64,000 bases of DNA from Acidobacteriota bacterium. Lineage in GTDB: Bacteria; Acidobacteriota; Terriglobia; Acidiferrales; UBA7541. The translations under genes were made by a program, and so were the position numbers. The notes under the pieces are model-generated. The model searched no databases, was not told where the DNA came from, and saw only the letters and a list, made by a program, of their open reading frames with translations. Shown here one piece after another: positions 1 to 64,000 of this stretch. Position 1 is the first letter of the stretch. Each line of letters begins with the position of its first letter. The stretch covers positions 46,712-110,711 of the forward strand of contig QHYZ01000060.1 of assembly GCA_003225295.1 (NCBI GenBank), in the 5' to 3' direction.

Positions 1-2
1 GG

Positions 3-311
3 ATTTCGATGGCCTTTTCCGAGGGGCTTTCCGACGACGGGTCGCTGACGGGGCGCGGATCGCCGTGGCTGCGCGGTGGGGTGACCGGGTTGATGACCAC
101 GGCCGGCGGAATCGGGCATACCCTTCCCTTCCTGATCAGCAATTTTCGTCTCGCAATGCTGGTGGCCGTCATCATCGTGGCCGTGGAGCTCGGGGTTATC
201 AGTTACATCCGTCACCGCTACATGGATACGCCGTTCCTGCAGGCAGCGTTTCAAGTGATTGTCGGCGGGGTACTGGTATTTTTGACGGGTTGGCTGATCG
301 GCAGCGCGTGA
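3..311 (+). CDS. VIT/CCC1-family membrane protein, C-terminal part (5' end outside window)
   Basis: The reading frame is open to the left edge of the window, so this is the last ~102 codons of a longer gene; the ATG at 9 need not be a start. The fragment holds two hydrophobic segments (about residues 37-60 and 77-98 counted from that ATG). The text GGIGHTLPFLI followed by a second helix resembles the C-terminal vacuolar-iron-transporter domain of erythrin-VIT (MbfA-like) proteins, which export iron or manganese across the inner membrane. That assignment is from recalled family resemblance only. The gene ends in TGA and converges on the RND operon that follows. Confidence 0.5.
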   Translation: MSMAFSEGLSDDGSLTGRGSPWLRGGVTGLMTTAGGIGHTLPFLISNFRLAMLVAVIIVAVELGVISYIRHRYMDTPFLQAAFQVIVGGVLVFLTGWLIGSA

Positions 312-408
312 TGTGTGACGAGAGCGCAACAAGACACGCACAGCACTTCGCACCTCCAGGTAAACAATGCCATGGCCCAGCCAAGAATCTGGTCATCAAG
401 CAAGGTGG

Positions 409-3400
409 CTAGTCCGTCTGGGCTGGAGCAGGGGCGGGTGAAACCCCGTGGGAGCGCGCGCGTTGAATCCAAGACTGCAAGCGATCCATGTAGATATAAA
501 CGACGGGCGTAGTGAAGAGCGTGAGCATCTGGCTGAAGATGAGCCCGCCGACGATGGTGATGCCCAGTGGGCGGCGGAGTTCGGAGCCGACACCCGCTCC
601 GAGCGCCAGAGGCATGGCACCGAGTAGCGCGGCCATGGTGGTCATCAGAATCGGACGGAAACGCAACAAGCAGGCCTTGTAGATCGCTTCGACGGGAGAC
701 AATCCCTCTTCCCTTTCCACTTGAACCGCAAAATCAATCATGAGAATGGCGTTTTTCTTGACAATGCCAATCAGCAGAATAATGCCGATGAGCGCAATGA
801 TGTTTAGATCGGACTTGATGAACTGGATCGCGAGGAGCGCGCCGATTCCAGCAGAAGGAATCGTGGAGAGGATGGTGATGGGATGAATGAAGCTCTCGTA
901 GAGGATGCCGAGAACAATGTAGACGGCGGCGAGAGCAGTGATGATGAGCACCATCTGATTTGCAAGGGAATCCTGAAAGGCCTGCGCGGTGCCCTGAAAG
1001 GTGGCATGGACGGTCGCGGGAACACCGAGTTCGTGCTGGGCTGCCTGAATATGCAGGACAGCGGGGCCGAGCGAGGCGCCCGGCGCGAGATTGAAGGATA
1101 GGGTGATGGCCGGGAAGATGCCCTGATGGTTGACGGAAAGCGCGGTGTTGGAATGCTCGTAGTGGGCGAAGGCGCTAAGGGGGACAAGTTTCCCGGAACT
1201 GGAGGGCACGTAAACGGAGTTGAGGGCCTCCGGACCTGGCTGGAATTCCGGCGCGACTTCCAGCACGACGTGATACTGGTTGAGGCCTTTGTAGATGTTG
1301 GAGACCTGCCGCTGGCCGAAGGCGTCGCTCAGGGTGTTGTCAATGTCCAGCACATCGACGCCCAGACGGCTGGCGGTGTCGCGATCGATAGCGATGGCGC
1401 TTTCAAGCCCGTGCATCTGCTGGTCAGAATTGACGTCGCGCAGCTCGGGGATTTTAGCCAGGCGCCGCTGAACAATGGGAGCCCAATGAGTGAGATCGTC
1501 AAGATTGTCGGCCTGCAGGGTGTATTGATATTGAGCGGCGCTTCCGCGACCACCAACGCTGAGGTCCTGAACGGCCTGCAAATACAAAGCGGCGCCGGGG
1601 ATTCCACTCGTCTTGGAGCGGATCCGTGCGATAACCTGGTCTGCGCTCAGCTTCCGCTCGTTCAGCGGCTTGAGCTGAGCGAACATGCGGGCTGTGCTGC
1701 CACCGCTGCCGCCGCCAGTGAATGAAATTACGGTGTCCACGGCGGGATCTTGCGAAACAATGTCGGTAAAAGTACGCATTTTTTTCGACATGGCGGCAAA
1801 AGAGAGATCCTGATCGCCTTGGATGCTGCCGTTGATTCGGCCGGTGTCCTGCTGCGGGAAGAAGCCTTTGGGAGTCTGGTAGAAGAGGTAACCATTCAGG
1901 CAAACCGTGCCGATCGTGACCAGCAAGATCAGGAACTGGTGGCGAAGCACCCAGCGCAAGGAGAAATCGTAAGTCCGGAGAAGACAGTTAAAGGCGTTTT
2001 CGGAAAAACGGTAGATCCTGTTGTGTTTGCCTGTTTCGTGGCGGAGGAAGCGCGCGCACATCATGGGCGTGGTAGTGAGAGAAACGAAAAGAGAGACCGC
2101 GATGGCCACGCTGAGAACGACAGCAAACTCGCGGAAAAGACGGCCCACGATGCCGCCCATCATAAGAATGGGGATAAAGACAGCCACGAGCGAAGTGCTC
2201 ATCGAGAGCACGGTAAAACCGATTTCGCTGGCGCCCTTCATGGCGGCCTCGAAGGGCTTCATGCCTCCTTCGATGTGACGGGAGATGTTCTCGATGACGA
2301 CGATGGCGTCGTCAACTACGAAACCCGTACAGATGGTCAGGGCCATGAGAGAGAGATTGTCCAGACTGTAGTGGCAGAGATACATCACCCCGAAAGTGCC
2401 GATGAGCGAAAGCGGGACAGCGACGCTGGGGATGATGGTGGCCCAAACATTCCGGAGAAATGCAAAGACCACGAAAATCACAAGGATGATGGAAATGATG
2501 AGCGCAACTTCCACGTCATGGACCGAAGCGCGAATCGTGGTGGTGCGGTCAACGGCGACGCTCAGATGGAGAGAGGGAGAAATGGAAGCGCTGAGTAGTG
2601 GGAGAAGGGCGGTGATGCGGTCCACCGTCTCGATCATGTTGGCACCGGGCTGGCGAAAGATGGCAAGAAGCACAGCACGCTTTCCGCCTGAAAGTCCCAA
2701 GTTGCGCGTGTCTTCGACGGAATCGATGACCTCTGCGACGTCGCGCAAGCGTACCGGAGCGCCTACGTGTCCAGCAACGATCAAAGGCTGATATTCGTAG
2801 GCCTTAAAAAGCTGGTCTGTATCGGTGACGGCCCAGGTGTGCCTGGGGTCGGCGAGGGCGCCTTTCGCAAGGTTTGCGTTGGCCGCCTGGAGCGACTTGC
2901 GAACCGTTTCCAAACTGATGCCGTAGCTATTGAGCTGATTAGGGTTCACTTCGACACGCACGGCGGGGCGGGCGCTGCCCCAGGTAAATACTTGGCCGAC
3001 GCCTTCGACCTGCGCGAGCTTCTGGGCAAGGATGGAATCAGCGGCATCGTAGATTTCCGCGGGTGGAATGTTCTCTGACGTCAGAACCAGGAGCATGATG
3101 GGAGCATCTGCGGGATTGACCTTGCGATAAGTAGGCTGGCCGGGAAGATCGGCGGGAAGCTGGCTGCGAGCGGCGTTGATGGAGGCCTGCACGTCGCGCG
3201 CGGCGGCGTTGATATCGCGATTGAGATCGAACTGCAGCGTTATGCCCGTGGAGCCGAGGCCGCTCGAGGAAGTCATCTGGGTGACGCCGGCAATGCGGCC
3301 GAACTGGCGCTCGAGGGGCGTGGCGACAGCGGAAGCCATGGTTTCCGGGCTTGCGCCCGGCAGGCCGGCACCGACGGAGATGGTTGGAAAATCGACTTGC

Positions 3401-3525
3401 GGAAGCGGCGCAACCGGCAGGAATCGGAAGGCCACGACTCCCGACAGAAGAATGGCGAAAGTAATCAGCGAGGTGGCCACGGGCCGTCGGATGAAGGGCG
3501 CTGAAAAGTTGGAAGAGAAATTCAC
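409..3525 (-). CDS. mdtC: RND multidrug efflux permease, MdtC-like
   Basis: Proton-driven inner-membrane pump subunit of 1038 residues, the usual size of HAE-type RND permeases. TM1 follows the N-terminal PFIRRPVAT segment; the porter domain carries the NPADAPIM motif. TM4 has [14 protein letters not shown] with the paired Asp that carry protons in drug pumps. The second half repeats the fold and ends in the [15 protein letters not shown] motif. The start is GTG at 3525, three bases after the stop of the paralogous upstream permease, so the two are co-translated. Two different RND permeases in tandem after one adaptor is the MdtABC arrangement, in which B and C form a heterotrimer. No outer-membrane channel gene lies beside it. 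Substrate unknown. Confidence 0.9.
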   Translation of the reverse strand: MNFSSNFSAPFIRRPVATSLITFAILLSGVVAFRFLPVAPLPQVDFPTISVGAGLPGASPETMASAVATPLERQFGRIAGVTQMTSSSGLGSTGITLQFDLNRDINAAARDVQASINAARSQLPADLPGQPTYRKVNPADAPIMLLVLTSENIPPAEIYDAADSILAQKLAQVEGVGQVFTWGSARPAVRVEVNPNQLNSYGISLETVRKSLQAANANLAKGALADPRHTWAVTDTDQLFKAYEYQPLIVAGHVGAPVRLRDVAEVIDSVEDTRNLGLSGGKRAVLLAIFRQPGANMIETVDRITALLPLLSASISPSLHLSVAVDRTTTIRASVHDVEVALIISIILVIFVVFAFLRNVWATIIPSVAVPLSLIGTFGVMYLCHYSLDNLSLMALTICTGFVVDDAIVVIENISRHIEGGMKPFEAAMKGASEIGFTVLSMSTSLVAVFIPILMMGGIVGRLFREFAVVLSVAIAVSLFVSLTTTPMMCARFLRHETGKHNRIYRFSENAFNCLLRTYDFSLRWVLRHQFLILLVTIGTVCLNGYLFYQTPKGFFPQQDTGRINGSIQGDQDLSFAAMSKKMRTFTDIVSQDPAVDTVISFTGGGSGGSTARMFAQLKPLNERKLSADQVIARIRSKTSGIPGAALYLQAVQDLSVGGRGSAAQYQYTLQADNLDDLTHWAPIVQRRLAKIPELRDVNSDQQMHGLESAIAIDRDTASRLGVDVLDIDNTLSDAFGQRQVSNIYKGLNQYHVVLEVAPEFQPGPEALNSVYVPSSSGKLVPLSAFAHYEHSNTALSVNHQGIFPAITLSFNLAPGASLGPAVLHIQAAQHELGVPATVHATFQGTAQAFQDSLANQMVLIITALAAVYIVLGILYESFIHPITILSTIPSAGIGALLAIQFIKSDLNIIALIGIILLIGIVKKNAILMIDFAVQVEREEGLSPVEAIYKACLLRFRPILMTTMAALLGAMPLALGAGVGSELRRPLGITIVGGLIFSQMLTLFTTPVVYIYMDRLQSWIQRARSHGVSPAPAPAQTD

Positions 3526-3528
3526 CGA

Positions 3529-6500
3529 TCAATCTCCAGACACCGCTCCTGGCGCAGGCTCCTCGACGGGATTGCCGACGTGGAACGAGAAGCGGTGGGC
3601 CAGCCAGTCAAATGCAAGATAAACCACCGGCGTGGTGTAGAGCGTGAGCAACTGGCTGAGGATCAGGCCGCCGACGATGGTGATCCCCAAGGGGCGCCGC
3701 AATTCTGAACCGACGCCAGTGCCGAGCGCGAGCGGCAAACCGCCAAGCAACGCTGCCATGGTGGTCATCATTATGGGGCGAAAACGAAGGAGGCAGGCTT
3801 CGTAGATGGCGTCAAGCGGCGCCTTTCCTTCCTTGCGCTCCGCCTCGAGAGCGAAGTCGATCATCATGATGGCGTTTTTCTTGACGATGCCGATGAGAAG
3901 GATCATTCCGATTAGGGCGACAACGCTGAAATCGGTGCGGCAGATCAGGAGAGCAAGGATAGCGCCGACACCGGCGGACGGGAGCGTGGAAATAATCGTT
4001 ATTGGGTGAATGTAGCTTTCGTACAGGATGCCGAGAACGATGTAGACCGTGATCACTGCCGCGAGGATGAGGATCGGCTCATTTGCGAGGGAATTAAGGA
4101 AGGCCGCCGCGGTGCCCTGAAAGGTGGCCTGCACGCTGGGCGGCATGTTCAGATCCTGCTTGACGCGGTTAATGGAGTTGACGGCGTCGCCAAGCGAGAC
4201 ATTGGGAGCAAGGTTGAACGAGAGCGTGACAACAGGAAACTGACCCTGATGGTTCAGCGCCAGAGCGGCAGCGCCGGGCTCGAAGCGCGTGAAGGCGCTG
4301 AGGGGAACCTGCGAACCGTTGGAGGATCTTACGTAAATATATTTCAGCGAATCGGGATCCTGCTGGAATCGCGGGTCCACTTCCAGGACGACGTGATACT
4401 GATTGAGTTGCGTGAAAATGGTGGAGACCAGGCGCTGTCCGAAAGCGTCGTAAAGCGTGTTGTCAATATCGGCAGGAAGAATGCCCAGCCGCGAAGCGGA
4501 GTCGCGGTCGATGGTGAGTGCGGCGACGAGGCCCTGGTTCAACTGGTCGCTAGCGACATCGCGCAGCTCGGGTAGTGTTTTCAATTTGTCGATAAAGTGG
4601 GACGTCCAGTAGGAGAGTTCCTTGGGATCAACATCCTCAAGACTGTACTGAAATTGGGTCCGGCTCACACGATCTTCTACGGTCAGATCTTGAACGGGCT
4701 GGAGGAAGAGTGAAACTCCGTCGATTTTGGCGAGTTCGGGCTGGAGCCGGCGGATGACATCGGAGGCGCTGATTTTGCGCTGAGCGAGCGGCTTGAGATT
4801 GATCTGGATGCGGCCGCTGTTGAGCGTGGTGTTTGTGCCATCGATGCCGATGAAAGAGGAAAGGCTCTCGACCGCCGAGTCCTTGAGGATTACGCCGGCC
4901 AACTCCCGCTGTCGCTGGGCCATGGCGGCGAAAGAAATGTCTTGCGCACCTTCGGAGACACCCAGAATAACGCCGGTGTCCTGGACCGGAAAAAATCCTT
5001 TGGGAACGTAGATATAGAGAAGAATGGTGCCGACAAGAGTGGCGACGGTGACGAGCAGCGTGGTGGTGCGGAACCGCAGGACAAACTGCAGGGTGCGGCC
5101 ATAGAAAGCAATGATGGAGTTAAAAGCATTTTCCGACTTGCGATACATCCAGCTTTCTTCTTCCTTTTTGTGATGACGGAGGAGCTTGGCGCACATCATG
5201 GGGGTGAGCGTCAGAGAAACAAAGGCGGAAACGAGGATGGTGACAGCAAGGGTCACGGCAAATTCACGGAACAGGCGGCCGACGATATCACCCATGAAGA
5301 GAAGAGGGATGAGCACGGCGATGAGCGAAATGGTGAGCGAAACGATGGTGAAGCCGATCTGCTCGGAACCCTTGAGCGCGGCCTGCAGCGGCGATTCCCC
5401 TTCTTCGATGTAACGGCTGATGTTCTCGATCATGACAATGGCATCGTCGACGACGAAACCGGTCGAGATGGTTAGCGCCATGAGAGAAAGGTTGTTAAGG
5501 CTGTAGCCGAGAAGATACATCACCGCGAAGGTGCCGATGAGAGAAAGAGGAACGGCAATGCTGGGAATAATGGTGGCGCGAATGCTGCGGAGAAAAAGAA
5601 AAATAACCATGACGACGAGAGCGACGGTGAGCACCAAGGTGAACTGCACGTCTTCGACGGAGGCCCGAATGGTGGTGGTGCGGTCCGTGAGAATGTCCAC
5701 CTTAACAGCGGCGGGAAGCGCGGCCTTAAGCTGAGGCAAAAGCTTTGTCACGCGGTCGACCACGGCGATGATGTTCGCGCCGGGCTGGCGCTGAATATTC
5801 AGAATGACGGCGGGATTCTGATCGGCCCAGGCGGCCTGCCTGACGTTTTCTACGCCGTCAACAACGGTGGCCACGTCGGTCAGCCGCACCGGCGCGCCAT
5901 TTCGGTAGGCAACGATCAGAGGGCGATAGCTGTCGCTGGAGATGAGCTGGTCGTTTGCGCCAATGGTGTAGGCCTGATGCAGGCCGTCGAAAGTGCCCTT
6001 GGCCTGATCGACATTGGCCTGGCCGAGGGCGGTGCGGAGATCTTCCAGACTCATGCCGTAAGAAGCCAGGGCCGTGGGATTCGCCTGAATACGAACGGCG
6101 GGACGCTGGCCACCGCTGATGCTGACGAGTCCGACTCCAGAGAGTTGAGAAATCTTCTGGGCGAGTGTGGTATCGGCGAGGTCCTCGACTTTGGAGAGCG
6201 GAAGAGATGTTGAAGTGAGCGCGAGGGTCATGATGGGCGCGTCAGCAGGATTGACCTTGCTGTAGATCGGAGGATTGGGAAGACCCTGCGGGAGGAGATT
6301 GGATGCGCCGTTGATGGCGGCTTGAACTCCTTGCTCCGCGACGTCAATGTTCAAGTCCAGGCCGAATTGGAGGGTGATGATCGAGCTACCGAAGGAGCTC
6401 GTAGAGGTCATCTGGTTCAAGCCGGGGATCTGGCCGAACTGGCGCTCGAGTGGCGCGGTGACTGAGGAAGCCATGACGTCCGGGCTGGCACCGGGATAAA

Positions 6501-6648
6501 ACGTTTGTACCTGGATGGTGGGGTAGTCGACCTGGGGCAATGCAGAGATTGGCAATTGCCGGAAGGCCACCCAACCCACCAGGAGGACACCGACCATCAA
6601 GAGGGTGGTGGCGACCGGCCGCAGAATGAACGGCCGTGACGGGCTCAT
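3529..6648 (-). CDS. mdtB: RND multidrug efflux permease, MdtB-like
   Basis: RND permease of 1039 residues, paralogous to the next gene downstream over its whole length. It shows the same landmarks: N-terminal [20 protein letters not shown] in the porter domain, and [14 protein letters not shown] in TM4 with two Asp for proton relay. The C-terminal half repeats the fold and ends with the conserved [13 protein letters not shown] helix. The ATG overlaps the adaptor stop codon by four bases (ATGA), and three bases separate its stop from the next GTG, so the three genes form one tightly coupled operon read leftward. Family knowledge says MdtB and MdtC assemble 2:1 with adaptor MdtA; that this holds here is inference. 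Confidence 0.9.
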
Positions 6649-7994
6649 CGCGGAGACCCTCCGGCGCGGCCCTTCGACGGGCTCCCGGATTGTGGCGCAC
6701 CTTTAGCGGGAGACGGAGACGCAGAGCCGCGATCCGCGCCATTCGCGCCGGCCGCAGCGCTAGGATTGACTCTGGTCCCATCCTGCAACTTGTCCTGGCC
6801 ATCGATAACCACGACATCACCGGGATTCAAACCAGAGCTCACGCCGACGCTGTTGCCGGTAGTTTGCGCGATGGTGACGGGATAAATTCTCGCAACCGTG
6901 TCCTTCGTCGCGGGGTCTTTAGCGACACCATAGACATAAGTACCCTGTGGGCCGCGCTGAATGGCAGCAGTGGGAACGATGGTGAGATTGCGCTTGGTGT
7001 CGACGAGCAGGTGCACGTTGACAAATTGATTGGGGAAAAGGGCGTTGTCGGCATTGCTAAAGATGGACTTGAGCTTATAGGTCCCGGTAGTCGGATCAAT
7101 CTGATTGTCAATGGTCTGCAGTTTTCCACTGGCGATTTTGGCGGTGTCGTCGCGGTCATAGGCATCGACGGCGAGCTGGACGCCCGAACGAAGCTTGGCG
7201 TTCACCTGGGGAAGCTGATCCTGTGGCAGGCTAAAAATCACCGATACTGGCTGGAGCTGGGTGATGACCAGGAGTCCGTTGGTGTCTGAGGCATGCACGA
7301 TGTTGCCGACATCGACGAGGCGGAGACCGATGCGGCCGCTGATCGGCGCAGTGATGCGGGAATAGGTGAGCTGGAGTTTGGCGTTGTCAATCAGGCTTTG
7401 ATCCGATGTAATGGCGCCATCAAACTGGCCAACCAATGCGGCCTGGGTATCGAGCTGCTGCTGCGGGATGACGCCTTCTTTAAGGAGCAGCTTATAACGC
7501 TCAAAATTGACCTCTGCATCCTTCCGTTGCGCCTGGTCTTTAGCAAGTTGTCCCTGAGCCTGCTCAAGCTGGACCTGGAAGGGACGGGGATCAATCTGGG
7601 CGAGAAGATCTCCTTCGTGGACAAACTGACCTTCCTTAAACGCGATGCTGCTGAGCTGGCCATCGACGCGACTGCGAACCGTGACGGTGTTGAAGGCGGT
7701 GACCGTGCCAAGGCCATTGAAATAGACGCGCAAATCGCCACGTTGGGCGGTCGAAACGACAACCGGCACGATCAGGCTGCCCGCGCCGAACCCCCCCCTG
7801 CCCTTGCCGGCCGCCCCGGGAGCGGCGGCATCTGCTGCCGAACTGGCGTTCCTCGAGTTGCGGTAATACCAACCACCAAGAGCGATAACTCCAAGTACGA
7901 GAACCCAGAGCCACCAACGGCTCTTGGAGGGCACTGTGGCGGCAGTGCCGCGAGAGCCAGGTTCGGGAAGGTCTATGGACTTGGTCTGGCCCAT
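6645..7994 (-). CDS. mdtA: RND periplasmic adaptor (membrane fusion protein), MdtA-like
   Basis: Adaptor linking the inner-membrane RND pump to an outer-membrane channel, 449 residues. A short cytoplasmic leader precedes one hydrophobic anchor ([18 protein letters not shown]). Then come the lipoyl half-motif ([28 protein letters not shown]), an alpha-hairpin rich in Gln/Ala, the second lipoyl half ([16 protein letters not shown]) and beta-barrel domains. I chose the ATG at 7994 because AGGAG sits 7 nt upstream; the frame stays open further upstream without a ribosome site. The C-terminus is a Ser/Gly/Pro-rich tail of low complexity. It is first gene of the mdtABC-like operon, so the promoter should lie in the region just to its right. 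Confidence 0.9.
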
Positions 7995-8327
7995 CCGTTC
8001 GCTCCTGTCATGAAGGCGGTTCCGCGAGAGAATCTGCCGAAGGCAGGACAATCGCAAGTAGACGCTGGGGGCTGCGGCGTCAGACACAAACAGCTTACCG
8101 GAGACTATGGCCTGCGCCTAGATAAGACGGTTTTTGGAGGCAAATGGTTACGAAGGGCGCCGGGAAGCCGGCCGTGGCGTCCGGGTGGTCAAACCAGCAT
8201 CGCAACCGAGGAGATTCTGGCAATTTGAGACGTGCAGAATTGTCCGGGAGAAAGTAGACTGTCGCGGAACGGTGCTGGTTTCGGAACAAACAGCCAAAAA
8301 CTTGGATGACTAGGAGACAAAAAACAC
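7995..8327. other. Divergent intergenic region between mdtA and cytochrome c genes
   Basis: About 330 bases between two divergently read genes. It should hold both promoters. I see AGGAG at 8312-8316 for the cytochrome gene and AGGAG on the minus strand for the adaptor, but no convincing -35/-10 pair, repeat or RNA gene. Confidence 0.4.
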
Positions 8328-8894
8328 ATGCTCAAGGGCTTGATCCTGGGGATTTTGCTGGGAATCCTGCTGGTAGCGGGGGGCGTCTACTTCTACTTCT
8401 CCTCGGGGCGCGCCCCGGTGGCCACTTCGGCACCTCCGATCCCATTTGAAAAGACGCTGGCAAGGCTGGGACTGCATGCCTATCTGGATAAGCTGCCGCA
8501 CCCGGAGCCCCAGGCACCGGCGGATGAAGCCAACCTGGTGTCCGGCGCAAAGGTTTACAAGGAGCAGTGCGCCACATGCCATGGCCTACCGAACGAACCC
8601 AAAACCGCGGTCGCGCAAGGGATGTTTCCCGCGCCGCCGCAACTCTTTCATGGCGTTGGCGTGACGGACGACGATGCGTGGGAATCGTACTGGAAAGTGG
8701 AAAACGGGATTCGCATGTCGGGGATGCCTGGATTCAAGGGCCAACTGACGGAAACGCAGATCTGGCAGGTCAGCGTACTGGTGAAGAATGCGGACAAGAT
8801 CACGGAATCCGTGAAAAAGGAGCTCGCCGCAGGCGCGACTACACCGATGGAAATGGCCATGCCCGCGGGCAATCCGGCGCCGAAGAAGAAATAG
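8328..8894 (+). CDS. Membrane-anchored monohaem cytochrome c
   Basis: Small c-type cytochrome of 188 residues that probably moves electrons on the outer face of the inner membrane. One N-terminal hydrophobic segment (residues 4-25) serves as anchor or uncleaved signal. The haem motif CATCH is at residues 81-85, and the likely axial Met is in the GIRMSGMPGF stretch typical of class I cytochromes. The C-terminal tail is rich in Ala/Pro/Lys and probably disordered. AGGAG lies 11 nt upstream of the ATG. It is single-gene, divergent from mdtA and convergent on the MFS gene, so no partner oxidase is evident. Confidence 0.85.
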   Translation: MLKGLILGILLGILLVAGGVYFYFSSGRAPVATSAPPIPFEKTLARLGLHAYLDKLPHPEPQAPADEANLVSGAKVYKEQCATCHGLPNEPKTAVAQGMFPAPPQLFHGVGVTDDDAWESYWKVENGIRMSGMPGFKGQLTETQIWQVSVLVKNADKITESVKKELAAGATTPMEMAMPAGNPAPKKK

Positions 8895-8909
8895 ATTCGA
8901 CGCGCCGAA

Positions 8910-10157
8910 TTAAGGCGCCGGGCTGTGGAGCTTTTCAGTTTTTCGCAATTCAGGAAAATACCAAGACCACAAGGCGGTTACCGCCAGAGTGCCGAGGCCG
9001 CCCAGCACAACCGCAGGCACGATCCCGAACCAATGTGCGGTAAGCCCGGATTCGAACTGTCCCAGCTCGTTCGAAGCACCGACAAAAATCATGTCCACGG
9101 CGTTCACGCGCCCGCGCATTTCATCGGGCGTGCTAACCTGAATGAACAACTGGCGAACAATCACGCTAACCATGTCCGTCGCGCCCACGAGAAGAAGTGC
9201 GATCAGAGAAATGGTAAGGCTGCGAGACAAGCCGAAAACAATGGTGGCTGCTCCAAATCCCGCCACGCACCACAGCATGGTTGATCCCGTTCGGTGTCCC
9301 AAAGGTTTGTGCGCAATCAAGGCCGCCATAGTCGCGGCTCCGGCCGCCGGTGCGCTGCGAAGAATTCCCAGGCCCCAAGGCCCTGTCTTTAGGATTTCCC
9401 TTGCATAGACCGGAAGCAGTGCGACGGCACCGCCCAGCAGGACGGCAAAGAGATCCAGGGAGATGGAACCGAGGATCAGTCTTTCACTCCGGATGTAGTG
9501 AAAACCCGCAAGCATGGTTTTCCAACTCATCGGCTCTCCCAGACGGGGATTAGATTGCGCCTTGATCGCCACAGTAGACATCGCGCCGAGGGCCGCTGCG
9601 ATGAAAGAAAGCGTGTACACAGCGGCGGGCCCACGAAAAGCGGCGTAAACCAGACCTCCGAGTGAAGGACCCAAAATCACCGCGGATTGAATGAAGATCG
9701 AGTACCAGGCAACGGCAGTCTGAAAATCCTTCCCGGAGACCAGCTGGGGAAGAAACGCGCGGCTCACGGGTCCGTTGAAGGAGCGAACGACACCGAGTAG
9801 TACCGTCACGGCGAAGATCGGGTAAACGGAATGCAGGCCGCGCAAAGTGAGAAAGAGCAGCGAGCCCGAGCAGAGCGTAAATCCACAATAGCAGAGGACG
9901 AGTAGCGTGCGACGCGGATACCGATCCGCCGCGTGACCGGAAACCAGAAACAAGAAAATGCCGGGAAGAAATTGCGCCAGGCCGACGAGGCCAAGATCCA
10001 GCGGCCTTTTCGTGATTTCGTAGACTTGCCAGCCGACGGCGACTGCCTGCATCTCGGTGGCCAGCACGAGGAAGAAACGCGCCAGCTGGAAGAGAACCAA
10101 ACTCGGATAGGTGGAAGCAATTCGCCTGGTGGCTTTGGAGATCTCGAGCGCGGCCAT
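8910..10157 (-). CDS. MFS transporter, EntS-like exporter group
   Basis: Inner-membrane major facilitator of 415 residues with about 12 predicted helices. It carries the loop motif between TM2 and TM3 seen here as GHAADRYPRRTLL, and the N-terminal EMQAVAVGWQVYEITKRPLDLGLVGLAQFLP pattern (split here across TM1-TM2) common to EntS-type and DUF894-like MFS exporters. Substrate cannot be read from sequence. The start is GTG-ATG (10160/10157) with no clear ribosome site; I take the ATG. The gene stands alone, read leftward toward the cytochrome gene, with 15 bases between their stops. Confidence 0.8.
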   Translation of the reverse strand: MAALEISKATRRIASTYPSLVLFQLARFFLVLATEMQAVAVGWQVYEITKRPLDLGLVGLAQFLPGIFLFLVSGHAADRYPRRTLLVLCYCGFTLCSGSLLFLTLRGLHSVYPIFAVTVLLGVVRSFNGPVSRAFLPQLVSGKDFQTAVAWYSIFIQSAVILGPSLGGLVYAAFRGPAAVYTLSFIAAALGAMSTVAIKAQSNPRLGEPMSWKTMLAGFHYIRSERLILGSISLDLFAVLLGGAVALLPVYAREILKTGPWGLGILRSAPAAGAATMAALIAHKPLGHRTGSTMLWCVAGFGAATIVFGLSRSLTISLIALLLVGATDMVSVIVRQLFIQVSTPDEMRGRVNAVDMIFVGASNELGQFESGLTAHWFGIVPAVVLGGLGTLAVTALWSWYFPELRKTEKLHSPAP

Positions 10158-10210
10158 CACAGATTACTTTGCCACAAAATTGGAATGCCCACGAGGGATC
10201 GAGCAACGGC

Positions 10211-10252
10211 AAAAAAAATGCGCGCGAGCCGAGAGAGCGTGGCGGCTCGCGC
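10211..10252 (-). terminator. Rho-independent terminator of the YncE-like gene
   Basis: A perfect 10-bp inverted repeat (10222-10231 with 10243-10252, arms GCGCGAGCCG/CGGCTCGCGC, 11-nt loop) is followed on the minus strand by a run of eight T (10218-10211). It starts about 28 bases after the stop of the beta-propeller gene, as expected for an intrinsic terminator. Confidence 0.85.
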
Positions 10253-10280
10253 ACCACCAAAAGGGCCAATTGCGGATTGT

Positions 10281-11252
10281 TTATTGACCGAAAACGAGAA
10301 TCGTGAATTGTCCTCCTAGATTCGCGGGCACGAAAAGATGATGCGTTTTGGGATCGAGGCCCATGGTCTTTGAACCTGGGTTGGTTGTGACGTTTTCAAG
10401 AAGCGTATATTGGTCCGCGGAATCCTGATGGAATACCGCGATGGTGCCGCCTCCTGTTGACTGAAACACCAGTTTCGTCCCGGGGTCGTAAGCGGCTGCG
10501 TCCACGCGCTCGCCGATCGGAGCCGTGGTGATCACTTTGCCGCTATCGGCGTCCAGCACAACCATCAGTTGGCCGCCCCGGCAGCCGGCAAACAACCGGC
10601 GGGATTGTGGATCGAAAGCCAAAGCAGTGGCCGTTCCTCCCGGCGCCAGCGGCCAATGGTGCAGAACCTTCAGCGTGTTCGAGTCGATGTGAACGGTCTC
10701 CGCCTTTTCTTCAAGATTGATATAAACATTGCCTCTTCCATCCGCTGCGGCAAATTCCGGTCCGCCGCCCAGGTCAATGGTGCCAATCACTTTTCCGTCC
10801 GCCGGGTTAATCACCGTGGTGTTATCGCTGTCACCGTTCATCGCGAAGACGTGCTTGGTACCGGGATCATAAATAATCGCGTCAGGTTTCTTTCCGACCT
10901 TGACTTCACCCAGCGTCTTTAGCGTCTTCAGGTCAAAGATGATCACGGAGTCTGATTTGCCTGCAGTGACGAATCCGCGGCCAAATTCCGGCACGACGGC
11001 CACCCCGTGAGCGCCCGGAGTATTTCGAATCGTGCCGACAAGTTCGGAGGTATCTGCATCGAGGACTTCGACTTGCGTGGCATGCGCGATGTAAACGCGC
11101 CGCCCCGCTTCGTCCACGGTGACGTAGTCCCAGCTACCCGTGCCGGGAACGTTCACTTTCTTGATGATGTGGTATCCGGATGACGGCGACGCCAGACTGG
11201 TTATCGCGAAAAGGCCGAGAATCGCTGTGCACACTGTGAAATTGCGTTTCAT
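10281..11252 (-). CDS. YncE-type YVTN beta-propeller protein, exported
   Basis: Secreted beta-propeller of 323 residues with an N-terminal signal peptide (hydrophobic stretch about residues 7-22). Repeating blade units of ~40 residues carry motifs such as VYIAHATQVEVLDADTSE, GFVTAGKSDSVIIFDLKT and VFAMNGDSDNTTVINPADG, the YVTN/YncE pattern. Such proteins bind ligands or partners outside the inner membrane; no enzymatic residues stand out, and function here is unknown. The ribosome site AGGAG sits 6 nt before the ATG, and an intrinsic terminator follows the stop, so it is probably transcribed alone. Confidence 0.8.
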   Translation of the reverse strand: MKRNFTVCTAILGLFAITSLASPSSGYHIIKKVNVPGTGSWDYVTVDEAGRRVYIAHATQVEVLDADTSELVGTIRNTPGAHGVAVVPEFGRGFVTAGKSDSVIIFDLKTLKTLGEVKVGKKPDAIIYDPGTKHVFAMNGDSDNTTVINPADGKVIGTIDLGGGPEFAAADGRGNVYINLEEKAETVHIDSNTLKVLHHWPLAPGGTATALAFDPQSRRLFAGCRGGQLMVVLDADSGKVITTAPIGERVDAAAYDPGTKLVFQSTGGGTIAVFHQDSADQYTLLENVTTNPGSKTMGLDPKTHHLFVPANLGGQFTILVFGQ

Positions 11253-11312
11253 TTTTTCTCCTATGATGAAATGTGATGCTCTGCCCGGTTCTCCCCTGAA
11301 AACTTGAAGCTC

Positions 11313-12218
11313 TCAGTGGCATTTTCCACTGCCGGAATCTGTGAAGCTCTTGCCCGTTTCGGGAATAAATTGCCAGTCGTAGGCGCCGGGCCTGAGAGTA
11401 AGTTTCAAGACGCCGAAGGCCGTGGCGTCGCGCAACTCGCTGTTGGGCCTTGGCGCGCCGAACGGGCGGTGATTCTTGCCGCCCGTGCCAACAACGAATT
11501 CGCGAATGCCACGCTGCGGATCGGCAACGCCCGCAGGCGTTTGCGGGGCGAAGCGCTCGTAATCGTGATCATGGCCGCCGACAACGATATCGGCATTGGC
11601 TTGGTAGAGTGCCTGGAAGAGAGGCTTAACGGTGAGATCATTGCCGTGGGCGCTGCCGGAACTAAAGAGCGGTCGGTGCCAGTAGGCGAGCGTGCAGGCA
11701 GCGGGGTGAGCGGCAAGATCCGCACGCAGCCACCTTTCTTGCGGTGAACCGGCTTCGCAGCCGCCGACATCCCGGCACTCGCTGTTCAGCACGATGATAT
11801 GCCAGGTTCCGAGTTCGTAGCTGTAGTAGCCGGTCTTCGGGTCGCCGGCTTCTGCTCCGAAATAGTTGAAGTAAGGTGCCGCACCAGCGGCATGAAACTC
11901 GTGATTGCCGGGTGCGGGGCGGGTGCGGGATTTTGCGCGGCCCCACGTTTTGTCGTAGCAGGTGAAGTTTTCCTTGCTGCCATCCGGATAGGCCAGGTCG
12001 CCTACGGCCATGACAGTGCCGCCGACATTCTGGAGCAGTTTTGCCGTGGCTTCCGCGCCGGAAAGATCCTTGCAGTCGGCGATGTCACCCGCACCGACGA
12101 GGATGGCAGATTGATCCGCAGGCGGCGTGGCCGAGGACAGAATTGCCGGGCATGGAGAGAGCGTTGCCAACGCCTCCGCAGCAACTATCAACCCTATGCC
12201 CCAGAAGTGCTTTTGCAT
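11313..12218 (-). CDS. Exported metallophosphoesterase (purple acid phosphatase-like)
   Basis: Calcineurin-like phosphoesterase of 301 residues with an N-terminal signal segment. The metal-binding blocks appear in order: GAGDIADC, GDLAYPDG, PGNHEF, the lone His in WHRPLFSSG, and GGHDHDYE. These supply the di-metal ligands of the family. The YTxxG-like FGVLKL and C-terminal beta region fit the purple acid phosphatase-like alkaline phosphatase group. I chose ATG 12218 because GAGGGG lies 6 nt upstream, although the frame extends 18 codons further. A Cys pair (C..DVGGC) may form a disulfide outside the cytoplasm. Substrate unknown. Confidence 0.8.
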   Translation of the reverse strand: MQKHFWGIGLIVAAEALATLSPCPAILSSATPPADQSAILVGAGDIADCKDLSGAEATAKLLQNVGGTVMAVGDLAYPDGSKENFTCYDKTWGRAKSRTRPAPGNHEFHAAGAAPYFNYFGAEAGDPKTGYYSYELGTWHIIVLNSECRDVGGCEAGSPQERWLRADLAAHPAACTLAYWHRPLFSSGSAHGNDLTVKPLFQALYQANADIVVGGHDHDYERFAPQTPAGVADPQRGIREFVVGTGGKNHRPFGAPRPNSELRDATAFGVLKLTLRPGAYDWQFIPETGKSFTDSGSGKCH

Positions 12219-12607
12219 CGCCAACCCCTCGATCGATTCATGACCATAGCGTGAGAAGGAAAAGTAAACCAAACAACCTAAACACAGCTTAAATCACGGC
12301 CAGGAGAGATTAGAGACTCTGTAAGACGATCTTCGACAAGGGCGACCCCCCCTGTGACCTAGCCGGAAATTCCCGCGGAGCCCTTCCTAGGGGGTACCCA
12401 ACCCCGTAGTTGCTTTTGCCAAAGGGAGCGGTAGTGTTTGAAAACAGGAGAGTTAGCCTTTCCCGCAGCGCAAACAGTGCGCCAGAGTATCGAAACAAAA
12501 GGGGATGAATGCACAATGTTGTTAAGAGATCCAAAGCTCTCCTAGTTGGGAAGTGGAGCACCCCCCCTAGCCCTAGACTCCGGGCATTGGCATGAATTTC
12601 AAAGTCC
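12219..12607. other. Intergenic region without a supported gene
   Basis: About 390 bases between the TonB receptor end and the phosphoesterase start. Short open frames here lack ribosome sites and family features. It contains several C-runs (for example near 12345-12352 and 12562-12567), but I found no clear terminator hairpin, RNA gene or repeat. Confidence 0.4.
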
Positions 12608-15460
12608 TCATTTCTCGTGCAAGGGCGACCAGCGGAAGCCCGCGGCCACTGTGGGCTTGTAATATTCCCGCTGGATCATGTACTGCGGGCTGCCCTGATA
12701 GAAGCCGAAAACCTCGTTGTTGAGATTGAGGCCATACATGACGAACTGCAGGCCATGAACCAGGCGATAGCTGCCTTGAACGTCCGCCTGGAGGTGCGCA
12801 TAGAGGTAGATGTCGCTATCTGGCCCCTTGATTCCTCCAGGAGTTATCGTGGCAGGACCACCAGCGAGCGGATCGGATCCGTCCTGATATCTATACTCGA
12901 AGATGTTCGCGGCGTTGTAGGACAAGCCTGCACGAAAAGAGAAACGACCGCGATCATACGTCGGACTGATGTTCCAGGTGTGCGGGGCGGAGCGCGAGAG
13001 CCTTGGGTTGTCGGCGCGGTTGAAGAGCCCGATGGCTCTAGAATCGGTGTAGCCGTAATTTGCCGAGATACCGAAACCACCGAGCAGTCCTGGGAGAAAC
13101 GTCAGATGTTGCAGGTAGGCGACTTCAAACCCCGTCACCCATCCGCTGCCGGCGTTGACGGGCTGCGTCACGTTGTAATGGCCCGGCGGAGCCCCCGAAA
13201 CAGGAGGCTGATAGTTGGCGATTTGGACCGTTTTCGTTACGATCGGGTCGCTGAGGTTCTTATAGAAAAACCCTACCGCGATGAGTCCGAAAGGCTTCAG
13301 CGAATGCTCCAGGAGCACGTCGAAGTTGTCAGCGGTTTCCGCTTTGAGATGGGGATTCCCCAGGGAAGCGGTGTTGATGCCACCGCCCGTCGAGAAGCTC
13401 GCTGCCTGGGCGATGTCCTGCGGATTCGGACGCGACAAACCTCGACCGTAGACAAGACGGAGGTCGGTGTCACCGGTGAGGGCGATGCGTGCGGAGACGC
13501 TCGGAAGCACCTTAAGATAAGAACCGCCGAGTTTGCTTGTTAGCGTGCCCGCAACCGAATCAAAGCTCAAGGCATCGAGGTTGGTGCCCTCAAACCGAAG
13601 GCCAGCCACAAGGCGAACTCGGTTGAAATCAATGGTGTTCATCAGGTAGCCGGCAGAAACCTTTTCAATCAGGTCAAAGTTATTGCCACTTACTACGGGA
13701 GGGCCGGAGAGTGCGCCGGGCATAGCGGTGTTGAAAGCGGCGAGGACGGCGCGGTAACCTGGGTCGTATCCCAGTGGGTAGGTACCATTATAATAATTAC
13801 TGTTCGATAAAACATTCGGGAATGCATTCAGCGGCAGCAGCGTCGTCCCGGCAGGAACCGAAAAATCGGGGGTGAAGGAATTGTCAAACTTGTGTTCGTT
13901 GCGGAACTTGCCCCCAACTTCGATGGTGGAGAGGTGTGAACCCAGGTGGTAATTCTTGGCGACCGCTCCGTTCACTTGCAGATTCAACTGAGCGGTGAGC
14001 CCGATCGCGGCGCCGCCAATCCTGTCGAGCGACATAGTTGTCGGATCGTGCGCTTCGCTGTAGCAAACCGGAGCCCACTGCGGCAGGTAAATGTTCTTGG
14101 TCGCGGCGGGATCGAAGCTGCAGCTGCCGCTCGCGAGATTTGATCTGAAAGATGCCGTGGGATCGTTTTCGCCCAACTGCCGGGAGCGCGCGGCAGAGAC
14201 GTCCCAGGCGAACCATGAACTCGTACGCACGTGCTTGCCGCCAAGCACCAGACTTCCGATGCCATAGTCCGGGAGCCGAATCTGGGTATTGAAGCTCGGA
14301 GTGCCACCATTGCCGTTCAGGAGACCGACGGCCACCGGGTCGGTATTGTCGTTTAACGTGTACACCCAGCGATCACCGAAATTCTTGAAGTCCGAGTAGA
14401 AACCGCGAAGATAGATATTGGACCCCTCGGCAAGTTTGTAGTCCGTGCTGCCAGCTAGGCCCCAGCGGCTGCGGTAGTAACGATATTCGCGCTGGTCGAT
14501 GGTGTCGAACCAGCGTGGACTCCCCGGAAGCAAGCTGGCGATATCTGGTACCGGCTCGATGTCGTCAATTCCGCGGCCGTTCCAATCGTAGGTGCCACCA
14601 ATGAGCGCACCGAAACGCTTGTCGCTTCCGAATCGCTGGCCCATCGTGGCAGCGGTTTCGACCAGGCCGCGGCCATTTACGATGGGCGTGTATCCCCCCA
14701 TTCCGTTGAGGGTGATGGTAGGCCGTTCGCCCGCCGTCTTGGTAACCAGGTTTACGGAACCACCGATTCCGTCCGCGTCCATGTTGGCTTGGAGGGTCTT
14801 GTTGATTTCAACGGACTCGACAATGTCAGCCGGAATGGCATCCAGCTTGATTTGGCGCACGCCCGATTCCGGAGAAGGCACGTTGATGCCATTGATGGTG
14901 ACGCTTGTGAGCCGGGGCTCGGTACCACGGACCTGCACGTACTTGCCTTCGCCTTCGTCGCGCTCCAAGGTAACGCTAGGCAAACGGCCAAGGGCATCAG
15001 CCATATTGGCATTGGGCAGGCTGCGAATCACGTCCGAGGTGAGCACCTGCACAAGGTTGTCGGCGGTTAGCTGGCGGTTGATCTCCTCAGCTTCACCGGA
15101 GGCGCGCTCCGCAGTGACAAGGACTTCCAGATTTTGAGACCCGACCTCAAGCTTGGCGTCGAGGCTGGCAATCTGTCCGGCAGAGACGGTTACCTGCTTG
15201 GTGAAGCCGTTGAAGCCAATGTAAGTGATGCTGATCGTGAAACGGCCCGGTTCCACGTCATTGATGAAGAACTCGCCTTGGGTATGGGAAACGACGATAA
15301 TTCCCTTAGGTTGTAGCTCAATTCGTGCGCCCTGCAAAACGCCACCGGAATTATCCGTGACGTGGCCACGGATTCCGCCCTTAGGCTCCTGGGCAAGAGC
15401 CGGCACCCCTAGGACAACAATGGCGCCTAGCGCCAATAAAAGCCTCTTCCCATTCGACAT
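12608..15460 (-). CDS. TonB-dependent outer-membrane receptor with N-terminal regulatory-like domain
   Basis: Outer-membrane beta-barrel transporter of about 950 residues, energised by TonB. A signal peptide (about residues 1-23, ending PALAQ) is followed by a carboxypeptidase-regulatory-like Ig domain (GGIRGHVTDNSGGVLQGA, about 27-110). The plug domain follows (about 125-245, with VQVRGTEPRLTSVTING and GIGGSVNLVTK), then the barrel to the C-terminus. The layout fits receptors of the TonB-Xanthomonas/Caulobacter type, often for sugars or metal chelates; ligand unknown. The start is GTG-ATG-ATG (15466/15463/15460); GGAGG spaced 7 nt favours the last ATG. No transport partner is adjacent. Confidence 0.88.
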   Translation of the reverse strand: MSNGKRLLLALGAIVVLGVPALAQEPKGGIRGHVTDNSGGVLQGARIELQPKGIIVVSHTQGEFFINDVEPGRFTISITYIGFNGFTKQVTVSAGQIASLDAKLEVGSQNLEVLVTAERASGEAEEINRQLTADNLVQVLTSDVIRSLPNANMADALGRLPSVTLERDEGEGKYVQVRGTEPRLTSVTINGINVPSPESGVRQIKLDAIPADIVESVEINKTLQANMDADGIGGSVNLVTKTAGERPTITLNGMGGYTPIVNGRGLVETAATMGQRFGSDKRFGALIGGTYDWNGRGIDDIEPVPDIASLLPGSPRWFDTIDQREYRYYRSRWGLAGSTDYKLAEGSNIYLRGFYSDFKNFGDRWVYTLNDNTDPVAVGLLNGNGGTPSFNTQIRLPDYGIGSLVLGGKHVRTSSWFAWDVSAARSRQLGENDPTASFRSNLASGSCSFDPAATKNIYLPQWAPVCYSEAHDPTTMSLDRIGGAAIGLTAQLNLQVNGAVAKNYHLGSHLSTIEVGGKFRNEHKFDNSFTPDFSVPAGTTLLPLNAFPNVLSNSNYYNGTYPLGYDPGYRAVLAAFNTAMPGALSGPPVVSGNNFDLIEKVSAGYLMNTIDFNRVRLVAGLRFEGTNLDALSFDSVAGTLTSKLGGSYLKVLPSVSARIALTGDTDLRLVYGRGLSRPNPQDIAQAASFSTGGGINTASLGNPHLKAETADNFDVLLEHSLKPFGLIAVGFFYKNLSDPIVTKTVQIANYQPPVSGAPPGHYNVTQPVNAGSGWVTGFEVAYLQHLTFLPGLLGGFGISANYGYTDSRAIGLFNRADNPRLSRSAPHTWNISPTYDRGRFSFRAGLSYNAANIFEYRYQDGSDPLAGGPATITPGGIKGPDSDIYLYAHLQADVQGSYRLVHGLQFVMYGLNLNNEVFGFYQGSPQYMIQREYYKPTVAAGFRWSPLHEK

Positions 15461-15689
15461 CATCACACCTCCGGTCGAAAACCACTGAGCTTTTCAAACG
15501 CCAGCAGTTAGGACCCTGGGGCGGTATGGGTCGTCGGAATACGGCTCGCCCCGTCCTTGGCCTCTATTTGCGGTGTGGATTGCTACTGGGAGATGAATGG
15601 CTAGTCACGAATCTTTGAAATAAGAATGAAAGAATCTTCAGATTCAGAGCTAGGGCGAATGGCACTGCATGTGCGAAGGCAGGAAGGGG

Positions 15690-16367
15690 CTAGCGATTCG
15701 TTGCCATGGGCAGAGTAATACAAAAGACGGAGCCGTTGCCTGTGAATGAGTTTTATGGGCTCGTTCTCATCGATCTTCCGGCGAAGAAGGCGCACAAAGG
15801 GCGTCGAGAGTGTTCTCTTCGATGTTTTCCGACGGCCCCCATACCCCTTCGAGAATGGCATGGCGAGAGACGGCACGCTCCTCGTGGCGCATGAGGAATT
15901 CAAGCAAGAGAAGTTCCGCCGGGGTGAGATGGATTTCTCGAGTCCCACGGAAGACGCGCCGCTCGGTGATCTCCAGCGCCAGATCGCAGAGTATGAGTTC
16001 GCGGCTCGGCTACCCGGCGCTCCGGCGCGCGGATACGGGCGAGCAAAACAGCAAACGAGAACGGTTTCGTCACGTAATCGTCGGCTCCTGAGTCAAGCCC
16101 TTTGACGATATCGGGGACATAGTCGCGAGCGGTAAGCATCAAAATGGTAATGTCTTGCCGGAGTTCGCGAAATCGGCGCGCGACCTGAATCCCGTTGATT
16201 CCAGGCAGCATCACGTCGAGCAGGACAAGGTCGAACTGTGTGTCTTGCGCTAGGGAGAGTGCCGACGGGCCGTCGTGAGCAAGGCTCACGGCGTGATTAT
16301 CTTCCTGGAGCCCGCGCCGGAGCACCTGCGCCGTTCCCTTTTCATCTTCGACGACCAGGATCTTCAC
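15690..16367 (-). pseudogene. Decayed OmpR-type response regulator, apparently fused to the tail of a lost histidine kinase
   Basis: The receiver domain is intact from ATG 16367: MKILVVEDE, phospho-Asp in LVLLDVMLPG, then MLTARD and the K of YVTKPF. After LLARIRA the frame breaks. The DNA-binding domain continues one base out of frame (SRELILCDLALEITERR, LTPAELLLLEFLMRHE, HAILEGVWG). A second +1 shift at a CCC run gives VRLLRRKIDENEPIKLI. A third shift gives TGNGSVFCITLPMATNR and a stop. That last piece does not look like a regulator end; it resembles the GxGSxFxxxLP ending of a histidine kinase. So the gene seems to have lost its own tail and nearly all of a following kinase gene by deletion. 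Sequencing error could explain single shifts, but not the swapped tail. Confidence 0.75.
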
Positions 16368-16430
16368 GCCAGCTAACTGCTTTCTCCGGAACTTCCTCCA
16401 TCATCCGCTTCCGCGACTTGAAATAAAGCC

Positions 16431-19400
16431 TCAGTGGGCATTTTTCGGTTGCAGATAGAAGTGGATCGCGGGCGTAAAGATGAGCGAAAGCACCATCGAG
16501 CTCAGAATCCCGCCGACGACAGTGATGGCGAGCGGCTTAAGCATCTGGGAGCCCTTCCCAATGGCGAAAGCCAAAGGGAGCATGCCGGCGACGGTGGCGA
16601 GCGCGGTCATGGCGATGGGCCGCAAACGGCGGCGGCCGGCCTGAATCATGGATTCCTCGGCGGAAAAGCCGAGGTCGCGGAAGCGGTGCTCGGCGTCAAG
16701 GAGAAGAATGCCGTTCTTCGCTACGATGCCAACTACCATGATCATGCCCATGAAGGAGGCGACGTTAAACGTCGTGCGAGTAACGAGAAGGGCGAGCAAA
16801 CCGCCAAAAGTCGACAGCAAAGCGGAACCCAGAATCGCGGTCGGCGCGGAAAATGTGCGGAATTCGAACAGCAGCACGACAAATAGCAACACCAACGCGA
16901 GCAGGAGAACCATGAGCAGATCGCCGAACGATTTCATTTGCTCCGCGTACGTGCCACCGTATTCCACGCGGACGGAGGGCGGCAGGTGAAGATCGTCGAC
17001 AGCTTTCTTGACGGCGGTGATGCCCGATCCGAGATCCACGCCCTCGAAACGTCCCGTGACTTCCGCGAGCCTTTGAAGATTCTCCCGGCGGATTTCCGTC
17101 TGTCCGGGGTCCGAACTAACTGTTGCGAGGGAGCCGAGGGTTGCCGTGCGTCCGGTGGCGCTAGTGAGGAGCGTGTTGCTCATGCGATCCAGCGTCGCCC
17201 GGGCCTGCTCCGGGAATCGAACGCGGATGGTGTAAGCACGATCGTTTACAACCACGGGTGTGCTGGCAGGCTCGCCTTCCAGAATGGCGGCGGCATCGAC
17301 AGCAATCTCTTCGGGCGTGAAGCCGGCGCGGGCAGCCACGGCAGGATCGATTTGAAAAGTGGTTGCGGGTCCGCTGATGGTGTTCTCGATGCCGTCGAGA
17401 ACGTCGACGACGCCGTGAATATTCCGAATGGCGTCGGCTACGCGCGGAGAGGTATTCGCAAGGAGTTTTGGATCCTGCGCAAAGAGTTTGATCACGATGG
17501 GCTCCGGCTGGCTGGTGAGGTCACCGATCATGTCCTGCAAGACCTGGACGAACTCCACTTTGGTGGCAGGTTCGGTCTGTTCGATCTCAGAACGGATGTC
17601 GGAAATGACCTCATCGATGTCCCTCTTGCGGTCGCTCTTGAGCTTGACGGTGAAATCGCCGCGATTGGCTTCCGTGACCGCAGCGAGGCCAAGTTGCAAA
17701 CCGGTGCGACGCGAAGTATTTTCGACCTCGGGCTGTGAACGAACAATCTCTTCGATATGTTGCAAGATGCGGTCTGATTCCGCGAGCGAACTGCCCGAAG
17801 GAGTGAAGTAATCGAGAATGAATCCACCTTCGTCCATTTCGGGCAGGAGGTCGGAACCGAGGGCCTTATAACAAACGAACGCGAGAATGACAATGACCAC
17901 GGAACTCCCGGCCAGAAGAAGGGGCCGTTTGACAACCGCTTCCATCGCCCGCGCATAAAACGCGACAATCCGGCCAAAGAAACCGGAGAGCTGGGCTTCT
18001 TCCACAGCAAGAAGTGCGGCGACATCGTCGCCCGAGGATGATGCGCTTTCGGCGATTGGCGTTTCTCTGCGCCGCACAAGATACTGACTGAGCGTGGGCG
18101 TCCAGGACAAAGCGAGGAGAAGCGAGGTGAAGAGCGAGACCGTCATAGTGACGGCGAGCGCCCGGAAAAAGCTCCCGGTCACACCGGTGATCGAGATCAG
18201 CGGAAGGAAAACAACGATCGGCGTGATCGTGGAACCGATCAGAGGAATGGTCATTTCCTGCAGCGCGCTTTGAATGGCTTCAAAGCGTCCCTGTCCTGCG
18301 TCACGGTGCAAGACGATGTTTTCCAAGACAACGATCGCATCATCGATAACCAAGCCGACCGCAGCCGCCAGACCGCCAAGGGTCATGAGGTTGAAGCTCT
18401 CACCAGTAAGCCTCAGGACGATGAACGTGATGAGCAAGGTGGCCGGAATCACCAGCCCGGCGACAAGGGATGTGCCCCAGTCACGCAAAAAGAGAACCAG
18501 GATGACGGAAGAGAGCAGTAGTCCCAATAGCACGGCATCGCGAACGCTGGCGATGGATTCGTGAACGATGGTCGATTGATCGTAAAACGGCTCGATGTGC
18601 ACACCGGGGGGCAGCGTGGGGCGAATCTCTTCGATTTGGGAGTGGACTTGGTTGGCGACATCGAGCGTATTGCTATCGGGCTGACGATGCACGCTGAGCA
18701 GAACGGCGGGTTTGCCGTTGGCCGTAACCATGGTGTAGACCGGAGCGACCGAGGGCGCAATCTTTGCAATATCGCCGAGACGAATGGGAATGCCTGCTGT
18801 CGAGCTCTTCACCACTATCTGGCCGATCTGCTCCGGCGTTCGAACCTGGCCGCTGATCAAGCCCAGAACCAATTGATGATTATTCTCGATGAGACCGGGA
18901 GAGTCGATTAGGTTGGTCCGGCGGATGGCCTCGAGAATATCGTTGACGGTGATGCCGGCGGTGAGCAGACGCGCCGGGTCGGGCGTTACTTGGAACTCCG
19001 GAACGCGGCCACCTTGCACGAGAACGGAGGCAACACCATCGAGCCGGTTCACGCGTGGCTTGATGTCGTAAGTGGCGATTTCCCAAAGCCTGTTCTGCGG
19101 GATCGTGTCTGAAGTCAGGCTGTAGCCAAGAATCGGAAATGAAGCGAAGGTGAGGCGGTGGGTCTCAACCTTGGCCGTCGGTGGCAATTCCGCCTGCATG
19201 CGGGCAACCACGGCGTCGACACGCTGCAACGTCAGAATCATGTCGCTGTTCCAGTCGAAGAAGAGATCGACCTCCGCGGAACCGCGGCTGGTGATCGACT
19301 GCACCTTTCGCAAGCCCGGGACACTGTTGACGGATTCCTCCAGTGGACGCGTGATGATCACCAGCATCTGGTCGATGGGCATCACTCCGTTGTCAATGCC

Positions 19401-19586
19401 GATGACAATGCGCGGAAAATCCGTGTTCGGGAAGACTGCCACTGGAATGGTGAAGGCCAGATACGTGCCGACGAGCATGAGGCTGACGATCAAAAACAGA
19501 ATGGGGCGAGAGAGCCGTTGGAACCAGGGCGCATCGCGCTTGCTGGAAGGACGCACTACGCGCGACGAATCAGGAGGAAGGTCCAT
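16431..19586 (-). CDS. RND efflux permease (second pump)
   Basis: RND-type proton antiporter of 1051 residues. TM1 lies near residues 28-48 (ILFLIVSLMLVGTYLAF); the TM4 motif is AAVGLVIDDAIVVLENI, with the paired Asp found in drug-type pumps and unlike the single-Asp motif of classical CusA/CzcA metal pumps. TM10-11 carry MGMIMVVGIVAKNGILLLD. It differs clearly from the two mdtBC-like permeases and belongs to a more divergent RND branch. The ATG is 6 bases after the adaptor stop, with AAGGA overlapping that junction. It is third gene of an OMF-adaptor-RND operon that follows a two-component system. Confidence 0.88.
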   Translation of the reverse strand: MDLPPDSSRVVRPSSKRDAPWFQRLSRPILFLIVSLMLVGTYLAFTIPVAVFPNTDFPRIVIGIDNGVMPIDQMLVIITRPLEESVNSVPGLRKVQSITSRGSAEVDLFFDWNSDMILTLQRVDAVVARMQAELPPTAKVETHRLTFASFPILGYSLTSDTIPQNRLWEIATYDIKPRVNRLDGVASVLVQGGRVPEFQVTPDPARLLTAGITVNDILEAIRRTNLIDSPGLIENNHQLVLGLISGQVRTPEQIGQIVVKSSTAGIPIRLGDIAKIAPSVAPVYTMVTANGKPAVLLSVHRQPDSNTLDVANQVHSQIEEIRPTLPPGVHIEPFYDQSTIVHESIASVRDAVLLGLLLSSVILVLFLRDWGTSLVAGLVIPATLLITFIVLRLTGESFNLMTLGGLAAAVGLVIDDAIVVLENIVLHRDAGQGRFEAIQSALQEMTIPLIGSTITPIVVFLPLISITGVTGSFFRALAVTMTVSLFTSLLLALSWTPTLSQYLVRRRETPIAESASSSGDDVAALLAVEEAQLSGFFGRIVAFYARAMEAVVKRPLLLAGSSVVIVILAFVCYKALGSDLLPEMDEGGFILDYFTPSGSSLAESDRILQHIEEIVRSQPEVENTSRRTGLQLGLAAVTEANRGDFTVKLKSDRKRDIDEVISDIRSEIEQTEPATKVEFVQVLQDMIGDLTSQPEPIVIKLFAQDPKLLANTSPRVADAIRNIHGVVDVLDGIENTISGPATTFQIDPAVAARAGFTPEEIAVDAAAILEGEPASTPVVVNDRAYTIRVRFPEQARATLDRMSNTLLTSATGRTATLGSLATVSSDPGQTEIRRENLQRLAEVTGRFEGVDLGSGITAVKKAVDDLHLPPSVRVEYGGTYAEQMKSFGDLLMVLLLALVLLFVVLLFEFRTFSAPTAILGSALLSTFGGLLALLVTRTTFNVASFMGMIMVVGIVAKNGILLLDAEHRFRDLGFSAEESMIQAGRRRLRPIAMTALATVAGMLPLAFAIGKGSQMLKPLAITVVGGILSSMVLSLIFTPAIHFYLQPKNAH

Positions 19587-19592
19587 GCGCGG

Positions 19593-20945
19593 CTAATCCT
19601 TGTCCTTGGTATCGGGTTTCGCGGCATCGCCGGACTTATCCGATTTGGCGGACGTGTCTCCCGCCTCTTTTTCCGCCGGGGCCTGTGCTTCGATCTTGAT
19701 CTGCGTGTTATCCGGTAACGCATAGCCGCCTGAGCTGATCACCGGATCGCCGGCGATGACGCCGCTTACGATTTGCGCGAAATCCGCGTTGCGCACACCC
19801 AGCTGCACAGTCTTGAGGTGCGCGTGGCCGTCCGAGCCTGCGAGCAAAACGTAGTCCTGGCCCAAGGAATTCTTAAAGATCGCCGGAGTGGGCACGACGA
19901 GCGCCTCTTTCACCGTCTTCGCGGTCATGGAAACTTCCACGCCCATGCCGGGTTTCAGTGCCGGGTCTGGCTTGGACGCTTCGACCCACACTTCAATGGT
20001 TGTGCTGCCAGGATCGAGAGCCGGGCTCACCAAACTGACACGGCCTTTGATGGTGGCTTCGAGACCGGAAATTCTAAGTTCCGCCGGGTTTCCCACTTTC
20101 AGAACCGCGGCTTCCGATTGCGGAATGTGCGCCTTGGCGATGAGCCTGGACGTGTTCATCACCGTAAGGATTGGCTGATTGGCATTTGCAAGATCCCCTT
20201 CATAAAGCGGGCGATCCGTCACAACGCCGTCGATAGGGCTGTGAATTTCCGAATAGCTGAGCTGCGCCTCGGCACTGAGCATGTGGCCCTGCATGGACTC
20301 CCTTGCACCTTGAGCGGCTTTCAGACCCTGCTCTTGGCCCACGCGGCGCAAATCCGCGAGCTGCTTTTGCGCTTGTTCGCTCTGGCTGCGGGCCTGAAGC
20401 AGGGCCACTTCGGCCGAGTCCAGGTCGCGCCGCGGCAGTGCACCTTGCTCGAAAAGCTCCTTACGGCTGTTGTAGACCTTCTGCTGCGCATCAAAAGCGG
20501 CCTTCGTGGCCGCCGCATCAAGTTCCGCCTTTTGGATCTGCTGCGGGAGGCCCGCATTGACCGTGGTGACATAGGTCGCATCGGCCTGTTTGAAGTCTCC
20601 TTTGCTGGCCAACGCAACGCCAGACAAGTCGCCATTCTCCAGTTCCACGAGCAGTTGCCCTTTTTTTACGCGGCTGCTTCGTTGCACATGGAATCGCTTT
20701 ATGGTTGAAGTGATTTTCGGCGCGATGGTGGCTTGCTCCAAAGGGTAAACAACGGCCTCCGCGGAAATCACCTGTGAGATGGGGGCACGCCGCGCGGGCG
20801 TGGTCTGCACGTAGACCACGGGTTCCTTTTCTTTTTCGGCCTTGCTGCAGCCGCTCGCCACGCAGAGTATGGCGGCCATGGTGCTGAAAGGAGCTATCCA
20901 CTTCCGGAGAAACGTCAAAGTGGTGTTCATCGTCGTCAGCTTCAT
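19593..20945 (-). CDS. RND periplasmic adaptor subunit, lipoprotein-like
   Basis: Membrane fusion protein of 450 residues. The N-terminus has a hydrophobic signal ending in LCVASGC, a plausible lipobox, so it may be a lipoprotein. It then shows the first lipoyl half (VYPLEQATIAPKITSTIKRF, about 60-80), a long coiled-coil hairpin rich in Ala/Gln/Lys, the second lipoyl half (LSYSEIHSPIDGVVTDRPL) and beta-barrel domains. The C-terminus is a charged Lys/Asp tail. The ATG overlaps the stop of the outer-membrane channel gene by four bases (ATGA), evidence for translational coupling. ATG 20930 is a possible alternative start. Confidence 0.88.
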   Translation of the reverse strand: MKLTTMNTTLTFLRKWIAPFSTMAAILCVASGCSKAEKEKEPVVYVQTTPARRAPISQVISAEAVVYPLEQATIAPKITSTIKRFHVQRSSRVKKGQLLVELENGDLSGVALASKGDFKQADATYVTTVNAGLPQQIQKAELDAAATKAAFDAQQKVYNSRKELFEQGALPRRDLDSAEVALLQARSQSEQAQKQLADLRRVGQEQGLKAAQGARESMQGHMLSAEAQLSYSEIHSPIDGVVTDRPLYEGDLANANQPILTVMNTSRLIAKAHIPQSEAAVLKVGNPAELRISGLEATIKGRVSLVSPALDPGSTTIEVWVEASKPDPALKPGMGVEVSMTAKTVKEALVVPTPAIFKNSLGQDYVLLAGSDGHAHLKTVQLGVRNADFAQIVSGVIAGDPVISSGGYALPDNTQIKIEAQAPAEKEAGDTSAKSDKSGDAAKPDTKDKD

Positions 20946-22321
20946 GGTGTTGTCAGAACCCCCGTCAGGGTTTGCAAATTGGCTAGGGCCACGCGATAGC
21001 GCACGGCTCCGTCTTGATACGCCGCGTTGGCTTGCGCGAACGTGGTCTGCGCGTCCACTACTTCGAGGACCGTAGCTTCACCGCCCTTGTAGCGAAGGGT
21101 CGTGAGACGCAGGCCCTCTGCGGACAGTTCGGCCGAGCGGCTGAGGCCGCCGAGTTCGTTCAGAGCCGTGTCCGCTTCGGCATATAAGGATTGGATCTCG
21201 GCAACCAGCCTGCGCTGCGCGAGGGAGAGTTCCCGTTGGGCCTGTGTGCGCCGCAACTCAGCTTGCTTGACGCGACTTTGTGTGGCGCCCCAGTTCCATA
21301 TGGGAATATTTACCGTGGCCGCAGCCGACGAACCCAGATTGGAACCGTTCGATCCGTTTACGGCAAACTGCGGGGCGTCGATTCCGTACCAATAATCGAA
21401 ACTCAGAGAGGGCAGATACCCTCCGCGCGCGCCTGTCACATCGTGTCCCGCCTGCTGCACGGCGGCCAGCGCGGCGCGAAGATCGGGATTGTCCCGCGCG
21501 GCACGCTGTTGCACTTCAGCGATGGTCGGCAGAGGAACGCTCGCGTGAAGATCTTCGGCAAGTTCAAAATTGTCGTTGAAATCAGAAAAGATCAGCACTG
21601 CAAAATCGAGTCGCGCATTCAGCAGCCCGAGTTGCGCCTCCAGCAATTGCCGGCGGCGGTCCTGCATCTGCAATTCCGCTTTGATGACGTCGGAATGCGC
21701 CACCTCCCCGCCCTTTTCGAGATCCTGCGTTAATTTCAAGAAACGGTCGCCCTCCTCACCGTTTTTCTTCGCGGCTTCCAGCTTCTGCTGGGCCGCTGCG
21801 ACGGCGTAATAGCTCTGCACAACCGTAACGACCAGCCCGCGCGAAGCAATCTCGGCGCGCGCTTTTGCAAGAGCGGAGGCCGCGGAAGACCGGCGGAAGG
21901 CCGAAATCGAGACCAGATCGATGCTCTCGTGCACATTGGCCTGGCTGATGTATTCGTGCGCGGCGTTGTTGGCAATGAGTCTGACATTGCCGCTCCTGTC
22001 GAGCTGAGTGTAAAGCGCTTCATTGTTGTAGGTGACGCTGGGTAGCAGAGCGGCCGCCGCCTGATAGCGATCCTGGCGTGCGATCGCGGCGTCGGTCTGC
22101 GAGGATTGAAACTGCGCGCTGTTCTTCCTGGCCCGGGCAAGAGCATCTTCGAGCGTCAGGCGGAGCACGGGCAACGTGGCAGGCGCTCCCGACTGCGCAT
22201 CTCTGGAAGGTGCGGCGCTCGCGGGAGCCGCCGTTTGCTGCGCCGCGGCAATCCCTGCGCAGCACAACAAAAGGGCGGCAACCAAGACCCACGACAGAAC
22301 GAGGATGCTAGGCGATTTCAT
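20942..22321 (-). CDS. TolC-family outer-membrane efflux protein
   Basis: Outer-membrane channel of about 459 residues that should complete the tripartite pump with the adaptor and permease downstream. The signal peptide is evident (VLVALLLCCAGIAAAQQ region), followed by two repeated helical units with the family's LTLEDALARARKNSAQ opening and long amphipathic helices rich in Ala/Gln/Arg. I take ATG 22321, which has AGGAG 9 nt upstream; the frame is open 24 codons further but without a ribosome site. The gap of about 80 bases to the kinase gene leaves room for a pump promoter. Confidence 0.87.
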   Translation of the reverse strand: MKSPSILVLSWVLVAALLLCCAGIAAAQQTAAPASAAPSRDAQSGAPATLPVLRLTLEDALARARKNSAQFQSSQTDAAIARQDRYQAAAALLPSVTYNNEALYTQLDRSGNVRLIANNAAHEYISQANVHESIDLVSISAFRRSSAASALAKARAEIASRGLVVTVVQSYYAVAAAQQKLEAAKKNGEEGDRFLKLTQDLEKGGEVAHSDVIKAELQMQDRRRQLLEAQLGLLNARLDFAVLIFSDFNDNFELAEDLHASVPLPTIAEVQQRAARDNPDLRAALAAVQQAGHDVTGARGGYLPSLSFDYWYGIDAPQFAVNGSNGSNLGSSAAATVNIPIWNWGATQSRVKQAELRRTQAQRELSLAQRRLVAEIQSLYAEADTALNELGGLSRSAELSAEGLRLTTLRYKGGEATVLEVVDAQTTFAQANAAYQDGAVRYRVALANLQTLTGVLTTP

Positions 22322-22403
22322 AAATGTCGACTCCTGGGCCGGACGAAAACGCATGTACGCCAAGGAAGAATGTAACCTTAGCGAAGCAAACATAAACGCA
22401 GGA

Positions 22404-23876
22404 TTAATCGCTAGATCGAGGAGGAGACGGGCCGACGGGAAGATAAGCCGTGAAGGTGCTGCCGATCGAGTCGGAACGTGTCAGCTCTAAACGCCCGTGA
22501 TGGGCCTCCGCGATCCAACGGGAAATGGATAGGCCCAGCCCGGCGCCGCCTCCGTCGTTCTCTACCCGGGAACGGGCTTTGTCCGCGCGGAAAAAGCGCT
22601 CGAATATGCGCGACTGCAGATCCGCGGGGATTCCGCCGCCGGTATCGGTGATGCTCACGGTGTATTCCTCATCTCGGCCACGGCAGGTCACCGTGACGCG
22701 TCCACCCTCGGAGGTGTACTTAATCGCGTTATCCAGCAGATTGAGGATCATTCGGCGCAGCAGGGATTCGTCCGCGCGGATAGGAGACTCGGATGCTTCT
22801 TCGAAATTCAGACAAATCTTTTTTGCAAGTGCTAGCGTTCTGGCCGAATGCACACACTCGCCCACGAGTTCATCGAGATAAAAATCGCGCGGCTGGAGCG
22901 GATACTGGCCGGCGTCAGCTCGCGTAAGGGTGAAGAGATCTTCCACAATGTGGGTGAGCCGCTCGGCCTCGTGGTGAAGCACTCCCAGCGATTCCCGGTA
23001 TTCCTCGGGCGAACGTGCCTGCTGCGAAAGAGCGACCTCCGCTTCGCCGCGCAAAATCGCAACGGGGGTCCGCAATTCGTGTGAAGCATCGGCCATGAAG
23101 CGCTGCTGGCGTTCGAAGGATTGACTGAGACGGTCCAGCAGGCTGTTGAACGATCGCGCCAGGTGCCCCAGTTCGTCCCTATCATTCTGTACTGCCAGCC
23201 GTTCGTGCAGATTGGCGGCGCCGATACGTCCGGCCTGGCTGCTCATGGCCACGACGGGAGCGAGGCTCTTGCGCGCGAGAAAGTAACCGCCTACGCTGGC
23301 GAGCAAGAGAGCGATGGGGATCACCCATGCAAACGTCACGGTGACTTCGCCAAGCATTTCTTGTTGCGCATGAAGCGACTGCAAGATCACCAGCGTGCCG
23401 GCTTTTCCGCCTGACGAAAAGTGCCGCGCGAACGCCCGGTAGCCGGCTTTGTTACTCCGGACTTTGCCAAAAAAACGCTCGGAGCGCGAAGACGCGTTGA
23501 GAAATCGTTGAAATGAGTCCGATGACAAAAGCCCCGCCGGCACGGAATCAATGGCCGGAGCCGCCAAGGGCACGTCTTGCGAGCTAACGACGAGGTTTCC
23601 TTTCGCGTCAAAGATGGCGAAGACGTGATCGCGAAAACGATGTTCGGTAACGGCAACCTGGCCCGCCAGCTTGAAGGCATCCGGGCCGCTCTGGTCGCTG
23701 ATTTCCGCGTCCAGCGTGGTGAGAAATGCGTTGGAGAGTTCCGCCAGATTTACGTCGGTCCGTTGCACGGTGCTCTGCCAAAAAATGAAATAAGTGATGA
23801 GAGACAGCGCAACCAGCACGACTGCAAGCACGGCGGTGTACCAAAGTGTGAGCCGGACGCGAACCGAATCAAGCAT
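22404..23876 (-). CDS. Sensor histidine kinase of the HAMP-HisKA type
   Basis: Membrane sensor kinase of 490 residues. TM1 lies near residues 8-30, an extracytoplasmic sensor domain spans about 30-165, TM2 and a HAMP linker follow (about 165-235). The phospho-His is in MADASHELRTPVAI. ATP-binding boxes are LLDNAIKYTSEGG (N), DTGGGIPAD (G1) and GGGAGLGLSISRW (G2). I chose ATG 23876, overlapping the regulator stop by eight bases, since TM1 follows at the usual distance. The pair sits directly upstream of the OMF-adaptor-RND operon, so it probably controls that pump; the signal is unknown. Confidence 0.9.
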   Translation of the reverse strand: MLDSVRVRLTLWYTAVLAVVLVALSLITYFIFWQSTVQRTDVNLAELSNAFLTTLDAEISDQSGPDAFKLAGQVAVTEHRFRDHVFAIFDAKGNLVVSSQDVPLAAPAIDSVPAGLLSSDSFQRFLNASSRSERFFGKVRSNKAGYRAFARHFSSGGKAGTLVILQSLHAQQEMLGEVTVTFAWVIPIALLLASVGGYFLARKSLAPVVAMSSQAGRIGAANLHERLAVQNDRDELGHLARSFNSLLDRLSQSFERQQRFMADASHELRTPVAILRGEAEVALSQQARSPEEYRESLGVLHHEAERLTHIVEDLFTLTRADAGQYPLQPRDFYLDELVGECVHSARTLALAKKICLNFEEASESPIRADESLLRRMILNLLDNAIKYTSEGGRVTVTCRGRDEEYTVSITDTGGGIPADLQSRIFERFFRADKARSRVENDGGGAGLGLSISRWIAEAHHGRLELTRSDSIGSTFTAYLPVGPSPPRSSD

Positions 23877-24630
23877 TGCTTTTCCGGGCGGAGGACGTTG
23901 CCTTGGCGCGATTCCGTGGCGAAACATTTTCGTCTCCCGCCTCCGCCGCCTCCGAATCGTTCAGCAGGCCAAAAATGTATCCTGCGCCTCGGCGAGTATG
24001 GAGCAAGGGCTTGCTGGAATCCGCGTCAATTTTCCGGCGCACGCGATTCACGTAAACTTCGATCAGATTCGAGAAGGGATCAAACGTCTCATCCCACACG
24101 TGCTCGGCGATTTCGGCGCGTCCCACTACGCGGCCAGCGTTGCGGGCCAGATACTCGAGCAGCGCATATTCCTTGGCGGTGAGGGTCACACTCCGGCCCG
24201 CCCGGGACACGCTTTGCGCGGCGGCATCCAGGACAAGGTCGGCGACGGCAATCTTGCCGGGGCGCAGCTCACCGGAGCGGCGCAGCAAGGCGCGAAGGCG
24301 CGCCAGCAATTCACGAAATTCGAAAGGCTTCGTCAAGTAATCGTCTGCGCCGTGGTCCAGTCCGGTGACACGGTCCTCCACTGCATCGCGCGCGGTCAGC
24401 ATCAGAATGGGCATCCGCTGGCCTGACTTTCGGAGCTCGCGGCAGACTTCAAATCCGTTGCGGCCGGGAATCATTACATCGAGGATCACCAGATCGTAAG
24501 TATTGATCGCTGCCTGGTAAAGCGCATCGTCACCGGTATTGGCGACGTCCACCGCGTAGGCTTGTTCGCGCAGGCCCTTGGCCACGAACCGCGCGATACG
24601 CGCATCATCTTCGACAAGCAGTAGCCGCAT
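23869..24630 (-). CDS. OmpR/PhoB-family response regulator
   Basis: DNA-binding response regulator of 253 residues. The receiver starts MRLLLVEDDARIARF; phospho-Asp is in LVILDVMIPG, with MLTARD and the Lys of YLTKPFEF. The winged-helix domain (about 125-225) includes VTLTAKEYALLEYLARNAG and VYVNRVRRKID, ending in HTRRGAGYIFG. A basic, Ser/Ala-rich tail of about 25 residues follows and is unusual for the family. The start ATG 24630 fits the canonical N-terminus. It is upstream partner of the overlapping kinase and divergent from the phosphatase gene. Confidence 0.92.
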   Translation of the reverse strand: MRLLLVEDDARIARFVAKGLREQAYAVDVANTGDDALYQAAINTYDLVILDVMIPGRNGFEVCRELRKSGQRMPILMLTARDAVEDRVTGLDHGADDYLTKPFEFRELLARLRALLRRSGELRPGKIAVADLVLDAAAQSVSRAGRSVTLTAKEYALLEYLARNAGRVVGRAEIAEHVWDETFDPFSNLIEVYVNRVRRKIDADSSKPLLHTRRGAGYIFGLLNDSEAAEAGDENVSPRNRAKATSSARKSNA

Positions 24631-24798
24631 GCGAGCATCATACGGCAGGTGCAAGGAAAAGTGAGATACTTGCTGACGGCGCACGACGCCGGTCCTTCGT
24701 TCCCGCCGGGTCGAGTGACTGGTACGAACCGAGACGCGAGGTTCTGGCTCATCGTCAAAGAGCGCACCAGAATAAGCCCGTCAAGCATCGAAACAAGT

Positions 24799-25611
24799 AT
24801 GAAGTTCAAGAACATCGAGCCTCAACAATTCGATTGCACGAGAACGGCAATGCGGCCCTTCGGCTGCATGGAGCTGTGGGCCGGTAATGAGAGAGCGCAC
24901 CGCTCTCTCATTCTGGCCGGACTGGAAAGCGATGTCATCGCGGTGCCGTCCGGCGGCGACAAAGGCGGCGATCTTTCTGCGGTGTTCTCCTGCAGCGACA
25001 ACACCGCCCGGGTGGTTCTTGCCGATTGCGTCGGCCACGGCTATACGGCCAGCGGCGTGGCCCGGCATGTCCACCACCTTTTGCATAAATTCCAAGACAT
25101 TCGAGATACGGCGGGGCTACTGGCGGCGCTGAATGACGCTTTTACGCTCTCGAACGAACAATCGGATGACCCGCTGCGGCTGACTACAGTGGTCACGGGA
25201 ACCTTTGACGGCACAAGCGGCGAATTCAATTTCGCATATGCGGCGCACCCGCGGATGCTCCTCTGGCGCGGGCGCGAGAGGCGATTCCTGGAGCTGGGAG
25301 AAGGGCTGGAAGGCTTCCCGCTGGGATACAGCAGTGGTGAAACCTACAGCCAGCAGAGCGTGCGGTTAAACCACGGCGACTTGATTCTGGCGTTCTCCGA
25401 TGGCGCAACCGAAGTTCGCTCGCCACTTGGGGAGCAACTCACTTCAAAGGGCTTTTTGGGACTTGCGGAAAGGACATTAAGCACTTTGCCTCACCCGCTT
25501 GTGCTCCGGGATTTTTCTCGCGCGCTGATCGAAGGCGTGCATCTTTACCGCGGCCAGCAAGGTGCGTTGGAGGACGACATAACGCTGCTCACGCTTCGGA
25601 GCGTGGCCTAG
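24799..25611 (+). CDS. SpoIIE/RsbU-type PP2C serine phosphatase
   Basis: Stand-alone PP2C-like phosphatase of about 270 residues. Metal-ligand motifs appear in order: GGDKGGDLSAVF, LADCVGHGYTASGVA, LILAFSDGATEV and EDDITLLTLR. Such enzymes remove phosphate from STAS-domain anti-anti-sigma factors in partner-switching pathways. There is no recognisable sensor domain; the ~60 residues before the catalytic core are unassigned. I chose ATG 24799 (MKFKNIEPQQ); the frame extends upstream to 24649 but that region overlaps the likely promoter of the divergent regulator. It faces an operon that encodes a STAS protein and its likely kinase, a plausible substrate pair. Confidence 0.85.
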   Translation: MKFKNIEPQQFDCTRTAMRPFGCMELWAGNERAHRSLILAGLESDVIAVPSGGDKGGDLSAVFSCSDNTARVVLADCVGHGYTASGVARHVHHLLHKFQDIRDTAGLLAALNDAFTLSNEQSDDPLRLTTVVTGTFDGTSGEFNFAYAAHPRMLLWRGRERRFLELGEGLEGFPLGYSSGETYSQQSVRLNHGDLILAFSDGATEVRSPLGEQLTSKGFLGLAERTLSTLPHPLVLRDFSRALIEGVHLYRGQQGALEDDITLLTLRSVA

Positions 25612-25656
25612 CCTGACTGCCTGCAGAACAGCAGTCCAGTGTTCGGGCCTATTGCG

Positions 25657-26346
25657 CTATTTCACCGGATGGGACGCAAAGTACCGGTCTAGACTCTCCA
25701 CAACTTCTTGCACGCCCTGGTGGACATTCTTGTCCAAGGCTGCGACGACGGACGGCACATCCTTTCCGCTCGACGGTTCGTCATGTGTGTAGTAGTGAGT
25801 CCATACGGTCGCGCCATTCTTCAGGTCACGCATTTCTAATTCCAACGTGACCCGCGTCGACATCTCCCTCCCAGTGACCTCTTTGAAATCATACAGGCGC
25901 CCGCGCAGAGCAAAGTCTCCCCGTACATTGCTGCGTCGGTAATAAACAGCCCGGTAGCGGCCTGATGCCCGCAGTTGCCGCAGCAAGACTTCTTGGATCA
26001 TTTCCGTAGGAGGTTCCGCCCAACGCTGATACTCATAGGTGCCTAATTGCTCGGGACCGTTGCCATAGACGATGCGATCCTCGCGATACAAATGTGAGGT
26101 CGTTAGCGCGCCCAGGAGCAGCGTCACGGGAACGGCGTCCGGTTTCTCGACCGCACCCGCATCGGCCGGGACCGTAAGCTGGTAATACTTGCTCGGCCGC
26201 GTGGCGCCGCAGCCGTTGAGCAATCCAGCGGCCAGTGCGACGGCCATGATTAGCGCTCTTCTAGCCGTACCAGGAACCGTTTCTTCGCGGCCCGTTGGCA
26301 CTCTTTCCCAATATCGCAGTTCCATGTCGCCGCGCACTAGGCTCAT
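25657..26346 (-). CDS. ABC-type transport auxiliary lipoprotein (PqiC/MlaD-associated)
   Basis: Lipoprotein of 229 residues. A polar N-terminal stretch precedes a hydrophobic segment and lipobox (AALAAGLLNGC), so the mature protein is probably anchored in a membrane facing the periplasm. The body matches the ABC_trans_aux/PqiC fold: KYYQLTVPADAG at the start of the mature domain, then WAEPPTEMIQEVLLRQLRASGRY. In Mce systems these lipoproteins help pass lipids across the periplasm. ATG 26346 overlaps the MlaD stop by four bases. A start nearer the signal (ATG at 26325 or 26250) is possible because the N-terminus is long and charged. Confidence 0.85.
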   Translation of the reverse strand: MSLVRGDMELRYWERVPTGREETVPGTARRALIMAVALAAGLLNGCGATRPSKYYQLTVPADAGAVEKPDAVPVTLLLGALTTSHLYREDRIVYGNGPEQLGTYEYQRWAEPPTEMIQEVLLRQLRASGRYRAVYYRRSNVRGDFALRGRLYDFKEVTGREMSTRVTLELEMRDLKNGATVWTHYYTHDEPSSGKDVPSVVAALDKNVHQGVQEVVESLDRYFASHPVK

Positions 26347-27311
26347 TGAGGTTCTCCCGGTTTGTGCTCGCGTGGGTTCGTCGACCGAATGAGCGTGTAA
26401 GGCCTGGTCTTGATCGTATTGGTAAATTCCTTCAGATTCTGGCTCACGTGGCGCAGGTTTTCGAGTAACTCATCAATGTTGTCGGAGTTTACGTCAAGCG
26501 TCTGATCGAGGCGCCCGGTTAAATCCGTCACCGTTGCCAGCGACTGGCGCAATTCGATCACCGCTTGGCGAATGTCGGCGCGATTCTCTCCGATCAGGGA
26601 ATCGACGTGATTTAGCGTCTCATTGGCTTGCGCCGAGGTTTTCCTCAGATCCTGGAGCAGCGGCTCCAACTTTTGAGTGGCGGAGTTCAAGTTCTGTACC
26701 GTCGCCTTCACCGAGCCGCGGTTTTCCGAAATCATCCCGCGTGTGTCGGCCAGCGTCCCCGCAAGGTTTGCGCGATTCGAATCGCTCAGCAAATCGTTGA
26801 CGCGAGCCAGCGTGACCTGCAGTTCGCTGGCGCGGTCATTGAGCGTCTTGAGAAGTTGCTGCGCCTGGGGTGCGATGTCGTTGATTTTTGCCGTGAGCGC
26901 ATTGAAGTCCACGTAGGGGTCGGACAGCAGGATCATTCCCGTCGTGGCGAGCGCGGCCTTTTCGCTTCCCGGAACAATTTCCAGATGATTGTCTCCCAGC
27001 GGGCTCAAACTCATGATCTTCACATGGCTATCCGTCTTGACAGGCAAACCTGATTTCACACTGAACGTTATCTCGATGCGCAAGGTATCTTTCGGATCCA
27101 GCTGCAATTTCTCGACCCGGCCGACTTTGGGCCCGCCCGCATAGCGCACCGTCGCTCCGGGTTCCAGTCCGCCGGCAAACGGGAAGTAGACGCGGTACGT
27201 CGTGGCGTTGCCGCCGAATGCGCCCGAGAGGGCAAAAACCGTGGCCACCAGCACGGCGCCGGCAACCAGAACAAACAACCCCACCATGGCTTGCTCACGT
27301 TTCGATTCCAT
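26343..27311 (-). CDS. mlaD: MCE-family lipid transport protein MlaD-like
   Basis: Periplasmic substrate-binding subunit of an Mla/Mce lipid transporter, 322 residues. One N-terminal TM helix (MVGLFVLVAGAVLVATVFAL, about 9-28) is followed by the MCE domain (about 35-115: YRVYFPFAGGLEPGATVRYAG, KVGRVEKLQLDP, SLSPLGDNHLEI). A long helical region (about 130-310) with heptad spacing follows; this is longer than E. coli MlaD (~183 residues) and closer to MlaD homologues that form a needle or tube. The ATG has GAGGT 5 nt upstream. It is 23 bases after the ATPase gene. Confidence 0.9.
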   Translation of the reverse strand: MESKREQAMVGLFVLVAGAVLVATVFALSGAFGGNATTYRVYFPFAGGLEPGATVRYAGGPKVGRVEKLQLDPKDTLRIEITFSVKSGLPVKTDSHVKIMSLSPLGDNHLEIVPGSEKAALATTGMILLSDPYVDFNALTAKINDIAPQAQQLLKTLNDRASELQVTLARVNDLLSDSNRANLAGTLADTRGMISENRGSVKATVQNLNSATQKLEPLLQDLRKTSAQANETLNHVDSLIGENRADIRQAVIELRQSLATVTDLTGRLDQTLDVNSDNIDELLENLRHVSQNLKEFTNTIKTRPYTLIRSTNPREHKPGEPQ

Positions 27312-27334
27312 CGCGTACCTCTTTTCCCCGGTCT

Positions 27335-28168
27335 TCAACGGCCCGGATGACGGTGTTCTTCCGTCAGCATTTGCAGATAGTCCAGTTCCTCAGAAACCGC
27401 CGGTTCGGCAATGCGGTCGAGGAACTGTCGCACGCGCGGATGCGTGCTCGAACGCATTTCTTCCGTGGAACCGATGGCAACCACGTTTCCCTTGTCAATC
27501 AACACCATGCGGTCGGCGATCAGGAACGCGCTGGCCAGTTCGTGTGTGACCACGATGATGGTCATGTGAAATGCCTGTTTGAGTTCGAGAATGAGCTGAT
27601 CCACGCCGGCAGCAATAATCGGGTCCAGCCCCGCGGAAGGCTCATCGAAAAAAAGAATCTCAGGATCCATGGCCAGCGCGCGAGCCACCGCGGCTCGCTT
27701 CTTCATGCCGCCGCTTAACTGCGACGGCATGTAGTCTTCAAATCCCGACAGGCCCACTTGATCCAGTTTCAGCCGTAGGATGATTTCAATGGTCGAATCT
27801 TCCAGCTTGGTGTGCTCGCGCAGCGGCAGCGCCACGTTTTCCCCTACGGTCATCGAGCCAAACAGCGCGCCGCCCTGAAACGACATGCCGATTTTCTTGC
27901 GGATTTCATCCATCTCTTGGGATGAGATCGCAGCGATGTTTTTCCCTTTGAGCCAGATTTCACCCGAACTGGTCCTTTCCAGGCCCACCAGCGTGCGCAG
28001 CAGCGTGCTCTTCCCGGACCCGGACCCGCCCAGTATCACCAAGGTTTCGCCGCGCATTACGTCAAAACTGATGCCGTGGAGAATTTCGCGCTCGCCGTAA
28101 CTGACGCGAAGATTCCGCAGCGAGATCATCGCCTGTGACTCCGTCGGCGCCCTGTTGGTCTGCTCCAT
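27335..28168 (-). CDS. mlaF: ABC transporter ATPase MlaF-like
   Basis: Cytoplasmic ATPase of the lipid transporter, 277 residues. Walker A is GGSGSGKS, the Q-loop is in MSFQGGALFGSMTV, the signature is LSGGMKKR, Walker B is ILFFDEPSAGLDP and the switch His is in VTHELASAF. These match MlaF/Ttg2A, including the characteristic GGMKKR signature. I chose ATG 28168, 17 bases after the permease stop; an overlapping GTG at 28195 is also possible. A C-terminal extension of about 30 acidic/basic residues follows the core and could be where a STAS partner binds, as MlaB binds MlaF in E. coli (inference). Confidence 0.92.
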   Translation of the reverse strand: MEQTNRAPTESQAMISLRNLRVSYGEREILHGISFDVMRGETLVILGGSGSGKSTLLRTLVGLERTSSGEIWLKGKNIAAISSQEMDEIRKKIGMSFQGGALFGSMTVGENVALPLREHTKLEDSTIEIILRLKLDQVGLSGFEDYMPSQLSGGMKKRAAVARALAMDPEILFFDEPSAGLDPIIAAGVDQLILELKQAFHMTIIVVTHELASAFLIADRMVLIDKGNVVAIGSTEEMRSSTHPRVRQFLDRIAEPAVSEELDYLQMLTEEHRHPGR

Positions 28169-28184
28169 GGTGTTATTCCAAACC

Positions 28185-28982
28185 CTACCTTTCACTCACA
28201 AAGAAAAAGAGCGCTGTAAAGATGAGGTCTACCAGGATCACTAGAAAAATGGAAACTACCACGGCACGGGTGGTCGATCGGCCAACCTGCTCCGCTCCTG
28301 CACCTGTGGAAAGCCCTTCGTGACAACCCACGGCCGTAATCGTTATGCCAAACATAACGCTCTTGATTAGACCCGTCGTAATGTCGCGCAGAAAGAGCGC
28401 GTCCAAGGAGGACTGAATATAGCGGACCAATGTGAAATCCGCTTGCGCCACACCAAAAAGCGCTCCACCGAGAATCCCCATGGAGTTCGCCCAAATCGTC
28501 AGGCACGGCAGCATCACGATCATGGCGATAAATTTCGGCGTCACCAGAAAGTGAATCGGATCGATCGCCATGGTCTCCAGCGCGTCGATTTCTTCGGTGA
28601 CCTTCATCGTACCGATTTCCGCGGCGAACGCTGAACCGGACCGTCCGATGACCACGATGGCGGTAATCAACGGACCGAGTTCCCGCGTCATGGAAATCGC
28701 CACGGCACTGGCAACGTAATTCAAGGCGCCGAACTTGCGCAGCTCATAGGCGCTCTGCAGCGCCAGAATCAATCCGATGAAGAACGTAATCAGAGAAAGA
28801 ATAGGGAGCGCCCCGACACCGGTCTGCATGGCTTGCGAAATGGCGCTCTCGAAGCGAAGTGGCTTGCCCCGAAAAGGGGCGACGAACGTGTAGTACGCGG
28901 CCCGCCCTCCAAGCCTGGTCAGAGCTCCCAGATATGCAAGCCCATCGGTAACCGATCCCCCAATTTGCGTCGTCAGTTCCAC
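28185..28982 (-). CDS. mlaE: ABC transporter permease MlaE-like
   Basis: Integral membrane permease of 265 residues in the MlaE/YrbE family. Five to six hydrophobic segments are visible, with family motifs QAMQTGVGALPILSLITFF, MTRELGPLITAIVVIGRSGSAFAAEIGTMKVTEEIDAL and VGCHEGLSTGAGAEQVGRSTT (each split by loops). It starts with GTG at 28982 and lacks a strong ribosome site. With MlaF and MlaD it forms the inner-membrane lipid-transport complex thought to keep outer-membrane asymmetry or bring lipids to it. The STAS gene lies 42 bases upstream on the same strand. Confidence 0.92.
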   Translation of the reverse strand: MELTTQIGGSVTDGLAYLGALTRLGGRAAYYTFVAPFRGKPLRFESAISQAMQTGVGALPILSLITFFIGLILALQSAYELRKFGALNYVASAVAISMTRELGPLITAIVVIGRSGSAFAAEIGTMKVTEEIDALETMAIDPIHFLVTPKFIAMIVMLPCLTIWANSMGILGGALFGVAQADFTLVRYIQSSLDALFLRDITTGLIKSVMFGITITAVGCHEGLSTGAGAEQVGRSTTRAVVVSIFLVILVDLIFTALFFFVSER

Positions 28983-29024
28983 GGTGCTCTCGTCGGGCTT
29001 CCTCGGTTTGCGGGTCTGGCAGAC

Positions 29025-29357
29025 TCAGGTCGCTACGGACTGCTCTTCGTTGTCGTAGATCTCAAAGATTTTCAGCAATTTGGAGAGCTGCAAAACTTCC
29101 CGGATCGTCTTATTCAAGCCGTAAAGGATGAATCGCGAGCCGACATCACGTGAGGCTTTAAGTCCTTCCACTAGAGATGCCACGCCGGAGCTGTCGATAT
29201 AGCGAACCGCCCCCAGGTTGAGCACCACCCGAGGCATCTTCAGTTCGCGAAGCTCGCGCAGAAGTGCCTTCCGCAGTTGCGGGGAAGTCGCAAGATCGAT
29301 GTCTCCGGAAATGTCGAAAATGGTGGTCTTGTCCAAATGGCGCGCGGCAATCTGCAA
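29025..29357 (-). CDS. STAS-domain protein (anti-sigma factor antagonist; possible MlaB equivalent)
   Basis: Single STAS domain of 110 residues. The conserved phospho-acceptor serine lies in VRYIDSSGVASLVEG, as in SpoIIAA/RsbV, and the N-terminal strand FDISGDIDLATSPQLRKAL is typical. It sits between an anti-sigma-like kinase gene (12 bases upstream) and mlaE (42 bases downstream). In E. coli the STAS protein MlaB binds MlaF and is needed for transporter stability, whereas RsbV-type STAS proteins are controlled by phosphorylation. The position supports both readings, and a protein serving both roles is possible but unproven. Confidence 0.88.
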   Translation of the reverse strand: MQIAARHLDKTTIFDISGDIDLATSPQLRKALLRELRELKMPRVVLNLGAVRYIDSSGVASLVEGLKASRDVGSRFILYGLNKTIREVLQLSKLLKIFEIYDNEEQSVAT

Positions 29358-29369
29358 GTTGAACTCTCC

Positions 29370-29831
29370 TCAGGAGCCTTTCTGAGGCGCCTGCACATGC
29401 AAAATTTTCACTAGCCGGAGCTGATTCCTGCCGTTGCTGCGGCTGAATTCTACCGTATCCATGCACTCACGGATAAAGTGCAGGCCCAGGCCGCCCGGCC
29501 GGACATCTTCGAGCGCGCGCCCGCACATCTTCTTCGGATTCACCGCTGTACCACGATCTTCCAGCACGATCTCGAGAGCATCGTTGCCTCCGCCATCCCG
29601 GGGCACATGGATCCGGCGGAAGGAGGCCTCGATGGGTTGCTCTGGGTCCCCTAGGTATGCATGGCGAATGATATTTGTCAGCGCTTCGTCGACGGCAAGA
29701 ACAACGGCACGGCACTCCGGCTCGGAAAATCCCAGGGTAGCGGCGAGTTGTCCCAAGGCGTTTCGCACCACGCAGAGCATCTCGGGATCGCTTCGCAACT
29801 CCATTCTGAGTAGTAAACTACTCCGGCTCAC
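29370..29831 (-). CDS. RsbW/SpoIIAB-like anti-sigma serine kinase
   Basis: Cytoplasmic GHKL ATPase-fold kinase of about 153 residues. Motifs are the N-box VDEALTNIIRHAYLG, the G1-like box EDRGTAVNPKKM and the G2-like GGLGLHFIRECMD. Members phosphorylate the serine of STAS antagonists and hold sigma factors inactive. I chose GTG 29831 because AGGAG lies 9 nt upstream; ATG 29804 is an alternative, and the frame extends to 29933 without support. It heads the operon with STAS and mla genes. No sigma-factor gene is in the window, so its bound partner is unknown. Confidence 0.8.
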   Translation of the reverse strand: MSRSSLLLRMELRSDPEMLCVVRNALGQLAATLGFSEPECRAVVLAVDEALTNIIRHAYLGDPEQPIEASFRRIHVPRDGGGNDALEIVLEDRGTAVNPKKMCGRALEDVRPGGLGLHFIRECMDTVEFSRSNGRNQLRLVKILHVQAPQKGS

Positions 29832-30143
29832 GTGAGCGCTCTCCTTTAGCCTGACAAACTGGATTCCCCGTTTGGTCTCGGAAAGATCGCCGCTGGCGGA
29901 CTTCCTGACACAACTCCTGTCCCGATAATACACGGAATTCTACTGGCGGCAACTTGCAAGCTTCCAGGCACGCCCCAGCTCGAAGCGCTGGCTATCTTGG
30001 CATGGCGTTCACCCCGCCCTACCGCAGGGTCACGCGGGCACGACTGGCAACCAAAAACGCCATAACCATGTCACCGCCCCACACGCAATTTTTTACCTAG
30101 CCAGCACAATCGCAGACTTTAGACAACGATGTCTTCGTAGGAG
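29832..30143. other. Intergenic region, start of accessory segment
   Basis: About 310 bases upstream of the anti-sigma-like gene; presumably contains that operon's promoter. No RNA gene, repeat or credible coding frame seen. Confidence 0.35.
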
Positions 30144-30477
30144 CTACAGACCGTACAGGGCCAGCGCTCGCTCGACCCGTGCAAGATCAAAATTGTGAGT
30201 GCGAAGAATCTCCAGGTAGCCCAGCTGGTCTCCCAGGCACAGCTTGTGGTCAGCCTGGAGCTTGTACCCGTGGCAGGTTCGGCAGATGCACCGAAGGTTT
30301 TCACGGCGGTCGGGATTGCCACCTTTTAGTTTGCGGACCAATCGCCGGCACGATGTGGTCCACATGGCGCGTCACATCTTCCGGTCGAAAGTTCGCGCTG
30401 CAAGATTCCACTTCGCACGGAGCGCCGAAATTCGACTTCCTCTCCACCGTTTCCGTGGCGCTCGGGTACCTGGCCAC
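30144..30477 (-). pseudogene. HNH endonuclease remnant, frameshifted inside the active-site motif
   Basis: Reading leftward, one frame encodes KSNFGAPCEVESC and RPEDVTRHVDHIVP. The match continues only after a +1 shift at a CCGGCG run, as RLVRKLKGGNPDRRENL then RCICRTCHGYKLQADHKL, ending at 30144. Together these give the HNH signature: DH of the first half-motif, then the N..NL and C..CH of the second, with a Cys pair for zinc. No single frame holds both halves, and the first half has a stop upstream with no good start. So the gene is broken, or the sequence has a one-base error. HNH nucleases of this small type often belong to phages or mobile elements. Confidence 0.65.
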
Positions 30478-30629
30478 CTTCGGTGCACGCGATGCCCAGG
30501 CACCTGTTTCTCCCGTGTGCTGAAACGTGCCTTACAGCAGAGGCATCGGCAGTCGCGATAGGTACTGTGGCTACGATCAACAGTCTCGAGCACTTCCGTC
30601 CGCCGGTCACCGCAAAATGGGCAGAGCAT
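30372..30629 (-). CDS. Small zinc-ribbon protein (NrdR-like N-terminus), possibly a fragment
   Basis: Open frame of 85 residues starting MLCPFCGDRRTEVLETVD, with CPFC and a second CLCC pair followed by KARFSTRE, the pattern of an NrdR-type or phage-type zinc ribbon. Past residue ~48 the sequence becomes Arg/Trp-rich and unlike any family I know, and it overlaps the HNH remnant in another frame. It may therefore be the 5' end of a longer zinc-ribbon plus HNH gene cut by a frameshift. There is no good ribosome site. Confidence 0.4.
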   Translation of the reverse strand: MLCPFCGDRRTEVLETVDRSHSTYRDCRCLCCKARFSTREKQVPGHRVHRRWPGTRAPRKRWRGSRISALRAKWNLAARTFDRKM

Positions 30630-30926
30630 GTCCTCGGACCTCCTCTCTTCGGATTTTCAAACTCGGTTCCCATGGAGAAGACTTTGGCCGGTGGACCGAT
30701 GTTTGGAGCCATTGCCAGAGGTCATGTACTCTTCGAAAGGGAGCGGCGCGTGAGATGAAACTATTTGCTTGTTGCGCTTCACACCAGTGTGTCTGAAAAT
30801 CATTCTCACTCGATCTGGTGCGGGATAAGGCCGTGAGAGCTGCTCGACGTGTTCGTAAAATCTGCAACGGAGCGCTGGAGGGTAGGCCTCAAGACTTGCT
30901 GCCGCTGCTCGCAAAAGGAGACTTCT

Positions 30927-31172
30927 ATGGCAAACGAGAGCAAAGATCTGCCTGTGCTGGGTCACATCGACAGCCTGGTCAAGGAGGAGGAGCGTCTCTA
31001 TGCCCAATCTGAACTCACGGATGAAGATCGTGGCCGCTTAGCGAAGATAAAGGTCGAACTGGACCAGTGCTGGGATTTGTTGCGTCAGCGTCGAGCCTTG
31101 CGAGAGTTTGGGCGTGACCCAGATCAGGCCAAGGTGCGCCCGCCGAAGGTCGTAGAAAACTACGAGCAGTAG
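30927..31172 (+). CDS. DUF2630 family small protein
   Basis: Small, charged, probably helical protein of 81 residues. It matches the DUF2630 pattern from memory: HIDSLVKEEERLYA at the start, ELTDEDRGRLAKIKVELDQCWDLLRQRRALREFG in the middle (two helices), and RPPKVVENYEQ at the end. AAAAGGAG lies 6 nt before the ATG, a strong ribosome site that fixes the start. The family has no known function. It stands alone between the HNH remnant and the broken oxidoreductase. Confidence 0.85.
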   Translation: MANESKDLPVLGHIDSLVKEEERLYAQSELTDEDRGRLAKIKVELDQCWDLLRQRRALREFGRDPDQAKVRPPKVVENYEQ

Positions 31173-31229
31173 CCCTGCGCGGCCTTTACGCTTACCTGAG
31201 GGATCCTAACCGCATTCTTTGCCTGTTAT

Positions 31230-32370
<1,141 letters not shown>

Positions 32371-32560
32371 TTAGATAAGTGCGGCCGGGGGCCATTGATT
32401 CTCTCTTTTGCTCCAGAGACAGCCATCCACTCCTCGCGCGAGACCATCACTTGGATGTGAACCGCCAGATGGTAGTTACAGGCTTTAGGGACGCGGATAG
32501 GCGATGCGGAGGAAGGATTGCGCGGTCGGTCTTCAGGGCGCCGGGCCGTGAAGCCCTTCA

Positions 32561-32610
32561 TTGCCCGCATACGGCCTGTTGTGTATAATCGCAGGTGAAC
32601 CTACACACCT
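32561..32610 (+). promoter_or_regulatory. Promoter and operator of the vapBC-like operon
   Basis: A -35-like TTGCCC (32561-32566), 17-base spacer and perfect -10 TATAAT (32584-32589) lie before the antitoxin ATG at 32620. An inverted repeat AGGTG (32593-32597)/CACCT (32606-32610) falls at the expected transcription start, a fitting operator for autoregulation by the antitoxin. Confidence 0.7.
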
Positions 32611-32619
32611 GAGGCCGCT

Positions 32620-32838
32620 ATGAGCAGGACAGCACTCACGCGCACCAATCTCTTGCTTGAGACGGGGAAAGTCCGGCGGCTGCGCAAGGCTCTTCAGTCA
32701 CGCAGTAATTCCGAGGCCGTGCGGCGCGTAATCGACGAGCGCCTGGCGGTGGAGGCTGGACTTCAGGCCCTGCAGGATCTGCGAAAGCTTGGAGGTCCGG
32801 AGGACGTCTTCGGACGCGCTCCAGCGAAGAGGAGATGA
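32620..32838 (+). CDS. Antitoxin of a VapBC-type toxin-antitoxin pair
   Basis: Small basic protein of 72 residues. The middle part, SRSNSEAVRRVIDERLAVEAG, looks like the helix-turn segment of a ribbon-helix-helix antitoxin that binds its own operator, and the C-terminal tail (LRKLGGPEDVFGRAPAKRR) would wrap the toxin. Its last bases overlap the toxin start by ATGA, the usual coupling for such pairs. The upstream TATAAT box and inverted repeat fit autoregulation. The antitoxin class is inferred, since the N-terminal strand is not diagnostic. Confidence 0.75.
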   Translation: MSRTALTRTNLLLETGKVRRLRKALQSRSNSEAVRRVIDERLAVEAGLQALQDLRKLGGPEDVFGRAPAKRR

Positions 32839-33308
32839 CTGCCCTACCGGCCGGACCGCTTCTGTTCGATACTGGCGTTTACATCCGGTTTAGCCGGGGA
32901 GAGAACTACTTCTGGCTAGGCCAGGATGCTCGAGTCTTCCAGCGCACCATCCTGACGGCCGTTGTGGCCGCCGAACTCTATGCCGGTACCCACGACCATC
33001 GGGAAAAGCGAGTTCTGGACGAACTTTGCAAGGCGCACCGAGCCCTCGGTCACTTCTCGTCTCCTTCCTCCGCGGCATGGATTGATGCCGGCATTCTGCT
33101 GCGCCGCGCGCGGAGTGCATATGGGCAAATGGATTTCGTCCGCCACTTTCGCGACCTACTGATCGCGCTGGAAACTGCGCAGGCTGGGGCCACACTCGTG
33201 ACCGAGAATGCCAGAGATTTCGCGCGTTGGAAATCTCTCCTTGCCTCTACCAGGAAGACTCTGAAACTGTTTGAGCCGTCTAAACGAAAGGAGTTTGCCC
33301 GTGGCTAA
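32835..33308 (+). CDS. PIN-domain toxin, VapC family
   Basis: PIN-domain ribonuclease of 157 residues. The acidic active-site residues are visible: Asp in LLFDTGVYIRFS, Glu in VVAAELYAG, Asp in FRDLLIALETA and Asp in ENARDFARW. VapC toxins cleave tRNA or rRNA. The ATG overlaps the antitoxin stop (ATGA). Unusually, its last eight bases overlap the GTG start of the merB-like gene, whose ribosome site AAAGGAG lies inside the toxin coding sequence, so the toxin operon reads straight into organomercurial lyase. Confidence 0.85.
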   Translation: MTALPAGPLLFDTGVYIRFSRGENYFWLGQDARVFQRTILTAVVAAELYAGTHDHREKRVLDELCKAHRALGHFSSPSSAAWIDAGILLRRARSAYGQMDFVRHFRDLLIALETAQAGATLVTENARDFARWKSLLASTRKTLKLFEPSKRKEFARG

Positions 33309-33987
33309 AAAACTTACCTACACCGAAGCGGACGCCGCTTTTCGTCAGGCCCTCTACCATTTCATTGTCACCCGCGGCCACGTCCCAAAAATCGGCGAAC
33401 TCACCGCGGCGCTGTCGCGTTCCCAAAAGACCGTGCGCTCCGCTCTGCAGCGTCTCGCGGATCTGCACATTCTGGTGCTCCAGCAAAATACGTCGGAAGT
33501 TCTTCGCGCCGCTCCGTTCTGGGCTGTGCCCACGGCCTTCCACGTGCAGTCCGCCAAGCGCTCCTGGTGGGCATCGTGCGTCTGGGACGCCCTCGCGATT
33601 CCCTTAATGCTTCGCCGCGACGCTCGCGTCACCACCGCGTGTGCCTGCTGCGACTCCGCCATGGAGCTTATCGTCCATAAAGGAGGTCTCCTCGGAACGA
33701 AAGGCGTCATTCATTTCGCTGTGCCGGCATCCCGCTGGTACGAGAACATCGTCTTCACCTGAAAGACCATGCTGCTCTTCCGGTCGGAAGAGCACGTCGC
33801 CCGCTGGTGCCGCATCTGGAAGCTTCGGCGCGGGGCTGTCTTCCCACTCCAGCAAGGTCTGCGTCTGGCCAAAGCCTGGTACGGCGACCGCCTTTCGCCC
33901 AAGTGGCGTCCCTTCTCGCCGCAACAAGCCCAGGCCACATTGAACAACGTCGGACTCCGTTCCGCATTCTGGCGCCTGAGTTCCTAG
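33301..33987 (+). CDS. merB: Organomercurial lyase (MerB family), candidate selenoprotein with in-frame TGA
   Basis: MerB cleaves the carbon-mercury bond of organomercurials in the cytoplasm. The frame runs from GTG 33301 (AAAGGAG 7 nt upstream) to TAG 33987, 228 residues, with one in-frame TGA at 33760-33762 (codon 154). Before it lie a winged-helix-like N-terminus (ELTAALSRSQKTVRSALQRL) and the catalytic Cys93-V-W-Asp96, matching Cys96-x-x-Asp99 of classical MerB. The TGA is 61 residues after Cys93; classical MerB has Cys159 63 residues after Cys96. After the TGA the match goes on: KTMLLFRSEEHVARWC, then LAKAWYGDRL. A hairpin with loop GGTC follows at the spacing of a bacterial SECIS. I read the TGA as selenocysteine replacing the second catalytic Cys. 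A nonsense mutation is the alternative but would not explain the hairpin or the conserved downstream half. Confidence 0.85.
33763..33797 (+). promoter_or_regulatory. Candidate bacterial SECIS element in merB
   Basis: Directly after the in-frame TGA, 33774-33781 (GCTCTTCC) pairs perfectly with 33786-33793 (GGAAGAGC), leaving the four-base loop GGTC at 33782-33785. The loop begins 19 nt past the TGA. E. coli fdhF has its GGUCU loop 18 nt past the UGA. SelB recognises such a loop with exposed G and U. Confidence 0.8.
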
Positions 33988-34167
33988 GGACGCAGCGGCG
34001 CTGCGCCCCAGCTAGGCCAAGCCCGACATTGGGAAACTAACTAGAACTGCCACGCTTCACAACCGGGCATAGGCTTTATCCTCGCCACCACTGCGATCCC
34101 CCCCAGACTTTTTGGTCTTGACAGTGGACGGTTTTGCGGCGTCTTTTCCGAAGGCGAGTGAGGTGAT

Positions 34168-34572
34168 ATGAATTGGGTTAACTTGACATTGACCGTGTTT
34201 GTCGGGGGTCTAGTGGCATCGCTGACCGATTGGCTGTTCATGGGCGATTGGCTCTACAAGCGATATAACCAATACCCTGAAATTTGGCGGTACCCGCATG
34301 GTCAGGGAGAAATGAAAGCTATCGCCTGGTACACTCCTCTGCCCTTCGTCACTTGCGCGGTCTTCACACTCTTGTGCGCCCGTCTGAATCTCCACTCGTC
34401 CAGTGCGACTCTCAAACTGGCGGTCGCTATTTGGTTTGTCGAACCATTGCCACTGCTCATCGCGAATGCACTGTTTATTAAACTGCACTCCGTAATTGCT
34501 GCGGCTTATTCTCTCGGATGGCTGGTGAAATTAGTCGTGGCAGCCGTGGCTGTGACCCTGATTCTGAGATAG
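34168..34572 (+). CDS. DUF1761-like four-helix membrane protein
   Basis: Integral membrane protein of 134 residues with about four hydrophobic segments (near 6-27, 55-72, 83-102 and 110-132). The opening VFVGGLVASLTDWLFMGDWL and the following YPEIWRY resemble DUF1761-type proteins of unknown function, from memory only. The ATG follows GAGGTGAT. It lies between merB and merR, on the same strand, but separated from merB by 180 bases, so it is probably its own unit. No metal-binding Cys pair, so a role in mercury transport is not suggested. Confidence 0.65.
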   Translation: MNWVNLTLTVFVGGLVASLTDWLFMGDWLYKRYNQYPEIWRYPHGQGEMKAIAWYTPLPFVTCAVFTLLCARLNLHSSSATLKLAVAIWFVEPLPLLIANALFIKLHSVIAAAYSLGWLVKLVVAAVAVTLILR

Positions 34573-34723
34573 GCCGCGAGATCGAAGGCCAGATCATCGG
34601 CGGACGATGGCGGACAATCAAGTTTACGCATGTGACCTGTCAGCGAGTGAATCGCAGTATTCCCACACAAGATCGTACTAGAAAACCTTGAACTGGCGCG
34701 CAAGTTGCACGCGAAAAAAGCGC

Positions 34724-34755
34724 TTGACTCTGGCCTACACTCCAGGGTGTAGATT
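34724..34755 (+). promoter_or_regulatory. MerR-controlled promoter and operator of the mer operon
   Basis: TTGACT (-35, 34724-34729) and TAGATT (-10, 34750-34755) are separated by 20 bases, the overlong spacer that MerR activators correct by twisting the DNA. Within the spacer sits the perfect dyad CTACAC-6-GTGTAG (34735-34752). It lies 20 bases upstream of merR, which it must autoregulate. Confidence 0.88.
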
Positions 34756-34774
34756 TTGAGGAGGAGTGAAGGTT

Positions 34775-35164
34775 ATGCAAATTGGCATCGTCGCGAAAAA
34801 GATTGGGCTTAGCGTGGACGCGATTCGCTTCTACGAACACAATGGCTTGTTGCCTCGGCCGCCTAGGACGCAAGGAGGCTTCCGGCGATATGCGGAAAAC
34901 GATGTAGAAACTCTGGCCTTCGTTCGTCGCGTGCAAGGCCTGGGATTCAAACTGAGCGAAATCCGAGACCTCCTGAAGCTCAGAGGGAATCGCTTGCAGC
35001 CATGCGCACCGGTGCAGCGCCGCTTGCAAGAAAAGCTCGCCGATGTACAGCGGAAGCTTAGCGACCTGCACAAGCTGGAACACGAGCTGCGTTTGGCATT
35101 ACGCAGCTGCAACAAAGAACTGCACAAGCGATCCGCTCATTGCCCAATCTCGCGAGAAAAGTAA
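34775..35164 (+). CDS. merR: MerR mercury-responsive transcription regulator
   Basis: MerR-family activator of 129 residues. The N-terminal helix-turn-helix (IGIVAKKIGLSVDAIRFYE, then GLLPRPPRTQGGFRRY) is canonical. Three cysteines, Cys77, Cys112 and Cys123, match the Hg(II) site of classical MerR (Cys82, Cys117, Cys126): the first two are 35 apart in both, the last gap is 11 rather than 9. One site is built across the dimer. I take ATG 34775; GTG 34766 is an alternative. The overlong-spacer promoter just upstream and the downstream genes on the same strand make this the regulator of the following operon. Confidence 0.9.
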   Translation: MQIGIVAKKIGLSVDAIRFYEHNGLLPRPPRTQGGFRRYAENDVETLAFVRRVQGLGFKLSEIRDLLKLRGNRLQPCAPVQRRLQEKLADVQRKLSDLHKLEHELRLALRSCNKELHKRSAHCPISREK

Positions 35165-35189
35165 ATGTACGCAAACCGGAGAGTGCCGA

Positions 35190-35513
35190 GTGAAAGTTGA
35201 GGTCTTATATGTGGCAGATTGCCCGACTCACCCAGCCGCGGTGAAGCTGGTTAAGCACGTTTTGGCCGCAGAAGGTGTCGAGGCGGAGATCCACGAGGTA
35301 CTCGTCAGGGACGAAGGGATGGCCAGCGAACTTGGATTTTGCGGTTCTCCGACAATCCGAATCAATGGACGAGATGTCACGGGAGAGTCGCAGGACGCTC
35401 GGAGTTTCGCGCTGAGTTGCCGTTTGTATCCTGGATCGAAGCAGATCGGTCTTCCACCAGCGGAGATGGTTCATCAGGCAGTGCTGAAAGCCCGGCAAGG
35501 GGCAAGACGGTGA
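35190..35513 (+). CDS. Thioredoxin-fold small protein of the mer cluster, function unknown
   Basis: Protein of 107 residues beginning with a GTG (GGAGAG upstream). The pattern VEVLYVADCPTHPAAVKLVKHVL has one Cys near the N-terminal strand-helix junction, where thioredoxin-like proteins place their active Cys, and GSPTIRINGRDV gives the cis-Pro-like turn. Later residues include a second Cys region (FALSCRLYPGSK) and an amphipathic C-terminal helix. Sequences of this look often sit in mer or arsenic clusters, but I cannot name the family. With merR it shares the operon, 25 bases downstream; it may carry mercury or electrons between the cluster proteins (inference). Confidence 0.75.
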   Translation: MKVEVLYVADCPTHPAAVKLVKHVLAAEGVEAEIHEVLVRDEGMASELGFCGSPTIRINGRDVTGESQDARSFALSCRLYPGSKQIGLPPAEMVHQAVLKARQGARR

Positions 35514-35581
35514 AAAGGGGCACGGGCATTTCGGTCTCCCTCTGCGGCGATCCTGAGTTCAGTGAATGGAGGGTCCAAGTT

Positions 35582-35944
35582 ATGACCGAGCACCAGGGAG
35601 CTTGCTGTAGCTCACCAGCAACGATGTGCTACTGGTTCGCTGCGTCTCTGATCGCCTGGGGAGTACTTAGCCTCATCGGCTTGTATTGGCGTGCTCTCCA
35701 TGCGTTGTCTGCCGCTACGATCCTTTTCGCAATGGCAATCGGCTGCGTTGCCAACTGGTTTAGGAATCGCACTCTGCACTGCGGTATCACTGGGCCACTA
35801 TTCTTGATCGCTGCCGTCCTGTTCCTGCTTTCAGACGTGAGTATTGCTCACGTCAACAGTCTTTTGGTTTGGCCATTCGTGCTACTAGGGGTCGGCATTG
35901 CGTTTCTGCTGGAATGGCGCTATGCGCGGCGTTCCGCATCATAG
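35582..35944 (+). CDS. Four-helix membrane protein of the mer cluster with N-terminal Cys-Cys
   Basis: Membrane protein of 120 residues with about four hydrophobic helices. Near the N-terminus it has ACCSSPATMCYW, that is a vicinal Cys pair plus a third Cys, and a Cys each in IGCVANW and LHCGIT. A vicinal Cys pair before TM1 is the hallmark of mercury transporters such as MerT/MerC/MerF, but the rest does not match any of these closely. GGAGGG lies 8 nt before the ATG. Placed between merR and merT, it could be a mercury importer or an unknown accessory; I cannot tell which. Confidence 0.7.
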   Translation: MTEHQGACCSSPATMCYWFAASLIAWGVLSLIGLYWRALHALSAATILFAMAIGCVANWFRNRTLHCGITGPLFLIAAVLFLLSDVSIAHVNSLLVWPFVLLGVGIAFLLEWRYARRSAS

Positions 35945-36007
35945 CTGTGAGGATGTGAATGCGCTTCCTGCCGGGCCATTTGCTCTTAGATAGAGGAACG
36001 AGTATCC

Positions 36008-36379
36008 ATGAATACTGAAGCCGTTAGCACGACTGGCAAACCCTCCTCGAAGGGGGCTCTCGCCGCAGCTCTATCAGCGGTTGGAAGTGTCCTGGCCGCT
36101 CTGACCTGCTGCCTGCCGGTGCTCCCGTTTGTGCTCGCTGCTGGAACAGCAAGCAGCGCTAGGTTTCTCTCTTCTTACATCGGCGCCTTTCGGCCATATC
36201 TTTTGGGGGCTTCCGTTCTCTTCATTGCTCTCGGGTTTTATCAAAGCAGACGGGCCAGCCGATGTAATTGCAAACCGAGTGCTCTCAGCCAAGTAGTGCT
36301 GTGGCTGTCAGCCTTGATTGTTGCCATTTCAATTCTGCTGCCGCAGGCATTCGCGGATCTGGTCGAGAGGCTGCTATGA
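36008..36379 (+). CDS. merT: MerT-like mercuric ion transporter
   Basis: Inner-membrane mercury transporter of 123 residues with three predicted helices. TM1 contains the vicinal pair Cys34-Cys35 in LAALTCCLPVLPF, and the cytoplasmic loop has Cys86 and Cys88 in RCNCKPS: the two Cys pairs that pass Hg(II) inward in MerT. The third helix ends the protein (VVLWLSALIVAISILL). No merP is beside it; the next gene, a thioredoxin-like protein, overlaps its stop by ATGA and may take that periplasmic role (inference). Confidence 0.88.
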   Translation: MNTEAVSTTGKPSSKGALAAALSAVGSVLAALTCCLPVLPFVLAAGTASSARFLSSYIGAFRPYLLGASVLFIALGFYQSRRASRCNCKPSALSQVVLWLSALIVAISILLPQAFADLVERLL

Positions 36380-36951
36380 CCCGCAGAAACGTGGGGCTAG
36401 GTCTGGCGGCGCTGACTATTTTTGCTGGGCTGTTTTATTTCTATGGCGGGCACCAGACTCCCACAGGCCAAGCGCCTCTCGCCGCTCTAAATGCAGCGAG
36501 CTTGAGCGAACTCAAGAATGAGTTCAACGGCAGCCACGCCAAGGCTCGCATACTCGTGCTTCTTTCCCCGACTTGACCGGTCTGCTTGCGGGGGGCCTCC
36601 GCGCTCGAAGCCTTACTGGAATCACAGTCAGACTCGCATCTGCGCGTGTTCGTAATTTGGGAACCGGTGCTTGCTACGGACTTGAGCGCGCCCTCGACCA
36701 TCACTCTTCGGCGGATTCACGATCCGCGGGTGAAGCAATACTGGGACCGAAACCGAGTTCTCTCCCATGCGATGGGAGAGCATGATCGTCCGAGCGTGGT
36801 CTGGGACTACATCGCGGTTTACAAGCCAGAACAAATCTGGACAGACGCACCGCCTCAACCCCAATTCACGGGCCGCCCGGTGGTGCGTTTCATCGAAGGA
36901 ACGCGCGGGGCATTGAACACTATTTATTCAGAGCAGAAAAAACTGAACTGA
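36376..36951 (+). CDS. Membrane-anchored thioredoxin-like protein, candidate selenoprotein (UxxC)
   Basis: The frame runs from ATG 36376, which overlaps the merT stop (ATGA), to TGA 36951, 191 residues, with an in-frame TGA at 36574-36576 (codon 67). An N-terminal helix (residues 7-24) anchors it; the rest is outside. The active site reads VLLSPT-(TGA)-PVCLRGA, where thiol-disulfide homologues have CPxC, so TGA stands for the attacking Cys: UxxC. After it the fold continues smoothly (ASALEALLESQ, then RVFVIWEPVL). A hairpin at 36588-36602 follows. Selenocysteine, rather than a nonsense mutation, best fits the position. The role would be to reduce or hand on mercury or selenium-bound metal next to MerT (inference). 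Confidence 0.8.
36577..36611 (+). promoter_or_regulatory. Candidate SECIS hairpin in the thioredoxin-like gene
   Basis: After the in-frame TGA, GCGGG (36588-36592) can pair with TCCGC (36598-36602, last pair G-T), leaving a GGGCC loop that starts 16 nt past the TGA. GCTT (36584-36587) can extend the stem with AAGC (36608-36611) across a bulge. Weaker than the merB element but within the known spacing. Confidence 0.6.
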
Positions 36952-37063
36952 TGGCTGTAACGCAGAGGGCGGAAAAGAATGGACCCCAGTCATGGTGATT
37001 GACGGAGAGGTTGTCGTGGGCTTTGACCGCGATAAACTGCAGACGCTTTTGAAAACGGGATAG
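36947..37063 (+). pseudogene. Glutaredoxin-like C-terminal fragment
   Basis: An open stretch without a start encodes TDGCNAEGGKEWTPVMVIDG, then EVVVGFDRDKLQTLLKTG and a TAG stop. The PVMVIDGEVVVGFD block is the C-terminal strand-loop of glutaredoxin-like proteins. The active-site half is missing: a TGA lies directly upstream in this frame and the preceding sequence belongs to the selenoprotein. It overlaps that gene's end by five bases. Most likely the tail of a lost thiol-redox gene of the mer operon. Confidence 0.5.
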
Positions 37064-37172
37064 TGTCTTTCGTCAGTGGTGGCCCTAATGAGGTTGCGCT
37101 TGAACTCACTTTGGCTCGTGCTGATTGGAGCGGTCGTCGGACTGATAACTCATGCTCTTCATCACGTCCCAT

Positions 37173-39356
37173 TTACTGCGTGAGTGGATCAGGGCGAAGC
37201 TGAAAATGTAATACCTTGCTCGTCGTCCCTTTGCCGCCTTCGGCGTGAAAAGGTGTTCGCGTGCCATAGGTCGCCCAGATTCCCTTGCCCTTCCAGCCCG
37301 CTTTCGGATCATCGATCCGGCCGTCCATCCCCTTGGCATAAAACCCCATCGGATAAGGCACGCGCAGGACGACAAACTTGCCACTCTCGGGCAGAAGCGC
37401 AAGCAGCGCGTCATTTCCATTGCCGGTGGCAATCGGCACATTCTTCCCGAGTCCAAAGGTATCGAACTGATCCACCCAATCATAGTAGCTGGCCTCGGCG
37501 CTTCCTGGATCGGTGACACTCTTCAATTGCGGTCCCGGCAATGGATAAAGCGTCCATCCTTCGGGGCAGTGCCGCCCTGTCGCTGTCGGCCCGTTGAGTG
37601 GCCCCTTACACTTGCGTCGGTCGAATCTCGCGAGGTGTCCGCTGGCGATCACTGTCCACACTACGCCGTTGCGATCAATATCCAATCCGCGCGGCGAGAA
37701 TCCGTGAACGGGCGCGCCTGGATTGTTCCAGGGCAGTTCGTACATCTCTGCCAGAGCCGTCCCCGGTGGATTCGATCCCGGGTTTAGCCGAACCACTGCG
37801 CCGGGGAAACCCAACACCGTTCCCCAGATCGACCCATCCACTGGACTCACCGTTACGCCGTAGAAAGCGGCGTTGATTCGTTTGTCCTTGGTGGGGTCGA
37901 TGGGCTGATCGGGCTCTACATACTCATCCCGCTTCCCGTTGCCGTTGGTGTCAAGGACCAGCGCCGTCCAGCCCTGCGATTTTTCCTCATCGTGAGTTTC
38001 ATCGAACATCTTTGTATTCAGCCAGCCTACCGCTCCTCCGCCGCCACCGCTGCTCGTCCATAGCGTGTTGTTGGCATCCTCGGCAAACACCAGATGATGC
38101 GTACCGAAACAGGTGTTAATGAGCGTGACCTGCTTGGTCTTTGGATCGTACACAGCCAGTTGTCGGCCACTCGTTTTCAGCGGGAATAAAACCGCCGACG
38201 GGTGGCTTGAGCCTTCTTTGCAGAACACCGGATTGTCGCTCGGGCGAATTCTGGAGGTAATCCACACTCGGCCCTTTTCATCGAACATCGGATTGTGGAC
38301 GTTGGCTTGGCTGTGCCAGATCGCTTCGTGCTCCCAAAACGGCGAAGGCGCCACAACCTTATCGTCGGCGCTTGATGGAGTCTTCGGATCGCGAACAGGC
38401 AACTTCACTTGGCTGGTCACGGAGTTCACCGGATCAAGAACCGGCAGATAGTCCGTGCTGAGCTCAGTGGCTCCATAAATTAGGCCGTTGCCGTTGAGTA
38501 TCGGGTTCCGCTTGTCCGTCGCAATCTCATCGTGAAGATAGGCCTTGGGGTCGGCCCAGTCCCACTCGGTAATGACGACGTTTCGCTCGACACCTTGCGG
38601 CCTGGGAGGCGTGGGAGGCAATTCGCCGGCCGCAATCTGATCAGTCCAGTCCGCGAACATCTTCAATGCGCGCTCCGGACCAAGCTGCGCGAGTCCGTTA
38701 ATCATGTTGTTGCCAGCTTGCCCTGAGAGCAGGCGACGAGACCATGCTGCGGTCGTGGAATCGAAGTGGCCCAGGCTCTTAGGGATCTCCCGCGTCGCCT
38801 GGTCACCCATTTGATGGCATGACCAGCAGCTATCTGTCTTCATCAAATGCAACCATTGACCCTGGCTCTTCATGGTCTCCGGGATACCGTTGCCTTTGGG
38901 CCCTGTGCCCGGAAATTCGCTTTTGTCCGGAACCTTCAGCAGCGAAAACCAATAGATAGCCGGATAATAATCCGCCGCGGCACGCGGACTTGGTGCCGTC
39001 ACCGCGGTCAGGTTGACAACCTTGCCGGGCATGGTCTGAACCTGCTGCGAATCCACGAGCCCATAGCCTCGTACCCACACTTTGTAGTTGGCCTTGGGAA
39101 GCTGCGGCAGTACGTAGCGCCCGCCATCATCAGTGACCACGATCTTCACGAATTTGGTCGGCAGGTCAGTCGTTTCCGCGATCACCCAAACGCCAGCTTC
39201 CGGCCCATTCGTGCTGCTGACCACGCCGCCGATGGCGTCTTTGCCGACGCGAACTGCTTCGGCAGATTGCTGCGCATTCAGCACGACCTGTGACGTCGCG
39301 AATACTCCTGCAATGGCAGCAAACACCATTCTCGGATTCAAAAGTCTCTTGCTCAT
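37173..39356 (-). CDS. Exported protein with regulatory-like domain, single CxxCH motif and propeller-like repeats
   Basis: Secreted protein of 727 residues. Signal peptide about 1-29; a carboxypeptidase-regulatory-like Ig domain at about 40-110 (VSSTNGPEAGVWVIAETTD, then YVLPQLPKANYKVWV). One haem-type motif, CWSCH, lies in MKTDSCWSCHQMGDQ near residue 180. The C-terminal two thirds show repeated units that look like a beta-propeller (DEKGRVWITSRI, AEDANNTLWTSSG, DIDRNGVVWTVIASGHL). I do not know a named family; similar proteins are common in Acidobacteria and are sometimes annotated only by the regulatory domain. It may be a haem-dependent redox enzyme or sensor. ATG 39356 follows GAGGGG. 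It converges on the mer operon. Confidence 0.75.
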   Translation of the reverse strand: MSKRLLNPRMVFAAIAGVFATSQVVLNAQQSAEAVRVGKDAIGGVVSSTNGPEAGVWVIAETTDLPTKFVKIVVTDDGGRYVLPQLPKANYKVWVRGYGLVDSQQVQTMPGKVVNLTAVTAPSPRAAADYYPAIYWFSLLKVPDKSEFPGTGPKGNGIPETMKSQGQWLHLMKTDSCWSCHQMGDQATREIPKSLGHFDSTTAAWSRRLLSGQAGNNMINGLAQLGPERALKMFADWTDQIAAGELPPTPPRPQGVERNVVITEWDWADPKAYLHDEIATDKRNPILNGNGLIYGATELSTDYLPVLDPVNSVTSQVKLPVRDPKTPSSADDKVVAPSPFWEHEAIWHSQANVHNPMFDEKGRVWITSRIRPSDNPVFCKEGSSHPSAVLFPLKTSGRQLAVYDPKTKQVTLINTCFGTHHLVFAEDANNTLWTSSGGGGGAVGWLNTKMFDETHDEEKSQGWTALVLDTNGNGKRDEYVEPDQPIDPTKDKRINAAFYGVTVSPVDGSIWGTVLGFPGAVVRLNPGSNPPGTALAEMYELPWNNPGAPVHGFSPRGLDIDRNGVVWTVIASGHLARFDRRKCKGPLNGPTATGRHCPEGWTLYPLPGPQLKSVTDPGSAEASYYDWVDQFDTFGLGKNVPIATGNGNDALLALLPESGKFVVLRVPYPMGFYAKGMDGRIDDPKAGWKGKGIWATYGTRTPFHAEGGKGTTSKVLHFQLRPDPLTQ

Positions 39357-39506
39357 GTGAAGGCTCACCCCTCGAAATCGAATGACGGCCAGATCATTCG
39401 CAAAGCGCAGCTGGGGATCGGTCAGGCTCGGCGCTGAAAGGTCGAATCGTAAACATGTAAGACGGTGTTGTCAATTGCTTCTCTGCCCACTTCTCAACTA
39501 ACTGAC

Positions 39507-39761
39507 GTGGAACATGGCGAGTGCCGTGAACGGCTTGCGGTCACTGTGCACGTGAACAGCGCCGAGCGAGATCAGTATCTTGCCAGTCCCACACTCCGTG
39601 ATTACCGCTGCGCCCCGCGCCTCATTCCAATGCTTTACCACGCCCATTATTGCGAGCGTTTGAGCCGGAAAGGGTTTACGGAGGAGTTGCCCGCTGAGCG
39701 GCGAAGCTGGTTGATCAACCCGGTGAAGCGGTGGGTACGTGCCAAGAATCCGCTCAGCTAG
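39507..39761 (+). CDS. Small hypothetical protein
   Basis: Open frame of about 84 residues from GTG 39507 (VEHGECRERLAVTVHVNSAE) to TAG 39761, basic at its end (NPVKRWVRAKNPLS). Third-position base use looks coding, but I recognise no family and see no ribosome site. It lies in an otherwise empty 600-base stretch between two larger genes. It could be a relic; low confidence. Confidence 0.3.
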   Translation: MEHGECRERLAVTVHVNSAERDQYLASPTLRDYRCAPRLIPMLYHAHYCERLSRKGFTEELPAERRSWLINPVKRWVRAKNPLS

Positions 39762-39968
39762 TTCGGGGCGCGCGTACGCAGATAATCGTTGATATCCTTG
39801 GGTAGTTGCATGGGTTTGGTCTCACGGTGCGTTGAGTCGGGCAGGAACAGTGTTAAGCAGTGTCAGATGCGATGGTCGATTTAACCACTTCCCTTTGGGC
39901 TTTCTGCGGTGGTTAGGTCGACACCGGCGCTCTTTCACTGACTGTCGAGAGCAGAGAGCGAACGGGTA

Positions 39969-41576
39969 ATGCAAAGCGGTGGAATCCATGCGGTCGAAAT
40001 TGTCTTTCTGGTGCTACTGCTCTTTGTGGTTGTCTTCGCGGCGCTGGCGAGGAAGTTGCAGACGCCATATCCAATTGTGCTGGTGGTAGCAGGGCTGCTT
40101 CTCAGCTTTGTTCCAGGAATCCCCAAAATCGCCTTGGATCCAGATGTAATTTTTCTAGCCGTCCTACCTCCGTTGCTGTACTCGGCGGCTTGGCTGACTT
40201 CCTGGCGAGAGTTCAAATACAACTTGGTGAGCATTTTGCTTCTCGCGTTCGGGCTTGTAGGTTTCACTGCGCTCGGGGTCGCGGAAACGACGCGATGGGT
40301 ATTCAGAGGCTTCGACTGGCGGCTGGGCTTCGTGTTGGGTGCCGTCGTGGCGACCACGGACGCGATTGCCGCGACGTCGATCGCCAAGCGCCTAGGACTG
40401 CCGCAACGGATCGTCGATGTCCTCGAAGGCGAAAGCTTGGTGAACGATGCGACGGGACTTTTGGCTCTGGAATTCGCGATTGCCATGGTTGTGAACGGAC
40501 AGACACCCACCGTGACGTCGGGCGCCCTCAGGCTCATTTATTTGATCGCGGTGGGACTTACGATCGGATTGGTCGTCGGATTGTTCGTACACTGGTTCGA
40601 ACGACGAATTGATGATGGCCCGATCGAGATCGTGGTAAGCGTCCTAACACCCTATGCGGTATACCTCGCAGCAGAATCAGTTCACGCCTCGGGAGTGCTA
40701 GCGGTGGTGGCATGCGGCTTATATCTGAGTCGTCAGAGTTCGCAGTTTTTTTCTGCGAGTGTGCGGCTGCAGGCCTGGGCCGTGTGGGATTCGCTAACGT
40801 TTGCAGTTAACGGACTAGTGTTCGTGCTCATCGGCCTGCAGTTGCCATATGTGCTCGTCGGAATTCGGCAATATACTTTGCGTCAGCTGCTGCTTTACGG
40901 TGTGCTTTTCAGCACTATCGTGATCGTGCTGCGACTGCTGTGGATGTATCCCGGCGCATACCTCGCATACGTCATTCGTAAGCGGATCTTGCACCAAGAT
41001 TATGTTCTGCCATCTGCCAAGCAGATCTTTGTGGTGGGGTGGACTGGCATGCGCGGCGTTGTTGCCTTGGCGGCGGCGATCGCACTGCCGGAAACGCTGG
41101 CGGACGGGAGGCCGTTCCCGGAGCGGAATCTGATCATCTTTCTGACCTTTAGCGTCATCCTTGTCACTCTGGTGTTACAAGGATTGACGCTGCCGCCGTT
41201 GATCCGCGCGCTGGGGCTGGCCGGTACAGCGAATAACAACACGGAGGAGGAGGAGGCGCGGCGAATCATCACCAGCACCGCTCTGGCACATCTCGAAGAG
41301 GCACGCGAACAAAACTTGCCCGATTTTGTCGCGGTCTACGACGACATCGCCCGACGCTATGCGCGTCGGCTTGCGAGCTTGAGCAAAGAGAACTCTACCG
41401 ATGACGGCATGAGTACCAAAGAGGTCGAACGCTACCGCGTTGTAATACGAGAACTCCTGCGCGTGGAACGAAAGACAGCTGTTCGGCTCCGAAATGAGGG
41501 GCGCATTAATGATGATGTGCTGCGCCGGATCGAACGCGAGCTGGATCTCAGCGAAACGCGGATGGCACTGAGTTAG
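39969..41576 (+). CDS. Na+/H+ antiporter, CPA1 (NhaP/YjcE-type)
   Basis: Inner-membrane antiporter of 535 residues. About 12 hydrophobic helices occupy residues 10-410, with family motifs LPPLLYSAAW, GAVVATTDAIAATSIAKRL, LEGESLVNDATGLLA (ion-binding ND) and GWTGMRGVVALAAAIALP. A cytoplasmic helical tail of ~120 charged residues follows (EEEEARRIITSTALAHLEEAREQ and onwards), probably regulatory. It exports Na+ in exchange for protons. The ATG at 39969 has only a weak ribosome site. It is monocistronic by position. Confidence 0.9.
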   Translation: MQSGGIHAVEIVFLVLLLFVVVFAALARKLQTPYPIVLVVAGLLLSFVPGIPKIALDPDVIFLAVLPPLLYSAAWLTSWREFKYNLVSILLLAFGLVGFTALGVAETTRWVFRGFDWRLGFVLGAVVATTDAIAATSIAKRLGLPQRIVDVLEGESLVNDATGLLALEFAIAMVVNGQTPTVTSGALRLIYLIAVGLTIGLVVGLFVHWFERRIDDGPIEIVVSVLTPYAVYLAAESVHASGVLAVVACGLYLSRQSSQFFSASVRLQAWAVWDSLTFAVNGLVFVLIGLQLPYVLVGIRQYTLRQLLLYGVLFSTIVIVLRLLWMYPGAYLAYVIRKRILHQDYVLPSAKQIFVVGWTGMRGVVALAAAIALPETLADGRPFPERNLIIFLTFSVILVTLVLQGLTLPPLIRALGLAGTANNNTEEEEARRIITSTALAHLEEAREQNLPDFVAVYDDIARRYARRLASLSKENSTDDGMSTKEVERYRVVIRELLRVERKTAVRLRNEGRINDDVLRRIERELDLSETRMALS

Positions 41577-41618
41577 TGATGGAACCTAAATCGCGATCGG
41601 AGTGGCCGCTGGACGCTT

Positions 41619-42285
41619 TTAGAGCGACTCGCGCCACGACTGCTCCAGGAAATGCGCTGGCAACTTCCAAGTGATCGATCCATCTCCATCAGGAATTTGG
41701 ATAACCCCCTGTTTTAGAGCACTACCTATCCACTTGAGAAAGGTCGGTTTATTCCCGTTCACCATGACGGGGGAGCATCCCAGTCCAGTCAAAGGACGGA
41801 TCGCCTTCCGCTGATTGAGCTCGCGCATAACTACGGAGCCCACTCCGGAACCACCGGAAGCCCATATCGATACGCAATGCGATAGAGCACAAACATCGGA
41901 TAGTCGTCGCACAGAATGGTAGGTGTGGCTTCACGGTCGGCACCAGGCTTCATCTTGGCTAACTGTGCCGACACGGCCACCAAGTGCCGCACCGACGCTT
42001 CCTCCCCGGACCATCACACTCCCGCGAAAGCATTGGGCCTCGGGCCCAAGAGAAGCAGCAACGCTGGGCTGGTCGGGTAATTGAATTGGGAGCAAAGCTC
42101 CTTCGGTTACTGCCGCCCACAACGCACCGACCTCTGAGTCTCCAGCAATCATCGAGATCAGGCGGGCGCTGGCTTGGCCTCGATCATCTTTCGGAGTTTC
42201 TAAAACGGCTCGGCCAATGTGAACTCGCACACGAGTGGTCGTATCCTTCGCGCGCTTGATGACTCCAACGATCCAAAGCGCTCAT
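41619..42285 (-). pseudogene. Frameshifted gene of an unrecognised family
   Basis: Three minus-strand frames join into one plausible protein. The first encodes RVHIGRAVLETPKDDRG, SARLISMIAGDSEVGAL and CFRGSVMVRG. An extra G in a GGGG run shifts it to EEASVRHLVAVSAQLAKMKPG and DDYPMFVLYRIAYRYGLPVV. A second shift after PEWAP gives VMRELNQRKAIRPLTG and KWIGSALKQGVIQIPDG to the stop at 41619. The 5' end is unclear, since a stop precedes it without a start. I cannot name the family. Two shifts in 650 bases point to decay. Confidence 0.45.
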
Positions 42286-42476
42286 AAGCATTTTGCATGT
42301 GCGTCGCCCTCCAGGGACTGGTTACTTGATATTCAGGTCTGGCAGTGGAGATATCCCGAGGTAGGAGCACGTACAAATAGTTTCAAACTGTCTGTCTCGA
42401 GTTGGGACTGCAATTGCAGACGGATTGTCTTGCTACGGAAGCTACAAGGATTGAGGGCCAGTTGCCCGAAGGAAAA

Positions 42477-42626
42477 TTAATGGGTTTCTACCCGCACGTC
42501 GGCGAACTTTCGAAAGTCCTGATCGAAGGTGGCCACCGCTGTGTCTTCGGCCGCCGCGGTCGCGGCCAGCAAGCGGCGGCTTCGCCGTTCGTGAGGAGCA
42601 TGTTTCGGACAGGCGGCAGTGCAACA
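42477..42626 (-). pseudogene. Remnant of a PIN-domain (VapC-like) gene, C-terminal part
   Basis: The minus strand encodes RRLLAATAAAEDTAVATFDQ, then DFRKFADVRVETH and a TAA stop. The VATFDQDFRKF pattern is the closing block of VapC-type PIN domains (active-site Asp in FDxDF). The upstream part (LVALPPVRNMLLTNGEAA) is in a different frame, so one shift separates the two pieces, and no start or antitoxin gene remains. A decayed toxin in an accessory region. Confidence 0.45.
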
Positions 42627-42746
42627 AGACCAAAACTCTCTGAAGGCCCGGCGTTTCCCTTCAACTTGACGCAGTAATTTTATAGGTACGGTTCCTGGCG
42701 ACAGTAAGGCCTACAGCCAATACTCTAAGTTTGTAAGCTGTTGAAA

Positions 42747-43380
42747 ATGGCGGGCGAGCCATGTAAGCCGGATTCTGTGCCGCGCGCAAACCGCGGAACG
42801 GCCTGAGCGCCGCGGCGATCATTCCTCTAGGTCACGGTTCGCACCGTGACTCGAGCAGCCTACCCGAGGGTTTTCAGTCCACGAATGGCTTGCGCCACCG
42901 CAGAAGGAGCGCGTTCATTCTCATGAACGCTGACTCATCGAGCCGGGCCGGCTCTCCCCTCCTATTTGGCCTTGCATCACGCGGGGTTTTCCGTGCCTCC
43001 GGTGTCACCACCGGAGCGGTGGGCTCTTACCCCACCTTTTCACCCTTGCCAAACATTGCGTGCTTTTCGAAGACGTCCCGCAGGTTTCCCTGCGCGATGT
43101 CACCGTGCTGCGCTCCGCCGGCGGTCTATTTTCTGTGGCACTGTCCGTAGCTCAACCGCACTGCGCCGGGTTAAACCCAGCGCCACACGCCTATGCGTGT
43201 AACTCTGCCTTCCGGCAGACCCTGCGTGGCAAGCCCCCTGACGTTATCAGGCGCGTTGCCCAGTCAAGAGTTCCGCTCCCCACAAAATGAAGAGCGTGCC
43301 TCAGGACGATGTCCGGACTTTCCTCCCGCCTAGCCATCTTGCGATGACCAGGCCAGCGATCACCCGGCCCGCCCGCCATC
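42747..43380 (-). ncRNA. rnpB: RNase P RNA (bacterial class A type), unusually long
   Basis: The catalytic RNA that trims tRNA 5' ends. Conserved elements appear in order on the minus strand: GAGGAAAGTCCGGAC (near 43325-43311), ACAGAAAATAGACCGCC, GGGTGAAAAGGTGGGGTAAGAG, GGCCAAATAGGAGGGGA, GGTAGGCTGCTCGAG, CTAGAGGAATGAT and ACAGAATCCGGCTTA. The ends pair as helix P1 (ATGGCGGGC at 43379-43371 with its complement at 42747-42755). The total is ~634 nt, against 350-400 for typical bacterial forms; extra length is in peripheral regions. A TATAGT box (43389-43384) precedes the 5' end. Ends are approximate. Confidence 0.93.
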
Positions 43381-43560
43381 TTTACTATACCTCGACCATT
43401 GGCTGTGGGGCGACCAAGAAGTACTCGGAATGCCTTTCGTCAAACTGCGGGTTGTGTGCGAGGCTAGCCGGAAGAGTCGAACAGGTGCGTAGCGTGAGCC
43501 ACACAAAAACATGGCGGAGTGCCAGGTTCGTAAAGATCCGAGACAGTAGCGCGCGGATGG

Positions 43561-46612
<3,052 letters not shown>

Positions 46613-46828
46613 CCGCCGGCTTTGTAGGGGCGCGCTTCAGTTCGCCCTGCTATTGTCCTCCTCGAAGTGCAGCACCCGTCCCCATCTGTCGGGATGCTGG
46701 GCCCCAGCTCGGCAACCACGCCGAAATTCGAGAGTATTTTGTCCCATGCTTGGCATGACACTGGCTGTCCGAGAAGATCTGGACTGACAACTAATCACGA
46801 ACAACTGCTTTCATGAGATAACCTACGC

Positions 46829-47845
46829 ATGGATCCCTTCACCCACGCCTTGGCCTCCTACACCCTGAAGCGTGCCGCTTTCCCGCGTGTCCCTCGCTTC
46901 ACAACAACTGCCATGCTCGTCGCCGGGACGATCTCCGACCTCGATTTGTTGAGCGCGTATTTCGGCCCTTCCGCCTTCCTAACCTTTTATCGCACTTACT
47001 GTCATTCGTTGCTTGCCGCTCTATTGTTCAGCCTGCTCGTCACTCTCCCTTTTCTCCTGCGCCGACGCGGGCCAACCGAGATACAAACCTCGCCGCTTCC
47101 CGTCTTCCTCGCTGTTCTCGCCGCCACCGTTCTCCATTTGCTCATGGATGTTTGTCAAAGCGCTGGAGTTGAACTCCTTTGGCCCATTTCTGCCCGCCGC
47201 TTCGCCCTGGACTGGGTTGCCCATCTCGATCTCTGGATCTTGGGGATTCTTCTAGCCGGAATTCTTCTCCCCACGCTCAGCGGGCTGGTCAGCGAGGAAA
47301 TCGGAGCCAAATCAAAAGGCCCACGAGGCAAAGTGGGCGCGTCGATCGCGCTCGCCACGATGATCCTTTATATCGTCTTGCGCTTCGTTCTTCACGGCAA
47401 CGCTTTGGCCGCCATGGAATCGCGCACCTACCGGGGCGAGTCGCCTCGCAAGGTTGCAGCGTTTGCCGAATCTGGTTCGCCCTTCCGCTGGCACGGCATT
47501 GTAGAAACCGAGAGTGCCCTCCATGAAGTTGAAATCGAAGTCGGCCCCGCCGCTGCACCCTTTGACCCCGACACCGCCGTCACATCCTATAAACCCGAAC
47601 CGTCGTCCGCCCTCGACGCAGCCCGCGACACCGCCGTTGCGCGTCGCTTTTTCCAGGTCGCGCGCTTCCCCAAAGCAACCGTCGAAAAGACTCGCGAGGG
47701 TTTCAAGGTCACTGTGCGCGACTTCCCGTATGCTCGGGATGCGAGTTCCGGCTGGCGCGTCGAAGCCCTCATTGGCACTGACCCATCCGGCAAAATGCGC
47801 TCCCAAGAACTCGCCTGGGACCGCGGTTCTCAACAGCCCTGGTAG
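46829..47845 (+). CDS. Membrane-bound metal-dependent hydrolase family protein (YbcI/DUF457-like)
   Basis: Protein of 338 residues. It begins MDPFTHALASYTLKRAAFPR, the His-containing opening of the DUF457/YbcI group, followed by ISDLDLLSAYF and FYRTYCHSLLAALLF, whose Asp and His residues could bind metal. About four hydrophobic helices occupy the first ~190 residues; the remaining ~140 are soluble with beta-type patterns. The group is annotated as putative hydrolases, but no activity is established that I know. No operon partner; 217 bases separate it from the lipid kinase gene. Confidence 0.75.
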   Translation: MDPFTHALASYTLKRAAFPRVPRFTTTAMLVAGTISDLDLLSAYFGPSAFLTFYRTYCHSLLAALLFSLLVTLPFLLRRRGPTEIQTSPLPVFLAVLAATVLHLLMDVCQSAGVELLWPISARRFALDWVAHLDLWILGILLAGILLPTLSGLVSEEIGAKSKGPRGKVGASIALATMILYIVLRFVLHGNALAAMESRTYRGESPRKVAAFAESGSPFRWHGIVETESALHEVEIEVGPAAAPFDPDTAVTSYKPEPSSALDAARDTAVARRFFQVARFPKATVEKTREGFKVTVRDFPYARDASSGWRVEALIGTDPSGKMRSQELAWDRGSQQPW

Positions 47846-48060
47846 CAATAGCGCTCCACCGAAAACGTTTCGTTGACCTAGTAGCGTTCGCGCGCATCCG
47901 CATTGTCATCGTGCGTGAAGGATCTCCGCTAATCGGGACTCCGCTGTCAACATTCGGCAAAATTCCCTAGCCTTCTCCGCTCCCGCAAGAGGTCCCCATG
48001 TGCATTTCGGCGCATGAATAACCACTCACAAGAAACAGGGGTGGGGGTGTACCTTGCTTT

Positions 48061-48675
48061 CTAACTCACATCTCCCGGCGGTGCCCGATGCCTAAGTAGC
48101 AGGCGAGAGAAAATATAGCTGATGGCTACAAGGGCGATCACCGCTGCCGTCACTTGCAGCTTGTGATGCACCAGATACGGCATGGCGTCCGCGCCATACC
48201 GGATCGCCAGGTACCCGACTCCGAAATACCGAAACAACCGCGCAACCGTGATGGCTGACGCGTAACTAAACAACGGCATTTCAAACACCCCCGCCGCAAA
48301 CACGAAGAATTTGAACGGCGTTGGCGGCGGCAGAAGCGCCGCAATCAACATTCCCACGAAACCATTGCGTTCCACCCAATGCCGGATGGCGTGGGCATGC
48401 TGACCGGTCTTTCGGTGAAAAAAAGCTTCCCCGCCCTTTCGCGCGATGAAATACAGCACCACACAGCCCAGCACCGATCCCAGCGCGGCCATGAACGCAT
48501 ACAGCGGCATCCGTGCCGGATGCTCCATCGACAGCTCGATCAGCAACAGATCGTTGATGACCGGAAAGGTCAGCACCGAAGAATCCAGGAAGGAAATGAG
48601 AAAAAGCCCCGGCGCGCCAAGCCCGCTCGCGAAGGCCACGACTTTCTGCTTCCATCCACTAAGGCTGGCCGGCAC
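48061..48675 (-). CDS. VTT-domain (DedA/YqaA-like) membrane protein
   Basis: Inner-membrane protein of 204 residues with about five hydrophobic segments. The core pattern, SFLDSSVLTFPVINDLLL and AALGSVLGCVVLYFIARKGG, then NGFVGMLIAALLPPPTPFKFFVFAAGVF, is the VTT (SNARE-associated) domain: a re-entrant loop with the Pro-rich PPPTPFK block. DedA relatives are thought to flip phospholipids or undecaprenyl phosphate; this member's role is unknown. It lies 130 bases downstream of bioD on the same strand, so may be cotranscribed. Confidence 0.8.
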   Translation of the reverse strand: MPASLSGWKQKVVAFASGLGAPGLFLISFLDSSVLTFPVINDLLLIELSMEHPARMPLYAFMAALGSVLGCVVLYFIARKGGEAFFHRKTGQHAHAIRHWVERNGFVGMLIAALLPPPTPFKFFVFAAGVFEMPLFSYASAITVARLFRYFGVGYLAIRYGADAMPYLVHHKLQVTAAVIALVAISYIFSRLLLRHRAPPGDVS

Positions 48676-48809
48676 TCGCCACTCCTCTCACCAATTCATG
48701 TTCTGCCAGCACCGCGTGGCGCTTTTCTGGCCCTCCCTGAGCCCACTCTTTGGAACGAAGTCAGCAGCTGCTCAAACTCTCGGAAGGGTAGAATCGAACC
48801 GAGCGGCAA

Positions 48810-49445
48810 CTATTGTGCGAAGGCGGCGCGATCGAAATGATTCATGAAAACCTGCATGAGTGCGGTGCGGTGCAGATTCGGAAGCTTGGGAATCTCGCCG
48901 ATCACTCGGACGTGGCCGAACCTCTCGATGGTCTCGCGATTCTCGCGGTTCTGATCGCCGATTAGCACCACGCCATGCACGGGCAATTCCGCGGCGTGAA
49001 GCGCAGCAAGCGTCAAAAGCGTGTGATTGACCGTGCCCAGCGAACTGCGCGCCGCCACAACCACCGGCAATTTGAATTTCACTACCAGGTCGAGCATGAA
49101 CTGTTTCTGGTTTACGGGCACCAGCACGCCGCCCGCGCCTTCGACAATCAACCAGTCGTTGATCAAGCTGCCGGGCATGTTGATCCGCCCGAGGTCGATT
49201 TCCACTCCAGCCCAGCGGGCCGCGAGGTCCGGAGAAACTGGCGGCACGAATTTGTACACCTCGTCGAGCGTTCGATCGGTGCCAATCCCAGCAAGCCTCA
49301 TGACGGTCACGCGGTCCGAGCCCTCGAGCGTGCCTGTCTGGATGGGTTTCCAGTAAACCGCATCGAGTGCCGCGCAGAGTAGCGCCGAGAGCACGGTTTT
49401 GCCCACTCCGCTGTCAGTGCCCGTAATGAAGAAATGATGTCTCAT
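48810..49445 (-). CDS. bioD: Dethiobiotin synthetase
   Basis: Converts 7,8-diaminopelargonate, CO2 and ATP to dethiobiotin, the next-to-last step of biotin synthesis. It has 211 residues, near the family norm. The P-loop is GTDSGVGKTVLSALL; substrate-site residues lie in YWKPIQTGTLEGSD; LIVEGAGGVLVPV is the conserved Mg/ATP block. The C-terminal part (GVVLIGDQNRENRETIERFG) supplies the nucleotide-base pocket. No other bio genes are present in the window. The start lacks a strong ribosome site but the N-terminus is at the canonical position. Confidence 0.92.
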   Translation of the reverse strand: MRHHFFITGTDSGVGKTVLSALLCAALDAVYWKPIQTGTLEGSDRVTVMRLAGIGTDRTLDEVYKFVPPVSPDLAARWAGVEIDLGRINMPGSLINDWLIVEGAGGVLVPVNQKQFMLDLVVKFKLPVVVAARSSLGTVNHTLLTLAALHAAELPVHGVVLIGDQNRENRETIERFGHVRVIGEIPKLPNLHRTALMQVFMNHFDRAAFAQ

Positions 49446-49949
49446 GCGCGGCTCACCGTCGCTGACACAGCCGCGCGGTCAGAAGCGACGACTTTGGTTT
49501 GATTCCCCTCGTGGAGCAGGTCGCTCCCTGCAGCGACACTTAGCGCCACTTCAAACACTGGCGTCGTACCCATGTACCCCCATCAGGATATGGCTAATCA
49601 TGCTCCGATGAATCTGGCATGTTACCATCGGTTGGCTAAAACGTGTCGCGGCGATATTCGAAGCGATACGGGGTTGCGCCTCCCTTTCTGATAGGGTGCG
49701 GTTTGACCGGCCATTGGTAAAATGTTATAAATCTGCGTTTTGTGTCCAGCTGTGCGCCCCATCTTCAGGGTGCTTCGCCGATGATATTTGGGGTAGTCTC
49801 GGACCGGCGCGCGGCGACGTCTTGCCGGTGGAATGAGAACAAATCGCTCTGTGGTCGCGCCAAACAGCGCTCCGTCGAAAAAGTGCACCGGAATCGGCTG
49901 TTCCGGGAAGCCATTGCCCTGTGAACAAGTGATCTACGGAGGATTGTGA
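49446..49949. other. Intergenic region between bioD and hppA
   Basis: About 500 bases between divergent genes. It should hold the hppA and bioD promoters. GGAGG at 49937-49941 is the hppA ribosome site. An AT-rich stretch near 49722-49740 (aaaatgttataaatc) may be a promoter. No coding frame is convincing, and I saw no repeat or RNA gene. Confidence 0.4.
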
Positions 49950-52409
49950 ATGCTTACCTGGCTGGCAAATGTCTGGTCTCTAGGCTGCAAATTCATTAAG
50001 TTTGGAGCGCCTGCTGTCCTGCTCACCTTGTTTGGGGCGGCGTCGGTTCTCGCTGACGAAGCCGGCGAAGCTAATTTAAAGCTTCCCGACCTGTCCCAGG
50101 TTACTTTTCTCGGCATCGACGGCCACAAACTTCTGCTCTTCGGCATTGTCATCTGCATCTTTGGCCTGGGCTTCGGATTGGCTATCTACTCGCGGCTGAA
50201 AAATCTTCCCGTTCACAAATCGATGCGCGAAATCTCCGAGCTCATCTACGAAACGTGCAAGACCTACCTATTTACGCAGGGAAAGTTCCTGTTGATCTTG
50301 TGGGTGTTTATCGCCGTGGTGATCGTCATGTACTTTGGCTGGCTCGCTCCGGTGCGTCCCACTGCGGTCACTCTCCCGATCATTCTGATTTTCAGTCTCG
50401 TAGGGATTGCGGGTAGTTACGGCGTCGCGTGGTTTGGCATCCGCGTAAATACGTTTGCCAATTCGCGCACGGCGTTCGCTGCCCTGCGCGGCAAGCCCTA
50501 TCCGATTTACAGCACGCCACTGCAGGCCGGCATGAGCATCGGCATGATGCTCATCAGCGTCGAACTGCTGATGATGCTTTTCATCTTGCTGTTCATCTCG
50601 GGCGACTACGCTGGCCCATGCTTCATCGGTTTCGCCATCGGCGAATCGCTCGGCGCGGCAGCGTTGCGTATCGCCGGCGGCATCTTTACGAAAATTGCCG
50701 ACATCGGCTCCGACCTCATGAAGATCGTCTTCAAAATCAAAGAAGACGACGCTCGTAACCCCGGCGTGATTGCTGACTGCACGGGCGATAACGCCGGCGA
50801 CTCGGTGGGCCCCAGCGCCGATGGCTTTGAAACATACGGCGTAACCGGCGTCGCATTGATCACCTTTATTCTGCTGGCGGTGAAAAATCCCACCGTGCAA
50901 GTTCAGCTGCTGGTGTGGATCTTCGTGATGCGCATCGTGATGCTCATCGCCAGCGCCGCTGCCTATTTCATTAACAGCTTCATCGCCAAAGCCAAGTACG
51001 GCAACGCCGACCTGATGAACTACGAGGCGCCTCTCACTTCGCTGGTATGGATCACCTCCATCGTTTCGATCGGCCTGACCTACGTCGTCTCATCGCTGAT
51101 CATCCCGAGCCTCGGCGGCGATACATCACAGTGGTGGAAGCTAGCCACCATCATCTCCTGCGGAACGCTTGCCGGCGCCATAATCCCTGAATTGGTGAAA
51201 GTTTTCACGTCCACCGAGTCGCGCCATGTAAAAGAAGTTGTGACTTCGGCAGAAGAAGGCGGTGCATCGCTCGGCATTCTTTCCGGCTTCGTGGCCGGCA
51301 ATTTCTCGGCCTACTATATCGGTCTGGCCATGGTGCTACTCATGTCCCTGGGATATCTGATCAGCAACCTCGGCCTTGGCGACCTGATGATTGCGGCGCC
51401 AGTTTTTGCCTTCGGCCTGGTGGCCTTCGGCTTCCTCGGCATGGGCCCAGTGACCATCGCCGTCGACTCCTATGGTCCCGTCACGGACAACGCCCAATCC
51501 GTATATGAGCTTTCGCTCATCGAGCAGGTCCCCAACATCAAGCAGGAACTCAAGAAGGACTACAACATCGACGTCAATTTCGAGCGCGCCAAGGAAATGC
51601 TGGAAGCCAACGACGGCGCGGGCAACACCTTCAAGGCCACCGCAAAGCCGGTGCTCATCGGGACGGCCGTGGTCGGCGCAACCACAATGATCTTCTCGAT
51701 CATCATGGCGCTCACCAAAGGCTTAACCGAGAACGTCAATAATCTTTCGCTCCTCCATGCGCCCTTTGTTCTGGGGCTGGTCACCGGTGGTGCCATGATT
51801 TACTGGTTCACCGGCGCTTCCACGCAAGCCGTGACCACCGGTGCTTACCGCGCCGTCGAGTTTATCAAGGCCAACATCAAGCTCGAAGGAGCTGCTTCCG
51901 CCAGCATTGCCGACAGCAAAAAGGTCGTCGAGATTTGCACCAAATACGCGCAGAAAGGCATGCTGAACATCTTCATCGCGGTGTTCTTCGCCACCTTGGC
52001 CTTTGCCTTTGTCGAACCGTTCTTTTTTATCGGCTACCTTTTCTCCATCGCCATCTTCGGCTTGTACCAGGCCATTTTCATGGCCAATGCCGGAGGCGCC
52101 TGGGACAACGCCAAGAAGATCGTTGAAGTCGAACTCAAGCAGAAGGGCACGCCGCTCCACGACGCCACGGTCATTGGCGATACGGTGGGCGATCCGTTTA
52201 AAGACACATCTTCGGTCGCACTCAACCCGGTCATCAAGTTCACGACTCTCTTCGGCCTGCTGGCCGTCGAACTCGCTGTGCAGCTCACCGCCGAGCAGCA
52301 CAGCACAACTTTGACACACATTCTTGCAGCGGCGTTCTTCGTCGTCTCCTTCCTCTTCGTCTACCGTTCCTTCTATGGCATGCGCATCCGGGAAGACGCC
52401 GCCCACTGA
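49950..52409 (+). CDS. hppA: Membrane-bound proton-translocating pyrophosphatase
   Basis: Couples hydrolysis of pyrophosphate to ion pumping across the inner membrane, 819 residues, about 16-17 helices. The substrate-binding block is divergent from the common type: DDARNPGVIADCTGDNAGDS, then SADGFETYG. The second acidic block is GDTVGDPFKDTSSVALNPVIK. In GNTFKATAKP the residue that is Ala in K+-dependent enzymes is Lys562, pointing to K+-independent activity. The N-terminal ~90 residues include a signal-like helix and a linker, longer than in plant or Thermotoga enzymes. ATG 49950 has GGAGG 8 nt upstream. Whether it pumps H+ or Na+ cannot be fixed from sequence; H+ is the usual pairing with Lys. 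Confidence 0.93.
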   Translation: MLTWLANVWSLGCKFIKFGAPAVLLTLFGAASVLADEAGEANLKLPDLSQVTFLGIDGHKLLLFGIVICIFGLGFGLAIYSRLKNLPVHKSMREISELIYETCKTYLFTQGKFLLILWVFIAVVIVMYFGWLAPVRPTAVTLPIILIFSLVGIAGSYGVAWFGIRVNTFANSRTAFAALRGKPYPIYSTPLQAGMSIGMMLISVELLMMLFILLFISGDYAGPCFIGFAIGESLGAAALRIAGGIFTKIADIGSDLMKIVFKIKEDDARNPGVIADCTGDNAGDSVGPSADGFETYGVTGVALITFILLAVKNPTVQVQLLVWIFVMRIVMLIASAAAYFINSFIAKAKYGNADLMNYEAPLTSLVWITSIVSIGLTYVVSSLIIPSLGGDTSQWWKLATIISCGTLAGAIIPELVKVFTSTESRHVKEVVTSAEEGGASLGILSGFVAGNFSAYYIGLAMVLLMSLGYLISNLGLGDLMIAAPVFAFGLVAFGFLGMGPVTIAVDSYGPVTDNAQSVYELSLIEQVPNIKQELKKDYNIDVNFERAKEMLEANDGAGNTFKATAKPVLIGTAVVGATTMIFSIIMALTKGLTENVNNLSLLHAPFVLGLVTGGAMIYWFTGASTQAVTTGAYRAVEFIKANIKLEGAASASIADSKKVVEICTKYAQKGMLNIFIAVFFATLAFAFVEPFFFIGYLFSIAIFGLYQAIFMANAGGAWDNAKKIVEVELKQKGTPLHDATVIGDTVGDPFKDTSSVALNPVIKFTTLFGLLAVELAVQLTAEQHSTTLTHILAAAFFVVSFLFVYRSFYGMRIREDAAH

Positions 52410-52512
52410 CGCATGACTTGACAGATCAACTCACCGCCCCGTTGTTCTTCAACTTGACACCTGGGATACAAAGGATTCAAGTGGTGTTACCGGACTCCGC
52501 GAGCGAACGCTC

Positions 52513-52899
52513 ATGGAATTGAAAATCAATAAAGTTCTGTATAAAGTTACCGACGCGGGCGAACTTAAGGTGCGCCTCGCGCAGATCGGTCGCACCCAAT
52601 TTTCGGAAGTTTGGATGCAGCACGAGGCGGGCTGGCCGGCCATGGGTGCGCTGATCAATGGCGAGGCTGCGTGGCTGATGCACGTGCGCTATGAAGGCGA
52701 CGCGGGGTTCTCTACTCGCAATCCACTGTATGCGGGGCCGGAAAAAGCGGTCATTGAATATTACCTGTCGAACGGCCAGCGCGATGAGTACCCGGCCTCT
52801 TGGAACATCACCACCGCCGAAGCAATTCGCGGCCTTCAGTATTTCCTTGAACAAGAGGCCATGGCGCCCTGGCTGCAGTGGCACGAAGAGCGTCCCTAG
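52513..52899 (+). CDS. Imm1-family immunity protein-like
   Basis: Soluble protein of 128 residues. The pattern AAWLMHVRYEGDAGFSTRNP, AVIEYYLSNGQRDEYPASW and ITTAEAIRGLQYFLE matches, from memory, the Imm1 family of immunity proteins that block deaminase or nuclease toxins delivered by contact-dependent or type VI systems. No toxin or secretion gene is near, so it is an orphan. Lack of a signal peptide fits a cytoplasmic inhibitor. There is no obvious ribosome site. Confidence 0.65.
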   Translation: MELKINKVLYKVTDAGELKVRLAQIGRTQFSEVWMQHEAGWPAMGALINGEAAWLMHVRYEGDAGFSTRNPLYAGPEKAVIEYYLSNGQRDEYPASWNITTAEAIRGLQYFLEQEAMAPWLQWHEERP

Positions 52900-53028
52900 A
52901 TCGGTTGGCAGGCTTCCGGCTTGGCCTTCCGCCAGCGGGCGTGGAGATCAAGACATCTAGAATCCCATCGTACACTTGCGAACAGTTAGGAAGTAGAATT
53001 CACTCACTGTCACATTGAGGTGTCGCTC

Positions 53029-53805
53029 ATGAAGAAATGCCTGTTGATGACGCGGACCGTTTTGCTCCTCGCCAGTACTTCCCATGTTTGCTGTGCGCAA
53101 ATCCAGACGAGCTGGAAGATTCACGATCCCCATCGCCCGGTACCGCCGGTAATCGATCCTGGAACGCCGGGAACGCAGGATTCGCCCGGTCGTCCGCCGT
53201 CTGATGCCGTTGTACTCTTTGACGGAAAGGATCTCTCCAAATGGGCGCACAAGGACGGTAGTCCAGCGAAGTGGAAGGTCGAGAATGGTTATGTCGAAGT
53301 CGCCGCAAAGACTGGCTACATCTACACGCGGGATGCGTTTGGTGACTCCCAATTGCACATCGAATTCGCTGAGCCGGCTGCGCCCAAAGAGGAAAGCCAG
53401 GAGCGTGGGAACAGTGGCGTCTTTCTGATGGGCCTCTATGAGATTCAGGTGCTAGATTCGTACGAAAACAAAACCTATGCAGATGGCCAAGCGGCCGCGG
53501 TTTATGGCCAATATCCGCCGCTCGTTAACGCCTCACGCCCGCCGGGCCAATGGCAGGCCTACGACATTGTCTTCCACGGGCCGCGCTTCGATAAGGATGG
53601 GAAGTTGCTGCGCCCCGCTAGCGTCACAGTGTTTCATAACGGCGTTCTGGCGCAGGACCATGTCCAACCCACGGGCCCGACTGCGCATGGAGCGCGCCCG
53701 CCGTATCAGGTGCATGCGGAGAAGCTGCCGTTAGCCTTGCAGGATCATGGCAACCCCGTGCGGTTTCGCAATATTTGGATTCGCGAACTGAAAACACCGG
53801 ACTGA
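53029..53805 (+). CDS. Exported DUF1080 (3-keto-disaccharide hydrolase-like) protein
   Basis: Secreted protein of 258 residues. A signal peptide (about 1-22) precedes a Pro-rich linker, then the lectin-like DUF1080 domain: VVLFDGKDLSKWAHKDGSP, WKVENGYVEVAAKTGYIYT, HIEFAEPA, GNSGVFLMGLYEIQVLDSY and GQWQAYDIVFHGPRF. Family members include 3-keto-glycoside hydrolases acting on plant or microbial sugars; the exact substrate is unknown. ATG 53029 has GAGG 8 nt upstream. It faces the sugar isomerase-like gene (convergent), a common genomic partner. Confidence 0.88.
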   Translation: MKKCLLMTRTVLLLASTSHVCCAQIQTSWKIHDPHRPVPPVIDPGTPGTQDSPGRPPSDAVVLFDGKDLSKWAHKDGSPAKWKVENGYVEVAAKTGYIYTRDAFGDSQLHIEFAEPAAPKEESQERGNSGVFLMGLYEIQVLDSYENKTYADGQAAAVYGQYPPLVNASRPPGQWQAYDIVFHGPRFDKDGKLLRPASVTVFHNGVLAQDHVQPTGPTAHGARPPYQVHAEKLPLALQDHGNPVRFRNIWIRELKTPD

Positions 53806-53900
53806 ACAGAGAGTCCGCTGCGTAGAAATGCCCGGCCTTAAAGACTAACTCTCTTGTGGCACCACGCTTGAATACGCAGCGCCCCTGTGCCGGAGCGTTT

Positions 53901-54812
53901 CTAGCGTAGATAATCGGCGACCACGCGGGCATAGTCCGCGATGGCAATCTCGGGATCTTCCAGATCGGGATGCCACACTTTTTCCCACTCGAAACAGTAG
54001 AAGCCCTTGTAATCAATGGAGCGCAAGGCCTCGATCTGCTCCTTGATCGGAACGTTTCCACGGCCGGTCAACACATACTTGCGATCACCAGCTTTGCCGA
54101 CAGAATCCTTCAGGTGCGTGTGCCGGATCCACGGCCTCAGCTGCCGCACGGTGAACTTGGGGTCCTCGCTCGACTCTGCGAAGGTGTGGTGAGCGTCCCA
54201 CAAGAGTCCGACTGACTTGGAATCGGCACGGTGCAGGACGTCAGTGAGCGTGGCCGAAGCGGTAAAATCGTCATGCGACTCGATGATCACGGTGACTTTG
54301 CGCGGGCCCGCATAATCGCCCAATTCGTGCAACCCGGCGGCAACACGCATCTTCAGGTCATCACTTGGAGAGACAGGATGCCCGGAGTCAGGGCTAGACC
54401 CGAACACGCGCACATAGGGCGCATCGAGCGAAGAAGCCAAGTCGATGATTCGCTGGGCGTCAGCCAAAGTTCTCGAACGCTTCTCAGCATCGGACTCGTG
54501 CAGGCTGGCGGAGCTGCTGACGCAGGCGACACCAAGGCTGCGAGAGAGAATTTCGCGCTTGGTCTGAGCGATGCGTTCCGCCGCAAATGCCGGGTGAGAA
54601 GGTAAGTCAAGGCTGCCTTCGAGTCCGCGGAATTCGATTGCAGCGAAACCGTGTTGCTCCGCGAAGTTCAGGATTTGCTGCATATCCCAGCCAGGGCAGC
54701 CCAGAGTTGAAAATGCAATCGGCAGACGCGCCGGTTCCTTGGCGTGCGCAAAGGCAGCGGCTAGCGCTGCGCCAGACAGCCCCTTTGCGAATTCTCGTCG
54801 CGTCGTTCTCAT
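53901..54812 (-). CDS. Sugar phosphate isomerase/epimerase-like TIM-barrel protein with Tat signal
   Basis: Xylose-isomerase-like TIM barrel of 303 residues. The N-terminus MRTTRREFAKGLSGAALAAA is a twin-arginine signal, so it folds before export. Barrel motifs include FSTLGCPGWDMQQILNFAEQ, ATIEFRGLEG-like AAIEFRG, VIIESHDDF and LLWDAHHTF, with the metal-ligand Glu, Asp and His expected of the AP2Ec group, ending in GFYCFEWEKVWHPDLEDPE. Substrate unknown; it may act with the DUF1080 protein on keto-sugars (inference). Confidence 0.85.
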   Translation of the reverse strand: MRTTRREFAKGLSGAALAAAFAHAKEPARLPIAFSTLGCPGWDMQQILNFAEQHGFAAIEFRGLEGSLDLPSHPAFAAERIAQTKREILSRSLGVACVSSSASLHESDAEKRSRTLADAQRIIDLASSLDAPYVRVFGSSPDSGHPVSPSDDLKMRVAAGLHELGDYAGPRKVTVIIESHDDFTASATLTDVLHRADSKSVGLLWDAHHTFAESSEDPKFTVRQLRPWIRHTHLKDSVGKAGDRKYVLTGRGNVPIKEQIEALRSIDYKGFYCFEWEKVWHPDLEDPEIAIADYARVVADYLR

Positions 54813-54941
54813 GGAACCGCCAACAGGCTGGCCAGAAGATTACCCGTGCAGTGGAAAAGTGTCAAAGACACAGGCAGGGATAGCGAGAAGAAAAGAACTC
54901 TTGAAGAGTTTATCCCGCTCTCGAGAACTTTCGTCTCTGCT

Positions 54942-56234
54942 CTAAGTTCTCAGCAGTCCCAGGAATTTGCGTGGGTTGTTGTCGAATCCGGGGAAGACCG
55001 AGTCGAGCCCTTTCACACCGAGGTGCTTGGTGAGAATCTCGCCGACTACGGAGCGGAAGTCCGTGGTGAGCGCGAGGTCGCGGCCGTCGTTGAGCTGATG
55101 GTCGTTCAGCCCGGGCCATTTGCCGTAGACCTGTCTGCCCTGCACGTCGCCGCCCATGAGCAACATGCAATTCGCGTGGCCGTGATCGGTGCCGCGATTG
55201 CCGTTTTCCTTGGCGGTGCGGCCGAATTCGCTCATGGTCACGAAGACGATATTCTCCATGCGGTCGCCCATATCTCGATGAAACGCGGCCAGGCCCTGGC
55301 CCAGGTCTTTCAACAAATTCGACAGCTGCCCCTGCACGCCGCCTTCGTTGACGTGGTTGTCCCAGCCGCCGCAATCGACGAAAAGGACTTCCACGCCGAT
55401 GTCGGCTTTAAGCAGTTGCCCGATCTGCTGCAAGCTTTGCCCGAGCCGGTTGGTGGGATACTGCGCGCCGTTTTCCGGCTGATACTTGGCCGGGTCGGCT
55501 TTTCGCAGTAGATCGATGGCTTCAAACGTTTCGGTACCCGTGCCGTGCAGCGCGTGATCCACAGTTTGCGAGTACATGGCTTCAAAGCCGCCTTCGACCA
55601 TCTGGCCCGTGCCCGGCGCCTGCGCCATCACTTTGAACTGCTTGAGGTCCGGCAGCGCAATGGCCGGCGCGCCCCCGTGCAACATGCGCGGAAGATTCGG
55701 GCCCATCGCCACGGCGCGGAACGGCGAGGCGTTCTCCTCCGGAACGGTTTCCAAGGCACGGTTCAGCCAGCCGTCCTCGGTCGATCTCAACCCCGGAGTA
55801 CCGGATTCCATGAAGTCTTGCGCGTCGAAGTGCGAGCGCGTTGGATCAGGTGAGCCGGCGGCGTGCACGATGGCAAGTTGGTTCTTGCGGAAGAGCGGCT
55901 CGAGTGGCGCGAGGCTTGGATGCAAACCGAAAAATCCGTCAAGGTCGATCGCCGCATCCGTGCCGCCACGCTTGGGCTGTGGAATCGCAATGGTAGGACG
56001 CATACGGTAATAATTCGACTCGCCAAAAGGCACGACGATATTCAAGCCGTCGGCCGCGCCGCGCTGAAACAACACCACGAGCTGCTTCTTGTTCGGCATC
56101 GGAGTGGCAGCCACGGCGCGCTGCAAAAACGCCGGCATGGCGCTTAGACCTGCCATCGCCACACCGCCCTGCTTCAAGAAATATCGCCGCGAAAATCTCA
56201 GGTCCCTGACGCCTTCACAACACTTGTACTTCAT
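54942..56234 (-). CDS. DUF1501 family protein, Tat-exported
   Basis: Protein of 430 residues in the alkaline-phosphatase-superfamily-like DUF1501 group. A Tat-type signal (SRRYFLKQGGVAMAGLSAMPAFLQ) is followed by LVVLFQRGAADGLNIVVPF, the FGLHPSLAPLEPLF block, HFDAQDFMESGTP, DCGGWDNHVNEGG and MSEFGRTAKENGNRGTDHGH, with metal-type Asp and His residues. I chose ATG 56234 with GGAGAGG 5 nt upstream. It follows the DUF1800 gene by 16 bases, the usual operon pair. The biochemical role of the pair is not known. Confidence 0.92.
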   Translation of the reverse strand: MKYKCCEGVRDLRFSRRYFLKQGGVAMAGLSAMPAFLQRAVAATPMPNKKQLVVLFQRGAADGLNIVVPFGESNYYRMRPTIAIPQPKRGGTDAAIDLDGFFGLHPSLAPLEPLFRKNQLAIVHAAGSPDPTRSHFDAQDFMESGTPGLRSTEDGWLNRALETVPEENASPFRAVAMGPNLPRMLHGGAPAIALPDLKQFKVMAQAPGTGQMVEGGFEAMYSQTVDHALHGTGTETFEAIDLLRKADPAKYQPENGAQYPTNRLGQSLQQIGQLLKADIGVEVLFVDCGGWDNHVNEGGVQGQLSNLLKDLGQGLAAFHRDMGDRMENIVFVTMSEFGRTAKENGNRGTDHGHANCMLLMGGDVQGRQVYGKWPGLNDHQLNDGRDLALTTDFRSVVGEILTKHLGVKGLDSVFPGFDNNPRKFLGLLRT

Positions 56235-56250
56235 GGTGACCTCTCCTGCC

Positions 56251-58281
56251 CTAGCGTCTTTGAAATTCCGGGGCGCCCAGCACCAACCCGGCGACGACGC
56301 CCAGATCCACCTGCTTGCGCGGATCATCAAGCTTGGCCTGCAAGACTTGCGGGTTATCGAGTTGCTTTTCGAGTGTTTCAACCGTAGTCGGGCCCGCCTG
56401 CCCGCCGAGGAATACTCGCACCGCGCGGTCGAGCGCCGTCTTGGGGTCCGCTGAAGAATCCACGCCCAGCAGCGAAGTCACATCGGTACGCGCTCCGCGC
56501 ATCTTGTTTCCCGCGAGAGCCAGGGAATAGTTCAGCCGGTTCAACAGCGCGCCGGTGTTCACCCACGCTTCGGCTTTGTCCGCATACCCAGTTGGCGGCT
56601 GGCACTGGTACAGCGGCTCGCCGATTCGTGCCACCCACTGCACCAGCGGCATGGGCGTGTCCACATCCGTGCCCAGGGCGCGCACCGCGGAAACCACGAG
56701 TTCAAAAGGAGTCTTGATCTTTGCGCGGTAGGATTCCCGCGACCAGAATTCCGGCGACCAGATCATGGTCTTCAGCACGGCGTGAATGTCGCCGTCACTC
56801 GATTGAAACGTCTCGGCCAACCGGCTGACCAACGCCGGCGGCGGATTGTCCGAAACAAAGCGGCGTGCCAATTTCGTGGAAATAAACTTGGCCGTACTCG
56901 GGTGATGCGCCAGCATGTCGATCAGCTGCTCGCCATCCTTCATGCCCCCTGCGTGAATTTTCTTGCCCAGCACGATTTTCGTGTCGGGGTCGTGCAGCCG
57001 GTCGTCGAATTTGAAGTCCGCATACTGCCTGGGCTTGTCAATCGTCCAACCCGTAAAGCAACGCGCCACTTCCGTGACGTCTTTCTGCGTATAACCGCCG
57101 TCGACGCCGAGCGTGTGTAGCTCCATGAGTTCTCGACCGTAATTTTCATTGAGCCCTCGGTCGTTTTTCTTGGGTGGTTGCTGTGGATTTGCCGTCGGTC
57201 GCGGGGGCCAGCCAAATCCTCCGCGACGCCTCTGTTGGCGCATGGCCCGCTCGGCCGCCTGCCGCTGCGCGGCCCGGGGATCCACGCTCAGAAAATTATC
57301 CAGGTAGAAAAGCATGGCCGGGCTTTTCGCCGTCGCGGTCACCAAATCCTTGAACTTTCCGAAGGCATGAGGCTGAATCACGTCGCGCTCATACGAAGTG
57401 AGGTAGTAGCGATCTTCTCCTTTACCGGCGAAAACGTTGAAGTGATTGAACCAGAAATCGTTCATCACCTGCTGGAGTTGCCGCTCGCTGTAAATCGCGC
57501 GCGTCACCTTGGCCATGCCCAGCTCGGCCACCACGCGCTGCGGCCTCTTGCTGTCGTCGGCAATGGCACGCGGGACGTTGTTGGGGTCACCGCCACCCAG
57601 AACGTCGCGCCTTCCCGTGCCATTCGTCGCTGCCTTTCCCTGCGCTGGCTGTTTCATCGGCGCGGCGGCGCTGGGATTGTCAGGCCAGGGTTGCGGCGCG
57701 GAAGCTGACGTCATCGCCGGAGCTTCTGAATTGGCTGGCTGCTCTGGCGCATTCTGCGTGTCTTTTTCAACCACTATGACGGCCGCATCGGAGCGGCGCC
57801 GTTCCTGCCGCGCCTGCGCCTGAACCTGCTGGGCCTGCTTCTCCGCTTGTTTGGGTTGCGGATATTCATCGATCAATTTCGCCGTGGACATCCGCAGCGT
57901 CGGGTAATCCTGGAGTCGCGCTTCCATCGCCCTGTCATCGATGGAATTGGGATTGAGTTGCTGCTCGATCCACTTGGCCAGGCCCATCTGCTGTACGCGC
58001 TCAACGTCGCCCGGACGCGGGCCGTAGGCGAGACGGTTCAGCGCATGGAGGATAGCTTCGTCGGGACTGAGTTCTGTAATCGGCAACCCTTTGAGCGCGG
58101 GATCGGCCTTGGGTTTCTTTTCTTTCGCCACGGCAGGAATTGCAGCGCTGGCCGGCAACTCGACAGTGAGCGACAAAACGCATGTGACCGAGAGGATGGC
58201 GGCGAGGAATGACCTCGGCGTCGCGGAAATAGCTGGGATCCGTTGAAAAAACGAGGAGGCGGGGCGCTCTTCGAGCCTCAT
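56251..58281 (-). CDS. DUF1800 family protein
   Basis: Exported protein of 676 residues, partner of the DUF1501 protein. After a signal segment it shows AILHALNRLAYGPRPGDVER and GLAKWIEQQLNP at the start of the domain, then QQVMNDFWFNHFNVFAGKG, LNENYGRELMELHTLGVDGGYTQKDV, and the C-terminal MIWSPEFWSRESYRAKIKTP. An insert at about residues 140-225 is rich in Gln, Ala and Pro (low complexity), and a second short Arg/Gly/Pro-rich insert lies near residue 350; both are longer than I would expect. AGGAG precedes the ATG at 58281. Function unknown. Confidence 0.9.
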   Translation of the reverse strand: MRLEERPASSFFQRIPAISATPRSFLAAILSVTCVLSLTVELPASAAIPAVAKEKKPKADPALKGLPITELSPDEAILHALNRLAYGPRPGDVERVQQMGLAKWIEQQLNPNSIDDRAMEARLQDYPTLRMSTAKLIDEYPQPKQAEKQAQQVQAQARQERRRSDAAVIVVEKDTQNAPEQPANSEAPAMTSASAPQPWPDNPSAAAPMKQPAQGKAATNGTGRRDVLGGGDPNNVPRAIADDSKRPQRVVAELGMAKVTRAIYSERQLQQVMNDFWFNHFNVFAGKGEDRYYLTSYERDVIQPHAFGKFKDLVTATAKSPAMLFYLDNFLSVDPRAAQRQAAERAMRQQRRRGGFGWPPRPTANPQQPPKKNDRGLNENYGRELMELHTLGVDGGYTQKDVTEVARCFTGWTIDKPRQYADFKFDDRLHDPDTKIVLGKKIHAGGMKDGEQLIDMLAHHPSTAKFISTKLARRFVSDNPPPALVSRLAETFQSSDGDIHAVLKTMIWSPEFWSRESYRAKIKTPFELVVSAVRALGTDVDTPMPLVQWVARIGEPLYQCQPPTGYADKAEAWVNTGALLNRLNYSLALAGNKMRGARTDVTSLLGVDSSADPKTALDRAVRVFLGGQAGPTTVETLEKQLDNPQVLQAKLDDPRKQVDLGVVAGLVLGAPEFQRR

Positions 58282-58553
58282 AGCATTCTCCTGCGGGTTG
58301 GCAGATTGGGCAAATCACCGGGCACGCATAGAATAACCCTTGCCCGGCGAAGAAGTTGCAGAAGTCCACCGACCGTGTCGAATCCTTACCATGGTCGGAA
58401 ATAAAGACAGGAAAGGACTTAGAGGGGAGGCCCTGGAGCGCGCCGGAGGCATGACCGCCCCTTGCTCAACGGCCGCGGCCGCCGCAAGAGCGGCAGCAAG
58501 ATTCGCGCACTCCAAAATGCGCGCGGTCATTTTTCAGGGCCGCGGGAGTTTCA

Positions 58554-60956
58554 TCACTCCGTTATGTCAAAGTCCACCGTCCGGTCCGGCGCATGATTTT
58601 TCGCGCTGTCGATGGCCTGCATCACCAAGCGGTAGGAACCCGGTTTCAGGTCGTCTATTTTCACCTTCAGACCGATGGGAATCACCGCATTGCCCTTTTG
58701 GATGTAATCATCGGCGCGCATGACCTCAGTAAAAAATACTTGCTTGTTGGTCGATTGCTCAAATATGCGGTAGGCCATGCCCACAACCGGCGGCGTCGCC
58801 GAGGTCAGCAGGGGTTCATAAATCTCCGTGTACAGAACTACGTTGTCCGTATGTTTGAACCGATTGCTGCCGGAAGGAATGATTTGCGTGCCCTTGACCA
58901 CCAGCGGGGTGCGGTCTTCGAGCAGAACGGCATCCAGGCCGGTCGGAATATCGTTCAGCCTTTGCGCGGAATTCGTCAGCGCCACGCCGCTGAGGCTGAA
59001 GTGTTTTCCGTCATAGGGATCGATGGCCAGCGGGGACTCAAATTTCCCAAACGCATCGCCGCCGGCGCTAAGGACAACGGCTAGCTTGTAAGTGCCTGGT
59101 GTGGCGTCGAATTGATTTTCATAGTGATACGGCAACTTGGTGAACTCTTTCCATTCATCTTTCTCCAAGTCCAGGTTAACGGTATCACTGAATCGCGCCC
59201 CTACCGTCCCGTCCGTTCGGTAGGCAATACCTAGCACGTTCAAGTTGGCGTGATACTTTCCCTTGTCCTTATTGAATTGAAATGTATCCGAAGGAATTTC
59301 CATCGCCAGGTTGACCCGCGCTGTGTCCGGCGCAGTGTAGAAATAAGGCGTCTGCAGCACGCCATGAATCGAACCGGGCTGCGAGCCCACGGCATGCGAT
59401 TCGAGCTGCTTTTCCAGGGGCTTGCCTTCGAGCACGTTTGCGGACCGCGTGTTGCAGTACCCGCTGCGCGCACGCACGTTCAGTCCGCCACGATTCAGCT
59501 TCACTTTCAGCGTGTGGCAGCTCCCTTCCGGCGTGTCGCCGGGCACGTACCCCAGTATGTAGAACTCGTTTTGCTCGCGCCCGATGCGCTCGAGTCCACC
59601 CAGTAGGTCGTTGGTATTGAAGATTGTGAAGCCGCCCGTTCCCTCCGCCAGCGCTGCCAGGATCTGCTGGTTGGTCGAAGCCGAAGGTGGGAATGGCGGC
59701 ACGATCGTCCGTGGCTGGCCGTAGGGCGAACTGTTGTAGTTAGAGACGGGATTGGAACCGCCACCCCGGGTGCCGCCCCCCGTGCTGCCGCCACCGCGAG
59801 TGCCGCCGCCGGACCCACCCTTTCCTCCACCGCCGGTGCCGCCTTTACCGCCCCCTCCTGTGCCACCACCTCCACCGGAACCACCCTTAGCACCGCCGCC
59901 CGTGCCTCCACCCCCCGTACCACCGCCTCCACCACGGCCTCCGCCACCGCCACCGGCTCCACCGCCGCCACCCCCTGGTCGCTGCGGATCAGGCACGGCC
60001 ATCGCCGGATAGGCCGCCAGCAGAACGCGTGGATGCGGCGAAGTCCTCCGCGCCGGGATGTGGCTTCTAGCGGCCTGGGTCTTTCCAGCCACTGTCCTCC
60101 TGCCGGCGCTCCCGCCCGGAGCTGTCGCCACCAGACCGCGTGCGTCCAGCGCGTAGACCGCCACATTCGACTTGTTGCAAGCATCAATGGTTGCCGTTAG
60201 CTCCGATTGGTTTTCCTGCGTCAGCGGGAACCCTCCCGAAAACAGCACCACCATTTTTCGGCCCGGGACCGCGCGGAGATTTTTCGCCAGGCTGCGCACC
60301 GCGAGCAGCATGCTGCGCGCCCCAAAATCCGCCTCGGCATTACCCAGAGACGAAAGACCGGTCGACGCAACCGTGACGGGCACGTCCGGCCCTGGTGCGT
60401 TCGGATCGACCGACGAACTCTTCACTCCCGAGACCGCTGCGCGGAGCACGTCTGCGTTTGCAGTGAAATTCTGCACGATGCGGAGTGAGCCCCCGAAATC
60501 CACGACGGCCATCAATCGATCAGGTCCGGCGTTAGCAGCAATGAACTTAGTCGCGGCGCTCCGCGCCTGGATCTGGTCCGGCGCCGCCATCGTGGAATTG
60601 TCGAAAAACAAAATCAGATACCGGCGTTGGCCGTTGGCTTGGGTAGCCGCATCGGCACCGGTAGAAAAAGTGGAAACCGGCTGCTCCTTGTTATCTTCGA
60701 AGACTTTGAAATCATTCTGTGCGAGGTCGCGGACATAGTTGCCCTTTTTGTCCGTCACCACCGCATCGACGAGCACCAGCTTTGATTCTTTCTTGATCAC
60801 GACGACCGGCTGCTGCTCCGCCGGTGAGGCCGCTTGCGGGGTTGCCGGAACGGGTTGCCCTTGCCCCTGGGAAGGAGCAGGAGTCAAGCACATCACCCCA
60901 GCAGCCAACCAGGCCGCCGATCGAAATGTTGGCCTGAAGTTTGTCAGCGTATTCAT
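58554..60956 (-). CDS. Acidobacterial VWFA-related protein with Gly-rich insert
   Basis: Exported protein of about 800 residues. Signal peptide, then VLVDAVVTDKKGNYVRDLAQ and DFKVFEDNKEQPVSTF, the opening of the acidobacterial VWFA-related family. The von Willebrand A domain has the metal-site variant LILFFDNSTMAAPDQ and VVLFSGGFPLTQENQ. A ~75-residue insert (59752-59985) is nearly all Gly with Ser/Thr/Lys. The rest, from YILGYVPGD to the end, is a set of beta domains. I chose ATG 60956 after GGGGG; TTG 60986 overlaps the upstream stop. Function unknown; perhaps a surface or periplasmic scaffold. Confidence 0.85.
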   Translation of the reverse strand: MNTLTNFRPTFRSAAWLAAGVMCLTPAPSQGQGQPVPATPQAASPAEQQPVVVIKKESKLVLVDAVVTDKKGNYVRDLAQNDFKVFEDNKEQPVSTFSTGADAATQANGQRRYLILFFDNSTMAAPDQIQARSAATKFIAANAGPDRLMAVVDFGGSLRIVQNFTANADVLRAAVSGVKSSSVDPNAPGPDVPVTVASTGLSSLGNAEADFGARSMLLAVRSLAKNLRAVPGRKMVVLFSGGFPLTQENQSELTATIDACNKSNVAVYALDARGLVATAPGGSAGRRTVAGKTQAARSHIPARRTSPHPRVLLAAYPAMAVPDPQRPGGGGGGAGGGGGGRGGGGGTGGGGTGGGAKGGSGGGGGTGGGGKGGTGGGGKGGSGGGTRGGGSTGGGTRGGGSNPVSNYNSSPYGQPRTIVPPFPPSASTNQQILAALAEGTGGFTIFNTNDLLGGLERIGREQNEFYILGYVPGDTPEGSCHTLKVKLNRGGLNVRARSGYCNTRSANVLEGKPLEKQLESHAVGSQPGSIHGVLQTPYFYTAPDTARVNLAMEIPSDTFQFNKDKGKYHANLNVLGIAYRTDGTVGARFSDTVNLDLEKDEWKEFTKLPYHYENQFDATPGTYKLAVVLSAGGDAFGKFESPLAIDPYDGKHFSLSGVALTNSAQRLNDIPTGLDAVLLEDRTPLVVKGTQIIPSGSNRFKHTDNVVLYTEIYEPLLTSATPPVVGMAYRIFEQSTNKQVFFTEVMRADDYIQKGNAVIPIGLKVKIDDLKPGSYRLVMQAIDSAKNHAPDRTVDFDITE
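59752..59985 (-). repeat. Gly-rich low-complexity tract inside the VWA gene
   Basis: About 230 bases of GGN-type codons with interspersed Ser, Thr, Lys and Arg codons encode a flexible glycine tract. On the other strand it reads as a Pro-rich frame, which is a shadow. Such tracts expand and contract by slippage, so length may vary between strains. Confidence 0.8.
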
Positions 60957-60982
60957 ATTTCCCCCACCACAATTTCTTAACT

Positions 60983-62797
60983 TCAATACGGGATGACCAC
61001 TGCCCCGTTGCGTGCTGCCATCTGCGCACCGACGGCGTCTCGCACGACCAGGCGTACGAGGTAGGTGCCCGGTTTCAAATCAAAACTGGTTTTCACCGTG
61101 AACCCTGAGCGGCTCAATCGGGTATAGGTCGTGTCCAGCAAATTCATCTCCACGACCTTAGAAAGGCCAGTGACAAAATTTCCGTTCTCGTCGAAAATTC
61201 CGGTGACGATCGTCAATTGATCGTTGTTGCGTCCCCGCACTTTCTGGAAATGGATTCCCTTCACGTCCAGGCGCGTCAAGACCGCGAGGCGTGCCTGGAC
61301 CTCATCTTTCTTGAAAAACTGCGTTTGCAGCTCCACCGGTAGGTCGCGGATCTCTTCTTGCGAAAACAAAGCTTCCTGCATCTCCAGCTTTGTCGCTTCG
61401 GCGGGATCGGTGAGCGTCTTCGGAGCGAAGTAACCATGCCGTGCTTGAATTTCGAATTTTTGCTTGTTCGTGAGCGCGACCTTCAGCATGTGAAACCGTC
61501 CGTCGATTTTCAGGTTCTGCGGCGCAAATCCCAGCAAATAGGAAAGCGCCGGGGCGGCGCCCGCCTCCCGCATAGCTTCATCCACGTCGTTGCGGTTGTG
61601 GAAGAACTTGCCGCCCGTTCCATCGGCCAACTGCGCCAGAACGTCCTCTTGCGCGACTTGCGTTGACACGCGATAGGAGGTTTTGAAACCGGCGGTACGG
61701 ATGGTGTCGTTCGGTGGATCGGCGATGTCCCCCATATCCGGAGTGTAGAGGCCGCGCGCATCAATTGTGTTGATCACAATGTTGGCGCGAGTCGCGCGGT
61801 CGACCATTTCGGAAGCCTCCGACTGAAGGGTTGAGGCTATAAAGCCAGGTGACACCAACACAAGTACGCGTTGACCGGGCATGCTCGCCAGACGTCTGAC
61901 GACGTCTTCGAGATGCCTGTAGGCATACTCCGTCTCGTCGTCTCCTTGCGCCACCGCGCGATCCGCCGCGACTTGCGCCAGGTTCTGTGCTGCCGCCCTC
62001 ATTCTGGGGTCCGCGTTGAAAGCGCACTGCAGTGCCTCTTCGGTCGCAACGCCGAGGGCCTGCTGGTCAGACTTGTTCACAATCAGGTCGGCCTGGTAAT
62101 AACCCACGTCCGGGCATTCATGAGAATTGTGGCTCGTCAGAGAACGCGGTAGGATTCCAAACAACGCTTCCGCGAGTTTGTTGTGATCATCGGTGAACTC
62201 CTGCGTCAACTGCCCGGAGGTCGTGTTCAGCGAGACGCGATCACTCGCCGCCAAAGCTTCGAAAAAGCGTGTTGCCGAATCACGGACGAAGGCCGCGTCG
62301 GCCATCGATAGGTGCACGTCGTCGAACACCATGGAGACAAATCGCTGCGGCAAAACGACGGATTTGCCAACGGCTGCATCCGCGCTCGACGAAGAACCCT
62401 CGGCGTCCGTGGAGGCTACTGCCGAGGCCGTGCGTGTCTCGGGCGTCTCCACACTGAAAGAAGAAATTGTTTGTAGTTTGCGGTTGTCGAAGAGTTGAAA
62501 ATCTTCCTTCTTGAGATTGGATACGATCTTGCCTTGCGAGTCGCGGACCACCACGCGGACCAGCACCAGGTTTACGCGCACCTTGAAGGTGGTCGGCGTA
62601 TCGCGACTGGAGACTTCCTCATTCTGGCCCGCTGCCGGCGCCGACGGGGGTTTCGCCGTCGAATCTGTCTTTAAGGGTGCATCCTGGGGGAGTGCGGGTG
62701 TTTGAGCGTAGAGCCGGCTGCCGGAAACTGACAGGCAGCAAGCAAAAACTAGCAGAATGGTGCGGCGGAACCCGGGGAATAGCAGTGAATGAAACAT
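60983..62797 (-). CDS. Acidobacterial VWFA-related protein
   Basis: Exported protein of 604 residues. Signal peptide (about 1-31, ending GSRLYAQT), then FKVRVNLVLVRVVVRDSQGK and LKKEDFQLFDNRKLQTIS, which match the acidobacterial VWFA-related family. The A domain contains SMVFDDVHLSMADAAFVRD, ASDRVSLNTTSGQ and RVLVLVSPGFI; then YLLGFAPQNLKIDGRFHML and a C-terminal beta domain. The metal site (DDVHLS) differs from the classical DxSxS. The next gene is a shorter-spaced paralogue, with 26 bases between its ATG and this stop, so the two form an operon. Confidence 0.87.
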   Translation of the reverse strand: MFHSLLFPGFRRTILLVFACCLSVSGSRLYAQTPALPQDAPLKTDSTAKPPSAPAAGQNEEVSSRDTPTTFKVRVNLVLVRVVVRDSQGKIVSNLKKEDFQLFDNRKLQTISSFSVETPETRTASAVASTDAEGSSSSADAAVGKSVVLPQRFVSMVFDDVHLSMADAAFVRDSATRFFEALAASDRVSLNTTSGQLTQEFTDDHNKLAEALFGILPRSLTSHNSHECPDVGYYQADLIVNKSDQQALGVATEEALQCAFNADPRMRAAAQNLAQVAADRAVAQGDDETEYAYRHLEDVVRRLASMPGQRVLVLVSPGFIASTLQSEASEMVDRATRANIVINTIDARGLYTPDMGDIADPPNDTIRTAGFKTSYRVSTQVAQEDVLAQLADGTGGKFFHNRNDVDEAMREAGAAPALSYLLGFAPQNLKIDGRFHMLKVALTNKQKFEIQARHGYFAPKTLTDPAEATKLEMQEALFSQEEIRDLPVELQTQFFKKDEVQARLAVLTRLDVKGIHFQKVRGRNNDQLTIVTGIFDENGNFVTGLSKVVEMNLLDTTYTRLSRSGFTVKTSFDLKPGTYLVRLVVRDAVGAQMAARNGAVVIPY

Positions 62798-62907
62798 CCC
62801 TGCCCTTCACAAAGCCGCATCCTAAGGCGTCCGCGAGGGAGGAAACCAGGGATGCCCTACTGCTGACTGGTGATTTGACTATACGCCCGGCACAATTTTT
62901 GTGTCAA

Positions 62908-63141
62908 TCACGAAGCTGCTCGATATCCAGTTAGGCTCCAGACGTCCTGCGCTTCTTCATGGCGAAGCACGTAACGGTCGCCGTCGTCCACGAGCACGCG
63001 AAAGTAGGTCGCGCCTGGTGAATACCAGCGATCTTCAATGGCCACAATCTCCCTGACTCCGTCGATCAGATTCAGCCTCAAGGGAAGCTCGTCCGCCTGA
63101 TACCCGGAATGGCACTCCACGCTAATAACTTGTTTACGCAC
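62908..63141 (-). CDS. Small hypothetical protein downstream of the YihY-family gene
   Basis: Protein of 77 residues (GTG 63141) or 81 (GTG 63153), overlapping the end of the YihY-family gene by eight or twenty bases. It reads as a compact beta-type fold, with IEDRWYSPGATYFRVLVDDGDRYVLRHEE in the middle. I do not recognise a named family with certainty. The overlap suggests co-translation with the membrane protein. Confidence 0.6.
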   Translation of the reverse strand: MRKQVISVECHSGYQADELPLRLNLIDGVREIVAIEDRWYSPGATYFRVLVDDGDRYVLRHEEAQDVWSLTGYRAAS

Positions 63142-63976
63142 GGGCCCGCGCACCTCGGCGGCTCTCCGCCAGCTCCGCGTTCCAGGCGGCTCCCAGGAAA
63201 ATAATTACTGCGGAAAGCTGCATCCAGATGATCAAACCGATCACGGCTGCAAGCCCGCCATACACGACGCTGTACGGAACGCGGCGCACGTAAACTCCAA
63301 ACAGCACGTCAACCAGCCACCACAGCAGCGTCGCGACCATCGCTCCGGGCAGGACGTTGCGCATGCTGTCCTCCGAGGGCCGCGCCACGCGATAAATCAC
63401 CGTCAGTGCCATCATGGCCAGCACCATCGCGGCGACCGGGAAAAAGAAATTCCACCATCCTTGTAAAACGGCGTGCTTGCCGACTTCATGGGCAATCCAT
63501 CGTCGCAGCGGCTTGCCCAGAACGCCCAGGATGGCCGCCCCCAGCAACGGAGCAATCGTGGCCAGCAGCAACATCAGGCCGCGAACTTGGCGGTGCAGAA
63601 ACCCGAGTTTTTCCGTGTCCCCATAGATGGTCTGAATTCCCTGCATCACCAGTTTCATCACCTGTGAGCCTGCGAGCAACGTTCCCGTCCATCCCAGCGC
63701 CGCGATTTTCCACGCGTCCGGTCCGCGCTTCACCAAAAACTCCGAAACGATCGCCTGACTCCCGGGGGGCAAAAACTGTGTGAGATCCGCGATTAGGTCG
63801 AACAGGCTCGTCCGGCCGCCAATCCGGCTCGTCGCCACCGCCACGGCAATCAGCAGGGTTGGGAAAAACGCCAGAAAAAGATTGAAGGCGATCGCCTGCG
63901 AAATCACGCCGCAACGTGGAAATACACGCGCAAGCATCCGGTAGACCCATCGAAGGAGTTCCGCGGATGAAATCAT
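63134..63976 (-). CDS. YihY/BrkB (UPF0761) family membrane protein
   Basis: Integral membrane protein of 280 residues with about six hydrophobic segments. Family motifs include AIAFNLFLAFFPTLLIAVAV, LGFLHRQVRGLMLLLA and VVYGGLAAVIGLIIWMQLSA. It is often annotated as ribonuclease BN, though that name came from a mistaken link. The stretch TATAAT lies 8 bases before the ATG, so the message may be leaderless. Function unknown. Confidence 0.85.
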   Translation of the reverse strand: MISSAELLRWVYRMLARVFPRCGVISQAIAFNLFLAFFPTLLIAVAVATSRIGGRTSLFDLIADLTQFLPPGSQAIVSEFLVKRGPDAWKIAALGWTGTLLAGSQVMKLVMQGIQTIYGDTEKLGFLHRQVRGLMLLLATIAPLLGAAILGVLGKPLRRWIAHEVGKHAVLQGWWNFFFPVAAMVLAMMALTVIYRVARPSEDSMRNVLPGAMVATLLWWLVDVLFGVYVRRVPYSVVYGGLAAVIGLIIWMQLSAVIIFLGAAWNAELAESRRGARARA

Positions 63977-63984
63977 AGCCGGGC

Positions 63985-63990
63985 ATTATA
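63985..63990 (-). promoter_or_regulatory. -10 box of the YihY-family gene
   Basis: TATAAT on the minus strand at 63990-63985, eight bases upstream of the ATG at 63976. The start of transcription would fall within a few bases of the ATG, suggesting a leaderless message. The -35 region would lie just outside the window. Confidence 0.5.
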
Positions 63991-64000
63991 CCTGCCTGAG

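Follow-up and report, generated by a model that had tools for sequence, protein, structure and literature searches.

The gene at positions 33301–33987 of the window, the 64,000-nucleotide stretch of an Acidobacteriota contig analysed here, probably encodes a MerB-family protein in which a UGA codon, followed by a conserved hairpin, is decoded as selenocysteine (Sec), and the enzyme is predicted to cleave carbon–mercury bonds. The original observation is confirmed, its reading as an organomercurial lyase with Sec in place of its second catalytic cysteine is supported, and the finding is larger than first stated, extending well beyond the window. New are a large clade of Sec-MerB proteins that spans two phyla, and relatives whose two catalytic positions both have Sec codons; a MerB relative containing Sec had already been published as SaoL (available parts of PMC13188914 and PMC9312934). 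The gene has the following features, all on the + strand:

33287..33293, +: AAAGGAG, likely ribosome-binding site, 7 nt before the GTG
33301..33987, +: MerB-family gene, GTG start at 33301, TAG stop at 33985-33987, 228 codons if the internal TGA is read through
33577-33579, +: codon of Cys93, matching MerB Cys96
33586-33588, +: codon of Asp96, matching MerB Asp99
33760..33762, +: in-frame TGA, codon 154, predicted selenocysteine codon, in the column of MerB Cys159
33773..33794, +: SECIS-like hairpin, 9-bp stem TGCTCTTCC-GGTC-GGAAGAGCA, with the loop GGTC at 33782-33785

On re-reading of the sequence, the frame 33301–33987 was as first described, with the TGA at 33760–33762 as the sole interruption of its translation, and the distance from Cys93-x-x-Asp96 to codon 154 was recomputed as the same 61 residues. 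Alignment places the TGA at the catalytic Cys159, as had been claimed. Upstream, at 32620–33308 on the + strand, lie a small gene and one resembling VapC (24.8 bits, below the cut-off), their end overlapping the merB start; both are also present at the related locus L017.

The window protein scores well over the curated cut-off of the Pfam MerB family PF03243 (99.5 bits versus 27), and the best matches of its AlphaFold model are the solved MerB2 (5c17) and MerB (3f0o) structures, which indicates a MerB fold. Besides domain score and fold, it shares with MerB the first catalytic cysteine, the aspartate and the position of the second catalytic residue: Cys96 and Asp99 of canonical MerB are present as Cys93 and Asp96, whereas Cys159 is absent and the gene has a TGA at that column. 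Further differences are the 15–23% identity to the solved MerB chains, the low scores against the canonical NCBIfam profile NF009710 (33.8 versus a cut-off of 193) and a second NCBI MerB model (28 versus 200), the placement of Sec-MerB in a separate clade, and the location of the sampled relatives outside a mer operon. SaoL (NF040728) is likewise a predicted selenoprotein and MerB relative, and the window protein matches its profile weakly, at 32.5 bits versus a cut-off of 140, over residues 8–130 only, ahead of the Sec codon; scanning eight window neighbours against NCBIfam gave no match to Sao models. Compared by profile score and published motif, SaoL has the motif CU according to the accessible text of a review (PMC13188914), whereas the window gene has Thr-Sec. 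Being below the SaoL and both NCBI MerB cut-offs, the protein is placed in the Pfam MerB family but counts neither as SaoL nor as canonical MerB. Predicted Sec in mercury handling is shared with the selenoprotein forms of MerP, MerT-like and mercuric reductase-like proteins described in the available portions of PMC2398784 and PMC9312934, which differ in being transport or reductase proteins and not carbon–mercury lyases. Our literature search returned no paper on Sec at MerB Cys159 besides the SaoL entries; a description in Haft and Gwadz 2023, reportedly the primary paper of the SaoL family, or in Haft and Tolstoy 2025 is possible.

Carbon–mercury cleavage by the window protein is predicted from fold and active site. 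The organomercurial would be bound by the Cys93 thiolate and the Sec154 selenolate, Asp96 would protonate the leaving carbon, and Cys, Sec and Asp would keep hold of Hg(II) until its removal by small thiols. In MerB, Asp99 delivers the proton. Mercury is bound there by Cys96, Cys159 and Asp99 before Hg(II) passes to thiols (PMC4525700, as far as its accessible text goes). A selenolate should stay deprotonated to a greater extent than a thiolate at neutral or acid pH and should be the tighter mercury ligand, and Sec may thus improve organomercury capture.

When PF03243 was searched with stops read through, matches were found in 29 of 396 Acidobacteriota genomes, in five of 95 genomes of the window's order, and in 48 of 396 genomes of Actinomycetota, to which the genome G490 with the Acidimicrobiales locus L018 belongs. 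From the fetched subset of the Acidobacteriota and Actinomycetota matches, 88 rows were aligned and 85 counted, after removal of L055 (the same locus as L017), L067|-|524 (misaligned) and L093 (a fragment, though reading Cys/TGA); three short pieces never entered, and L046 and L047 were fetched but are not in the alignment. The two catalytic columns read Cys/TGA in 36 rows (18 from Acidobacteriota, 18 from Actinomycetota), Cys/Cys in 37, TGA/TGA in 11 and Ser/Trp in one. Whether homologues have Cys or U at the second column had been put forward as a check, and 84 of the 85 rows have Cys or TGA there, the remaining one Trp. In-frame TGAs in the scanned stretch fall on the two catalytic columns 58 times and elsewhere 16 times, the latter all at the C-terminal end of Cys/Cys rows and consistent with ordinary stops. 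Position +3 from the first site is Asp in all 36 Cys/TGA rows and in 32 of 37 Cys/Cys rows; in TGA/TGA rows it is Asp (8/11) or Glu (3/11).

Most database homologues, 71 of 84, end exactly one residue before the TGA column. We lean towards the view that Acidobacteriota and Actinomycetota have a major branch of the MerB superfamily that has been overlooked and consists of selenium-based organomercury lyases, some with two Sec residues in the mercury site; gene callers cut these proteins at the UGA, so that surveys requiring Cys159 count a whole phylum as being without MerB. A published survey, covering 84,032 genomes and using Cys96, Asp99, Cys159 and Cys117 to screen for MerB, lists no Acidobacteria MerB in the available part of the paper (PMC8261052), in contrast to the 29 of 396 Acidobacteriota genomes with a MerB-domain match here. 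If this view is true, biological methylmercury breakdown is under-counted in both phyla and the annotations of the Sec-MerB clade need repair, while the natural Cys/Cys, Cys/Sec and Sec/Sec versions make the role of a selenolate in an enzyme that binds and releases mercury testable.

The sequence past the TGA behaves as coding and is mostly under purifying selection, with dN/dS between 0.00 and 0.38 in 16 of 18 pairs of relatives, next to 0.06–0.42 before the TGA in all 18. The pair formed by the window and L053 gives 0.26 past the TGA and 0.25 before it, and L024/L026 give 0.10 and 0.29, respectively. The two outliers are L023/L027 (0.61 past versus 0.18 before) and the window with L017 (0.81 past the TGA), the latter because L017 diverges after residue 191. 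This selection argues against a true stop at the TGA, be it in a short form of 153 residues, in a pseudogene or through a sequencing error, a reading that is hardly credible, even though 153-residue proteins are present in databases and L017 differs after residue 191: the same TGA stands in 36 Cys/TGA rows from two phyla, and the short form would miss the second catalytic residue. A sequencing error, against which the original prediction had cautioned, appears very unlikely because the same TGA recurs in many separate genomes. At L017 itself (4287–4976), a same-genus relative, the 96% DNA match stops at window position 33871, and the last ~37 MerB residues differ.

The hairpin had been described as an 8-bp stem with loop GGTC at 19 nt; hairpin and loop position (19 nt past the TGA) hold, and the stem is 9 bp long. 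Against dinucleotide shuffles it has a z of -1.90 (12 of 200 shuffles as stable), and among synonymous versions of the same peptide a stem of at least 9 occurs in a fraction of 0.048 and an energy as low in 0.10; alone it is modest evidence, because the peptide FRSEE itself favours a hairpin. The case for hairpin and TGA gains strength from the relatives, which have the same column, the hairpin in the same place and purifying selection past the TGA. Since hairpins tested gene by gene were mostly not significant, a fixed-place test was run over all rows, requiring a fixed distance from the TGA, GU in the loop and a stem of at least 6, with 1000 synonymous re-codings as the null. By this test a hairpin is present in 34 of the 36 Cys/TGA rows (null mean 3.67, maximum 11 in 1000 trials) and in one of 37 Cys/Cys rows (null mean 0.26), so the folding check suggested earlier points to a conserved SECIS-like element. 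At the second site of TGA/TGA rows the count is 10 of 11 (null mean 4.64, maximum 9), which says little because the peptide there favours a hairpin by itself. Covariation was followed on 14 of the 36 Cys/TGA rows, where four of seven pairs change on both sides and 93.9% of stem cells pair, versus 48–61% with the partner slid.

The genes selA, selB, selC and selD, whose presence had been named as a further check, are all found in the source genome (8.1 Mb, 385 contigs), with selB at 359 bits, selA at 574, selD at 345 and carrying its own in-frame TGA, and tRNA-Sec (selC) with a TCA anticodon. Over the wider sample, selB exceeds the cut-off in 254 of 396 Acidobacteriota genomes and in all 15 Acidobacteriota Cys/TGA genomes (G386, G333, G191 and G327 judged from E-values, outside the matches listed). 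In Actinomycetota selB separates the two kinds of genome poorly: it is over the cut-off in 14 of 16 Cys/TGA genomes and in 15 of 22 that have no TGA row. The two Cys/TGA genomes there in which no selB over the cut-off was found, G747 and G733, are both small assemblies. tRNA-Sec scores at least 58 bits in 15 of the 19 Cys/TGA genomes searched and is weak or below the cut-off in G026 (51.0), G185 (47.4), G451 (44.4) and G490, all four with selB over the cut-off; as a strict test it is weak, because other tRNAs reach about 45–51 bits. Taken together, the gene very likely encodes a selenoprotein, with Sec presumably inserted at the UGA. Insertion of a different amino acid at the UGA, for instance tryptophan, is very improbable given the full Sec machinery in the genome and the Cys found in the 37 Cys/Cys rows at this catalytic column. 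Such a reading could draw on L037, the Ser/Trp row with TGG at the second column, and on three full-length homologues (among the best 120 of 350) of a second candidate selenoprotein of the window, the UxxC gene, which have Trp at its TGA. However, the first Cys and the hairpin are missing from L037 too, as would follow from a loss of Sec.

Downstream of the MerB-family gene lies a cluster with these features:

34735-34752: inverted repeat CTACACTCCAGGGTGTAG, upstream of the merR-like gene and like a MerR-type operator
34775-36951: merR/merT-like cluster including the second candidate selenoprotein, about 0.8 kb downstream of the MerB-family gene
34775-35164: merR-like gene
35190-35513, +: DF family (seleno)protein NF049942, Cys form (98.3 bits versus a cut-off of 70), between the merR-like and merT-like genes
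36376-36951, +: second candidate selenoprotein (UxxC gene), TGA at 36574-36576 in the motif LLSPT-U-PVC

The UxxC gene overlaps the end of the MerT-like gene, and its hairpin is no more stable than those of shuffled sequences (z -0.15). Besides the three full-length ones mentioned above, 109 of the best 120 of its 350 homologues begin just past the TGA (M/V-RG-A/S-SA). MerR and MerT of the cluster score below the NCBI cut-offs. By tblastn, the cluster proteins had no match near the 20 Sec-MerB (Cys/TGA) relatives fetched, and a MerR-like match was found at only two loci, both TGA/TGA (L135, L137). Neighbour scans covered 108 of the 111 ORFs picked near 20 Cys/TGA loci and 49 of the 50 near nine TGA/TGA loci, and gave 99 and 56 diverse families, respectively; the 25 commonest neighbour families listed include no mer family except one MerB beside a TGA/TGA locus. 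Membership of a mer operon as a general rule is rejected for the sampled relatives. Among the 49 neighbouring proteins of the nine TGA/TGA loci (L130–L138), one is a SelA (PF03841) and one has AIR-synthase domains like SelD.

The mercury context is thus only partly mercury-like and weaker than the original reading suggests. With these varied neighbours and no MerA over the cut-off in the source genome, the main rival is a Sec-dependent MerB-fold enzyme whose natural substrate is not organomercury, acting instead on another organometal or organometalloid compound or having a metal-binding or redox role, which we regard as possible though unlikely. The scores far below the NCBI MerB equivalog cut-offs also fit such an enzyme, as does SaoL, the known Sec relative, which the available part of PMC13188914 designates only an organometallic lyase. 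On the other hand, MerB's Cys and Asp and the column of its Cys159 are retained, and the merR/merT-like cluster lies close by in the window. In the best three MerA candidates no C-terminal Cys pair was seen by eye, but the missing MerA is not telling, because about half of merB-carrying genomes are without merA, according to the accessible portion of PMC8261052. We retain carbon–mercury cleavage as the predicted activity.

In a tree of the 85 rows, the 36 Cys/TGA rows group with four Cys/Cys rows, three TGA/TGA rows and the Ser/Trp row (98/99), apart from canonical MerB. The remaining eight TGA/TGA rows lie elsewhere on long branches, two of which may be falsely joined according to a warning of the tree program, so the double TGA state may have arisen once or more than once. 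The 11 TGA/TGA rows fall into three sequence groups:

L042, L043, L044, L045, L090
L035, L038, L056
L104, L105, L107

The last group has Glu in place of MerB Asp99. Inside the Sec clade, the Cys/Cys members L034 and L039 have Cys for the catalytic Asp (CLWC and CMWC), and the genome of L034, G352, has no selB over the cut-off.
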